A DNA stretch of 64,000 bases, taken from contig CM060188.1 of NCBI GenBank assembly GCA_030549335.1, positions 70,152,696 through 70,216,695 of the forward strand. The letters are read 5' to 3'. Of this stretch, positions 1-64,000 are shown in pieces. Every line of letters starts with the position of its first letter. Position 1 is the stretch's first letter. Position numbers and translations under genes: made by a program. Origin of the DNA: Pontederia crassipes. Lineage: Eukaryota; Streptophyta; Magnoliopsida; Commelinales; Pontederiaceae. Below the pieces are notes generated by a model, which ran no database searches, had not been told where the DNA came from, and saw nothing but the letters and a program-made list of their open reading frames with translations.

Positions 1-637
1 TGTGACCAATCTTTTATATATTCCTATTTTTTTATTAAAGAAATAGTAGTTTGGAAATTTTTGGGCGAAATAAAAAAGTAAGTGATACTTTTACCATAAC
101 TTTTGTGCCTTCACCACTTGTCCTTTGCTTTGTATGCGAGGCACACCTGAAAAGTAATTATGTAATATTTGGTACCCAAATTTTTTTGGGTCATAATTTG
201 TTAGACAATGTTCCTTTCGGAATCCAAATCATATCATATTGTGTTGATTTTCTCATTTTACATTGATATGCATAATGCCCATAAAATCCACATGTAAAAC
301 ATTTAAAATGTGATTTTCTATCATAGAGATGATTCCTAAGATTATTTTTCTTTGCATAAGATATAATCTTATATATATTTCAAAGAGACATTTTCTTTCT
401 TTACTTTTTCCAAAGAATATGCTAGTTTTACAACTTCACATGCATGATTTCCAAAGTTTCAATTTCATTTTTTAGTTTTTCATTTTTAAAAAAATATGCA
501 TTATTTTACTCTTTTAATTTTTCAATTTCATGTATTAATGTTTTATTTTCCTCTTTAATTGAAAAATATCTTTTTATAAGAGAGGAGAGTTCTTTTTCAC
601 ATCTAAAGAAAGAATTTCTTCAGAAGAGTTTGATGAG

Positions 638-1603
638 TCATAATTTGGGTGGGTTAGAGATTACCTCATCGTCGTGTGCCATCAAGCATATGTATGCTTC
701 ATCACTAGAGGAGCTTGATGAACTACTTGTTTCACTAGACTCTTCATATTTTTTCTTTTTACCATTTCGAGATTTTTCTTCTTTGTGATGTTTGTATGAT
801 TTTCTTGTTGGCTTCTCGTTCTTGTATTTCTTTTTAACTAACTTGAGATACTTATCTAATTTTCTTGTGTAGAGTGCGGGTTTCTTTTCATCCACTTGCT
901 CTTCACTTGAATCTTCTTCTATTATATTTGCCTTCAATGCCAATGTTTTCTTCTTGGGAGCTTTTTCACTCTGTAGATCTTCTTGGATTGAGATCTCATA
1001 GGTTAAAAGTGAGCCAATAAGATCGTCAAAGTCCAATTTGTTCAAATCCTTTTCTTCGATCACGTTCCTCTTCGTATGCCATTTGGAGGAGAGAGACATG
1101 AGAATCTTTTTCACTTTTTGGGGGTTAAATCTTGGCTCATCCAAGGAGGCTAAGCCATTTAAAATATCGTTAAATCGAGCAACCATATCATTTATAGATT
1201 CATTTTCATGCATCTTGAAAGAATCATATTGATGATTTAGAATATTCATTCTAGATTTTTTAACTTTATTGGTTCCTTCGTAAGTAGTGATGAATTTATT
1301 CCAAATCTCAGTTGCACTTTCACAATTTGAAATTCGATTAAAATTCGTTGAATTCAAAGCACAATAAAAAATATTCTTTGCTTTCCAATCCAATCTCGAA
1401 AAAACTTTCTGTCTTTCATCATGTTCGGAAGATAATTTTTCATGTAAATAATAGCCTTTTTCAACAATATCCCACATGTTTATATCAATAGAACATATGT
1501 AGGCTTGAATCCGAATTTTCCAAGATTGAAAATTTGATGCATTTAAAAGTGGAGGATGACTAATTGATTGTCCTTCGACAAAAACAAATGCACTTGATGC
1601 CAT
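638..1603 (-). CDS. copia gag polyprotein segment (UBN2/DUF4219-like)
   Basis: An open frame of 321 residues begins with MASSAFVFVEGQSISHPPLL and continues with the NFQSWKIRIQAYI region characteristic of plant copia gag. A helical gag body follows (residues about 30-210). The C-terminal third is basic and serine-rich (SSETSSSSSSSSDEA near residues 290-303). The frame lies 100 bases inside the LTR/PBS, the expected place for gag, and a zinc knuckle lies further downstream. Gag would form the virus-like particle. This is a transposon gene, not a host gene. Confidence 0.85.
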   Translation of the reverse strand: MASSAFVFVEGQSISHPPLLNASNFQSWKIRIQAYICSIDINMWDIVEKGYYLHEKLSSEHDERQKVFSRLDWKAKNIFYCALNSTNFNRISNCESATEIWNKFITTYEGTNKVKKSRMNILNHQYDSFKMHENESINDMVARFNDILNGLASLDEPRFNPQKVKKILMSLSSKWHTKRNVIEEKDLNKLDFDDLIGSLLTYEISIQEDLQSEKAPKKKTLALKANIIEEDSSEEQVDEKKPALYTRKLDKYLKLVKKKYKNEKPTRKSYKHHKEEKSRNGKKKKYEESSETSSSSSSSSDEAYICLMAHDDEVISNPPKL

Positions 1604-1718
1604 AGCTCTTAAGATTGTTAAATCTTAAAACAAACGATTGAATCTTAAAAATGGTTAGATCTAAAAATAAGATGATTCAAAGAAAATCAAAACAAGAGCA
1701 ACCCGCTCTGATACCAAT

Positions 1719-2871
1719 TGTAGGATCCCAAATGGTACCAAGGGAGGGGGATGAATTGGTGTTTAACCAAAAACATCGATTTCACAAAATTCGTAGCGGA
1801 AGCACAAAACCGATTCTTAAAACCTTTACAATTCAGATTATAAACACAATATGAACGGGGGGAGAGAGAGAGAAAATCAAACGAAGACACGGTGATGAGG
1901 TTCGGCCACACCTTGACCTACGTTCCCGCTCCGACTTCTCGACCTTGAGACCGCCGGAGATTCCACTAGCACTTCCTTTGTTCCAAATGAGGCAAGAAAG
2001 AAAGTCCTTTACACCATTGTCTTTTTTCCGTTTCGAGAGGCAAGGCAACCTCTCCTCCTAGGAAACTAATCTATTTCTCTCGCTCAAGAGGTAAGATTTA
2101 GAACATCTTTTACACAGGAGCTCTCTCTAATTTTTCTGAACAAAAGTGTTTCTCTCTTTTACAATTCTATGCTCACAAGAAGAGAAGAGAGAAATAATGA
2201 GAAAGTTATAAAATGAAAACTCCAAGAAAATGATATCTTTTTGATAACTTAAAGCTTTTCTTCAATGAGTGAATGTGTGCTTTTGCCTCTGGCTTTGGCA
2301 CTCCTTATAGCCTTCAATGTGTGGAAAATTTATCCAGAAATTGTTTCACAAATTCCTCCTTCAAATTTGACCGTTACTGTTCATTTGACTTGGAGGCCGA
2401 TCGATCGCACTTCTGGACCGGTCAATCGGTCTATGTGATCGTTGCACGTTTTCTTCAACTTCTGCGCTTGATCGGTCGACCGGTCCGTCGACTGATATCG
2501 GCTCAACATCGTCCGGAGCAGGGTCAGTAGTTATCGGTCGACCGACATCTTCTATTCGGTCGACCGGTACATCTCGACCGGCCTTGTTTTCTTCGACGTT
2601 GATCGACCTGCACTCTTTTGATCATAACTTTCTGCACAGTTATCCAAATTAGATGATCTTGGAGTCTATAGAAAGCTAACAGAATTTTCTACAATTCTGA
2701 CATTCCACTTTTATAAAAAACTAATGAGATTAGTGAAAATTATTTGATCAAAGCGTAGTGCATAAAGTTATCCATTTTTCTTTAAACTTTTTAGCATTTC
2801 AACTTTAATCTTTTGAGGTTTATTTCATCAAAATATAATTTTATATGTCATTAAAACTTTGACCCAACACT
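1719..2871 (-). repeat. 5' LTR of the left-edge copia element
   Basis: On the minus strand the repeat starts TGTTGGGTCAAAG at about 2871 and ends CCTACA at about 1719, directly before the initiator-Met primer-binding site. The TG...CA ends and PBS spacing support a complete LTR of about 1.15 kb. It carries several CGGTCGACCG-type palindromes between about 2395 and 2600. The partner LTR is outside the window. Confidence 0.8.
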
Positions 2872-4165
2872 CCTACTCTATGTATTCACCTCTTCTGAAT
2901 TCGGTGTGACATTGATTATTATATATATTAAATGCATATTTCGATAAGTTTATATGAAAATTATGTGTTGAATGATTGATGAATTGATGGTTCATTGGAG
3001 AAACTTATGTGAAGTGTTACGAATCGCATTTATAGGATGCAATCCTATTATGTCTGAATGAGTATCTGATATGATTCATCTTCTGATATTCGAGATATGA
3101 TTGTTATGTGATGAATCATACATCGACATATGTTTGCATTTGCATATATGATGATTGTAACCAAGTGCTATATCATAGATCATGATGGGAGCCACCTCTA
3201 GAATCCAATGCATCATTCTGTTCCCCAGAAATGGAATAAGATAGGAGAGAGCTAAGTTTCATTCGGACCTAAGTGCTATACCGTGAGTGTGGGAGCCACC
3301 TTTAGAATCCATATAGGCCACCTCTAAAAGCCATCTATCACTTTCTGATATGTTCCCTAGAAATGGGATGAGATAATATAGAGTTAAATATTGTGCGGAG
3401 CTAAGTGCTACACCAAGAGGGTGGGAGCCACATCTAGAATCCGTATGAGCCACCTCTTGAAGCCATCTATCGACTATACAAATTGGCTTGGTGATCCGTG
3501 CATTCATATGAGAGTGTTTCATTTGCATACATATGGATACGATTTAGATTTAGATGATATTGTTTGCAACATTGAGTGTGATGCTTCTACTTACTATGTT
3601 ATATATGTAATTATCAAATATACAAAAATACCTATTTTGATATTATGATTATCGCACGATTTTTCATGTCTCTCCAAATTTATTAGTTGGTAACACATAG
3701 ACTATGCTGCGTTTAGCTCACTCTGTTGTTTCCAATATTTTTCAGATTAATATAGCTATTTGGTGATCGTGGAAGGTGATAGTCTTAGACAGGTTCTATA
3801 ACGATCTTGGTGGTAAGACATTAAGAAGAAGTGTGTCTCTCATGTCCTTCTATTAGGATGTCGAGAAGTTTGGTTATGTGGAATGCATATGTAATATTTT
3901 GTATTTTGTAAGAAGGCAAAATCATTTTATGTCATGCAAAACTTAAGGATTATTGGTCTGCTCTAAATTATCCGTTTAATGTTAATTTTGTTCTTATGTA
4001 AAAAAAAGTTACATCATGTTTCCACAACTTTTTTCAATTTTATTTGATCATCCATAATTAGTCACGAACTCGAGTTTAAATGACGGTTTAAATCGGGGTT
4101 GTGATAGTTATAGTATCAGTTATATGATTGTCCGTAATGAGTCACGAACTCCAATTTAAATTGGG
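2872..4165. repeat. Worn LTR-like intergenic remnant with internal repeats
   Basis: No coding potential was recognised. The stretch contains three diverged copies of a unit around GGGAGCCACCTCTAGAATCC (about 3173-3480). Near its right end are two related copies of a GTCACGAACTC block (about 4060 and 4138), the second finishing in GGGTCATGACA, which resembles the end of many gypsy-type LTRs. I infer an old gypsy LTR fragment, but no start, primer site or partner LTR is visible. Confidence 0.35.
3173..3480 (+). repeat. Three-copy direct repeat, units about 100-130 bp
   Basis: Units start with AAGTGCTATA or AAGTGCTACA at about 3173, 3271 and 3403. Each continues into GGGAGCCACCTCTAGAATCC or a close variant. 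Copies 1 and 2 then carry a CCCCAGAAATGG/CCCTAGAAATGG block. Spacing is uneven (about 98 and 132 bp), so the array has diverged. Small open frames across it are by-products of the repeat. Confidence 0.7.
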
Positions 4166-4822
4166 GTCATGACACTAGATATCGTGCGACGACTAGGCGC
4201 ATAGGCATCTAACCAAGTTTATTTTGAGTTTGCAGTGGAAGTTTTATGGTCGAGATAACTATGTCGAGAGTCGCTCTTATAGACATTTGATCATGGACAT
4301 GACTAGAGTGTTGAGCTACTCGTCATGGGACCATGGCATTAGTGTGTTGCGATGGTAATGCAGACGCTTGAACGCTTAAAGTCTGAAGGGGCAGCCGAAG
4401 TACCACGGGGCATCGAAAAAGGTCACCGATGGGGGTTGCCACCCCACGCTCAAAGTCAGACACTAATATTAAATTAAGGCTTACTTGTGTTATATATGAT
4501 GAAACATAACATATATTTGAGCTTCGAAAGACACTAAAGAATTCCTCCCAATGTACCGTAGGTAAGGAAGTGTTATTACAAAATGAGAAATGTAAAAGAC
4601 ATATTCTATGGGTAACGCCATATAAGTTGATCATTCATAAGGATGACCTCACAAAGATAAATGCCTTAAGGGCATATAACTTATTACTCCGCAATATTAT
4701 GCAGTGCGGGGCAACTGTGTGTGTTCCATGATTCTGCACTGAGCGACCGAGAGCTATAAGTTGAGCGGCACTGATGCCATGAAGTTTCGCGCATCGTGTC
4801 ACGGGAAAATGCCCCGTGACGC
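4166..4822 (-). repeat. Lone LTR, same family as the LTRs at 6715, 24328 and 27972
   Basis: The reverse complement aligns along its length with the LTRs at 24328-24985 and 27972-28635. Shared landmarks include the inverted CACGGG block at the start, CAACTTATAGCTCT, CATCCTTATGAATG, GTACATTGGGAG, and GGGGTGGCAACCC in mid-LTR. The order runs right to left. No internal region or second LTR adjoins it, so it is most simply a solo LTR left by recombination. Clean target duplications were not found, and it is more diverged than the paired copies. Confidence 0.75.
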
Positions 4823-5035
4823 ACACGCCGTTGGCCGCGAGCTCATGGGCACACCGCTGTGCCGCATGCCCACACGCACCGCTTGGGCCGAGAGCGTGCG
4901 CTGCTGGGCCGTGAGCTCACATTCCCGTGCACGCGCCATTGGGCCGCGCGTGTGCGCACTACTGGACGCATGAGCGCACTGCTGGGCATGTGAGCTGGGC
5001 CACGTGCCTCCATCGAGACCACGCGTGAGGCTATT
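4823..5035. repeat. GC-rich imperfect repeat block
   Basis: About 210 bp of CpG-rich sequence sits between AT-rich neighbours. Short related units such as GCGCACTGCTGGGC and GGGCCGTGAGCTCAC recur with changes. No convincing frame or known element was recognised. It begins exactly where the lone LTR ends, so it may be the old insertion site or a remnant of adjoining element sequence. Confidence 0.45.
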
Positions 5036-5117
5036 CTTTTCCTCTTTTTTTAAAGCAGAGAGCCACCTCGATTTTTTTAAGTAAATAAAAACTTTTGGAG
5101 CATCTTACATGACTTTA

Positions 5118-5754
5118 GGGGGACATTTATAGTATTACCTTTTCACATTATCTAGTAATATGCATTGCCCAACAAAAATTACCAGCGATGTACATTACCT
5201 TATTTATTATGTACAAACTTTGCTAGCAATTTAAATGTCACTATACAACTTTTACTAAAATATCTTTTATCACTAATATTAAGTTAAATATTATATAATT
5301 CAACTAAAAACTCAAATAAAATTAATAAATATAATTGCAAATATTTCATATCTTTTTAATTGAAAATAATGGTAATGTATATAATATTTAAAATAATAAC
5401 TAAATAATAATATCAAATTCATGTGAATAACAATAATAAAATAAATTTTAAATAAATTAATATTATTAATTATGATGATAATAATATTATTTGTTGTTGT
5501 TATATAAATTTTTATATTATTTTTATGTTTTATTTGTCTAAGATTGGAAAGGGCAGAAATGAAAATAAAATAAAATCTGGTTGGCACCATCCTCCTAGTC
5601 AATGTGGATTGCCACTTTATAAGCAATCTGCATTGCTAGAAAATTTAGATTACCTACAAATTAAAATAAAGTAAACAAGATAATATGGTGGGCCCAGATA
5701 ATTTAACTTCAGATTACCAGTAATGTAGAAAGATTACTTGTAAGAAAATGCCTC
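5118..5754. mobile_element. MITE, probable PIF/Harbinger (Tourist-like) type
   Basis: The left end GGGGGACATTTATAG and the reverse complement of the right end GAGGCATTTTCTTAC continue as imperfect inverted repeats for about 45 bp, sharing TACC/AATC, ACATTA and GGTAAT/AGTAAT blocks. TTA lies directly outside both ends (5115-5117 and 5755-5757), matching the TTA/TAA target duplication of PIF/Harbinger elements. The interior is AT-rich and non-coding. At about 637 bp it is large for a MITE but in range. The ends are diverged, so it is probably old. Confidence 0.55.
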
Positions 5755-5757
5755 TTA

Positions 5758-6377
5758 ATATTAATGTAGAAATTGATAAATATAATATAGAGGTTCACGA
5801 AGTACCTCAATTGCACGTGGCTGCTCCACGAATAAGTTAGGGATTGCGGGGTTACACTCATACACCACTCTTGACTACTTCACTTACTTTCCTCAAGTGC
5901 ACCAAGGGACCTATTTTTATAGAGGTATTTTGGCCTCAAAAGACCAAGCAAATGAGGCTGCCAAAAATGGGGAGGGTGGTGGTAGGAGTGGCACCCGACC
6001 ATGTTCCCGGCAATCGGCCCCACCCCAAATTCTCGGTTCAAGGGGAATTCTATTCCCCGCTCCGATCCCCGCGGGGCCTCGAACTTCCGCGAGGACTCTG
6101 ATTTCCCAAACACCCGTCGTCCTCTTCTAGTAAGAACCGCCACTGCCTTCCTCAAATGAGCTCCGCTGTCATGGCCCTCCTCCGTGGCTATCGTTGCCCT
6201 CCTTCATGGTGGAAGGGATTGGCCGTCAGGTGGAGGGATCCACTGTCAGGTGGAGGAAAAAGGAAAGAGATGAGAACGATCATCGATCGTAGGTAGAAGA
6301 AAAAATGTAAATGGAGCAACCGACATGTGGTCCCATTGAAGAAGAAAGAGAATAGAGTAAGGAGATAGGGTTTTTGT

Positions 6378-6447
<70 letters not shown>

Positions 6448-6714
6448 GTGAAGAAAGAGAATATGTATATAGTGAATGGTTGAATTTGATCTAAAGATTA
6501 TAATAAAAAATATATAATTAGGGTGCGGGGATTCGGAGCCCCGCGGGGTGGGGACAACTCCCTCCACCCCGATCCCCGAAAAAGGGTTCGGGGGAAATTT
6601 CTCCCCATCCCCGACCCCGCGGGGGAAAGTTCTCCGAGTTCGGGATTCCAATCGGAGATTTCCCACGGGACGCCGTAGGGTGCGGGGGATATTACCATCC
6701 GTAGATGGTGGGGG
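5758..6714. other. Intergenic stretch with GC palindromes and a TA microsatellite
   Basis: No gene was recognised. Two GC-rich patches (about 6000-6110 and 6525-6690) carry repeated CCCCGCGGGG palindromes and GGGGATCC-like strings. Between them is a long TA run. The overlapping short frames on both strands are composition artefacts of these patches. Confidence 0.6.
6385..6440. repeat. (TA)n microsatellite
   Basis: About 55 bp of almost perfect TA dinucleotide, followed by a short degenerate tail (GTATATAG). Confidence 0.95.
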
Positions 6715-7338
6715 TGTCACCAGGCATTTTCCCATGACACAACGCGCAAAGTCTCCACATTATTAATATCGTTCAACTTAAGCTTACGACCGTTCAGTTC
6801 CGTCCAAAAGAACACATGTTGTCACTCCACACTGCGTAATATTCCACCTTTGTGACATTATCTTGTAAGATCATCCTTATGAATGACTAAGCTACTCGTA
6901 TGATATGTCTTTTACATTTTTTATTTTGTATTGAGACTCCTTTACCTACAGTACATTAGGGAGTAGTTCACTAATGCCTTCCTAGCCCATATGTATTCTA
7001 TGTATATAACACAATCAAGTTTTTTTCTTAATTCCAATGTCTGACCAGAGTGTGAGATGACAACCCACATCGGTGATCCTTTTTTATGCCCCATGGTTCT
7101 CGACTCCTCCTTCATACATTATGCGCTCGAGTGCCTACATTAGTGCCTCAACGCGCTAATGCCACGTCCATGAGTCATCCAACACTCTTGTCATCGTGAT
7201 TGAATGCCTATAAGAATGACTCTTGGTACAGTTGTCTTAACCGTAAAACTTTCGCTGCAAACTCAAAACATGCTTAGTTAGGTGCTTCTTCGTCTAGTCG
7301 CCGCGTATGATCTAGTGTACACAAATAATCCCGTGATA
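6715..7338 (+). repeat. Lone LTR, plus orientation
   Basis: Starts TGTCACCAGGC and ends CCCGTGATA. It aligns along its length with the LTRs at 24328 and 27972 and with the inverted copy at 4166-4822 (shared CATCCTTATGAATG, CTTTTACAT, GGTGATCC and CAAACTCAAAACATGC-like blocks). A G-rich tract, GGTGGGGG, sits directly upstream as a polypurine tract would, but no matching internal region follows or precedes it. Probable solo LTR. No clean target duplication was seen. Confidence 0.75.
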
Positions 7339-7955
7339 AGGGCATGACTTTTGGAAATGGTGGCATGACAGCCATGCTGCCACAGTGCCATGCCACAACA
7401 GGGTTGCCATGCAAGGAGGCCCACGCATTGATGACTCCAACACTTATTTATATAGTAACTAGTTTAACTCAATCGCGCTTCACGCAATTATAATTTATCT
7501 AAAAAATAAGTTTAAATAAAAATACATAATTTATTTTTTTATTATAAATTATAATATATAAAAAATATTGTTTTGTAATATATATTATATCTATAAATAT
7601 CTTACAATTTGAATTAAAACAAATATTAGTTAAGATTATATTATGTTTATAAAAAATATCATATTTTTCACAATATTATAAAATGTATTATTTTACATTC
7701 ATGATTAACATATGTGATATTTCAAATTAAAATATAATTATAACTCTTCATATCTACCTTAATGGAGTAAAGTAGATATAAAATATGTGACTTTTAAAAT
7801 TCAATAATAATTATGACTTGTCACAATTAACTAAAAATAATTAATATCATATTTTTATTAAATAAGTTTATGCATGAAATCAAAGAGAAATAATTTAAAA
7901 ATATGAGAAAATAAAATAAGAATAGATGAAAGCTATAGGTGCTTGATGTCCAAAG
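7339..7955. other. AT-rich intergenic stretch, no gene seen
   Basis: A short block repeating GCCATGCTGCCA-like words is followed by about 500 bp of very AT-rich sequence up to the Mutator-like element. No frames, RNA genes or recognisable element ends were found. Confidence 0.6.
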
Positions 7956-8069
7956 CTAAAGTGGTGAGCATTTTGCTCCTTACTCCCTTGGACATCGACG
8001 GTTGGAGTTTTTGCACGGTTCAGCAGGCCGGTTCAGTATTATGTCAGCCGGTCCAATGCTGGATCATCC
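7956..8069 (+). repeat. Left terminal inverted repeat of the MULE
   Basis: Matches the reverse complement of 13709-13835, with the right copy carrying about 12 extra bases around its TCGTAGATCGTGCG word. Landmarks are CTAAAGTGG at the outer edge, TTTTGCTCCTTACTCCCTTG, and GGCCGGTTCAGTATTATGTC. Similarity stops after GGATCATCC. Confidence 0.85.
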
Positions 8070-8159
8070 AGCAGCATGCTGATTCATCTCAATGTCAGCC
8101 GGTCTCTTCATTTTTGTTTTCGATTTCAACTTGTGTTAGGGCAATACCTTCGCACCTCT

Positions 8160-8500
8160 CCCTCTGACGAAAAAACTCCGTCGGACCTCTTCGCCTTGCC
8201 GCATTCCTTGCCTGTGTTGTGTGGACGAAGGATGCTCTCTGATCTTCTACGTCGGATCTCTCTACATTGCCTCCTTGCCCTATTCCTCGCCTGTGCCGAC
8301 GAAGGGCCTCTCTGCCTTGCGAATTCCTCGCCTGCGCCCACCAATGTTCTCACTGCCTTGCAACCACACGACCTCTCCGCGTTGCAGCCGTGTGGTCGAA
8401 CGATCTCTCCGTCTTGCCCCATTCTTCGCCCGCGCCGATGAATGACCTCTCTGCCTTGAAGCCGCACGGTCGAACGACTTCTCCGCCTTGCTGCTGAAGC
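8160..8500. repeat. Subterminal GC-rich repeats, left side of the MULE
   Basis: Roughly five imperfect units built around CTCTCCGCCTTGC followed by ATTCCTCGCCTGCGCCGAC, spaced about 50-90 bp apart. The several overlapping open frames on both strands come from this repeat and have no recognisable domains. Subterminal repeats are common in plant transposons and can bind the transposase. Confidence 0.6.
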
Positions 8501-9108
8501 ACATAATGCTGTGTAATGCTAGTTTCATCAGCATTCTTTCTTTTGTTGAACATACTTCTGTTCCGTATGCGAAAAACATAGAACCAAAGCATATCATTCC
8601 TTAATCCACTCTTATATTACAATGAATAGGGGAGGTCCCACTTGGAATGTGGCTACCGGGCATCATGATGGAATGGTGTCACTGAAAAATGAAGCCAGCG
8701 CTATCCTCCTCGCATTCTGGCAAGAGATTCAACGTCAAGGAGCTCGTAGTGCTGTCAAGTAAAGAATTAAGTTATCTCGTGCATTATTACTTTAACTTGC
8801 ATGATTTCAAGGGTGCCAAAGCACATAGTGAAGCATAGAATTATGTAATACATAGTGTACCGTGTGATAAAGATATTGTGTAGCATTCTTATTTTCCCAT
8901 GGAGCTAATTATATGATAAATTTGTTGTATATACATGTGAACCAATATTTGAGAATTAAATCATATAACAAATCTATAATTTGTGGTTCAAATTATATAT
9001 ACTGCCAGGTTCTCCGCTCTCCTTAGGTTAAGTAATTTGTTAATTGATAGTGCATGCTACAATTTTTGTGTGTTCTAAATGTCCACCCATAAGCTTTAAT
9101 CAGGTATC

Positions 9109-11500
9109 ATGGACACGGAAGATGTTGAATTTGAATCTATCCAAGAAGGGATGGAATTTGACAATTGTGATGAGGAGTTGCTTGTGGAAGACAATAACGA
9201 GAAGGTGAATCAAGATTCAAATTATGTGAAATCTTTTGATCTACCAAATCCATCCATTGGCAAGACATTTGAAAGTGATGATGAAGCATACAAATATTAT
9301 AATGTGTATGCCAAATTAGTGGGTTTCTCTGTTATCACATAAGTCCATAGTCACAGGAAATATTATCAATAGAACATTTGTTTGTTCTAAAGAAGGACAC
9401 AAAGATTTGAAGAAAGGTGTCGAAAAGATGTCTAAACAAAGAAGAGAAGTTAGAGATAATTGTCTTGCTCATTTGTATGTTGACTTAAGAAAGGATGGCA
9501 AATGGGAAGTAAGAAAATTCCATGAAGAACACAATCATCCTCTGACAACTCCCTCGAAGGTAAAATTTTTACGTTCACAAAAAGATTTCTCGACTACTTC
9601 TAAAGAAGCAATTATGAGCCTACACAAGTTCGACATGGGTTCGTCTAGAGCACTCAATATGTCCGGTGAACTAGTCATAACAACTCAAAATTGTATTGAC
9701 CATTTGAGAGCACAAAGAAAAGGCAACTTCAATTCAGAATGTCTAAATATCATATCATATTTTTGAAATAAGTTGCGTGGTGATGCAGGTTTTTTTGATT
9801 GATGGGAATTGGATACAGATGACACTGTAATGAATTTCTTTTGGGCCGACGACAGGGCAAGAAATAGTTATCTAACTTTCGGAGCTGTTGTTGTATTTGA
9901 TACAACATATCGAACAAACAATTTAAGAATGCCGTTTGCTCCCTTCACCGGAGTCAATCATCATAGAAGGTCATGTTTATTTAGATGTGCTTTATTAGCC
10001 GACGAAATTGAAGAGACTTTTTATTGATTATTTACCACATGGGCTGAATGTATGAATAGAAAACACCCCACTTGCATCATTACCGATCAAGATGTTGCGA
10101 TGGGTAATGCTATTCGTAGAGTGTTTCCACACACGAAGCACATATATTGCACCTGGCATATTGCAAGGAATGCAATGATTCATCTACAAGATCTTTATGA
10201 ACTTGCCGATTTTAAACATGAATATAACAAATGGCTTTATAAGTGTACAAACATAGAGATGTTTGAAGATGGGTGGCTTTCCTTGAAGCAGAAATTTCAT
10301 ATTCCAGACGACCATTGGTTAGAGAGTATGTACAACAAGCGTAGACAATAGGTTTCATTATATTATCAAGATCTTTTTTACTGCAGGCATGCGTACTACT
10401 CAAAGAGCCGAGAGTATCAATGCATTTTTTGATGAATTTGTTAATGCAAACACATCATTATCAAACTTTGTACATATGACAAGGCAATTATAACTCACAG
10501 TGGATTAGAAGAACGAGAAGATTATCATACGATGAATTCTACTCCAGTGTATATGTCAACTAATCCATTAGAAGTTGAAGCAGGCAAGATATACACACAT
10601 AATGTGTTCTGCTTGTACCAAAAAGAATATGCACAAACAATCAACTTATATGGACGAAAAATTTTGAAGGATGATGACAAAACTTTCTACTCAATATATC
10701 CTGTGCAAGGAATAGATGAAGGTAAACATATCGTTGAATTTAGTCAGCAAACAAATATTGTGATCAAATGTTCTTGCAAGAAATTTGAACAAGAAGGGAT
10801 TCTTTGTTCTCATATTCTAACTATTTTCCACAAGAAAGGTGTGTGATTTTTACCCAAGGAATATGTTCTTCATCGTTGGACAGTGAATGCATGATATGCA
10901 AATGGTCGTGTGATATATGATGCAACATCATGTTCTATTGATTCTATTACTCCATTTTAGAAACTAGCTTGGAAAAGCAATCTTTGACGATTCGAAGAAA
11001 TGAGCTTAATTTCTACAAATCATTTGCAATTTGGAGCTCCAATAATAAATGATGTCATAAGTAAATTTAGAGAATTCAAAGTGCAAATACACCAGTAGAT
11101 TCAAGTCAACCATGTATTAGTGGAATACTTGCAAATCAAGTAAGTCAAACAAGTGTTGTCAACATAAAAGAAACTCAATTCATCATACACGATCCGACAC
11201 GTGTAAAGGCTAAAGGTAGATCATGAAATGTTTCAAAAATTAAATCCGCGGTTGAAATCTTGATAGCAAAAAATGATTTCAAGAAGAGAAGTTGCGGACA
11301 TTGTGGAAAGAGCGGACATGATAAAAGAAAATGTTCGGCCCTTAAGGTAATCTCATAACTTTGTCAACGACATGTTTTATACTATTCATCCCCATAATTT
11401 TCTACTATTCTTCTAATTTTGAATTGAATCTTGTAGGTTATCGATGGTTGTCGCAATGAAGAGGAAGATCTCAACAATTCGAACCTTGTGGAACTATAGG
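9109..11500 (+). pseudogene. FAR1-type MULE transposase, decayed
   Basis: Begins MDTEDVEFESIQEGMEFDN, followed by the FAR1 DNA-binding domain (FESDDEAYKYYNVYAKLVGF). A TAA stop follows VIT at 9340, with a frame change shortly after. The FAR1 domain resumes from about 9407 (NCLAHLYVDLRKDGKW, EEHNHPL). The MULE transposase core follows: VVVFDTTYRTNN with the first catalytic Asp at about 9900, CIITDQDVAMGNAI with the second Asp at about 10080, and HIYCTWHIARNAM. A SWIM zinc finger (CSCKKFEQEGILCSHIL) lies near 10765-10820. A CX2CX4HX4C zinc knuckle (CGHCGKSGHDKRKC) lies near 11290-11335, and a last small exon ends VEL at about 11500. Several more stops and frame changes occur. The TIRs show it belongs to the transposon rather than to a domesticated FAR1-RELATED SEQUENCE host gene. 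Confidence 0.85.
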
Positions 11501-12488
11501 TAGGTTTGTTGGATATTATGGCAATTGTTTTGTTCATTCAACTCAGTCCAGTCTTCATGACAGTGTTGTATGATTATCTAATATGCTTTATCATCCCTTA
11601 TTTCACTACGTTGTGTGGATGATGTGTATGGCGACCATAATCTCATCTGCACCATTCTCCTTGTTTCACAAATGGTTGAAGAAGCTCCACCGCAGCTTCA
11701 CAAATGGTTGAAGAAGGTCTACTGCAGCTGCTTAAAATTATTCTTGTTTTTCCTATTTTTGGTGCCCACCGCATTGCCACTGTATCAGGAACAATGCATA
11801 AAATTATATCCTAGTTTGTGTGTTTATTTTATTAGACCTTGCCCTTTCTCATATTGTTGTACGTCCTTGATATCATAGGACTGTCGATATATATATTTTG
11901 ATATCGTACTAGCTAAATTTGGTTTGTCATTATCAGTTCTATATGTTAATTACTTTGACAAAGCTTATATTCTTGTTTGTTTTACCTCGTTCTCTTTCTA
12001 TAATTATAAGATTCTTGTGCCCCAATCAGGTGGCATGACCACAGAACCTATGTATTGTTCCTATGTCCCAGTTAGTTTATGTATCGTATGATCACATAAC
12101 CATTTCAGGCAGCAACGATAGCAAAAGTTGAAGCAGCAGCCAGGGAGGGGGATAGAGAGAGATGAGGGGAGGGTTATTGGAATATTGGAGAATGTGATCC
12201 TGTAAATTGAGTAAGTTGTCTTTAATTGGAGTTGCTACCAATTGTATTTAATCATGTAAGAACATGGACAAAGCTCCAAGCTTTGGGATCTTGATGCAGT
12301 TGTTCTTTCGCAATTCCACTTGCCAAATTTCTTTCCAATGGACCATAAGAATTTAACACACCAAACATGATTTACACACAAAAGAAACCAAAAGCTTCAT
12401 TCTATGAATACACAGAAGAAAAAAAAACATTGTAGCTTTGTACATATAAGAGAATTCTACAAGTACTAGGACAATCCATACCATGATA

Positions 12489-12892
12489 TCATATAAAAAA
12501 GAACAACATAGCTATAACAACAACTATGATAAAAAGAAATTTACAACATAATTTATTTTCATTCCTATTAATCCTAACTCCATTGTCGACTTCATTGTTA
12601 ACTTCTTCCATCCTATCAATTTTTTCTAATAATCCATTTATCACTTGCATAGATCTTGGCTCAAAAGATGAATCCATCCATTCGAAGTAGTCACATGCTC
12701 TTGATTGCTGCAAGATAAGGAAATGAGAATTAAGACATCATAACTTATATGATAATGACCTTTTCTATTGAGATAGTAAAGCAAACTCACGCCGTAAAAT
12801 CGACAACTATAAAATCTACGATCGAGATTTCGGTCAGTTCAAGATGTCTTAATCACCACTTCTTGATGGCAATAACACTTAGGCAATTTCAT
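12489..12892 (-). pseudogene. GRF-type zinc-finger protein with C-terminal membrane segment, carried in the MULE
   Basis: Two exons on the minus strand: 12892-12791 (34 codons, donor GTGAGT) and 12707-12489 (acceptor TTGCAG). The in-phase join gives about 106 residues. Exon 1 starts MKLPKCYCHQ and carries TDRNLDRRFYSCRFYG, the core of a GRF zinc finger. Exon 2 continues with ACDYFEWMDSSFEPRSMQVI and a short charged helix. It ends in a hydrophobic segment (CCKFLFIIVVVIAMLFFFI), a probable tail anchor. This layout matches the small plant At4g04775-like GRF proteins. One TGA interrupts the zinc finger, where relatives usually have Arg, so it is marked pseudogene. It runs opposite to the transposase, about 1 kb downstream. 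Its function is unknown. Confidence 0.7.
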
Positions 12893-13379
12893 TTTATATC
12901 CGCATAAAAGTATAAAAGTTTTGCAGATTACAACAACTTCAATAACACTACCATATTTTCATAATCTACAATTAGAACCAGTAATCACTTCAGAGATGCA
13001 GAAATGTGGACAATATTATTAATCGATCTGTAGTCGTACTTCAAGCAATAATAAAGCATATACTTATTTCTGAAACTAAACAGAGAAAACACAACCATTA
13101 TAGCACACATGTAATGACTGTTCGAAATTTTCTACTCTTCGTTTATTGCCAAATATAATCTTAGAACATGTACATATGAGTAATAATAGGTCATTGTGCA
13201 AGTATTGCATGAACACATTAATCATATGGCATGAACACAGTAATCATATGTCATGATCATTAAATCCATAAGTTGTCACCATAAGTTTGGGACACAACAA
13301 ACACAAGCAATTTTGGCACATTTCCGAACAAAATGAACACAACGGGGAACGACAACGACGTCTACGAGCAAGGGGTCAA

Positions 13380-13680
13380 GAACCTTTTACCAGACTCTGA
13401 GGTCGGTTAGCGACGGGGTGACTTCGATTGGCAGCGACGTGTGTGAGCGGCGACAACCGGAGCAACTGCAGTTACAACAGTGAGCGGCGGCGTCTTAGAT
13501 CAGCAGCGACATCTACGAGCGGCGACGACAGCGAGCGGCGGCAACTTAGATTGACAGCGACGTGTGCGAGCAGCGACAATTGGAGCGGGCAACAACTGCG
13601 AGCGTCTGCGGTGGCAAGCGTATTCTCAGATCTAGGGCATCGGTGGGAAGTGGTAGGTGGAAATCTCGTGCACAAGAACT
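13380..13680. repeat. Subterminal GC-rich repeats, right side of the MULE
   Basis: Repeated GAGCGGCGAC and GCAGCGACGTGTGCGAG words at short intervals, directly inside the right TIR. This mirrors the position, though not the sequence, of the GC-rich array at the left end. Open frames here are composition artefacts. Confidence 0.6.
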
Positions 13681-13708
13681 CGTTTTAAGTGGAAAGTTGT
13701 GGCGAACC

Positions 13709-13835
13709 GGATGATCCAGCGTTGGATCGGCGGACATAATACTGAACCGGCCTACTGAATCGCGCAAACTCTTCCAACCGTTGATCGTAGATCGTGCGTC
13801 CAAGGGAGTAAGGAGCAAAATACTCCCCACTTTAG
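13709..13835 (-). repeat. Right terminal inverted repeat of the MULE
   Basis: Inverted partner of 7956-8069, reading on the plus strand from GGATGATCCAGC to CCCCACTTTAG. An (AT)n run begins about 20 bp outside it. Confidence 0.85.
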
Positions 13836-13999
13836 TGGGAAGCAACAACATTAAATTCATATATATATATATATTACCTTCAATTAGTATGAGAAGATTA
13901 ATATGATTTAGTCAAAGATTTGATTAAAATAAGATTTTAATATTTATAATCTAGATGCTGCGATGTTTTCTTTACTCTATTGAATAAGTTTCGTAGATG

Positions 14000-15100
14000 A
14001 AGGCTTGCGTGATAGTTGCCTTGGCTCTGCGCGAACGTCGTGCAGGCGTGGATGTCGAAGTTGTCGAGCTCGCAGATCAGGGGCCGATCGTCACTCTCAT
14101 TGGGCCAGAGCAGCTGCCGTCATCGTGCGGACGACTCTGCTGACCGTTCAAACATCAGCGATTGTCATCGTCGTAGCACAGGTGTCACCGTCGCCACCCC
14201 ACGCGATGGTCGCGCAAGCGTGGTCCGCCGATCGTCGGCCTCTGCCGCACACCTGTTGTTCGTCGAGATGACGATCGGCGACCGGCGACGTTGGCCTAGC
14301 GCGTGTCGAGGAAGCGATTGCTGCTGCTCAATCATTGGACGTCACCACTGCAAACGATAGTTGCTTTTGCGCGAAGGTCGCAACTCGCATCTGCCACCTC
14401 CACTGTCTTCGGTTCCCGGTCGACGTCGAAGCATCAATCCTCGGCGACTACCACCACATATGATTATATATGTTCTATTAATCTGTAAAAAAAATAAAAT
14501 AAAAGGGGGCAAAGTTGTCGCTGGCTGTCGGGCGGGACTCCGCTGGCCGCCTGCGTGGCCCGCCGCCGCCAAATGATGGTCGCACAGACGAAGGCCTGGC
14601 CGCCATGACGCAGCAGGCGCAACTTCTAATGGCCTATCCTCCGGGAGCAGGGTGCTGAGGAAGTTGGTTGGAGGGCGTCGTGGAGGTGAGCTAGAGGTCC
14701 GGAGGGGGGAGAAGATCATCTCTACCTCTGATGGGGTCCAGCTGAGTGAAGATCATCTCTCCATCGTCAGAGTCAATCTTCCAGTGGAGCGACAACGGAC
14801 CATCATCAACACAAGCACCACCACCCGGCGGCGACGACGTGCCAGTACGTGTCGCCATGGAAGTGTCAAAGAGCGAGGAGGGACAGCTGCGAAGGGAGGA
14901 GCCCGAGGTGGCGGCGGAGGAGGAAAAAGGTCGGCACTCGGCAGCAGCGACGAAGGCAGGGAAGGAGATGCCGATGTCCACACATGGCTTGGGAGCGGCG
15001 AGAGAAAAAAAAAAGAAGCGAAGAGCAGATGAAGAGAGATGGAGGTCACTCCAAACCTATTTGTTTCATCTTCATCTTCCAAAAGCAAACTGATTTTGTT
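14000..15100. other. Unidentified GC-rich block with long open frames on both strands
   Basis: About 1.1 kb of GC-rich sequence starts roughly 165 bp right of the MULE, set between AT-rich flanks. Frames of 90-126 residues overlap on both strands. All are rich in Arg, Ser, Ala and Pro and show no recognised domain, so they are probably composition-driven. The second half (about 14650-15030) is rich in GAGG/GGCGGC words. It could be a decayed first exon, a GC-rich transposon core, or captured host DNA. Confidence 0.35.
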
Positions 15101-15354
15101 CCTGCTTTCATAATTTTCTCATAGAGACTCCATTATTGATATAAAAATTTAACTTTGAATTGTATAATTAAATTAAAAGCCTCAATTACATGTCGCAGAC
15201 TTCTTTCATATTTCAAAGATGGAAAAATGATAGAAAATAACAAAAAAATGAGAAAAAAGATAAACATAAATGATGAGTTGAGAAAAATTTTTGAAACGTT
15301 TCAATGGATTATGAGATATAGATATAGATTATTTTTTATTAAATAAAATTAATT

Positions 15355-16348
15355 TTGGAATAAATAAAATATTATGGAATATCAATAGTCAAATATTATG
15401 TTAACTAACAAATTTAATGTTGATTAATAAATAATCGCATGAACTAATTGTTATTTTTAATACTAAATTGCTAATATTTTTTATAAAAAATTCAAAAAGT
15501 AAAATCATAAAGCCATGCTTTTGATTAATATATAATATAAAGCCATGCTTCATGGTAATTTTGTAATTATAGTGAGGAGCTCTCTCCTTTCATCATTCAT
15601 CCATTCTTTTTTAATTTTTTATTATTTATAATAAAGTATTAGCAAATTAGTATTAAAGATATCAATTAGTTAATACAATAATTTATTAATCAACATTAAA
15701 ATCGTAAGTTATGATAACATTTGATTATTCATATTCCATAACATTTTATATATTGCAAAAGGAAAAAATATTTAACAAAAATAAATCACAAATTGATATC
15801 ATATTTTTTTACTTTATGATTTTACTTCTAATTTTTTTGTAAAAAATATTACCAAATTAATATTAAATCTATATATAATATAAAGTCATGCTTCGTGACA
15901 ATTTTATAATTATAGCGAAGAGCTCTCTCCTTTCACTATTCATCCATTCTTTTTTGTAGAATTTTTTTATAATTTATAATAAAATATTAGCAAATTAATA
16001 TTAAAGATATCAATTAGTTAATGCAATCATTTATTAATCAACATTAAAATTGTAAGTTATGATAACATTTGACTATTCATATTTCATAACATTTTGTATA
16101 TTTCAAAAGGAAAAAATATTTAACAAAAAATAAATTGCAAATTAATATCATATTTTTTTTACTTTATGATTTTACAATTTTAATGTTGAGTAATAAATGA
16201 TTGCATTAACTAATTGATATCTTTAATATTAATTTGTTAATATTTAGTTATAAATAGTAAAAAAAATTACAAAAAAATGGATGAATAGTGAAAGAAGAAA
16301 GCTTCTCACTATAATTATTTATATTATATATAGATATAATATAAATGT
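15355..16348. repeat. AT-rich foldback repeats: two direct and two inverted copies of one unit
   Basis: A unit with ordered landmarks (TATAATATAAAG, ATTCATCCATTCTTTTTT, GATATCAATTAGTTAAT, AACATTAAAATTGTAAG) occurs directly at about 15525-15870 and 15873-16165. It occurs inverted at about 15355-15480 and 16167-16345. The arms near 15985-16055 and 16167-16238 pair almost perfectly. The 15873-16345 part therefore folds as one long hairpin with a loop of about 110 bp. A further diverged copy lies at 44696-44893. The TCTATATATAATATAAAG edge resembles some Helitron 5' ends, but no 3' hairpin or CTRR end was identified. A foldback MITE fits as well. Confidence 0.65.
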
Positions 16349-18513
16349 GCATAGCAAGTTAGGTTCGGACCGCGGCGCAAATTTATATTATCGTCCCTGA
16401 TAAAGTTTGACAATTTTACTTGGGAATTTGGAGTTATTATTGTTGGCATATGTTGCTATATATATTTTATACTTCGAGAGATCCAACGCCTGCAATCTCT
16501 CTCTCCTTCTTAAAAAAATATTAATTTATGATGTCACGATGGTAACACTACTATTAATTAATTAATTATCACGTGTGAAAAGTTTATTTTATTAGTTTTC
16601 GGTATGTCTACATAAACGAGTGTCCCGTCATTTAATGATTGAGTCGTCTCATTAATTTAAATTTAAATTAATCAACTGAATAATTTTTAAATTAATCTCG
16701 AGTAACATAAATTTTTATTATTATTAACAAATAAATAAAGAACGAGGGATAGTCTTTTTTTACTTACACGATTTTACATTTCATTCATACTCATTTGATT
16801 TTAAAATGCATTACCATCTATAAAAAAATCCTAAACACATATAACGGCCGTAGTAAATAAATAAAAAGTAAAATCAATTTAATATTGATGCGGATTGAAT
16901 TTTTTTTTAAAATCAATCCCCGATATCTGAGAAGCGGTGTTGACGACTCAATTTGCACGACGCTAAAGAATGCACTGTTATCACAGGTTGAAGGTCAATC
17001 CACCATTAAACCTAACTAATCCGGACAAGTCACTCCGGATCGCGTACCTGATAGTGATAGGTGAGTCCAATAATTCGAATATGATTAAGCGAGGTAACAC
17101 TCGACCCAATTCTTGTTGGGACGGATCGAAATTATTTTGATACGCTGCCCGCACTCGGTTATCATAAAAAAATGCATCTGTAGAGTTTATACGTATAGTC
17201 CAGGATTAAAATTTTATGATGAATATTAATATAAGAAGTTAAAATAATTTTACTTATAATTGTGTGATGATGATATCATCAAATAATTTAAATGATTATT
17301 TATATAAATTTGAACATGTAAATATTTTTTGAATTTATACCTATTACATCACTAAATAAGATAAAATCATAAATATAATAGTTGAAATGAACAGTCAAAA
17401 TTACTAGGAAACTAAAAAAAATCCCATGGTAAATATCCATAACCATATAAATGATTAAAAACCACTACTAAGTTTAAGATCATAAAATAAACTTGAAATT
17501 ATAAAAGTTACATAAAATGATACAATCACTGAATCACAATCGTTGAATGTTTTAGAAAAAATATGAAAATAATTTATCGTAAAAAGACAACATTCTTTAT
17601 TGGGATGAAGATTTGTTACTCCTACTGGACACAATTAATTCCGTTTCGGCCGAAAAAATAATTTGGGACAAAATCTGATCCGATCCAAGACATTTTGGAT
17701 CGAGTAAAGAGTTCAAATAGCTGATGATTATAAAGAGTTCAAAATCTGACGATACAACAAAAATTATTTTTATATAAAAAGTTAAAATAAATCCATTTGT
17801 TTGATGTTATAGTGACACAATCAAATAATTTAAACAAGTATTTATATTTTAAATATTGATTTAGTCATGAAAGGTAAATGATTAAAAAGGTAAATTTTTA
17901 TTTATTTATATATTTTTATAAGTATTTATTTATATATTTTTATTTGATGAATAAAAAGATAAGTGTTCCTCTTTTTAAAAAGGGACATCATCATTAAGTA
18001 AATTTAGTGCTTATTTATCTTTAATCTTAGTATTGTTTTTTAACTTAATTTTATTAAAATACGAAAAATCAAAATAATTTATTTTGAAGCTTATACTTGT
18101 TCCTAAATCCATAGAAATTCAACCGAGCTCACTACACCCGAAATATTTTAGATGTGGTTCGAATTTAAATCAAACCTCAAAATCTTCTTGTGGGCCGGAA
18201 ATGAATTGGAAGCCCATACTTCATAAGAAAAAGCCCAGGTTTCGTTTGATCGGTGAGTGGATCAGGTAAAGGGACACGAGCGCTAAATTTATTTCAGAGA
18301 GTTGTATCATTATTTAAATTTTCAGTGTAAATTACTTGTAAATCGTGTCGAGATTCAAATATACGATACAAAAAGGGGGTCTACAAGAATATAATAAAAA
18401 AAAATACTACAAATAATTTTTAATGCAAAAATATGGGGTTCATTATTTTCCTCGGGTCATTATAGACGTACTTGAAGGTTGAAAATAAAAAAGTGACAAT
18501 ACAAAAAATAAAT
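16349..18513. other. AT-rich intergenic stretch, no gene seen
   Basis: About 2.2 kb before the tRNA gene. No coding frame with recognisable content was found. A short, less AT-rich segment (about 16920-17160, with TCCGGACAAGTCACTCCGGA) stands out but matches nothing I recognise. The rest is AT-rich, low-information sequence. Confidence 0.6.
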
Positions 18514-18595
18514 CGTGGTCGGCAGGATTCGAACCTGCGCGGGCAGAGCCCACATGATTTCTAGTCATGCCCGATAACCACTCCGGCACGACCAC
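18514..18595 (-). tRNA. tRNA-Ser (anticodon AGA)
   Basis: An 82-nt gene read on the minus strand. The acceptor stem GTGGTCG pairs with CGACCAC, and G is the discriminator base. The D-arm is GCCGGAGTGGTTATCGGGC. The anticodon stem CATGA/TCATG closes the loop CTAGAAA, giving anticodon AGA. The long variable arm expected of serine tRNAs is present. The T-arm GCAGGTTCGAATCCTGC contains the B box. No intron is present. A CAAA lies just upstream, as in many plant tRNA genes, and a T-rich run lies just downstream as a Pol III terminator. The stems look intact, so it is probably functional. Confidence 0.97.
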
Positions 18596-19790
18596 TTTGA
18601 TGTGTAGTTACATTTCTATAGGTATTGTGTTAGTAGCCGTTTGAGTTGTGGAGGCTCACCAGCACTACCGTCCTAATGATGATTGAGGAATACATTACCA
18701 TCAGCAGGATGTAAATTTGTCCAATGTCGCAGCAGCCTGCGCAGTGAGATTTGGAATCTAGGAAGAGAACTCCACTCTCTGTACACCACTTTCTCCTCCT
18801 CTCCCTGTTGCCGGTAGAGGCACCAAAAAAACAGAACAGAACAGAGGACACAAGGCGACAACATGTGTTCCCCTAAAAGCTTCACATGTTATCGACCTTA
18901 TCACTGACTCACTCTGAGTGTTAACTATCACTAACGTTAAGCTCGGTGACATATATATATCTCACTGTCGAGGCACACACACTGCAAAAAGATAAAAAAG
19001 GAATCAAAACAGGGCAGCAACACGCACGGCATTATATGATGTATACCTGATACCCTTCAAGTACCGCCGACTTCTCTGTTCTTGAAGACGACACCAATAG
19101 GTAACAAACACCCGTGACAAGATATTCTGCTGATTTTGCTCTCGAAGAATATAAGACTTGAATGAATTGATGTAGCGTCGGTTTGTTCCTTAAGGGCTAT
19201 AAGTAATTTAAATTCATGGGCAGTGTTAATTTATATTTATGATTAAACCAGCGATCGAGATTTTATTCCAACTAAAGAAAAAACTGGGCCTATTTGATGT
19301 TTCTGAATTCTAGATAACTAGATTGACCTTTTCATCTCTCAAATGTAAATCGTATTTTACGTAGTGTCACATTAAATATGATCTTACTCATGAAAGCTTG
19401 TATCTCCAAAGATCTTGGTTGGTATGGAAATGAAAACTTTGTTTTCTGTTTCAAACATTTGAAACCATAATGGAGCGAGCAAATGAGCACCCGCCACAAT
19501 AAATTTTGGTCAAAAGGGCAAAATTTTCCAGCTCTCTTCTGGTTACTGGGGGCGCATGGAGTGGGACCAACCTGTCCCCACTTATTTCAAATAAAAATCA
19601 AATCTTTGGTCTTTGTTCTTTGTCCTCCTCCGCCTCCTCTTCGCACCGAGCCATCGATCGCCATTGCTCTTGCGCATCTCATTAAATAGCACCATCGCCC
19701 GATCTCTCATCTCCCATCGCTTCTTCTTAACCATCAATGTATGCTTCGTTCTAGTAAAGGTTTCAAGTTTTTCTCGAGCGCTTCCTGCAG
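18596..19790. other. Gap between tRNA-Ser and the POLAR-like gene
   Basis: Contains the tRNA upstream region and, nearest 19790, the promoter and 5' UTR of the POLAR-like gene. Small minus-strand frames at about 18630-18950 overlap one another and show no domain. A CT-rich stretch just before the start codon (about 19620-19760) fits a plant 5' leader. No TATA box can be named with confidence. Confidence 0.5.
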
Positions 19791-22535
19791 ATGACGATGT
19801 CTGGTCAAAGAGGCTGCTCCGGGGAGGCCTCCGGCGGGGGCGACGTCTGCCCACCGGCTAAAGTGGAGGACGCGGAGAAGGAGAAGAAGAACAAGAACAA
19901 GAAGAGGATCGTTGATTACCTCCACGAGCCCCAGGATGACGATGAAATGGACGAGTGTGGTCGAAAAAGTTGCGACCTTTATCCATCTCCGCCCATTCCG
20001 GTTGCTGCCTCCTCTGATCTTCCTGCTCCGCCTTGCAAGGAAGCTGCTGCTGCAACGTGTGATGCTGATGCTGCCTCGTTGAGCAGTAGCCTCCGGTCGC
20101 TTCTCATCGAGAAGCCGTCCGCGCTGGGCTCGGCGTGGTTTCCCTGGCGTGGGCGCCATGGGAAGAACAAGAAGGATGTGAAAATGGGGAGGAGGAGCGC
20201 GCAGAAAGAACGTAGAACGGGAAAGATGACACCTTTGGCTCCGGAGACAATTAGTGAGGGAACCAGGAAAGTAGCTCGCCTTCCGCCATGCTGTTCTTCG
20301 ACCTCCGGTACGTTGGGTGATCGAGTGGTCTTGATTCGGGATTCTCAGGTTGCAATCGCTGGTTCTTTCCTGTGTCGTGGTAGCAAAAAGATGAGGACTT
20401 GATGTATATTTTTGTTCGTCTTCCGTTTGCAATCTATCTGTTCGTTGCTTTGCCCGTTGCTACAATTTGCATCCATTGCTCTAGTGTTCAGCTGGATTAT
20501 GTCTATCATGCATATATGTGAGCATGTCCTTGTCGGCTACAAGTGCATCTAATGTCACTTCACAATGGAAACCTCTTTCAATGGTTTGGGCGTTGTGCCT
20601 TCATTTCCTAATATTTGCAAATTTCACCCTCTTTGGATTGCTGATGACTGGCGTATGATGCTTAATTGCTGTATTCGAAATTGTCAAAACATGACCACGG
20701 AATCTTGTGCACGTACCCCTCCCCTCCGTAGGGCCTATGTTTATTGAATGACAAATTCAAACTGTTTTTTGCATGGGAATGAACTCAGTTTGATTGTGTA
20801 TGTGTGTTAACTACAGAACCTTACAGTTTTCATATTTAAGTTCACCACTTTGTCTTCTCAAAAAAAGGAAAAAGGGGAAAAGTTTATCATTTTCGATAAA
20901 TCTTACTGCCTTTTTTGTCCAAAGTATTTTATTTTGCATAGAGCAATTCTGTAAGAGATGTTTTTATTCAAGGAATGCTGCCTTTGATACTGCAGGGGGG
21001 AAGCCTGAGGAAGCATCTTTCAATATCGGCATGGGTTTGGGAATGGCCTTTGTGCTGGCAAAGTGGACAGCTGAGTTTGGCAAAATGACAGAACTCCGGG
21101 TACAGATGGAAATGCTACTCAAGGAGATAAGAGAAGAGCTTCCAGCAAAATGTATCAGTCCTAACATCCTAGGACCAGAAAAAAGTCTTGCATCTTCTTC
21201 ATCAGATTGGTGTGGAGAGATTGGTACAGAAAATAGTATCTTTCAACAGACACAACAAATGCTCCAGCAGACGGAAGGCGATAATTCTGCTCTGGAATCT
21301 AGTAGACAATCAAATTATGAGGTTAGTTCACAAAGTAAAGGGTGCCCACAGATGGAAGAACTAGAAGCAGAGCTTCAGTCAGAGTTAGAGCAGCTGCAAC
21401 TCAACATGGAAGAAGATTCACTAGTCCAGTCAGTGCAAGAAGAAGCTGAGGTATCCTACTCCTCATTTTGTTCTTTTAGAACCATATTTGTTCCATGATA
21501 TTTGTTGAAGAGAGAATGTTTTTTTTACCTCTGCAAGATTCTTTTTACTTTTCCTCGAATGAGCAACTTCTTTTTTTTTTTTATCATTTTCGGCTATCTT
21601 CCTCTCATAAGCGTCTCATTGTTTTTTATAATTACATGATTCTGCTAATAATATTCTATTATCTTGTGCTCACCTCAAAATACTTTCCTTTTTCTACTTT
21701 GACAAAACAGATATATAGTGAGTTCACAAAATCTTGTGAAAGCTTGCACTGTGATTCTGAGCCAAAAGATGAAGACTACACCGAATATTATGGGGTTTCT
21801 GCAAGAGAACTGGAGAGAAGGCTACATGAACTTCTACATGCAAGACAGCAAGAACGGATAGCCGAGTTGGAGGCTGCACTGAAACTTGCTCTTGTTGAAA
21901 AAGAAATTGAGGTTTCTAGATGGAGGAAGGCTGCAATAAATGCTTCAAATAGAGTTAATACTTTTGGTAAGCATATATGAGCTGATATTATTTTCCTTTC
22001 CTCCTATGCTAGTTGTTTCAGTAATATGTGGAGATATGAATAGTCTGGAAAAATTTAATCCTCTGCTCAAAAAAAAAAAAAAAAGAAAAATTTAATCCTG
22101 GCATTTGGGTTCATTTAGAGCAACTGATGTGATGTTGGTTCCTAACCATCACAAAATGAAAAGTCCATAGGTCTTTGCATAAGTGATGCAAGTCTTAAAA
22201 GTAGAATATAATTGGAAAAAGGAAAAAGTAGAAGGAACAACACGCAAATGCTTCTATGTTCAACAATTTAAGGGAAAAATGGAGCTTTAGTATTCGGTAC
22301 AAGTGCGAAGCTGTTTCCTTGGATCATTCCCTAGTGGAGTTTAGTGATCAATCATGAGTTTTTTGTTTTTAAATTGTTCATGATTTTGCTCACCTTCTCT
22401 GTCTGGAAACAAGCATGAAATTGCGACGAGAAAAAAGTGCTTGCCTGTCTACCTTACCGTTCAATAATTATTTATTCTATTTGATATTTCCATGCTAACC
22501 ACAGATGCAATTTGCTTTCAGATGAAGTCGTATGA
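19791..22535 (+). CDS. POLAR-like protein (coiled-coil polarity protein family)
   Basis: Exons 19791-20307, 20996-21450, 21711-21966 and probably 22522-22535, all with GT-AG introns and matching phases. The product is about 413 residues. If the last donor (GGTAAGC) is not used, exon 3 ends in GKHI at 21980 instead. Exon 1 is GC-rich with a basic stretch (KEKKNKNKKR, residues about 30-40). Exon 2 carries the family core EASFNIGMGLGMAFVLAKW and TELRVQMEMLL. Exon 3 has ELERRLHELLHARQQERI and a long C-terminal coiled coil. These match plant POLAR and POLAR-like proteins. In Arabidopsis, POLAR is a cortical scaffold that holds the BIN2 kinase at one side of dividing stomatal precursors. Which family branch this belongs to is not settled. 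A second in-frame ATG lies two codons in. Confidence 0.85.
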
Positions 22536-22949
22536 AACTGCACATAAAATTACATCTCGAACAAAGAGAAAATCTAAAGTTGCTGTAATTTGACGGGGAA
22601 ATGGAGTCCAGATGCGAATGATTTAGGGTTGATCAGTACAAAATTGCTGCAAGAAATGTATCAGTGTTCAATGTACATTCTATTACAGAAATGGGGACTT
22701 TGTTTTGCTCGTTCACTGATGTGCGTGAATTAGACTGCACCGCCCGTAATATCTTGCGTGAGGGCGTGAACTGAATATAACGACTCGTAAAGTTTACCAC
22801 AAATATAATTGTGCTTTCTGACCTGACGATGCTGATAAATTTCGTTAAAAATGAATAAAGAATTAACCAGAAATTAGAAAAATATAATAAAATCAATATC
22901 TAACTAAGTTAACGTTGCTAATCTAAATGGATACGAGGGTTTAGGTAAA
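22536..22949. other. 3' flank of the POLAR-like gene
   Basis: Holds the probable 3' UTR of the POLAR-like gene and about 300 bp of AT-rich sequence up to the gypsy fossil. No frame with recognisable content was found. Confidence 0.5.
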
Positions 22950-23339
22950 ATAGTTCTAAGTTATAATCGTTAGCTTGACTTTGTCATTATTCGCACTAAA
23001 GCTCTTGTAAAGTGATCGTGTTCATGTCAAGATTAAAATTTCTCCCAAGATAATGCTCAAGTATGTGGCCATTGACCTTGAATCTGGAAGTATGGCTCAA
23101 ATTTCAATGGCGCCATGGGGGGTTGACAACTACATAGGGATCAATCCATCGTGATCTAAGCTTTGCTGGGAAAAGACGAAGACGACTGTTATAAAAGAAT
23201 TCTTGTTGACTAGGTAGGAATTCTACATTCTTAATTTGTTTGTCGTTGAATTGTTTAGTTTTGAATTCATCCAATTCATTTAATTTTATTTTCCTTTCTT
23301 TTCCACATGCCTCTAATTTACTACTAGAATATTGCGATT

Positions 23340-23850
23340 TTACGACGAATTTATCCGTCGTAAAACCTTTGAAATCCGTCACAAATAGGCCTTTGCGATG
23401 GATTTTTTTGATGGATAATGGTTAGTTGGAAATTTTGTCGTCGAAAAAAATTATCGACGGTCCTCAAACATCCATTTGAAAGTTCTGACGGAAGTCTGCG
23501 ATGGAAAAAAGGCCTTCAAAATTTTTGCCGTCAGAAACTCCTAATCCGACTGTCAGAGCCGGAGGTAGGAGTGTTGGCCCCTTCACAAGTTTTGATGGGT
23601 TTCCATGGAAAAACCCGTCGATAGTTCCAACGGGACACCACCCATCGAAGCCTTCAACGGGTTTGACCCGTCGAAGGCTTCGGCAGGTGCTTCGATGGAT
23701 CCACACCCGTTGAAACTTTCGACGGATCTGACCCGTCGAAGGCTTCGACGGGGACCACCCGTCGAATGCTTCAACGGGCGGTCTCCCGTCGAAGGCTTCG
23801 ATGGGCGCCGACCGTCGCAGGCACCGGTAGAGTGCGACAGATACACCCGT
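23340..23850. repeat. CACTA subterminal repeat array, left
   Basis: About 500 bp of repeated CCGTCGAAGGCTTCGACGGG-type palindromic words and shorter TCGACGG variants in both orientations. Overlapping open frames such as a 249-residue plus-strand frame are read-throughs of this repeat. Confidence 0.8.
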
Positions 23851-24327
23851 CGAAAACTTTTTAAAAATATAAAAAAAATAAGCCACATGCTGTCGGATCG
23901 GCGTCGACAGTCGATTCGGAGCAGGGAAGAGAGGAGTAGGGGGACGGGGAGGAGGCCACGGACGTCTGGCGCCCACGTGCCAATCGCCCGGATCCGACCG
24001 ATTGCCAATAGCCGAATCCGACCGATCGCCTGCAACTGGATCTGGTGGCCTACAACAGGATTTGGCCGTCGCAGCCGGATCTGGCCGATCGCCTACAGCC
24101 GGATCTGGCAGCCCGCAACAAAATTTGGCCGCCTGCAGCCGGATCCATGCACGTCCGTGCCGAATACGATTATAGACGATTGGATCGGCCGCCCGTGCAC
24201 CGAATCTGGACGCAGGCGACCAGATCTAGCCATCGTGGGTGAGAGAGGGAGAGGAGAGAAAGAGAGAGGGAGAAAGAGTAGGAGAGAAAGGGAGGAGGGT
24301 GGAAAATATAGGGAGAGAGGGTGCGCA

Positions 24328-24985
24328 TGTCATGGGCATTTTTCCGTGACATGAAACGCGAAGCCTCGCAGCACCAGTGCCGCTCAACTTATAGCTCTTG
24401 ACCGCTCAATGTCGAAATCATGTAACACATGCAGCCACCCCGTACTGCGTAATATTGCGAAGTACCAAGTTCTCCGCCCTTAGGGCATTTATCTTGTAAG
24501 GCCATCCTTATGAATGGCCACATTACTCATAGGGTACGTCTTTTACATCTTCAATATGTAATAAGACTCCTATACTTACGGTACATTGAGAGAAGTTCAC
24601 TAGTGCCTTCCGAGGCTCAATTGTATGTTATGTTTCATCATATTCAATACAAGCAAGCTTTCCTTTAATTCTAGTGTCATGGCCTTAAGTGTGGGGTGGC
24701 AACCCACATCGGTGTCCCTTCATGACGTCTCATGGTTCCTCAGTTGCCCCTTCGGACTTCAAGCGCCCAAGCGTCTGCATTAGTGCTGCAATGTGCTAAT
24801 GCCACAGTCTCGTGACGAGTAGTCCAACACTCTAGTCATGTCTGCGATTGAATACCTATAAGAGCGACTCCCGGCATAGTCGTCTCGACCATAAATCTTC
24901 CGGTGCTACTCAAAACAGGCTTGGCTAGGTGCTTATTCCCTTAGTCGCCGCACGTGCTCTAGTGTCCGAGAATGACTTTGTGACA
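24328..24985 (+). repeat. 5' LTR (no-pol element)
   Basis: Starts TGTCATGGGC and ends TTTGTGACA, directly followed by the initiator-Met primer-binding site. Aligns throughout with 27972-28635. Confidence 0.85.
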
Positions 24986-26841
24986 AGTGGTATCAGAGCA
25001 GTTCATCCTGCTCGGATTACCTAGCGAATGACTCGCTTGTGTCGTCGCAACGTGCCCTAGTGCAGGAAAAGTGCTTCCGCTCAAAAACTTCACTACGTCC
25101 AGGTGCACTGGTACTATGGTCTTTGATCATGGACGCCAACGAGGAATGCGTGACAAGCTTTCTCGTCGCACGCTCAATCGTGCCCCGCAGCATGTTCCTC
25201 ATACACCCGTGTCATGTCAAGGAACGTCCGTCATGCACTATGATGGAGGATTGATCGCTCCGCCTAACTGGGACGGTCATGCGTCGCTCACTCGAGCAGA
25301 TCAACCACCCTAGGTATAAAGTCGGGAATCCTAAAGTATCGCGTTGCGTCAAGAGTGGCCATATGCTTCGCATGATGGTCTTGCGCTACCCATACCAAGA
25401 GGTCTCTTACACAAACGTCGTGTAACTCGGTGGACCCGCGTCACATTCAAGGACTGTCAGTCGTGCACTATCATGACGACTTGGTGCTACTCAATATTTC
25501 GTGAGGTCGCATCGCATGCCTAGTCATGCAACGTGAGGTGCATAATCGCTTCACGGGAGAAGTTGGCTCAAGGATAACTATCAACATTCATAGTCCCTTT
25601 CGGTTAAGGAATATTACCCTATTGGCCAAGAAACATCAATCACAAGCATCTTGTCATGTCGCAACATCACTTGTCATGCCACAACGACTTTCATAGATGG
25701 AGCAAAGCGTTGGTTACTTGCAAACACTTGGGGACGAGCTGCCAGCCTTGCTTGTCTCGTCAAGTATCACTCCGCAAGCGGTGTGATATTATCTATCAAG
25801 GAATGGGACGAACCTGCTACATGCCAACGCAAATCGACGCCTCAACTCAATGACCAATTTGGCAAATGGTCTGAGCGTCGAGCATCGACGAACCTTGGCA
25901 TGCTGCTGTCAAGCCTTCCGCCGCCAACCGAAGGAAGGAGTACCCTTTCCTCTCGATCAGCGCCTCAAGTAATCGAAGCGGCTTCCAAGGATCGCAATCC
26001 AAATTTTCGAAGGACACAATGGCGATGTCGTCCCTTCGAATGGAGATGGAGGTGACGTTGGGAGCTCATGCCACGAGTTCACCAACCACTATCCGTTTAC
26101 CCAAGCGGAGCATCTTCACGAGCACCCCCATGGTTCGTTGAAGACCCAGAACGACTACGCTTTCACAAAGGTCAGCTGCCCGTGGGACAAGTATGTCAAA
26201 GGCGCATGATCCATGCCGACAAGCGCAATTACGTAACTTCGTCCAGAATGTGGACGGACTAATATCTAAGGTGCATCCTCTTCGTGAATGAGCACAACGA
26301 TCTCGCCCCGTCCATACCCAAAGGTGTTGCCTAAGCTTCAAAGGAGGTCCTATGATCGGAAGAAGGCATATCCCAGGAACCCTGCAAGATGTGGCGGACT
26401 CATGATGGCATTGCCATCGCGACAACGTGGAATGTGGCAAACATGGATCTCATTGAGACATGGGACAGAGGGAAGAGCAGCTCATCAATTATGCAAGCCC
26501 TAACAAGTCGGGACTATAGGTCAAGATGACATTGTTCAGCATCGGCCACGGGCATGTTCAAGGAGGACGTGAAAGATATCACCGAGCTCCGTCTACAGTG
26601 TTCCCAGGTGGATGAAGATCCAACGTTGGTGCTCTTGGAGTTGAAGCTTTGAACTAGGACGGAGTTGGAACGACAAGATCGCCCAACTTCTGCTCGTTAG
26701 TCGCCGCTGCCAAGGCATTCATGCCAAGACAAGTGCCATACCTCCAAAGTCCTTGGGCAAGGGCAATGGTGGGAGAGAGAAGTTCAAGTTGCAAAGAGGA
26801 GGCTATTATGCCATAGACAAAGACAACCCTTCGAAGTAGGA

Positions 26842-27520
26842 GGATCGAGTTGAACTACAGAAATGTGGGCAGACTCCCGTCGCTCATTATAATGACTTGA
26901 AGTGGACAAGGTAAAGAGTGCCATATCAAAGAACCTTGCTCCACCTCAACCCGTCGAGACATCAAACGATCGCACTGGGTAAGGTGGTTCCGCACTCAAC
27001 ACTCGACGGACGAAGAACTCTATGTTGCAGCCATATGCAATATGGAGACAGTGCGTTGAACCACAAAGGAATGTGGGGAGACTCTCGTCGCTCACTATAG
27101 CGACTCGGAATGGGCAAAGTGTGGAGTGTTATATCAAGAAACCTTGTCACATCTCCAAACTGCCAAAACATCAAGTGATCACCAAGGGTGAGGAGGTCCT
27201 ATGCTCTTCATTCAGCGAGGGGATGGAAGACTCTACGTTGCAACCACTTGCAACATAGAGACATTGAGTCAAGCCCACAAAGAGACCTGAAGCATCCCGA
27301 AGCATCCGTCAGAAGACTCTTGTCGCTCATCATAGCGACCCAAAGCACCCGAAGCATTCAAGTTGCAAATCATGTCATTGAAGAGCTTGTGCTATTTCAA
27401 GTCGTCAGAATTCTAGAATGATCATCGAGGGTGAGATGGTCCCATACCTTGCATTCGACGGAAGGAAGACCTTATGTCGCCGCCACCAGTAACATGAGGG
27501 CATCGAGTCAAGTCATGCAG
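26842..27520 (+). repeat. Three-copy tandem repeat, units about 210-235 bp, inside the no-pol element
   Basis: Anchor word AGACTC(C/T)(C/T)GTCGCTCA at 26871, 27079 and 27314. Each unit also carries a TATCAAGAA-like word, ACATCAA(G/A)(C/T)GATC and a GTTGCAACCA/GTTGCAGCCA word. Copies are diverged. The small open frames here reflect the repeat. Confidence 0.75.
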
Positions 27521-27971
27521 GTCGAATGACGAGACTCTTCGCCGTGTTCTGCATGACCCTGAAGCAACTCTCTTCCCAAGCTATTCCTGAAGGCATACAA
27601 GAGTTGTTTCACCCCAAGAAGCCAAACCGCACAAGTTGACACTGTGCAAGTCGAGAGAAGTTGAAGCCAACAGAGACTTGATGGACGAATAGTTGCTTGA
27701 TGAAGTCTGACTGCACATGGCGCACTGGCGCTGCACAAGTGATGATTCCGGATTGGATGAAGGATCAGTAAGCGAAGCAGCCCTGAGGGAGGAGTCCTCA
27801 GTGAGACCCCAAGGAGCGAGCATTCCTGGCGCTGCGCGATGCTGGTGAAGTAGAAGTCAAGGCAAAGAAAGTGGAATTGAATGAGACAAGCGAAGTCAAG
27901 ACGGAAGGTAGAGACCCTGAAGAAGCTCGGACACTGGCGTCGAGGGCGTCGTCGACTGTGGTGGGGGAGAA

Positions 27972-28635
27972 TGTCACGGAGCGTTTTCCCGTCACACGAT
28001 GCGCGAAGCTTCGTGGCATCAGTGCCACTCAACTTATAGCTCTCGGTCACTTAGCACTGAAACTATGGAACACATGCAGCTGCCCCGCACTGTGTAATAT
28101 TATGGAATACCAAGTTATCCGCCCTTAGGGCATTTATTTTGTAAGGCCATCCTTATGAATGGCCAAGTAGGTGACGTTACCTGTAGGGTACGTCTTTTAC
28201 ATCTTCAATATGTAATAAGAATCCTATACCTACGGTACACTAGGTGTGGGTGGAGTTCATTAGTGCTTTCCGAGGTGCAATTGTATGTTATGTTTCATCA
28301 TATTCAATACAAGCAAGCTTTCCTTTAATTTTACTGTCGTGGCCTTGAGCGTGGGGTGGCAACACACATCGGTGTCCCTTCGTGACGTCCCATGATTCAT
28401 CGCGGACTTTAAGCGCTCAAGCGCCTGCATTAGTGCCGCAACGCGCTAATTCCACGGTCTCGTGATGAGTAATCCAACACTCTAGTCATGTCCGTGATTG
28501 AATGCTTATAAGAGCGACTCTCGGCATAGTCATCTCGATCATAAATCTTCCGTTGCTACTCAAAACAGGCTTGGCTAGATGTCTATTCGCCTAATCACCG
28601 CACGTGGTCTAGTGTCCGAGAATGACCCCGTGACA
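27972..28635 (+). repeat. 3' LTR (no-pol element)
   Basis: Starts TGTCACGGAGCG after a polypurine tract and ends CCCCGTGACA. Aligns throughout with 24328-24985. Confidence 0.85.
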
Positions 28636-28679
28636 CACGGGAAGGAGAAGTTGGAGGGGGAAAATTGGGCGAAAAAATA

Positions 28680-30760
28680 TTAGAATTAGCGACGGATATA
28701 TCTTTCAGAATTAGCGAAGGATTTGACATCCGTTGATAATTCTGAAGACAATACCCATCAGTAAATAAAATAATAATATTATTATTAATGTTTATATAAG
28801 AAATTTTATTATTAAACATATACGACTAAAACCATTAATAATCATAAAATTTATAGAATTAATATAATTTTCAATAAAATTAATTGAAATACTTAAAATA
28901 TATAAATTTATAATTACGGTGGAAATTTAGTTGAATTTGATGATGTCAATGTACATACTAATTTTTTATTTTCTCATAATGATCTTTGAATTTTTTATCT
29001 TTAATTTTCTCATATGTGCTATATTATAAATAATAATAATTAAATATTAAAATAGGTGACCATCGCAAAACATATGCAAAAGTACAATGTCGATGAATGG
29101 AATACAATGGCCTCTCAGTTAGATGACCCCTCGATGAATGAAATACGAGTTCATCAATTGAACAATGTAAATGAATGATTGTATTATTTTTAAAATAAAG
29201 TTAGATGACCTTGTAGTTATAAGAGTAAAGTTAACTTAAGAGTTTTGAAACTACATGACCGTAGCGGTTTTGAATCTTAGAGTTACAACAACTTACGTTC
29301 GATGACTAGATTTTAGAAGCTTAAGTTGGATGACCTTATTGTTATAATAATTTAAGTTTGACGACCGCAATATTTCGAAGTTAAAGTTGGATGACTATTA
29401 TTATCTTTATAAAAAAATTTGATATTCACATTATTATTATTATTTTAATTACTGAAGGAGCTACCCGTCAGTAATTAAAATAATATTATTCATTGTCAAT
29501 ACTTATATATAATATCTTATTATTAACATTAATAATATTATATGTATTAATATATATGCTTAGAAACATTAATAATAATTTATTATTTTAATTAACGAAG
29601 GATAATTTTCGAAATTACCAAAGGATTTAAAATCCGTCGGTAATTCTAAAGAGAGTTACTCGTTAGTAATTAAAATAATAATATTCATTATCAATACTTA
29701 TGTATAATATCTTATTATTAACATTAATAATATTATACATATTAATATATATGATTAGAAACATTAATAATATCATATTATATTATGAATATTTTAAATA
29801 AATGGAAGAGAGATATGTATTATATTATAAATATTAATTTTTAAATTATGATTTTAATTACCGAAGGACATGAAATCCATCAGTAATTCTGAATGGAGTT
29901 ACTCGTCAGTAATTAATAATCATAATATTATATTATAAATATTTGGAAGATGAATATGTATTATATTATAAACATTCATAAAAAGAATAATTATTCTAAT
30001 TTCTGACGGGTATATCCTTCGAAATTAATATAATACTTAAAATATTAATACATATAATTAATATCAATACATATACTATTATTAATAGTATTATTTGTAT
30101 ATAAATATTGATAATAAATGATACTATTTAATTACCGACGGGTATTTCCTTCGAAATTATCGACGGACGGATATTAATCATCCGTCGGTAATTTTGAAGG
30201 CATTATCCTTCGGTAATGACCGACGGGTAACGCCCTTCCAAATTATCGACAGATGCTAATCCTTCGGTAATTTTGAAGGTATTATCCTTTGGTAAATAAA
30301 ATAATAATATATTATTAATGTTTGTGATATAACTCATATCTCTTTTCCATTTTTATAAAATATTTATAATATAACATAATATTACTAATGTTTATAATAC
30401 ATATACTATTATTAATGTTTAATAATAATATTATATATATAAATATTGATAATAAATGATACTACTTTAATATCCGTCAGTAATTTCGAAAGCACTATCC
30501 TTCGGTAAATAAAATATTAATTTTATAATAAAATATTAAATATATACTTATATTATATTAAAAATATATTGTTATAAATATAATTTCCGAAGGGTATAGC
30601 TTCCGAGATTATCGAAGGCTATACCTGTCGGTAATTTATCGACGGAGATTTTTCGTCCGTAGTAATGAAGGACATTTTGGCCTTCAGTAATTTGGAAGGA
30701 TTTTCTTATCCATCACAATTGCCATCAATAAATGAGAAGGATTCATTTCTTTCGGAAAAT
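28680..30760. repeat. CACTA subterminal repeat array, right
   Basis: About 2 kb of AT-rich sequence is punctuated by many copies of ACCGACGGGTA, CCTTCGGTAATT, TCCGTCGGTAATT and related words in both orientations, typically paired as short hairpins. No gene is present. Its size is unusual, being about four times the left array. Confidence 0.75.
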
Positions 30761-30789
30761 GTCCTCGCAAATTAGTCATTTTCTTGTGG

Positions 30790-31568
30790 TCGAAATTCAG
30801 GAGTCTCGTTGCCCAGTAAGCTCTATGCTCTAGCTCGACAGGGAGATGACAAGATTTTTCAAATACTAACCGATAAGAGGACATACCTATGGATGTTTTA
30901 AATGTTGTTTGATAGGTCCAAAGAGCATCATCTAACTTACTAGCCTAGTCTTTCTTGGATGCATTCACGATCTTTTCTAGAATTCTCTTAAGTTCTCTGA
31001 TAGAGACTTCTACTTGCCCACAAGTTTGAGCATGATATAGTGCGCTTGGTTTGTGGGTGACTCCAAATCTGTTTAGTAATTTGGCGAAGAGCTGATTATG
31101 AAAATGAGTACCATTGTCATTATAGCACAAGGTGTACCAAATTGGGTAAAAATATTTTTTCTAACAAATTTGACAACAGTTTGAGCATCAGTAGATACTG
31201 TGGCTTCAGCTTCTACCCACTTTGACACATAATCGACAATGACTAATATGAATTCCTTACCTAACAACTTCAGAAATGGACCTATTAAATAAATCCCCCA
31301 AACATAAAAATATTGCAGTATAAAATATTGTTAAGATGCATTTCATTTTTGTTCGAGATGTTACCTGACTGTTGGCATTGATCATATGACTTATAATAAT
31401 TTCGTGCATCATTGAATAAGGATGGCCAGTAGAGTTCGCATTCCAATACCTTAGCAGTTGTTTGGTTGGGTCCAAAGTGCCCCCAGCTTGTCCGTCATCA
31501 CAATGCCATAGTATGTTCTCAAATTCATCTTCGCGTATACACCGTCGAAGGATTTGGTCAGCACACAA
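30790..31568 (-). pseudogene. gypsy integrase remains, cut by the CACTA insertion
   Basis: Frames show the integrase zinc-binding region and catalytic core (FILVIVDYVSKWVEAEA, NRFGVTHKPSALYHAQTCGQ) and the conserved [20 protein letters not shown] segment. Gene sequence stops at 30790, where the CACTA element begins, and the C-terminal portion is found beyond it at about 22950-23320. Confidence 0.8.
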
Positions 31569-31589
31569 ACAAAAGAGATGTGGGTCTTC

Positions 31590-32459
31590 TCAACGATAAT
31601 TCTTCACATCAGAAAAAAACTTCCTTCGCTGATGGTGACTGAGACCTTTTGGAATATATCCTCCTGCAAGAAATTTTGCCATGTCAACATACCATGGAAT
31701 AGGTTTAGAGAAATCATTATTTTCAGAAACAAGAAAAATCTTCTCGTTTGGAAAGTCTTCAAGTATTTCCATTTCTACATTTGGGACAGGTTCCAGACGT
31801 GACAAGTGATCAGCAACTAAATTCTCCGTTCCCCTCTTATCCTTAGCCTCCACATCGAATTCTTATAGAAGAAGGATCCATCTTATTAGTCATGGTTTCA
31901 CATCCTGCTTGGCTATCAAATGCCTAATGGCTGCATGATCTGTAAAGACGACAACATTGGAACAGATGAGATAAGAGCGAAATTTATCAAATGCAAAGAT
32001 TATGGCTAGAAACTCCATTTTTGTCGTCATGTAATTCAGTTGAGCAGAGTTCAATGTCCGGTTAGCGTAGTAAATGAAGTGGAATATCTTCTCTCGTCGC
32101 TGCCCTAGGATAGCTCCTACAACACCATCGATTGCATCGCACATGAGCTCGAAGGGAAGCTCCCAATCGAGTGCTACAACAACAGGGGCAAAAATTAATT
32201 TATCCTTCAACAAGATAAATGCATTAAGACATTTAGTATAAAAAATAAATGTAGCATCATTTGCAAGTAAATTTGTCAAAGGCTTTGCTATCTTGGAGAA
32301 GTCCTTAATAAAATGTCGGTAAAAACCAGCATGTTTTAAGAAACTTCGAATGCCCTTCACGTTTGTGGGAGGTGGTAGATTCGCAATAATTTCTATCTTG
32401 GCCTTTTCAATGCCTCTCTTTGAGATCTTGTGATAAAAAACTATTCCTTCATTTACCAT
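31590..32459 (-). pseudogene. gypsy reverse transcriptase (C-terminal part) and RNase H remains
   Basis: The longest frame (31890-32459) holds the end of RT (GIRSFLKHAGFYRHFIKDFS) and the start of RNase H (LPFELMCDAIDGVVGAILGQ). RNase H continues through VVFTDHAAIRHLIAKQD into the segment ending at 31590 (NLVADHLSRLEPVPN). Part of the broken element at 22950-34690. Confidence 0.8.
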
Positions 32460-32625
32460 AAAGTGACACTTCTCTCAATTAAGTACTAAATTTGTCTCTT
32501 CGCATCAAGTAAAAGAGCTACCAAACAATGCAAAATCATCCATGAATACTTCTAGTATTCTTTCATTCATGTCCGCGAAGATCGACATCATGCATCGCTG
32601 GAAGATAGTTGGGGCGTTGCACAAT

Positions 32626-33000
32626 CTAAAAGGCATCATCCATGAACACAAACTTGTCCACTTTTACTAGCACATCTCTTAGTATTCCCTTTGGTCTTTT
32701 TGTAGAAGAATCTGCAAACTGGAGCACCATTGAAGTGTCTTCGAGTTCTCCGTAACCTAGCTGCAAAAAAATAGAGTAGGGCATTAGACTTATACTAGCT
32801 CCTAAATCACAAAGTGCTCTTGCGCAATGATAGTTTCCAATAGTGCATGGTATCGTGAAGCTGGCAGGATCCTTCTGCATCCTTTGTATGTTGCGTTCAT
32901 ATATTGCGCTGCAAGCTTCTGTCATCTTTATTGTCCCCATAGCTTCGATGTTTCTTTTTCTGAAGAGAACGTCCTTCATAAATTTGGCATAGCTCGGCAT
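32626..33000 (-). pseudogene. gypsy aspartic protease remains
   Basis: A frame of 124 residues carries the retropepsin-like region (ALCDLGASISLMPYSIFLQL), placed between gag and RT as expected for gypsy elements. In an active element the protease would cut the polyprotein. Part of the broken element at 22950-34690. Confidence 0.8.
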
Positions 33001-33258
33001 TAGCTATAAAGCTTCATGAAAGGGTACGTTAATGGTTAATTATTTCAATATCTCAATAAAGCATAAAAACTGCTTATCTAAGTGCTCCTTGCGGAGTCTT
33101 TACAGAAATGGTAGTTCTCTCATTTGCTTGGGTATATTTGAGATGATAGCCTCTTTCCCTTTCGAATTGATTTGAAGAGGGATTTTATCTTCAGCTAGAT
33201 TTTCCTTGGTTGATTTTTGGAATCCCTCTCCTTCAATGTCTTCAATGTTTTGTGACTT

Positions 33259-34088
33259 TCATGATATTGGGTTCTCCAGTTGTTTGCCGCTCCTAAGTGT
33301 TATAGCTTTGGCGTCTTCTCTAGGGTTCTTTTCAATGTTGCTTGGGAGGGAACCATGTGCCCTTCTAGCCATAAGATTTGCCATTTGTCTAACTTGCATC
33401 TCTAAATTTTGAATTGAAGCCTCCTGATTGTTGACGTGGATCTCCGTTGTTGTTATCATGGTCTGGACTGTATTCATAACCTTTGTCATCATCTCCTCTA
33501 GAGAATTCGTTGAGCGTTGTGGAGGATACTCATGTTGCCTTAGGTAGAAAGTGAAATTGTTTGGAGGCTGGACTTGCGGCAATTGTTGTCCCTGTGGATT
33601 GTTTCTCCAAGCATACTCATTGTTCAACTCCTTGAAAATTGGATTAGAGACGTAGTTAGCATTTTCAATGTGTGTACTCTCTTAAGAGTTACATGGTGGA
33701 CACTCCTGAGTCGGATGTCCTTCTCCACATTGTTGGCACTCCATCAAGTTCAGGATCTTGTCAAACTTTTGATTTAAGGACTCCAGATGAGCCACTAGTT
33801 CAGAATTTGTTTCTTCAGCTACGTGCACACCATGAGTGCGGCGAGTTGATTTCTTTCTTGGCTGGACTTCAAAGCACATGCTTCAATAATATCTTGAATT
33901 TCACTTGATCGTTTGTTTCCTAGCATTGTTCCTCCAACGGATTGGTCCAACTTGTCTTGATCTGAAGTACGCAACTCATGGTAGAAATCTTTCATAATCT
34001 GCCACTTCGGAATTTGATTATTCGCTACGCTGGACAACAACTCTTCGTTCCCAAGTCTCATAAAGAGATTCATCATCTTCCTACACAA
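33259..34088 (-). pseudogene. gypsy gag remains
   Basis: Minus-strand frames contain a gag body (FYHELRTSDQDKLDQSVGG) typical of Athila/Tat gag. Next comes a cysteine-containing segment (CQQCGEGHPTQECPP, a zinc-knuckle-like motif), then the linker towards protease (QVRQMANLMARRAHGSLPSN). Part of the broken element at 22950-34690. Confidence 0.75.
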
Positions 34089-34690
34089 AACTCGAAGTTC
34101 TCATTTAGATTTTCCCGCTTTTTGAGGTGGACAGTACTTTCCAATATAGCTTTAACAGAACTTGGCCAGGGTTAGGTCAAACTCGGGTTGGGTTCAATGA
34201 TGCAAGTGTCTCGGTACAGCGCAGACCAGGTTGACCCAAGCTCGGCTAGGCTGATCTCTAGGCGCGACTAGTATAGGGAGCCCGAGCTGAGTTCTGAATT
34301 CCGACCGAGTTCTAGTGGCTGCGTGTGCGATACACATACCCGCGCCGTGTTCTCTAGACCCAAGCCGGGTTCTGGGATTCCGGCGAGAATGGTGACGCTG
34401 AGTGCTCAATTTTCGACGTAGTTTTACCGAAATAAATCTCTTAGGACCAAACTAATCATATGGGATGAATCATGGATGATAAGAGACAATGCTATTGTTC
34501 TAATTGTACCATAACAACATACAAATTTATTGTTAAAATTGATCCAAAGGTTGATTCAGCGATCCAATTACATCTATCACATGTCTTTCCTTGAATCTGC
34601 TCCTGGTGTTCCAACTGCTCTTCGGCGACATTTTCGGTGATAGTATGAGTGCTCCTAGTCATCTGAGGCATGGTCACAAGAGAGAGGACG

Positions 34691-35650
34691 TGGAAAGACT
34701 TGACGGTTAGGATGAGAAATTTTAATTGGACGGAAACTTTAAGTAAAAAAGATAAGATAATGGGATTCCTCCTTTGATTTGATTTTTAATACCTTAAGGC
34801 AAATCTAATTTTTATCTTTTAATTTAACTTAAATAATAATATATTATTTCTTTTTTTTTTGGTGATCCTCGGCCCGGCCTTACAAGATGTGAAAAAATTA
34901 TAATAATTTAGGTGAGATATAAGAAAATAACTTTTTATATTATGCCACTTCTACATACATTCCATAGTATTTATATTTCGATATTTCTCCAAAAGCGTAA
35001 CACAACGTAGATGACAGTAATAACATTTTCCAGTAAGTTTTAAAAAAAAACAAATATCATTAATTCCTTTGGTTTAACTATTGGGCCGTGATCAACTTTT
35101 TGACGGCCCAGTCAACGGTCTCCGAAGCACTGGTCAGCACTCCATTCTTTCACCAACGAATCATCGAATTACATGTCATCAACGTGACACATGTCATCAT
35201 TTTTATTGGCTCGACTGCGTGTCCACCCAGCAAATGCTGGAAGAGAGAGAGTTAACCGGAACACGATTAAATGATCCGAACCCAACGACGGGTCCGTCAA
35301 AACACGACGACGAGGACGACGAGGCGAGTAAGGCGATCACAAAGACCGACGCCCCCCAGCTCGAGTACTCCGGCCACCGCATCGCCGTCCGTTCACCCGC
35401 CGGTGCTTCTGCTCCGCCCACCGCTCTGGATAGCCGCGCAGCGGGCGTCGCCGCAGTGGCTACCTCCGGGCCTCAGGGCATTTCTCGCCGGAAGATCCCT
35501 TCCGCCGCCGCCGGCTCCTCGCCTCCTCTACCTCAGTCGTCGGACCTCGGACGGGCCCAAACCGGTTCACAGATCCGTGTCCGACCGACCTCGTATTCCG
35601 GGGATCTCCCATTTTGGCAGCAGAATTGGTTCCTGTTCCTCCTCTTCCTC
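34691..35650. other. 5' region of the SDF2-like gene
   Basis: AT-rich from the gypsy edge to about 35050, then increasingly GC-rich towards the SDF2-like start codon. The last 570 bases are open in the same frame as SDF2, with possible upstream in-frame ATGs at 35081 and later. They are most simply promoter and 5' UTR, because the family normally starts at the signal peptide. Confidence 0.5.
35155..35210 (+). promoter_or_regulatory. Possible stress-response motif cluster upstream of the SDF2-like gene
   Basis: Within 56 bases are TCATCG (the same string as a reported plant unfolded-protein-response element, pUPRE-III), AACGTGACA with an ACGT core, and ATTGG (inverted CCAAT). Plant SDF2 is known to be induced by ER stress, so the cluster fits, but these words are short and could occur by chance. 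Confidence 0.3.
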
Positions 35651-37933
35651 ATGGCCGTCGGCTTCTTCGCCATCGCTCTCTTCCTCTACCTAGGGCTTGA
35701 GGTCCCCGAGGGCTCCCCCGCTCCAGCGTCCGCCTCCCAGGAAGGCGTGCAGGTAAACGAATGATCTGATACTGAACCCGAGGGCTTCCCCGCTTTAGTT
35801 TCTACCGAATCGGTTAGTTTATCTTAATGTGTTTAGGTTTTGGTTGTATATGTTGATAGATCACTTATGGTAGCGTAATTAAGCTGATGCACGAGAGGAC
35901 GAAGTTTCGGCTGCATTCTCACGATGTGCCATATGGATCAGGGAGCGGGCAGCAGTCTGTTACTGGATTCCCCAATGTGGATGATTCCAATAGCTACTGG
36001 GTATGCTTTACGTTTATTTCTATGATCTTTGCAACCATTTTAAAAGAAAAAATTTCTGGTTTTAAGTTATGCATTAAAGTGCTATACCTACAGTCGTGTT
36101 TGCTAACCACAACTTGAGAATTTAAGGTGGACCAAAACTGTGTAATCTTTTCTTGGGAGGGGAAACTAGATAACTTACAGTAAATACACAACATTTTGTC
36201 TTTGATGTATCGATTAGCTTTCATATTTTGATGTACTCCTAAGGATTGTGGATTGGTTTATGTGAACTCCATAGACCGTTTATATCCAACTTGATTTGTT
36301 TTGATGGATGGGCGTGCTGACTAGAGCGGAATGGCGTCGTATGATCCATGTAGCCGACCCCACCTAGTGGGATAAGGCTTTGTTGTTGTTGATGGGCGTG
36401 CTGATTGGTTGACATATCTTAACTCATTACTTTAGATTACTGTAAACTGTTTTGGAGTTTTATGATTTCGTTACACGTTAGTTGGGTATGTAAAAAGGGG
36501 CGAACTTGCTTCTTAACCAACGAAGAAGAAAACTTCCCAATTTCATTCCACAACAGAACGTTATTCCTTTTCAACTAATTTAGACAAGAATAATTTGATG
36601 AAATATTGGGACTTTAATTTCTACTGTTATAGTTCTTCAGTCTCCTGGATGCTGGGTAAGTTAATTTCTTTCTTTTTGGGTAAATGCTGCAGATTGTGAA
36701 GCCTGCAATTGACTCGTCTGCTAAGCAAGGTGACACCATTCCGAAAGGGACCATCATACGTTTACAGCACATGAGAACTCGAAGGTGGCTGCATAGCCAC
36801 TTGCATGCTTCTCCCATTTCTGGCAATTTGGAGGTTAGTATTGTTGACATCTTTTATTTTTTTTTTTTGGAATTCTTGTCTATGCTGCCTACTGGTTCAG
36901 ACAACCAAAGCTTGCATACTTGTTTTGGTTGTCAATATTCGAGTAGAGGCCTTTTCCTGATGGGCCAGCAATTTTTAATATGCCTTGTGTTGGTTATCCC
37001 AATATTTCTGATATCATTTCCCTTCTGTAGTAACTGCTGTCACCTGGTGTTAGATCTTTACTATTGCCAATTATTCCAATCTTTGTATATATCCATTGTC
37101 CATAAAGTAGTTTTGAATTTTTTTTCTGCTGCCATTTGCAGTCATGATGCATCCATTGTGCACTAGTGTAGTTCTTGAATATTTACTATGTATATAATAT
37201 GGCAGGTTTCCAGTTTCTGGTGCTTTATTTCACATCTTTAACTTCATGTTCTTATCTTAGGCTAGTAATATCCATGAGCTCCAACTGGATAAATCCTCTT
37301 TTTCAGTGGTTTCAAGTGTTATACATTGTTCTGTTGTCATAGAATTGGTTAAAGACAAAATGCTGGAAATTCTAGTCCGTGCTTTTATTTCATACTCATT
37401 ATCCCTAGTTCTTGATGATTATGTTATTTAACAGGTTAGCTGCTTTGGAGGTGAGGGTGAGTCTGACACAGGAGATTTATGGAGGTGAGAGTTCCTTTTA
37501 TATCTTGGATTTTTATTCATAACTATTTTATGTGCAACTGCATGTTTCATCATCTGAGATCATGTTGTTCAGGTTGGAGATTGAGGGGAATGGAGAAACA
37601 TGGAGGCAAGACCAGAGGATAAGACTACGTCATGTTGACACTATGGGTTATCTGCATAGCCATGACAAAAAATACTCTCGTATAGCTGGAGGGCAACAAG
37701 AGGTAAAAGTTTTTAGTTACCGAATGTTTAATACACCAGTCATTGCAAATTTGCTTCAAAAGAAATTATACCTTCTTGAATGCTACCTTTAGTAGAAGTG
37801 CTCCAACAGAAAATGCCTCTTGGTTGAAGACAAGATTATCTATTTTCAGGTTTGCGGCGTTCGGGATAAGCGTCCTGACAATGTTTGGTTAGCCGCTGAA
37901 GGTGTTTATCTACCAGTAAATGAGAGCAAGTGA
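35651..37933 (+). CDS. SDF2: SDF2-like protein (stromal cell-derived factor 2), MIR-domain ER protein
   Basis: Six exons with GT-AG introns and matching phases: 35651-35752, 35860-36000, 36693-36833, 37435-37484, 37573-37702 and 37850-37933. The product is 215 residues, close to Arabidopsis SDF2. Residues 1 to about 25 form a signal peptide (MAVGFFAIALFLYLGLEVPE). Three MIR repeats follow: GSVIKLMHERTKFRLHSHDV (about 39-58), TIIRLQHMRTRRWLHSHLHA in exon 3, and RIRLRHVDTMGYLHSHDKKY in exon 5. The end is LAAEGVYLPVNESK, as in plant SDF2, with no HDEL. The family is secretory, works in the ER lumen with ERdj3 and BiP in folding and quality control, and in Arabidopsis supports accumulation of the immune receptor EFR. 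No defect is visible. The start was chosen by the signal peptide and family length. Confidence 0.95.
36321..36390 (+). mobile_element. 5'-truncated Au-type SINE in intron 2 of SDF2
   Basis: About 70 bp contains ATGTAGCCGACCCCACCTAG, then GTGGGATAAGGCTT, and ends in (TTG)n, the 3' end of plant Au SINEs. A perfect 14-bp direct repeat, GATGGGCGTGCTGA, flanks it at 36307-36320 and 36391-36404. That is the target duplication expected of LINE-driven insertion. The 5' Pol III promoter part is missing. It lies in the sense direction relative to SDF2 and away from both splice sites. Confidence 0.9.
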
Positions 37934-38961
37934 TTCATCTTCTTGAGCTGCAGAGTATGACTGTCTGTCATCTCATCCAGGTCTGGTTTCAGACTTTCAG
38001 CTGTTACCAGAATTTTTGTGTTACTGTCTTACTGACTGCAAATCAAGATTGTGGGATGTTGTTTGATGATGAAAGGTACCGTCGCCCACTCCATTAGGTG
38101 TTCGTTATTATAAATCAGATAAATGTAATGTACGCAAACGTCTTATCCCTATTGTGCAAAACTTCGCTTCCTTTTTATGGACTGCTTCATATGTGAGTTC
38201 GCATTCTTCGGCAGAAAAGATCCAAACCCGCTGCTTAGATTTGGCAAGTTAGATTCGAACAAACAGCTATATCCAACCCTCTGCTCATGTCGATGTAAAG
38301 TTAGATTCGAACACTAGTATATCTACGCATCTGCTTCGGTGGATCTAGAAGTCGAAAAACGTGACTACAAGAAGAGATGGCTCTACCTGTCTCCAGATTA
38401 ATGTGTGTTTGGTGAGTACTGAGCTTTTGCAAAATTTACACAAATCTCAGAACCGGGAAACATTACATGGCTGCACTTTTTTTAAAAAATATTTAATCAT
38501 AATTTCATCTTAAATGTATTTTCAATTATCTCTGTCTCAAATTTCTCCATTCTCACCGATGTCTTTTATCTTTTTTTTTTTAATTTTTAGAAGCTTTGCC
38601 ATTTTCTTTCTCTCAACTAAAATACGTTACAATTGTTGCACACACTTAATACCATAAAATCTATCCTCGCAATGCCTCCTCACGTTTCCAAACTCCAACC
38701 AATACCAACTATATAAGATCATTAAGTCAAACTTTTTTTTTTCTATCGACATTCATCGATGTTCTGGAATTCTGGTGATTTAAAAAATTGAACACGTTAT
38801 TCGATTGGGCTAATCATCCTTGATTTGTCTCATAAATCTTTGATGATGAAATTGGTGACTCTTCGTCGCACATCCGTCCGTTTAGTTTTTTCATTTAAAA
38901 CTTGGACGAAGTGGTCGAAGTGAGATTTTTGAATGAAACCATCGAGATGCAGCTTAGCGCG
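37934..38961. other. 3' flank of SDF2-like gene
   Basis: Begins with the SDF2-like 3' UTR (possible AATAAA-like signals in the AT-rich part near 38110-38130). The remainder, to the chromovirus, is AT-rich with no recognisable frame or element end. Confidence 0.5.
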
Positions 38962-39504
38962 TGTAACGGGGTCGTTTTTTCGCTCGACCGACCCGTGCGG
39001 CGCCTAGACGTGCCCAACGTCTAGGCAAGCTCTTTTGAGCGCTTTGCGGAAGTTTGCTTATGCCACTTTTTATATGCCACAACTTTTGGGACGCACGGTC
39101 CCGAGCGGACGCTTCTTCGGTGGAGGCGTTTGTGAACAAACGGGCACCTCGGCGTAACGCTCAATCGCTTGGGACGCTTTGGGACGCTCTTTTGTGGGTT
39201 GTCACCCCACGCTTGAGGCACAATGCTAAATTTAGGGAAGCTTGAAATCTTTGTTGAGTAAATAGGAATGATTACAATGCTTCGGGGGAGGACTAGCGGG
39301 TCTCCCCTACTATACCATCGTTTCGGGTGGTAGAATTGCGACGTGTGATGTGGAGGACCATCTCCGGGGGTGCACTTTTCTGGAGTGCAAATTACAAAAC
39401 TACCACCATCACACTTAGAAAATAAACTAAGTACAAAAGTGAGTTGAAAAGGAAAATACATGATAAGATAACTCGACGTGCCCCGGGGAGAAGCTCCCGG
39501 GACA
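38962..39504 (-). repeat. 3' LTR of the chromovirus
   Basis: TGTAACGGGG to CCCGGGACA on the plus strand. About 98% identical to 44130-44671. Confidence 0.95.
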
Positions 39505-39515
39505 TTCTCCCCCAC

Positions 39516-42500
39516 TCAAGTCAGCGACGTCCCTGGAGCTGTGGCTTGGAATTCTTCAATCTTCTGCTTGAACTGCCACAAGTCTTCGGCTGTCTCCCAA
39601 CTTGTGTCGGCGTCCGGTCTTCCGCTCCATCGAACAAGGTACTCCTTCTTCCGATTCTTCGTGCGGACGACAAGTACTTCTTCAACTTGATCAGTAAACT
39701 GCTGACGGATGGCCGGCGGAGCGCGGTCTGAAACCCCACGCCCGGGATCTTCAGTGTCTTCAACGAAAGGCTTGAGCAGGCTGACATGGAAGACGGGGTG
39801 TTGTTGCATCTGAGACGGGAGTTCCAACTTGTAGGACACTTTGCCTACCTTCTTCAGGATCTTGAAGGGGCCCTCGTAACGCCTAACGAGGCCCTTGTGC
39901 AGATTCTTCCCACTTAGCCGAAGATGTTGGACCAGCTTCACCAGGACCAAGTCTCCGACTTCAAAGTTGACGTCCCGTCGGGCGGCGTCCGCCCACTTCT
40001 TCATGCACTTCGATGCCTTGTGCAAACATGTTCTCGCCATGTCGTTCTGCTCATGCCATTCCCTCGCCATGCGATGAGCGGCGAGGACTTTGCCACCATA
40101 AGAGGTGGCGACGGCCTGGGGCGTCAGAGGTTGCTGCCCCGTCACTATCTCGAAGGGACTCCGATTGGTCGACTCGCTTCGTTGTAGGTTGTAGGAGAAT
40201 TGCGCGATGTCGAGTAGCTTCGCCCAGTCCTTCTGATTGGCACTCACATAGTGCCGCAAGTAGATCTCCAGAATACAATTCACCCTCTCAGTTTGGCCGT
40301 CGGTTTGAGGATGAAGTGATGTCGAGAAATGCAGGTTGGAGCCCATCATCGTGAACAATTCCTTCCAGAAGTTGCCAACGAATCGCCCATCCCGATCGCT
40401 GACGATGCTTTGTGGTAGGCCCCAATACTTCACTACATGCTTCATGAATAACTCCGCAGCTTCAGTAGCAGGACAACTTGCGGAGCCGGCGGCGAAGATG
40501 ACATACTTGGAGAACCGATCAACGACCACCATGATGGTACCTGCCCCTTCAGACTTAGGCAGGCCCATGATGAAGTCCATGGATGCATCCTTCCATGGAC
40601 GCTCTGGGATAGGCAGGGGTTCCAGAAGTCCGTCGGGCGCTTGATGGAGGTTCTTGTCTTGCTGGCAAACAAGGCATGTCTTCACGAAGGCCTCAATGTC
40701 GTCCTTCATCCTTGGCCAGAAGTAGTTGTCTTCGATGAGAGCCAAAGTGCGGCGGATGCCCGGATGTCCCGCCCACTTGGAGTCATGGCACTCTTGCATG
40801 ATAGTGCGCCGCAAGTTGTCGAAGAGGTGAACGTATATGCGACGTTCCTTGGTGAGGATCAGCCCATCTTCCACCCAAAAGCGGCGTGTCTTACCCTCCT
40901 TCGCCTGCTCGAACAAGTTCTTTGTCGTGGGATCCGACTCCAATCCCTTCTTGATCCTCTCGATGAGGTCGGCCTGAGAGGAGCTCATGGCCGCCAATTC
41001 CGCACGTCGGCTGAGGGCGTCGGCAACGACATTCGTCTTGCCAGGTTTGTACTCCAGGACATAGTCGAATTCCGCCATGAAATCTTGCCATCTTGCTTGC
41101 TTCGGCGAGAGCTTCTTCTGTGTCTCGAAGTAACTTGTCGCGACATTGTCCGTCTTGATGTGAAATCGCGACCCGAGAAGGTAGTGCCGCCATGTTCTAA
41201 GGCAGTGAATCACCGCGGTCATCTCCTTCTCCTGAACGGCGTAGCGCCGCTCCGTGTCGTTGAGTTTGCGACTCTCGAACGCCACGGGATGCCCCTCCTG
41301 CATAAGAACTCCTCCAATGGCATAGTCAGAAGCATCTGTCTGTACCTCGTAGGACTTGGTGTGGTCTGGCAGGACGAGCACTGGTTCCTCCGTCATGGCC
41401 CTCTTGAGGGTGTCGAACGCTTCCTGGCATGTCGGCGTCCACTCCCACTTCACATTCTTCCGGAGGAGATTCGTCAAAGGGGTCGTCACATGTGAATACC
41501 CCTTGACGAACCGTCTATAGTAGTTCGTCAGGCCAAGGAACGAACGCATGTCGGGAACCCGCTTGGGCGGTTCCCACTCCACGATGGCCCGAATCTTCGC
41601 GCCATCCATCTTCAACTTCCCACTTCCGACGACATGTCCCAAGAAGTGTACTTCCGGTTGAGCGAAGGCACACTTCTCCCGCTTGACGTAGAGCTCGTTC
41701 TGCCGCAACACCTCGAACACTTGCCGAATGTGCTCGATATGCTCCTCCAAGGTGCGGCTGTAGATCATGATGTCGTCGAGGTATACAACCACGAACCTGT
41801 CAAGGAATGGCTGCAATACCTTATTCATGAGAGTGCAGAAGGTCGCCGGGGCGTTGGTGAGGCCGAATGGCATCACGAGGAACTCGTAGGAGCCGTATCT
41901 TGTGACGCACGCCGTCTTCTGCACATCCTCCTCCGTGATTCGGACTTGCCAATAGCCCGAACGAATGTCCAACTTGGTAAACCATCTTGCACCGCCAAGT
42001 TGGTCGAACAAATCCGCCACCAAGGGGATGGGGTACTTGTTCTTCACCGTAAGCTTGTTGAGCGCCCGGTAGTCGATGCACATCCGGAGGGAACCGTCAT
42101 GCTTCTTCTGGAAGAGAACCGGGGCGCCATATGGAGATTTTGAAGGCCGAACATATCCGGCATCCAATAGTTCGGTGAGTTGCTTACAGAGTTCTGCGAG
42201 TTCCGGAGGAGCGAGCCGATAGGGGACTCCATGTGGGGCTTTAGATCCTGGGACTAAGTCGATGACATGGTCCACTTCACGCTTCGGAGGCAACCGCTTT
42301 GGGAGTTTCGGGGGCATGACGTTCGCAAAATCCTCAAGGGTTTCAAGGACTTTAGGAGGTATTGGAGTGGAGGGCCCCGGATCTTCCAAGATGGCGGTCG
42401 CCAGGAAGGTGTGCTCCTGTTTGCGCAACCCCTTCGCCACTTGCATGGCGGAGAGGGTCTTCTGTTTGAGGTCTCCGCCTGACCTCACAGGGACGTTGTA

Positions 42501-42527
42501 AGGTCCCTTGGGATCGAAGATAACCAT
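39516..42527 (-). CDS. chromovirus pol: RT, RNase H, integrase, chromodomain
   Basis: An open frame of 1003 residues. RT spans about residues 110-330 ([20 protein letters not shown], catalytic YLDDIMIYS). RNase H is near 390-510 ([20 protein letters not shown]). The integrase zinc-binding region is near 580-640 (CLVCQQDKN), and the core has [20 protein letters not shown] and [12 protein letters not shown]. The chromodomain at about 940-990 ([20 protein letters not shown]) would read histone marks and steer integration towards particular chromatin. It lies directly upstream of the polypurine tract and 3' LTR. This is a retrotransposon gene. Long plus-strand frames over it, up to 284 residues, are its shadows. 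Confidence 0.95.
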
Positions 42528-42563
42528 CGAATTGGTGAGCGGGATGACACATGCAGCGATGTG

Positions 42564-43592
42564 TCACAGAAAAGAGATGTCCGTCACCACTTCGTAGTCA
42601 TCCACTGGTGCCACCGTCACGTCGAAGCTTCCCGACCACTTGCCGATGCGAACCTTCACTCCAGGAGAAATTCCTGTGGTCGAGATAGACTTCGCGTTCA
42701 CCGTCTTGAACGTGGCGTTAGTCTTCTGGAGTGGCAGCTTTAGCTTCTTGGCGGCCACTTCTGACACGAACAACTCCGATGCTCTCGTGTCAATGAGGGT
42801 GTTGAAGACTTGCCCGTTCAACTCGATATCCGCATAAAGTCGCGCAGCCGATGAAGGACCCTTCGAGGCGTTGATGGCACTGAGGACGTGCATCGAGCTG
42901 AGACACGCCTCCTCCTTCTCTTTTTCCTTCTCGTCGGGGCAATACATTGCGTTGACTGTCGCCTTTTGCGGACAATCGCTCGTCCAATGAGGACCCTTGC
43001 AAATGTAGCAAGGCTTTGGCGGCTTCCCGTCCCTTTTGAATCTTCCATTGTTGGACTTCCCGTCTTGGTGTCCCTTGCCTTTGTCCTGATAGTGCGGCTT
43101 GCCTCCTTGTGACTTGGACTTCTCTCCCCCACCATTGCCCTTGCCCAAGGGCCTTGGTGGTGGAGTGCTCGCTTTGGCGTACTCCACGAGCGATTCAGCA
43201 GCGGCGATTAGCGAGCGGAGGTTGGGGCAATCTCGTCGCTCCAACTCCGTCCTAGCCCATGGCTTCAAACCCTTCACGAAGACCGCCAAAAATGTGTCTT
43301 CGTCCACTTGGGAATTCTGTAGGCGGAGCTCGGTGAACTCTTTCACGTACTCCTTCAACGTGCCCTTCTGGCAAATGTTGAACAACGCAATCTTGGCCTC
43401 CAGTCCCGACTTGGCAGGGCAGAAGTAGTTGATAAGCTGCCTCTTGAAGTCGTCCCACCTCTCAATGGGACCCACAATGCCACGCTCCACGTCGTCGCAA
43501 TGGCACCGCCACCATAGACTCGCCGCATCTTGCAAGTAGAAGGATGCGGTCTTCACCATCCTTACTTCGGACGTCACGTCCAAGGCCTCCAT
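42564..43592 (-). CDS. chromovirus gag C-terminal part and protease
   Basis: A frame of 342 residues. The first part is a gag body (SLWWRCHCDDVERGI, FTELRLQNSQVDEDTFLAVF). The zinc knuckle CYICKGPHWTSDCP follows near residue 195. Next is a retropepsin-type segment (ADIELNGQVFNTLIDTRASE, residues about 255-275). It lies just upstream of the pol frame. Part of the chromovirus at 38962-44671. Confidence 0.9.
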   Translation of the reverse strand: MEALDVTSEVRMVKTASFYLQDAASLWWRCHCDDVERGIVGPIERWDDFKRQLINYFCPAKSGLEAKIALFNICQKGTLKEYVKEFTELRLQNSQVDEDTFLAVFVKGLKPWARTELERRDCPNLRSLIAAAESLVEYAKASTPPPRPLGKGNGGGEKSKSQGGKPHYQDKGKGHQDGKSNNGRFKRDGKPPKPCYICKGPHWTSDCPQKATVNAMYCPDEKEKEKEEACLSSMHVLSAINASKGPSSAARLYADIELNGQVFNTLIDTRASELFVSEVAAKKLKLPLQKTNATFKTVNAKSISTTGISPGVKVRIGKWSGSFDVTVAPVDDYEVVTDISFL

Positions 43593-44092
43593 GTACCTTT
43601 AGACGTTCCACAGGAAGTCGTTGATCTCCCTTGCCGACCGCTCGCCTTTGTAGGGCCTCGGCTTTGGCACATCAATTCTTGCCTGGCGGGCGCCTCAGGG
43701 CGCCGCCCGTCTCCATAGCATCGCTTGAGCTCCTCCCGGAAGATCTGGAACTCTTGCTCCATTTCGAACTGCATGTTTGAGAGACCATTGTCCAAGGTCT
43801 CCCGCATGTCCATGATTGTCGCTTCCATGGACTCGAGACGCGTATACAACGGCGCCATCTCTTCCCGCACCGTGGCAAGATCCACGGTCTTCTCCAACTC
43901 CCGCTCGTGCGTTGCGAGTTGGTCTTGCATCTCGCCCACGTCCAATTGGAATTGGCCGAGGCGTTGCTCGAAGACGGACATGGTGTCCTTCGAGCGGGCG
44001 CGCCCTCGATCGTGGCGGCCCTTCTCCGGTGCAACGGGTTCATTCGTCATCTTCGAGTTCGACGTCATTTCACCTTGATCGCCGAACGCCAA
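43574..44092 (-). CDS. chromovirus gag N-terminal part
   Basis: A frame of 172 residues beginning MAFGDQGEMTSNSKMTNEPV, about 25 bases inside the primer-binding site. It contains a predicted coiled coil (ELEKTVDLATVREEMAPLYT), common in chromovirus gag N-termini. Part of the chromovirus at 38962-44671. Confidence 0.8.
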   Translation of the reverse strand: MAFGDQGEMTSNSKMTNEPVAPEKGRHDRGRARSKDTMSVFEQRLGQFQLDVGEMQDQLATHERELEKTVDLATVREEMAPLYTRLESMEATIMDMRETLDNGLSNMQFEMEQEFQIFREELKRCYGDGRRPEAPARQELMCQSRGPTKASGRQGRSTTSCGTSKGTWRPWT

Positions 44093-44129
44093 CTTGAGCG
44101 GTCCCAGAAACGCTGCTCTGATACCAACT

Positions 44130-44671
44130 TGTCACGGGGTCGTTTTTCGCTCGACCGACCCGTGCGGCGCCTAGACGTGCCCAACGTCTAGGCAAGCTCT
44201 TTTGAGCACTTTGCGGAAGCTTGCTTATGCCACTTTTTGTATGCCACAACTTTTGGGACGCACGGTCCCGAGCGGACGCTTCTTCGGTGGAGGCGTTTGT
44301 GAACAAACGGGCACCTCGGCGTAACGCTCGATCGCTTGGGACGCTTTGGGACGCTCTTTTGTGGGTTGCCACCCCACGCTTGAGGCACAATGCTAGATTT
44401 AGGGAAGCTTGAAATCTTTGTTGAGTAAATAGGAATGATTACAACGCTTCGGGGGAGGACTAGCGGGTCTCCCCTACTATACCACCGTTTCGGGTGGTAG
44501 AATTGCGACGTGTGATGTGGAGGACCATTTCCGGGGGTGCACTTTTCTGGAGTGCAAATTACAAAACTACCACCATCACACTTAGAAAATAAACTAAGTA
44601 CAAAAGTGAGTTGAAAAGGAAAATACATGATAAGATAACTCGACGTGCCCCGGGGAGAAGCCCCCGGGACA
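44130..44671 (-). repeat. 5' LTR of the chromovirus
   Basis: TGTCACGGGG to CCCGGGACA on the plus strand, followed on the minus strand by the initiator-Met primer-binding site. Confidence 0.95.
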
Positions 44672-44695
44672 CGCGCAGGGTAGCTAGAGCATTTT

Positions 44696-44893
44696 TTTTA
44701 TATTTTTTGAATTTCAAATTAATATTAATTTTAGCAACTATGAAATATAATTATATCCTAATGAACATTAAAGTTGTAAATTATCATAACATTTGACTTT
44801 TTTATTTCATAACATATATGTATTTAATAAAAAATAAATCGCTAAAAAATGTTATTTTTTTTTATAAATCTATATCTATATTCTATATATAAT
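44696..44893 (+). repeat. Diverged copy of the AT-rich repeat found at 15355-16348
   Basis: Shares AACATTAAAGTTGTAAATTA, CATAACATTTGACT, TTTCATAACAT and AAAAAATAAATCGC blocks, in order, with the units at 15.5-16.2 kb. Only part of the unit is present. It ends where a CACTA-like terminus begins. Confidence 0.6.
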
Positions 44894-45758
44894 CTCTACA
44901 AGAAAATTACGAATTTTTGGCATACACTTTTCAATAGACAATGATCTTTTACATTTTCCGACGATATTTGCGACAAAAAGAAAAATTGGGTTGAATTTTT
45001 GTCGCTAGTATTGAAGGATTAAACCTTCCGAATTATCAATAGATTTTTGCATCCGTCAGTAATTGTATTTATGATAATATATATATTATAATATAATTTC
45101 ATGATTAATATTTTAATATTAATTTTTTTATGGACCTTACCTTTGGTATTATAATGGATAAAAGAATCATGTTGGTAATTAGAATAAGAGAGAGTGAAAG
45201 AGGAAAAATCAGGCGAGAGAAATTTTAATAATAAAATTTTCCACGACTTCGCCCTTTGGAATTATTGATAAATTTCCTATTCATCCATAATACGGAAGGC
45301 TAAGCCCATTGATAAATGAAATATAATAAAATACATTATAATAATCTCTCCCTCCCCTCTCCTATATCTCTTTCATCTCTCACTCCCATCACTCTCTCCC
45401 TCTTCATTCTCTCTTTCGGCTTCAGCGAAGGCGTAGTGGCTCCGCCGGCCCTCTCCCATCCCTCTTTCTCAACTCCGATCGTACTCTCTCTCTCTCAGCT
45501 CCAGCGAAGGCGTAGGCGGATTCAACCTCCCTCTCTCGACTTTGGTTAGATCGACTGTCTGGCAGCTAGATCCTGTAGCTGCTTGGCGCCAGATTCGACC
45601 CCTTGGCACCTACGGCCGAATTCCGATCGCCATGTGTTAGATCCGACCTCCTGTCGATCGCCTGGAGCCTACGACCAGATTTCGACCACCACGCGCCGGA
45701 TCCGATAGTCTACATCCACGGCCGAATTTTGGCCACCAAGCATCAGATCCGACCGAGG

Positions 45759-45951
45759 TGGAATTGTTTGTAACATGTAGAACTAGATGGAAGAAGAAGT
45801 TTATTACCAAAAACATATTTACAACTTGTAATGATCAGAGTTATTTATACATGACAGTTATAATTGTCGTTTCACAAACCAAATGCCACGTGTACTAATC
45901 TTTCTTATATGTACAATTATAGTATACATGTTCAACTTGTATGACTCAACA
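45759..45951 (-). repeat. 3' LTR of the copia element
   Basis: Plus-strand GGAATTGTTTGTAACATG to TGACTCAACA. Shares about 96% of aligned bases with the right LTR. Confidence 0.85.
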
Positions 45952-46288
45952 CACCCCCTTCAAGTTGACACAGTTTATGTATATCATACATTCCAAGGCA
46001 ATCAATAAGTTTTTCATGTTGAGCAGAGCACAGTGCCTTTGTCATAACATGAGCTTGTTGATCCTTTGAAGGAATGTAACACGCCTGCAACAATTTGGAT
46101 TTGATTCTGTCTCGAATAAAATGGATATATGTGCCAATGTGTTTTGTCTTCTCATGGAAAACTGGATTGGTTGCAATATGTAAAGCTGCTTTATTATCAC
46201 AGAAAATTATAGTTAGCTGAGATGGATTAAAACCAATATATGCAAGTATTCCTTCAATCCATATAATTTCTGAAGTGGTATCTGTCAT
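45932..46288 (-). pseudogene. copia RNase H remains
   Basis: A frame of 118 residues with EIIWIEGILAYIGF, IFCDNKAALHIATNPVFHEK and TKHIGTYIHFIRDRI, the standard end of copia pol before the 3' LTR. Part of the copia element at 45759-50518. Confidence 0.9.
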
Positions 46289-46353
46289 ACTTCTACATTT
46301 TGCTTCTGCAGAACATCAAGAAACTATTTTTTGCTTCTCTGCCTTCCATGAAA

Positions 46354-47247
46354 TCAAATTATTTCCCAATTTGATACAATATCCTGTGACTGATTTTCTT
46401 GAAATGGGACACGATGCCCAATCTGAATCACAAAAGGCTTCAATTCTACCATAAGAAGTGGCCTTGTACAAAATTCCAATCCCTGGTTTTCCTTTGATAT
46501 GCTCACAACTCGTTTAGCAGCTTCCATGTGAGATTCCTTGGGTGAATGCATAAATTGACTAAGAGTTTGTACAACATACACGATATCAGGCCTAGTCATA
46601 GTTAAGTACTGCAAACGCCCTATCAATCTTTGATAAGTAGATGGATCAATCAGGGCCTTGTCTTCTGTATTAATATTTAGAAACTTATCATATTCAAGGG
46701 AAGTGAATTTTTTATTAACTTCCAATGGAGTACAACAGTCCTGTTCAGATATCAATTCTAATGCATACTTTCGTTGATTCCGTGTCATTCCAGTCTTGTT
46801 CCTTGCAATTTCAATACCTAAGAAATATTTCATTTCTCCCATATCCTTAATTCTGAAGTTCTTTTTCAACACACCCTTTAGCTCATTGATCAGAAAGAAA
46901 TCATTCCCAGTAATGAGAATATCATCAACATATATAAGCATCAAAACAATCCTATCACAATTCCTTTTGGTAAAGAGTGAGTAATCATTTAAACTCTGCA
47001 CATATCCATTATTAATCAGGGCTGAAGTCAACTTACAATTCCATTGCCTGCTAGCTTGTTTGAGTCCATATAAAGACTTATTCAATTTGCACACTTGTTG
47101 ATTTTCTTTCCTGTGAAAGCCTTGAGGTAATTCCATATATACCTCCTCCTCTAAATCTCCTTGTAAGAAGGAATTATTAATAGCCATTTGAAAAATGGGC
47201 CAAGAATGCATTATTGTCAAAGCTAATGTTATCCTGACTATTGTCAT
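46354..47247 (-). pseudogene. copia reverse transcriptase remains
   Basis: A frame of 297 residues with the copia RT signatures NNSFLQGDLEEEVYMELPQG, LNKSLYGLKQASRQWN, the catalytic IYVDDILITG, and MGEMKYFLGIEIARN, then the post-RT region (YQRLIGRLQYLTMTRPDIVY). Part of the copia element at 45759-50518. Confidence 0.9.
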
Positions 47248-48426
47248 CTTTGCCGCAGGAGAAAAAGTTTCATAGTAATCAGTCCCATATTATTGATTGT
47301 AACCCTTTGCAACTAATCGAGCTTTGTATTTATCCAGAGAACCATCGGCAAAATATTTGATTTTATAAATCCATCGACATCCAATTGCCTGATACCTACT
47401 GGCAGTTTTGTTAAAGTCTAGGTTTGATTGATTTCTAATGCTTGAATTTCATCCTTCATAGTTTGAACCCAATTATTATCTAAATTGGCTTGCTCATAAG
47501 TATGTGGTTTCTTGATATCAGAGATGGATGCCAAAAAACATTGATACTGCTGAGATAAATTCTTGTAAGAAACATAATGTGCAATGGGATAAAGTACCTC
47601 TGTCACATTTCCTCTCTTCTGAGAAGTTGAAGGATTGATAGATGTAAAAGCATAGTGGAGTAGTGTCCTTCTGTTAACAAAGGACTGTCATGATCTGTCC
47701 TTCTGTTAACAAATAGGAGGTTTGGTATGCCTTAATGGCCTTCTGATCTATCCTTCTGTTGAGATGATCTGCATTGGAGGATGGACTAGACATAGAAAAG
47801 GATGGAGAAACAAAAGAAAGTGGGACATTTAGTGAAGATGGAGACATTGAAGAACTGGAAAGAGAGAAGGAAGGATCTGGAGTAGTGTCCATAGGAACTT
47901 CAGACAATGAATGATTACTGTTATCATTGGGAGTCACAGTAATATCATTATTATCAGAAACATGAACTGAAGAATCATTTTTAAACAAAGGACTGTCATG
48001 ATGCAAGGACAAAGAAGTGCTATTAGAATGGAAAGGAAATGCATTCTCATGAAAAACAACATATCTGTTAACAAAGAATTTGCGTTGAATTGGATCATAG
48101 AGTCTATATCCTTTCTAGGTGGGAGAATACCCCATAAAAATACAAGATATGGCTCGTGCTTCAAATTTGTCTTTGAAATTCACATCAGTGGCAAAAGCTT
48201 CACATCCAAACACTCTCAAATTGGCATATTGTGGGGCTTTGTGGTAGAGATTTTCATATGGTGTCAAATTGTTCAGGATAGAAGATGGAATCCTATTAGC
48301 TAAATAGACATATGTTTGAACGCATTCACATTCACCCCAGAAGGTTAGAGGAACATTAGAATGAAATTTTAATGCCCTCGCGATGTCAAGGAGATGCCTA
48401 CATTTTCTTTCAACAATACCATTTTG

Positions 48427-49195
48427 CTATGGGGAATAGACATAGTTGGTTTCATGAATTATGCCAAGGGAAGACAAAAAAGTATTCCACCGAGAATTGC
48501 AAAATTTAGAACCATTATCAGTTCTTATTCTTTGAATAACACCTTGAAATAGAGTATGAACATATGATACAAATTGCTGAAGGAAAAAAAATGTATCACT
48601 TTTGAACTGCATCATGAAAATCCAAGTATATATGACGTTATCATCAACAATGGTAAGATTTTATTGATATGTGTTGGGTAATTATATGTCCCCATACATC
48701 CATGTGCAACAAGTTAAAAGGTTCTTTAGCAAGAGAAGTACTATTTGAAAAAGATAAACGAGTTTGTTTGGCTAGTGGGCAAATGGAACATTTCAATGTT
48801 TTATTGATATCATCATAATTTGAAAGAAGAGATAAAAGTTTCAATTTGGAAAAAGATGTATGACCAAGTATGAGATGCCAAAGGTTACAAGATGAACTGT
48901 AAGAAGTAAGGGAAACAAAAGGCTGAGGACAATTGAGGAAAAAATGTTGTCGATTGTCATCAACATTGAGCTCAACTGGAAGGCTATTAGCAACATGTCC
49001 ATCATTCCTGCCATGCATCAGGTAATAAAGCTCATTCTTTTCCTTACCAATCCCCATCACCTTCCTATTGGAGAGGTCCTCTAACACACATGAATTAGAG
49101 AAAAAAGTTACTGAACAGTTCAGATCCTTGCACAATTGTGAAACTACTAACAAGTTGACTCTAAAGTTGGGAACACATAGCACATTGTCTATCAT
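48427..49195 (-). pseudogene. copia GAG-pre-integrase and integrase remains
   Basis: Frames show the pre-integrase region (DNVLCVPNFRVNLLVVSQLC, LWHLILGHTSFSKLKLLS) with the C-X2-C type zinc segment CSICPLAKQTRLSF, then the integrase core start (NLLHMDVWGHI) and IRTDNGSKFCNSRW. Part of the copia element at 45759-50518. Confidence 0.85.
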
Positions 49196-49449
49196 TTTCT
49201 ATGGAAGAATCATATAACCTCCTGTATGAGTAACTTTTGTCGAACTTCCATCTAGCATTTTTACTATATGAATAGGTTCTTTGATTTTGAGAATTGTTAA
49301 CAAGTTTGTGGATGAACACATATGATTAGTTGCACTAGTGTCTACAACCTTCTTCATTTGTTGATGCATTTAGTGCCACTGATAGACCTGCCATATTAAC
49401 TTTGGCTTATGTGCTTGATTCAGCATCTTGAGTCTTTGACTAAACTGTT

Positions 49450-50252
49450 CTAAAGTACATTTTTAGCAGACCCTGAATTATCTGAAATTTTAGTACCGAT
49501 AACATTAGCATTATTTGCAGAACTACTCTGTCTAATTGGTTTCTTTTTGAATTTGTAATCAGGAGGATAATCAATTAGTTTGTAGCAAGATTTTTTGTCA
49601 TGGTCTTTAATGTGGCAGTGATCACAAATGAGATTCCAATTTCTCTTGGGTTTAGATGCATAGTTTGATGAAGTTTCAAAAGGTATCATTGAAGTAATGC
49701 CAGAATTGATTCCTCTTTGACTTTCCTCTTGAAGTAACATGGAATAAGCCTGATTTACTAAAGAATTGATATTTGACTTCTTGTCTGAGCATATGTGTCA
49801 TTCAATTCCATCAAGAATTGATATAGATGCATGTCTAGATTAAACTGCACATACTTAACAAATTTATCACACGAACAGGAAGGCAGCTCTATAATAGATG
49901 ACATTTCATCCCAATGATATTTCATTTTTGTGAAATATGTAGATATTGTCATATTTTCCTGATGTAAGGTATAAATTCCTTTTAAGATTTGAAATATCCT
50001 AGTTCCATAAGGTTTATCAAACCTTGCCTTCAGATCTGCCCACACTAAAGATGCATTATCAGAGTAAACTACTCCACTCAACAGATCATTAAAAACTGCA
50101 TTCATGATCCATGATAGAACGATCAAACCCCTTAAAGGATTGTGGGAATCCGCAATCAGAGATAACCTGGGACTCGCGCTGATCAAGATGTCTGAACAAC
50201 CAGATTCAACCCCAATGGTGAAGGCGCTGCGATAGCGTCGGTGAACTCTCAC
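49450..50252 (-). pseudogene. copia gag remains
   Basis: Frames show the gag body (RGLIVLSWIMNAVFNDLLSG, YNASLVWADLK-type region with DLKARFDKPYGTRIFQILKG) and a zinc-knuckle segment (CDHCHIKDHDKKSCYKL). Part of the copia element at 45759-50518. Confidence 0.85.
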
Positions 50253-50297
50253 GAATCAATGCTCACAAGAATCAATGTGATTCTTACTCTGATACCA

Positions 50298-50518
50298 TGG
50301 TAAGAAGATTCAACTAGTACCAGTAGAGAATTGTTTGTAACATGTAGAACCATATGGAAGTAGAAGTTTATTACCAAAAACATATTTACAACTTGTAATG
50401 ATCATAGTTATTTATACATGACAGTTATAACTATCGTCTCACAAACCAAATGCCACGTGTACTAATCTTTCTTATATGTACAATTATAGTATACGTGTTC
50501 AACTTGTATGACTCAACA
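50298..50518 (-). repeat. 5' LTR of the copia element
   Basis: Plus-strand TGGTAAGAAGATTC to TGACTCAACA, next to the primer-binding site at its left edge. Confidence 0.85.
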
Positions 50519-50830
50519 CAGGCGTCGGATGTGGCCGCCTGCGGTGCCAAATCCTCGTCAGATCTGGTTTTGGCGACCAAGGACTTCGACTCCGATTGGC
50601 TCGCGCCTTCGACGACTCTCTGTATGCAAGATCGGCAGCCAATGGCTCGATCCAACTGGTGGATCCGGCCAGATTTTTGGCGGGAAAAAATGATGGAAAG
50701 TTTAATAGCAAATATTTAATAATACAATAAAATTACATATTTAATAAAATGTTGACACGTGGTTTATTTGTTTTAAAATTGAGTATAATACATTATTTAC
50801 TAAAAATAATAATAGTTATTGATCTTAGTT

Positions 50831-53159
50831 ATACTAAGGCTGTGTTTGGCGCTGATTTGACTGTGAAGTTCTCGATGTGTGTTTGGCGAAGTTCAACGCC
50901 GAAGGGAACAATTTCATCTTATTTGATGTTTAAATCCAACAAAGTTCTAATATCGACAACTCTATCTTAGGTGCGAGGATGATGTTCTGTTGCAACTAAT
51001 CTAACTCAACAAACCAATGAGCATCAGCTGGTGATATACTCTTATGATGCTATATTCCTATTCATCAAGTATCATTTAACAAATTCAGTTAAGAAGTCAT
51101 TGGTCAATAATTTATGTGCCAACTTGGATCTTACCAATCTAAGTCTATAGCATTTCATGATGAAATGAAGGTCGAGAATATGAGGTCGAATTAACATTAC
51201 GGGCTCAAAAAGTGAACAAATGTTGACTATAGTGGGACACAAGTTAGCTCATATATGCCCATTCCAGCGTCTATTTACAAACATCAAACTATAAGATCCT
51301 AATTCACAAAAATCGAAAGTTTCATAAGGATGCAGAGTGTGATAAGGCGAAAGCAACTTATATAAGAAAGTAGACAAGCTATCCTAACAACAAAAAAAAA
51401 AGGTTATTAAGAACTCACAATTCAACATAAGTTTCATTCTAACACTTGAGCACATCTTAGAAGTAATCTCCACTAAAAATTTTAAGAGTGTAGAAAACAT
51501 ACAGATAATACATATGGCAAAAACCAACATACATATCAGTCCACAATTAACTTTAGCAACATAAGTTCAGCAAGGGGCGCCAAATGGCAAAAGGTTATCA
51601 TTTTGTTCAACATATGTCAACAAATAAGCTTAATCCACATATGACAATAACATGCAAGGGACAGTCCAACAAAAGGATACATGATTGTCCCACACAGTCA
51701 CACCAGTCAACAATATAACAATACCAGGTAACCAAGTACATATTACACACAATATTTTGCTTCAAGCCTCCCTACAACAACAACCAATTATAAAAACCGA
51801 GTGCATGTGAAATGAGGGCACACAATGGTAGCACTGCGAAATTACTCCTACACTTGCACCTACAATTCATCGAAGGGACTCGGTCATCGGCTTCAACTTC
51901 CCCTAGTTCAAGATACTTCGATTGTGGCTCAATAGTAGATGGATCTTAACATGTGCTAAAGTAATTTTCCAACGAAGTAGAGGCTGCATCAAAGGTATCA
52001 AATTTCTTATATGCATAGTAGCGATACCAAACACCTGCGCTTAACAATATGCTCACGTGTCATATACCTGGGCTTGCAGCCTTCGTAGATAGCATAATAT
52101 TTTTTTTGTTGTCGTTCTAATTCTCCGTGCCTTGATATCCTACAACATGAATAAATTTGAGCAAATAAGGACCTAGCCTACCATGCTGCATGTAACAAAA
52201 TTAACATACTTAAAGGTCGATTATGACAAATTGCTTGCCAAGTACTATTGTTAAAATAATGATTCATTAAAAAAGACTAACAATGTGGATTACTTGGATA
52301 TGAATCATGAATTACCTTTCAGCATATGTTACACATTACTTAGCAACATATCATACTATGTTGTCCACTGTCAATCCATTACATTGAAATTTGAAATAGT
52401 TGACCACCTCATGCTAAAACATGATAGGAGCTATGCTATGTTGGTTTTTTACACTATGGCTGGTTATGTTGCTTCTTTAGACTATGGTCATGTCCTTAGT
52501 TTCAAGTGGCATTTGCTTACCCTCTAACATACTAATGATAGGAGCTAGGTTTTTGTATTTTGAAGAAGTGAGGGAACTAGGTTGGAGTTCTACAAATTTC
52601 TCCGGTAAAAGGAAAAAAAGGAAAAGTTGTAGGTTGTCTTGCTTTTTATATGAATATATCTACTCCTAATCATGAACATATTACAATTACTCCATTCAAG
52701 TGCTTTGTTCGTATAGATCATGTAGAGGTCAGCTTCTTTCCTTTGTTAGGTGCACTTAAACTTGTCATTTATGGGAGAAAATAAGGAAAAAAATGTATGC
52801 AACTTGTGAGTGCACGCACGAGCTCAGGAACTTGGATTTGGTGCTTTACAAAATGAAACCAATGTGAATGCTGCATGCTTTAATTAAATGACCGAATGCA
52901 CAAGAGTCATATAAAAAGATGCCTAAAGCTGCAACATATATTTATGGATTGTTATCCGTGGATTGTACTAATGGACACAAATAATTCAATGGTTAAATGA
53001 GTAAATGCACAAGAGTCGAAGAATAATTAATAATAGTGAAATCAGATTACATACCTAAAGTTGTATCCTAATACCATTCTAACTATTTGATACACACTGA
53101 AGTAGGTGAAACTACAAGATAAGGTACTAGCATAAATATATAAAGAGACTATTCATAAT
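50831..53159. other. Non-coding stretch; possible PIF/Harbinger left side
   Basis: No gene was recognised in 2.3 kb. At 50836-50851 TAA is followed by GGCTGTGTTTGGC, which resembles a PIF/Harbinger terminal repeat with its TAA target site. A decayed PIF/Harbinger transposase lies beyond the large LTR element at 62130-63430. This stretch could be the other side of that transposon, but no matching right terminus was found. Confidence 0.35.
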
Positions 53160-55151
53160 GACTCGCATAAAGTGTGTATATCATTAAAACAGAAGAATGT
53201 CGAATTAAGTTTTAAATTTATAAATCATCTACACTATTACTACGAGAACCAAAAGTATACATCGTGTATCATTGTAGTGCTTGAGGGTCGATCCACAGAG
53301 ACAAAATTAAAATGTTTACACTTAATTAAACTGTTTGAAGGAAAAATATAAGTCTATGAGTGTGGTTCAAAATGAGAAAGTGAAATGCTACAAACTAAAA
53401 ATCACAATAAGTAAGACTACACTAATTTTTATGAGTTTTTAATTAAAATTAGACAGAGTTTACTAAGGCCGGGGGAATGTTTTCACTTGGAACTTACGTC
53501 CTCTGAATTTCATTTAGGATAAAAACGATTGAATGCCCCTTTCACGTGTGTACATGATTAACCTGATGGAAAAGACACTAGACTCTACTACCACACTTGT
53601 GTTGGCGGAAGGCCTGTGTTGCACACGTGAAATGGATTCTTAAAAAGGAGTACATGTTATCATTATAGTACGAATTGAGCTTTTCTAGGGATTTGAGCTT
53701 AAGCCTCGTGTTCACCAAGTATCTCGAACATTCCAAAGGATACGCCCAAGGCAAGGAGGCTACGGTCGGCTCACGCTTGCCTCAGGGGAATATGGATCGT
53801 CCTCCTGGGCAGAATGCATGATACTAATATTTTTTAGACGGACTAAATGCTTTTAAAGGAGAAGATAAAGAGATCAAACGCAGTGATGGTGAAATAGAAA
53901 CACGCGATCATCCTCCCTTGAAATCGTTTGAGGTAATCCCAAATCAATTCGGTCATTTATTGCTAGAAATCCGGAGCGCACACAATCTTTTCAGACCACG
54001 GGTCAAAGGATGAACGACGTTTAGACCAAAACTATGGAGAATCTCATCACTGATTTTACTTAAACCAATGTTATGAATCACTACTTGCCTTAGGTTAGAT
54101 TTCTCCACGTTCGATCATGATGGAGCCTATAATGTCCCTATGGTCGGCGATGCAAGGCAGCAAGTGATTCAAAAAACTTCTCATGACATACAACTACAAG
54201 GAAAACCCGAAAAACACGCAAGGAACTATCTTCATCCAAGCTTGATTTCTCCACGTTCGGTCACGATGAAACCTACAACATCCCTATAGTCGGGAGTGCA
54301 GGGTGAAGATAGTTCATGAACTCAAATCCATATAAAGATCCAAAAGATAGATGACTGAACAGTGAAAATAGGGACCTGATTGATATCATCAAAACGCAGA
54401 AAAGCTCAACATTCAATGAGTCATCAAAACATCAAAGAAGATAAGATCAGAGTACGAAAGTCATGATCAACATCCCCAGCCATTAGTTGGCTAGTTAGTT
54501 ACACATATTGCTCTTTTATACCCCAAGTGAGTGTGTCACATGTCCATTACTTTTTCAGCTACTTTCTCATCTCTTTCTTTAGCTTTTTTAGCCAACAAAA
54601 GATGCTTTGTGGTCCTGCATGAATGTTGCTTTATAGCTTGCCACATGTCCAACTTTTCCAGCAAAAAAGAATCTTTTGGTGTTCCTTCTTTGTTGTCTTT
54701 TTCTTTGTTTGCCACCTTTCAACTGTCCCAATAACTTTTTTTGTCCACATCTGCCCATGAAGGTGTAGAGGAAGCTTCCTCTCTTTTGTGCAATGGAATC
54801 TACTATGCTAACGTGGGAAGGCATGTTTCTCTTTGTTGTTTATTGCTTTCATCTGTCTTGAAATTTGTCTAAGTGTCCGGGTTGGGGGAATACACTCGTA
54901 TTGTCCTTTATGCATGCGTGTGGGGGCGCATACACCTAAATACCCCTATGAATTATCGATTGAGATTTCTGCATGGAAAACAATCAACACAAGTAATAAT
55001 ATCTCAGAAATATGATATTTAGAAGATGGATGCGGAAAAATAATAAAAGTTATATTTTCAATAGCATGTGTTCAAGCATGAGAATATAGTAAAACATGGA
55101 ATAAATGCATATTGAACATAGATGAAAAGTATACATAATTTCTCCACATCA
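53160..55151 (-). repeat. 3' LTR of the LARD-like element
   Basis: Plus-strand TGACTCGCATAAAG to CCACATCA. Aligns with 59836-61985, being about 160 bp shorter overall. Confidence 0.9.
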
Positions 55152-55450
55152 ACTCCCCCCGAACTTAAAACTTTGCTTGTCCTCAAGCAAAATTAGGAAA
55201 AAAGTTTTCACGTTTTTCATGAGCACATTATGCATAAAGCTATATCTCAAGAATCAAATGTGGAGAAATCATAAATGTTGTATTTTAATAATAAAGCATG
55301 TGTTCGAGCATGAAGACATATCAAAACATGAGATAAATGCATGCTGAACCTATATGAAAAGCATAGATAAATTATCCACATCAACCCCCCCCCCCCCCCC
55401 CAAAAAAAAAAAAAAAAAAAAACTTAAAGCTTTGTTTGTCCTCAAGCAAA
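55152..55450 (-). repeat. Tandem copy of the LTR edge and polypurine tract, with C17/A21 run
   Basis: About 130 bp of the LTR's right edge (AAGCATGTGTTC..., ending CCACATCAAC) plus the adjoining tract and the words TTTGTTTGTCCTCAAGCAAA recur about 235 bp further right. In the second copy the tract has become 17 C followed by 21 A (55385-55422). Confidence 0.8.
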
Positions 55451-57028
55451 ATTAGGAACTTAGGGTCAAAAGTTTCTAAATTTTCATGACCACATATGCA
55501 TAACACTACATCTCTCTTGCCTTCACACTTCACCTATCTAAACATTATTTATACATTTAAGGCCCTTTAATCCCTGAATTAGTAATTACTGAAGCAATTA
55601 CTCCATGGATGTCAAATGAGACCACCCTACAGAACATCCACATAATTTCCCCAAAGAACATGCACATTCACATAACATATATTAACACGAAAAGATGATA
55701 TGCACATGTAGGGACACTTACCTATCCCTTTATTAAACAAACTTTCTTTTTTTATTTACCCTTGTTTTTCTTTTCTTCTTTTATTTTTCTTGCTGCCAGG
55801 ACTTCTCTTCAATTGTCTATTGAGAAACTGAAAAGAAAAAGAGAGTTTCCACTTAGCATTTTCCTTACCTTTCTTCCAAGAATACTCAGCTTGGGTGCTA
55901 GTGGTGCCATGCATAACATACTCTTATCTTTCACAAGTAAGATGATAGAGGAATAGTTATTCAAAATAGAAAAGTTGCCTACAACGTTCCCCACATTTTT
56001 TTCTTAGAATACTTGTATGATGCACTTGGGACTTTTATTAAAGAAAGATCAAAAATATTTCTCAATATACAAAAGAAGAGAAGTGTAGAAATGAAGACTA
56101 CAACTATACAATTTACTTTTATTACACTGTAGCGGATCATAGTTTAGTATCATACAAATAGTTGAATGCAAGATCCTAGATGGGGTTATGTGGAGGGTCA
56201 GCTTACATGTCATATGCTTTGATTTCAGGTCAGGGTCATTTATGTGATTATGTTTTACCTCAGGAATGTTCAAGATAGATTAGACATGAAAGCTATAAGA
56301 TCAATAATATCATGTATAACGTTTCCTAATATGTGATTGATTACATGCAAAAGTCTAAATGGGTTTTGAAAGCTATCATAAATAGATTTTCAAAAAAAAA
56401 TTGAAAAAAATTCAAAATTTTAGTAACAGTGGCAGATTTCAAAACTTTGGCAATAATGGTAAATTTTATAATTTCAAAAAGATTAGAAAAAAATTAATCA
56501 AATCACAATGGTATGTTCTATGAAAAATCATGACAATTAGGTTTAAAGAAACATGCCATCGGGCTCCCCAAAACTTAAGCACAACACTGTCCTCACTGTT
56601 GGTTAAGTTGGGAGAGACTGAATTATCAAATGGGGGAAGACGAGTGTGTATTGGGCAAACGTTTGCTTCTTTAATTGTTCTTTCGTGATTTCAGCACTCC
56701 TTGAAATGTGGATCAATAAATTACTCTCCTTGACTGCATAGAAAAATATTTGATCATTGTTAGGTTTCATAAGTAACAAACATTAGAATTGACAAGGAGG
56801 AGAGTGTGAAATCAGTGGCATCTCTTTGTTTGGGGCAGGGTTCAGTAATATGTGGTTTCAGTAGAGGTGTGGGACTCCCTAACAATTGTTGGGGCTGCTT
56901 GATTCCTGCAAAATAGAAAAAAAGAAAATAAACTCATTAGGTTGGATTGTCTCCCAACAAGTGTCATTATTTATAGTCTTAGACTAGACTCAGTGACTTA
57001 AAATCCATATCTTCAACTTGTTGGGTAT

Positions 57029-57445
57029 TTAGTTATGTCCATCAAATTTGATCATCTTTCCTCTATCAAATACAAAGGTCCTCGGTCCATGTTTCACTCT
57101 AAATAGTTTGGACAAAATAGAGTTTAGCTTTTTAAAAAATAACTTGAGCCTCTTGAGTAATTGACTTTCAACTTTAGCTTTGCTCTCTTCCTTCAAGGTT
57201 CTGTGCTCCTTTAGAAATTCTTCCTCTTGATATAAGCTTTCAGATTTTTCAAGATCTCCATGTTGCTTCAGCAACCACTTCTTAATTTGTCTCTTTATAA
57301 GAGTGGGTGCTGTCATTTTTTCAAATTTTGGATCCTGAGCTTTGTCTTCAATTACAATTAACCTTTCTTCATATTCTAGTTTCTGCATTTCTTCCATGTA
57401 AACTTTATCTTGTATCTCAGTAGGCTGAAATTTCTCATCTTGCAA
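57029..57445 (-). CDS. Charged coiled-coil frame inside the LARD-like element, function unknown
   Basis: A frame of 138 residues beginning MQDEKFQPTEIQDKVYMEEM. It is rich in Glu, Lys and Leu with heptad-like spacing, so probably a coiled coil, and ends FVFDRGKMIKFDGHN. Shorter frames of similar composition lie on the same strand up to about 58505 (one has NSYHLSGKPKYDNWDSF). None shows a recognised gag or pol motif. It may be a worn gag-like or element-specific gene. Confidence 0.4.
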   Translation of the reverse strand: MQDEKFQPTEIQDKVYMEEMQKLEYEERLIVIEDKAQDPKFEKMTAPTLIKRQIKKWLLKQHGDLEKSESLYQEEEFLKEHRTLKEESKAKVESQLLKRLKLFFKKLNSILSKLFRVKHGPRTFVFDRGKMIKFDGHN

Positions 57446-58539
57446 AGTCCTTTGTTGGGTTGTGCAAAATGTGTCTTCAGCTTCTGGACATTTTGGGGAA
57501 TAGTGGAGTTAGTATTGGCAATTGAGAAGTCCTGATAGCTTTCTTAAGATTCGGGTGTAGACTCCTCCTTTTGAATGACCTCTATGTGTTGAGTTGTTGC
57601 CTTCCTTTCAGCCTTTTTCATTGCATCATCAGTTTTGAACTCTTCAGCTTCTTCATTCTGGATTCCAATGAAATGTTTAAATGCATAGAGCTCTTATTCT
57701 TCAGTTCGTCTTTTACTTTCAAGTGGAATGATCTGAGCTTGTTCAGAATAAGTATGAAGTGATTGCTAGAAAATTTCTTCCTCCAAGATTTTTGTTTTAG
57801 CTTCCAGACTTTCAACCTTCTCAAAAAACTCCATCAATGATGCATTCTGCATTTCATGTTGCTTAATAAACTTCTCCATCATCAACTCCATGTTTGACTT
57901 CTCTTTCAGTGAAGTTATAGGATTTGGGAGGCTCCATTGATTGTGTTGTAGCTTGCTGAAATTGAACATCCAACGATCTTGATTGTGTTTCAAGTTCCTC
58001 CACCTTTGTAGATAGCTTCTGTTGCTTGTCTATCATCTTTTGCATTATAGCTTTTAGTTTCAGATGACTGGTGTTGTTGAAGATCAAGTGGAATTACATA
58101 TGTTGATTCGGTTGGAAGGAATGATTCTACTTGAGTGTACAACTGAAGGTGTGCATCTTGATCATAAATTACAAGGTGATAGTACTATTCATTCCAAAAC
58201 ATATTGTCTTGATAATTCCATGGATTTAGATCCTGAGCATATGGACTAGAAAACTGGTTTCTCCATTGACAACTATGATTATCCATGTGAAGCTACCCAT
58301 ATGATTCATCATGATTGTAGGATTGTAGTTGGCTGCAAAAGACTTGGGAAGTTGTGGGAGGTTTCAGCTTGAACTTTGCAAATGCATTTTCCACTATGGT
58401 TTCAACTTTAGAAGCAAAACTGTCCCAATTATCATATTTTGGTTTTCCACTTAAATGATAAGAATTTTCCACATCATGTATCGAACTTTGAAAATTCCAA
58501 TTCATCTCTCAAATCTGAAATGTTTCCTGCACAGTTGAA

Positions 58540-59600
58540 GCTCAAGAGAAAGTTGATAGAGTAGGTGCAAAAAACTGAAATATGAAATCTAAGATCAAAC
58601 TAGAATTCTGAAATATGAAATGTTGAAATTTAAAATCTGGAATTTGAAACATGAAAATCTGAATTCTAAAGCTTGAAATATGAAATATGAAATCTGAATA
58701 ATGAAATATCAAATCTGATATGAGCATTCAGAGATCAAAAGAAAACATGTTCAATATGTTTCAGCACAATAAGAGCTTAGGATCATATGATGAGTGTGAA
58801 AAATTAAAATATGAAATTAGCAATTAGAAATGAGAACTTTAAAACTAAAAATTAGAAACTGATGTGAATGTTCAAGGATCGCGAAGCTAGTATATTCAGC
58901 AATGTTTATGCACAATCGAAATTTGAAAAGCAAATCCTGAAATCTGAAATCAAATATCAAATATCTGAAATGTCTCAACTCAATAGAAAGCTGCAGCTTA
59001 TAGACTAAACTTAGAATCTAAACTGAAATAAAAAATGTGATCATAGCATATAAGGATCAAGAAATTTTCAGATTCAGTAGTGTTAAGGAAATAAGAAACT
59101 ATTAAGTTCAACAATGTGCAGCAATTTCAGCTATCAGCAATTTTAGAAAATGAATGTTTAGCAATTACAACAATTAGAAATCAGCAATTTCAATATGCAA
59201 TAGTACTGCAATTACAGCAATAAAAAATTTTGGAATGTGAATGTTCAACAATTTCAGCAATCTGCAATTTCAACAATGAGAAATCAGAAATCTACAATTC
59301 AATTTCAAGACACAAATGTTCAGTAATTTCAACAATGAGAAATCAGAAAACTGAAAATAGCTAGCATGTTCAGGAGAGTGTATTCAATAATGTTTAGCAT
59401 GATTCTGCACTATGAAAACAGGATAGGAACTTTGCAGCATAAGTGCATAATAAGAAATTCAAAATCTAGAATACAAAGATACAATTTAGCAATGTTTCTG
59501 CATTATAAAAATTCAGGAGATACTTTGTAACACGTGCAGAATATGAACTTTGAGAATTGATAATCAGAAATGCAGGAATAGAATATTGAAGATGGCAACC
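58540..59600. repeat. Purine-rich degenerate repeat field inside the LARD-like element
   Basis: About 1 kb of short degenerate words such as GAAATCTGAAATATGAAA, AACAATTTCAGCAA and AATCAGAAA recurring with changes. No coding potential. It lies just inside the primer-binding site, where a leader would be. Confidence 0.7.
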
Positions 59601-59835
59601 ACAAGATCTAAGTGAAAACTACTATAAACAGAGAAAGAAAAGAAAAATGCAAAAAGCTAACATCTACTTAAAATAGGAAAGAGAAAAGAAAAAAAAATAG
59701 CTAATACATGCAAACAAGATATTTACAGCATGATGAAATATAAACGGTGACTATAAACAAAACTTAGCCAAACCAAAATAGAGGATCAAATGTGACAATT
59801 CAAGACTTAGTGCCGGGCAACGGCGCCAAAAAATT

Positions 59836-61985
59836 TAATTCGCATAAAGTGTGTATATCGTTAAACACAGAAGAATGTCGAATTAAGTTTTAAATTTATA
59901 AATCCTCTTCACTATTACTACGAGAACCGGCATATCATTATAGTGCTTGAGGATCGATCCACAAAGACAAAGTTGAAATGTTCACACTTAATTAAACTGT
60001 TTGAAGAAAAAGCATAAGTCTGAGTGTGATTCAAAATGAGAAAGTGAAATGCTACAAACTAAAAATCACAACAAGTAAGACTACACTAATTTATATGAAT
60101 TTTTAATGTAAAATTAGACAGAGTTTACTAAGGCTGGAGGAATGTTTTCACTTAGAACTTACGTCCTCTAAACTTCATTTAGGATAAAAATGATTGAATG
60201 CCCCTTTCACGTGTGTACATGATTAACCTGATGGAAAAGACACTAGACTCTACTACCACACTTGTGTTGGCGGAAGGCCTGTGTTGCACACGTGAAATGG
60301 ATTCGTAAAAAGGAGTACATGTTATCATTATAGTACGAATTGAGCTTTTCTAGGGATTTGAGCTTAAACCTCGTGTTCACCGAGTATCTCGAACATTCCC
60401 AAAGATACGCCCAAGGCAAGGAGGCTACGGTCGGCTCACGCTTGTCTCAGGGGAATATGGATCATCCTCCGGGCAGAATGCATGATACTGATATTTTTTA
60501 GACGGTCTAAACGCTTTTAAAGGAGAAGATAAAGAGATCAAACGTAGTGACGGTGAAACAGAAATACACGATCATCCTCCCTTGAAACCATTTGAGGTAA
60601 TCCCAAATCACTGACTCAATTCGGTCATTTATTGTCAGAAATCCGGAGCGCACACAATCTTTTCAAACCGTGGGTCAAAGGATGAACGACGTTTGGATCA
60701 AAACTATGTAGAATCTCATCACTGATCTCACAAAAACCAATGCTATGAATCACTACTTGCCTTAGGTTAGATTTCTCCACGTTCAATCGTGATGGAGCCT
60801 ATAATGTCCCTACGGTCGGCGGTGCAAGGCAGCAAGTGATTCGAAAAGCTTCTCATAACATACAACTACAAGGAAAACCTGAAAACCACGCTAGGAACTA
60901 TCTTCACCCAGGCTTGATTTCTTCACGTTTGGTCATGATGAAGCCTATAACATCCATATGGTCGGGAGTGCAGGGTGAAGATAGTTCATGAACTCAAATC
61001 CATATAAAGATCCAAAAGATAGATGATTGAATAGTGAAAATAGGGACCAGATTGATATCATCAAAAGGCAGAAAAGCTCAACATTCAGTGAGTCATCATA
61101 ACATCAAAGAAGATAAGAATAGAGTATGAAAATCATGATCAACATCCCCTAACCACTAGTTGGCTGGATAGTTACACATTATGAAAATAAGAAAAAAAAA
61201 GAAAAGAAGAAATGAAAATACAAGAGAGAAGGGAGGCTACTTGTGTCAGGGATCCAAAACTCAGCCCCAAATTCATACCAAATTTGAACCCCTTCTCCAA
61301 CATCCCTCTTGCTTTTTTATAGCCCAAGGGAGTGTGTCACATGTCCATTGCTTTTCCATCTGCTTTCTCATATCTTTCTTTAGCTTTTTCAGCCAACAGA
61401 AGGTGCTTTTGTGGTCCTGCATGGTTGCTGCTTTATAGCTTGCCACATGTCCAACTTTTCCAGCAAAAAGGAATGTTTTGGTGGTCCTTCTTTGTTACAT
61501 TTTTCTTTGTTTGCCACCTGTCTACTATCCCAGCAGCTTTCTTTGTCCACATCTGTCCATGAAGGTGTAGAGAAAGCTTCCTCTCTTTTGTGTAATGGAA
61601 TCTACTATGCTAACGTGGAAAGACACATTTTCCTTTGTTGTTTGCTGCTTTGGACATTTGGACTGGTGAATCTGCATTGTCTATCCTAAAATTTGTCTAA
61701 GTGCTTGGGTTGGGGAAATACACCCGTGTTATCCTTTATGCATGCGTGTGGAGGCGCATACACCTGAATACCCCTATGAATTATCGATTGAGATTTTTGC
61801 ATGAAAAATAATCAACACAAGTAATAATATCCCAAAAATACGATATTTAGAAGATGAATGTGGAGAAATAATAAAAGTTGTATTTTCAATAATAAAGCAT
61901 GTGTTCAAGCATGAGAATATAGTAAAACATGGAATAGATGCATATTGAACATAGATGAAAAGTATACATAATTTTTTTCACATCA
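59836..61985 (-). repeat. 5' LTR of the LARD-like element
   Basis: Plus-strand TAATTCGCATAAAG to TTCACATCA, with the tRNA-Asp-type primer-binding site 7 bases outside its left edge. Confidence 0.9.
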
Positions 61986-62129
61986 CATAAATTCAATAGT
62001 ATGTAGATTGCTAATAACCACTAACATTGTTGAAGAATATAACTACTAACAGTGTTCAAAAGTAGGTCATTTGATCCCATCATGTAGATTGTAAGTACCC
62101 ATGTACAAATTAATTATCAAAAGAGTGTA

Positions 62130-63430
62130 TATTAGGACAACATTATTACTATTGCGCTATCAATGATCACCACATAGCTAGACGCTATCCCATCATGAAG
62201 CAGGCCACCTCTAGTTTTCTCTATTGTAGAGGTGGGCATAGAAGGCATCAGATCATCCGCACCTAACGCATCATCAGATAGTCATATTGAAGTACTTGTC
62301 ATCTAACGAAGTTGTGTATCACACAATAGACTATGACAATAAGCTTCTGAATCTTCAATGAATATTGAATGGGGTGACAAAGCAACTTAAACCTTTTCTT
62401 CAATATTCCGAACGACTTTTTCATACAATTTCTCAACTACGCATGTTTGTGATTAAAAATATCTCTCGCATCATGATACCTGCCCGCGGGGGGTGTTCTC
62501 TCTAAAAACACCCAAATGATACCTTGCACCCCGATATGGTGCTAGGAACTTATCGGAGTTGGCATAAATTGAATCGCCATGATAGTACTTCCCTATGACG
62601 AAAGTCAATTCAAATTATCAATAAATAAATTACACAACATACAAAAATAATTGAGACAGGAGTATGATTGATTCCGTCGAGTACACTAAAATCATTTCTC
62701 TCAAGACACCATCTCAACACCTTCATATCACCCACTGAGACTTCCCAACCAACACATGAAGCGAAAAATGTAGTCAAATGATATTGCCGCCATGACGTTC
62801 TATGAAAGGAAATCCTTGCGGTTTCAATACGGAACCACTTTTGATTTTTTCACATGAGCTGGACTGTGGGTTGCATCGACGATGTCTAATGCGTTCTACA
62901 TTGACACTAGGGTTAATGAGAATATTCATCTTATTGTTACATGTGTTTGGGGTCACAACTTACCACAAAGTATGGGTAAAAAGTGCGAGAGTCTTGCACT
63001 CATGGGTGGCCCCTACATCAGCACTTTGGAGTTGTATGAACTTGTTGTTCAATGAACAAATTGCTTTGAGGACGTTCCTAAAATGTCGGGATATTGTTTC
63101 TCCGGAGCGTTGGAACTCCTACATGTCTCTGTGGGATACAAATAGCTCCTCAAACATCAAGAATGTTGTATTCTAGAGTCCGAAATGATGATAACCTTTT
63201 TTGGGGTGTCCATTCAATATTTCATTGACCAACTAAGGATGTGTCCTACAAGACATCCTCGAAATGTGGCCAGAAGTTGAACACCTACTAGTGACATCAT
63301 TGCTACTTTGTGATATAAGCGATATATCGTCTTTGAAAATGTCATCCTCAATGAGAAATGACCACATTCGTGCAATATTCATTGAGGAGAACATATTAAT
63401 GTAAGTGAATTTATAAAGACAGAGCAAGTC
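62130..63430 (-). pseudogene. PIF/Harbinger transposase (HARBI1-like nuclease), decayed
   Basis: Minus-strand translation in changing frames shows the family's blocks in order. The N-terminal part is CRTHP...LVNEILNGHPKK near 63200. RSGETISRHFRNVLKAICSL follows near 63040-63110, then QNVMAAISFDYIFRF near 62780. A GWEVSVGDMKVLRWCLE block lies near 62730, GDSIYANSDKFLAPYRGARY near 62540-62590, and KSFGILKKRFKLL with VIHNFVR near 62310-62420. The usual AIDGTH motif around the first catalytic Asp is not visible, and the Glu expected before the SFG motif reads Lys (CMKKSFG). Several stops and frame changes occur. The tail continues to about 62140 (MPTSTIEKTRGGLLHDGI). It cannot be active. The CATAA-flanked LTR element lies 150 bp to its left. 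Confidence 0.75.
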
Positions 63431-64000
63431 GTATAATCATTCAATTGAAATAACATAACTAGTCTACAAGAGCAATTGTTCATAGTTTAGACAAAGTTAC
63501 ATAGCGTCATGTAGATTCATACAAGAGTGCAACATGAATGGTTTTTTCGAATGACATCCACTTTGCACCGTCGGTGCATACAAAAGTACAAAAGGAAGAA
63601 CTTCACTTTTGGAGGACAACACAACATGAAAGAAGCTCCTACTCCATCTCGCTCGAGGATGTGTGGCATCGCTAGATCAAGGCGAAATAAATTGACAAGA
63701 AGGTAATGCATTCGACGGGTTTAGGTGCCTTACTTTGGAAGGGCTGAAGTAAGGACTACCCTGCTCGTGTGTCGCCACTCTTGGAGACATGGCAAAGGTG
63801 TTGGAAGAACCGCTGTGGGCAACAAACGCTGCACGGAGATCAGGCATGGGGATCATTGGCATAGTGTCATACGACACAGTACAAGGAAAAGTGGCTGCCC
63901 CAAATTATGATTGCAAAGGGCCTTGTTCAGATAACATAGAAGTGAAAGGCATAACTAGCTGAGTCAGCAAAGGGGTACGATAATAATCAGATACATGCCT
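63431..64000. other. Right edge of window, possible 5' region of the PIF/Harbinger element
   Basis: No recognisable domain. Two overlapping minus-strand frames of about 65 residues (around 63517-63877) are of uncertain meaning. They could belong to the second, Myb-like gene such elements carry, but no SANT/Myb motif was identified. Confidence 0.3.

Follow-up and report, generated by a model that had tools for sequence, protein, structure and literature searches.

A two-exon gene encoding a GRF zinc-finger protein, located antisense between the transposase gene and the right inverted repeat of a FAR1-type MULE in Pontederia crassipes, is almost certainly an integral and conserved gene of the element. 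The locus lies in a 64,000-nucleotide stretch of contig CM060188.1, referred to here as the window, in which both the GRF and the transposase copies are broken. As an overall explanation it is very probable that the GRF gene is the B gene of this MULE, a conserved second gene for which we propose a helper role.

The GRF gene of the window extends from 12892 to 12489 on the minus strand and comprises 106 codons. Exon 1 (12791-12892; 102 nt) runs from the ATG to the splice donor and is followed by an 83-nt GT-AG intron (12708-12790; GTGAGT...TTGCAG), while exon 2 (12489-12707; 219 nt) encodes the last zinc ligand, a linker and a hydrophobic C-terminal tail that ends in a TGA stop. The junction between the exons is in phase 0, consistent with the matching splice phases noted in an initial sequence-only reading of this DNA, which had also counted one interrupting stop; the single in-frame stop is at codon 18 (12839-12841), in exon 1. 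With X placed at the stop codon, the spliced 106-residue product exceeds the Pfam cut-off for the GRF domain (PF06839; 34.1 bits against a cut-off of 25.9, E=2.9e-8). It retains the four zinc ligands (CxC...C...C), and its peak 19-residue hydrophobicity is at residues 88-106, the extreme C-terminus, in agreement with the proposal that a GRF finger leads into a hydrophobic tail.

The two genes are enclosed by inverted-repeat pairs (7956-7993 with 13798-13835, and 8010-8069 with 13709-13768), confirming that the GRF gene is antisense to the transposase inside the MULE inverted repeats. The left terminal inverted repeat (TIR; 7956-8069, plus strand) pairs with 13709-13835 at 81% over 127 columns. 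The right TIR (13709-13860, plus strand) is defined by this pairing and, at its outer end (∼13860), by comparison with sister copies; the start codon of the GRF gene is ∼0.8 kb inside it. In the sister copies the TIR begins with a GGATTTAAT-like tip, which lies outside the edge of the left repeat in the window, where the outermost ∼23 bp are missing or replaced. No target-site duplication (TSD) was found at the window copy, the left end of which is eroded. The broken transposase gene (approximate limits 9109-11501, plus strand) contains FAR1 (9320-9766; PF03101, 67.6 bits), MULE DDE (9803-10027 and 10028-10351; PF10551, 44.6 and 50.5 bits for the two pieces) and SWIM (10445-10846; PF04434, 29.4 bits) domains, a CCHC-like motif being read by eye at ∼11293-11334, and it aligns with the sister copies up to 11501 or further. 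The FAR1, DDE and SWIM domains, which are in pieces in the window, occupy one open frame at the loci L029, L030 and L031. This domain make-up suggests that the family is Jittery-like. A search of the PDB with the L030 transposase gave no match.

The sequence-only reading had held that the GRF gene has decayed less than its neighbour, a view that does not survive when the lesions are counted per codon. The GRF gene contains one stop in 106 codons and the transposase three in 312 aligned codons, with at least one frame change (open reading frames 9100-9342 and 9320-9766). Comparing 1/106 with 3 or 4/312 gives a Fisher P value of 1.0. The GRF gene thus has fewer stops because it is shorter, the rates per codon being alike.

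A DNA search of the 1.13-Gb assembly with the GRF gene returned at least 43 matches (the best 40 of 359 candidates were scored), and 20 further copies were retrieved with up to 10 kb of sequence each. In 17 of these the opposite strand carries a transposase, or the remnant of one, that precedes the GRF gene in its own reading direction and is directed toward it. The other three (L016, L017 and L018), which possibly represent non-autonomous elements or solo remnants, displayed no transposase within the retrieved flank. Alignment of the more diverged subfamilies to the window is restricted to the two genes or their vicinity. Both genes lie between inverted repeats in 12 of the 20 copies, and six (L011, L012, L013, L014, L019 and L028) have perfect 9-bp direct repeats at the tips of the TIRs, consisting almost entirely of T in L011 and L012. 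A TSD of 9 bp fits the 8-11 bp expected of the MULE superfamily. The inverted-repeat search found no bracketing repeat in L010, L015, L016, L017, L025 or L027, only a simple repeat in L018 and a 1.2-kb inverted duplication in L023. Across the 20 copies the exons are conserved and the intron has diverged, and the gene structure is therefore not a product of chance. A GT donor is present in 16 copies and an AG acceptor in 17, and the spliced frame is open in seven (L009, L021, L022, L023, L024, L026 and L027). Exon translations show that all four zinc ligands are intact in 15 copies; they are lost in L016, L017, L018 and L026, while L015 has no exon 1.

The same position of the GRF gene recurs beyond the retrieved copies. 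The genome searches scored the best 40-150 of 359-3,983 candidates and all counts are thus lower bounds. A first comparison was between 125 listed FAR1-type transposase loci and 149 listed GRF loci, for which 40 of the 43 rows of the DNA search were used, omitting three partial pieces of loci already included. Among these listed loci all 31 transposase-GRF pairs less than 10 kb apart had the GRF gene downstream and antisense, with a median gap of 2.8 kb, compared with a mean of 0.3 pairs and a maximum of 2 in 200 trials in which the GRF loci were placed at random. A wider list of 178 GRF loci, from which rows repeating an included locus had been omitted, yielded 35 pairs for the 125 listed transposases, 34 downstream-antisense and one upstream-antisense; in both comparisons the counts follow the merging of neighbouring rows. 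Sister MULEs thus carry the GRF gene at the same antisense place, a check proposed by the sequence-only reading, in 17 of 20 retrieved copies and 34 of 35 listed pairs. Among the matches listed, 90 of the 125 FAR1-type and 50 of 131 MuDR-type transposase loci are without a GRF partner within 10 kb, but this says little because the lists hold the best candidates only; indeed, when seven transposase loci with no listed partner were examined, three (L030, L031 and L040) proved to have a GRF gene. None was found at the other four, in ∼4 kb at L029 and in a 2.2-kb slice at the expected place at L038, L039 and L041, and the GRF gene is not universal among these MULEs. L029 (G000:C15:47431500-47439400) encodes an intact 701-residue FAR1/MULE/SWIM protein (4091-6193, minus strand) and bracketing inverted repeats were likewise not detected there; it is perhaps a domesticated FRS-type gene.

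Selection on the GRF gene was assessed in three subfamilies (window/L009/L012, L019/L021/L023 and L024/L026/L028). Between subfamilies dN/dS is 0.15-0.34 for the GRF gene, at dS values of 0.47-0.99, and 0.12-0.31 for the transposase, which answers the suggestion that the two genes be compared in this way. Six pairs, all but one spanning two subfamilies, were tested for the contrast between synonymous and non-synonymous changes in the GRF gene, which is significant in each (Fisher P=7.8e-7 to 2.2e-4). Within subfamilies dN/dS ranges from 0.11 to 1.29 for the GRF gene and from 0.32 to 0.76 for the transposase, a pattern as expected of an active lineage shedding dead copies. The GRF values of 0.71-1.29 inside L024/L026/L028 may reflect dead copies, of which they would be expected, but weak constraint would give them too. 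Distances of the two genes are strongly correlated (Mantel r=0.922; none of 9,999 permutations reached this value) in the 13 loci, from 23 with GRF codons, that offered 70 or more codons of the GRF gene and 250 or more of the transposase. These data show that the GRF gene is under purifying selection at a level near that of the transposase. The sequence-only reading had left it between a second MULE gene and a captured host gene; its antisense place in sister elements and its purifying selection alongside the transposase speak for the former.

A relative of the GRF gene at L032 (1997-2290) lacks the intron, its exons being joined precisely where predicted, and the best explanation is that it was copied from spliced RNA. 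It follows, in the same frame, an open stretch judged Ty3/gypsy-like by eye, where Pfam recognized only GRF, and has its own stop further on; here a transposon gene was apparently acquired by another transposon. Conserved splice sites and this one processed-looking relative, broken by a stop, together suggest that the GRF gene is spliced.

Pfam hits across the genome included a second, longer kind of GRF gene (GRF/coiled-coil). At L036 such a gene is located between 356-bp inverted repeats, opposite a transposase of the MuDR type (PF03108, 26.7 bits; SWIM, 32.5 bits; PF10551, 26.1 bits, just below the cut-off of 27.6), with no FAR1 domain in the pieces of the locus that were scanned; no TSD could be fixed at the repetitive flanks of this element. 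At L037 a 172-codon frame, 168 residues from the first Met, comprises a GRF finger, a long helix and, close to the C-terminus, a hydrophobic segment. AlphaFold, with four alignment rows, modelled a confident long helix at residues 77-167 of this protein and the GRF part poorly (mean pLDDT 67.6). A GRF gene is within 10 kb of 81 of the 131 listed MuDR-type transposases, downstream and antisense in all 81 cases and with a median gap of 1.2 kb. No pair among the listed loci combined the transposase of one type, FAR1 or MuDR, with the GRF gene of the other. In one-against-one comparisons the alignment of the two types of GRF protein begins in the finger and continues into the linker (E=1e-14 and 6e-15), and dN/dS of the MuDR-type gene is 0.27-0.31 over the first 90 codons in three pairs. 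The arrangement is thus common to two MULE lineages, having been either inherited from a shared ancestor or recruited more than once.

GRF domains of repair proteins bind single-stranded DNA, and the finger is also present in TOP3A, a repair/recombination protein. To our knowledge, the repair enzymes NEIL3 and APE2 do not combine a coiled coil with a C-terminal membrane tail. The closest solved relatives of the protein encoded at L009 are the GRF domains of NEIL3 (E=2.8e-6 and 1.9e-5), and a profile of three MuDR-type proteins and the L032 copy likewise selected NEIL3 (E=3e-4 and 4e-4), with APE2 next (E=0.13). What can be aligned with NEIL3 (PDB 7omk and 7jl5) and APE2 (5u6z) is the zinc ribbon, ∼45 residues. 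The tails of four FAR1-type products have 19-residue mean hydropathies of 3.00-3.26 and end 0-2 residues from the C-terminus, the best segment of the L037 protein (2.45) being 13 residues from its end. Judged by this composition, the hydrophobic C-terminal tail probably anchors the protein in a membrane. Membership of the SNARE family was considered and rejected, as the scores against PF05739 (19.1 and 19.9 bits) are below the cut-off of 26.8 and the match is taken as a chance one, to a helix that runs into a hydrophobic tail. A different use of the GRF finger is apparent at L034 (1063-1572) and L035 (925-1530), both numbered on the reverse complement, where host-like genes, ERI1-like by eye, join an exonuclease-like part to the finger.

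We know of no GRF finger in MURB of maize MuDR, and MURA is not known to us as a FAR1-type transposase. The element resembles MuDR in that the latter has two oppositely read genes, for the transposase and a helper, and 9-bp TSDs (PMC9168764, PMC2563033). The convergent second gene under purifying selection is likewise a mudrB-like feature. The second genes recognized in MULEs include mudrB, antisense PMD genes, vanB/vanC and Abermu ORFR. In PMC6446971 the Jittery group (group 36) is described with an N-terminal FAR1 domain, a C-terminal SWIM or CCHC motif and TIR lengths overlapping those reported here, but is tabulated with one ORF, whereas the present element also has the antisense GRF gene; the TSD of that group is 8 bp where stated there and 9 bp elsewhere (PMC9569675), compared with 9 bp here. 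Abermu type II elements similarly have a second ORF (ORFR), located between the transposase, to which it is antisense, and the 3′ TIR, with Ka/Ks values of 0.39-0.56 (PMC9168764). In contrast to the present element, Abermu is nearer to MuDR, its ORFR proteins are dissimilar across distant plants and in one species ORFR is upstream (same source). MuDR-type MULEs of groups 47-50 also contain an antisense accessory domain or gene, although theirs is a plant mobile domain and not GRF (PMC6446971). The term 'grf' is absent from PMC6446971, from PMC9168764 and from PMC8599713, which covers FAR1 genes in 80 plants, and no paper linking GRF fingers or genes to MULEs was found in the open-access literature. 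Second genes in MULEs were thus already known, while one of the GRF type is new as far as that literature shows.

With respect to function, the GRF gene, downstream of and convergent with the transposase and starting near the other TIR, would encode a protein whose zinc ribbon binds single-stranded DNA, by analogy with the GRF domains of repair proteins, and whose tail would fix it at the nuclear envelope or ER. A tail-anchored protein of these dimensions could have access to the inner nuclear membrane, where it would be exposed to the nucleoplasm. There it would serve as a helper of transposition, most likely promoting reinsertion of the excised DNA, the role that genetic work assigns to mudrB in maize MuDR. 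The model draws on reports that MuDR excision requires only MURA while insertion needs both mudrA and mudrB (PMC2563033), and that Jittery, which has no mudrB homologue (PMC9569675), excises without reinsertion (PMC6446971). Evidence to the contrary comes from Os3378 and Muta1, which transpose in yeast with one gene each, and from Abermu elements that were active recently although they lack the antisense ORFR (PMC9168764); TED is called autonomous although it, too, lacks a mudrB homologue (PMC9569675). Judged by these analogies, the role in reinsertion is a possibility that we put forward tentatively, and that may well prove wrong.

Two other functions are serious alternatives. It may encode an anti-silencing or regulatory factor comparable to vanC of Hiun, an accessory MULE gene with anti-silencing function (PMC6446971); chromatin or RNA would be conceivable targets of a zinc ribbon. 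A membrane tail would be odd in a chromatin factor, and the solved GRF relatives are DNA-repair proteins, and we consider this function rather unlikely. Those same relatives, NEIL3 and APE2, favour a repair or protection factor that would shield excised ends or single-stranded gaps and keep damage low, with the result that the host tolerates the element, but that would have no direct role in insertion. It explains the membrane tail no better than the helper model does and, like anti-silencing, is credited here with a low probability.

The remaining explanations deny the GRF gene any part in the life of the MULE. A single capture of a host gene, since then a Pack-MULE-style passenger of no use to the element, has in its favour the frequency with which MULEs capture host genes (PMC6446971) and the existence of host-like GRF genes in this genome, such as those at L034 and L035. 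Neutral cargo, however, would not retain splice sites, zinc ligands and tail, nor does a passenger accord with purifying selection between subfamilies, co-divergence with the transposase, the same orientation in 34 of 35 listed pairs and the identical arrangement in a second lineage; this explanation is very improbable. A one-off capture, the outcome that the sequence-only reading had set against a second MULE gene, is rejected in view of the many copies in three diverged subfamilies, 31 pairs versus 0.3 under random placement, purifying selection and a related gene at the same position in a second MULE lineage. Ancient capture from a host may nonetheless be the origin of the GRF gene. Least credible of all is a host gene family that merely happens to be located near MULE remnants. 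The absence of a transposase from the flanks of three of the 20 copies is in its favour, but TIRs with 9-bp duplications surround both genes in six copies, and these TSD-flanked TIRs, with the same excess of pairs over random placement, refute a host gene beside MULE debris for the bulk of the copies.

The B-gene interpretation provides MULEs with a second gene that has a recognizable domain and is kept in many copies of two lineages, so that its biochemistry can be guessed at and tested. The interpretation also offers a testable reason for some FAR1-type MULEs excising without reinsertion. In its broadest form it would hold that the general 'B gene' of plant MULEs encodes a GRF/coiled-coil/tail-anchored protein, a membrane-tethered binder of single-stranded DNA that enables reinsertion in FAR1-type and MuDR-type elements alike, a generalization that is speculative and more probably false than true by a wide measure. 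If true, MULEs that lost the GRF gene, such as Jittery, would excise without reinsertion, and numerous GRF-type membrane proteins in plant annotations would be products of transposons. Annotators should be aware that a plant gene for a GRF zinc finger with a membrane tail may belong to a transposon.

Several features in the neighbourhood of these elements were also recorded. Short minisatellite-like tandem repeats are present just within each TIR of the window element (8282-8361 and 13477-13577). Adjoining the MULE, positions 15310-16349 contain AT-rich nested direct and inverted repeats with a spacing of 348 nt, which resemble a MITE cluster. At L022 a reading frame containing WRKYGQK (1249-1737, plus strand) is located near the GRF-bearing MULE remnant, and the window encodes a tRNA-Ser (AGA) at 18514-18595 on the minus strand.
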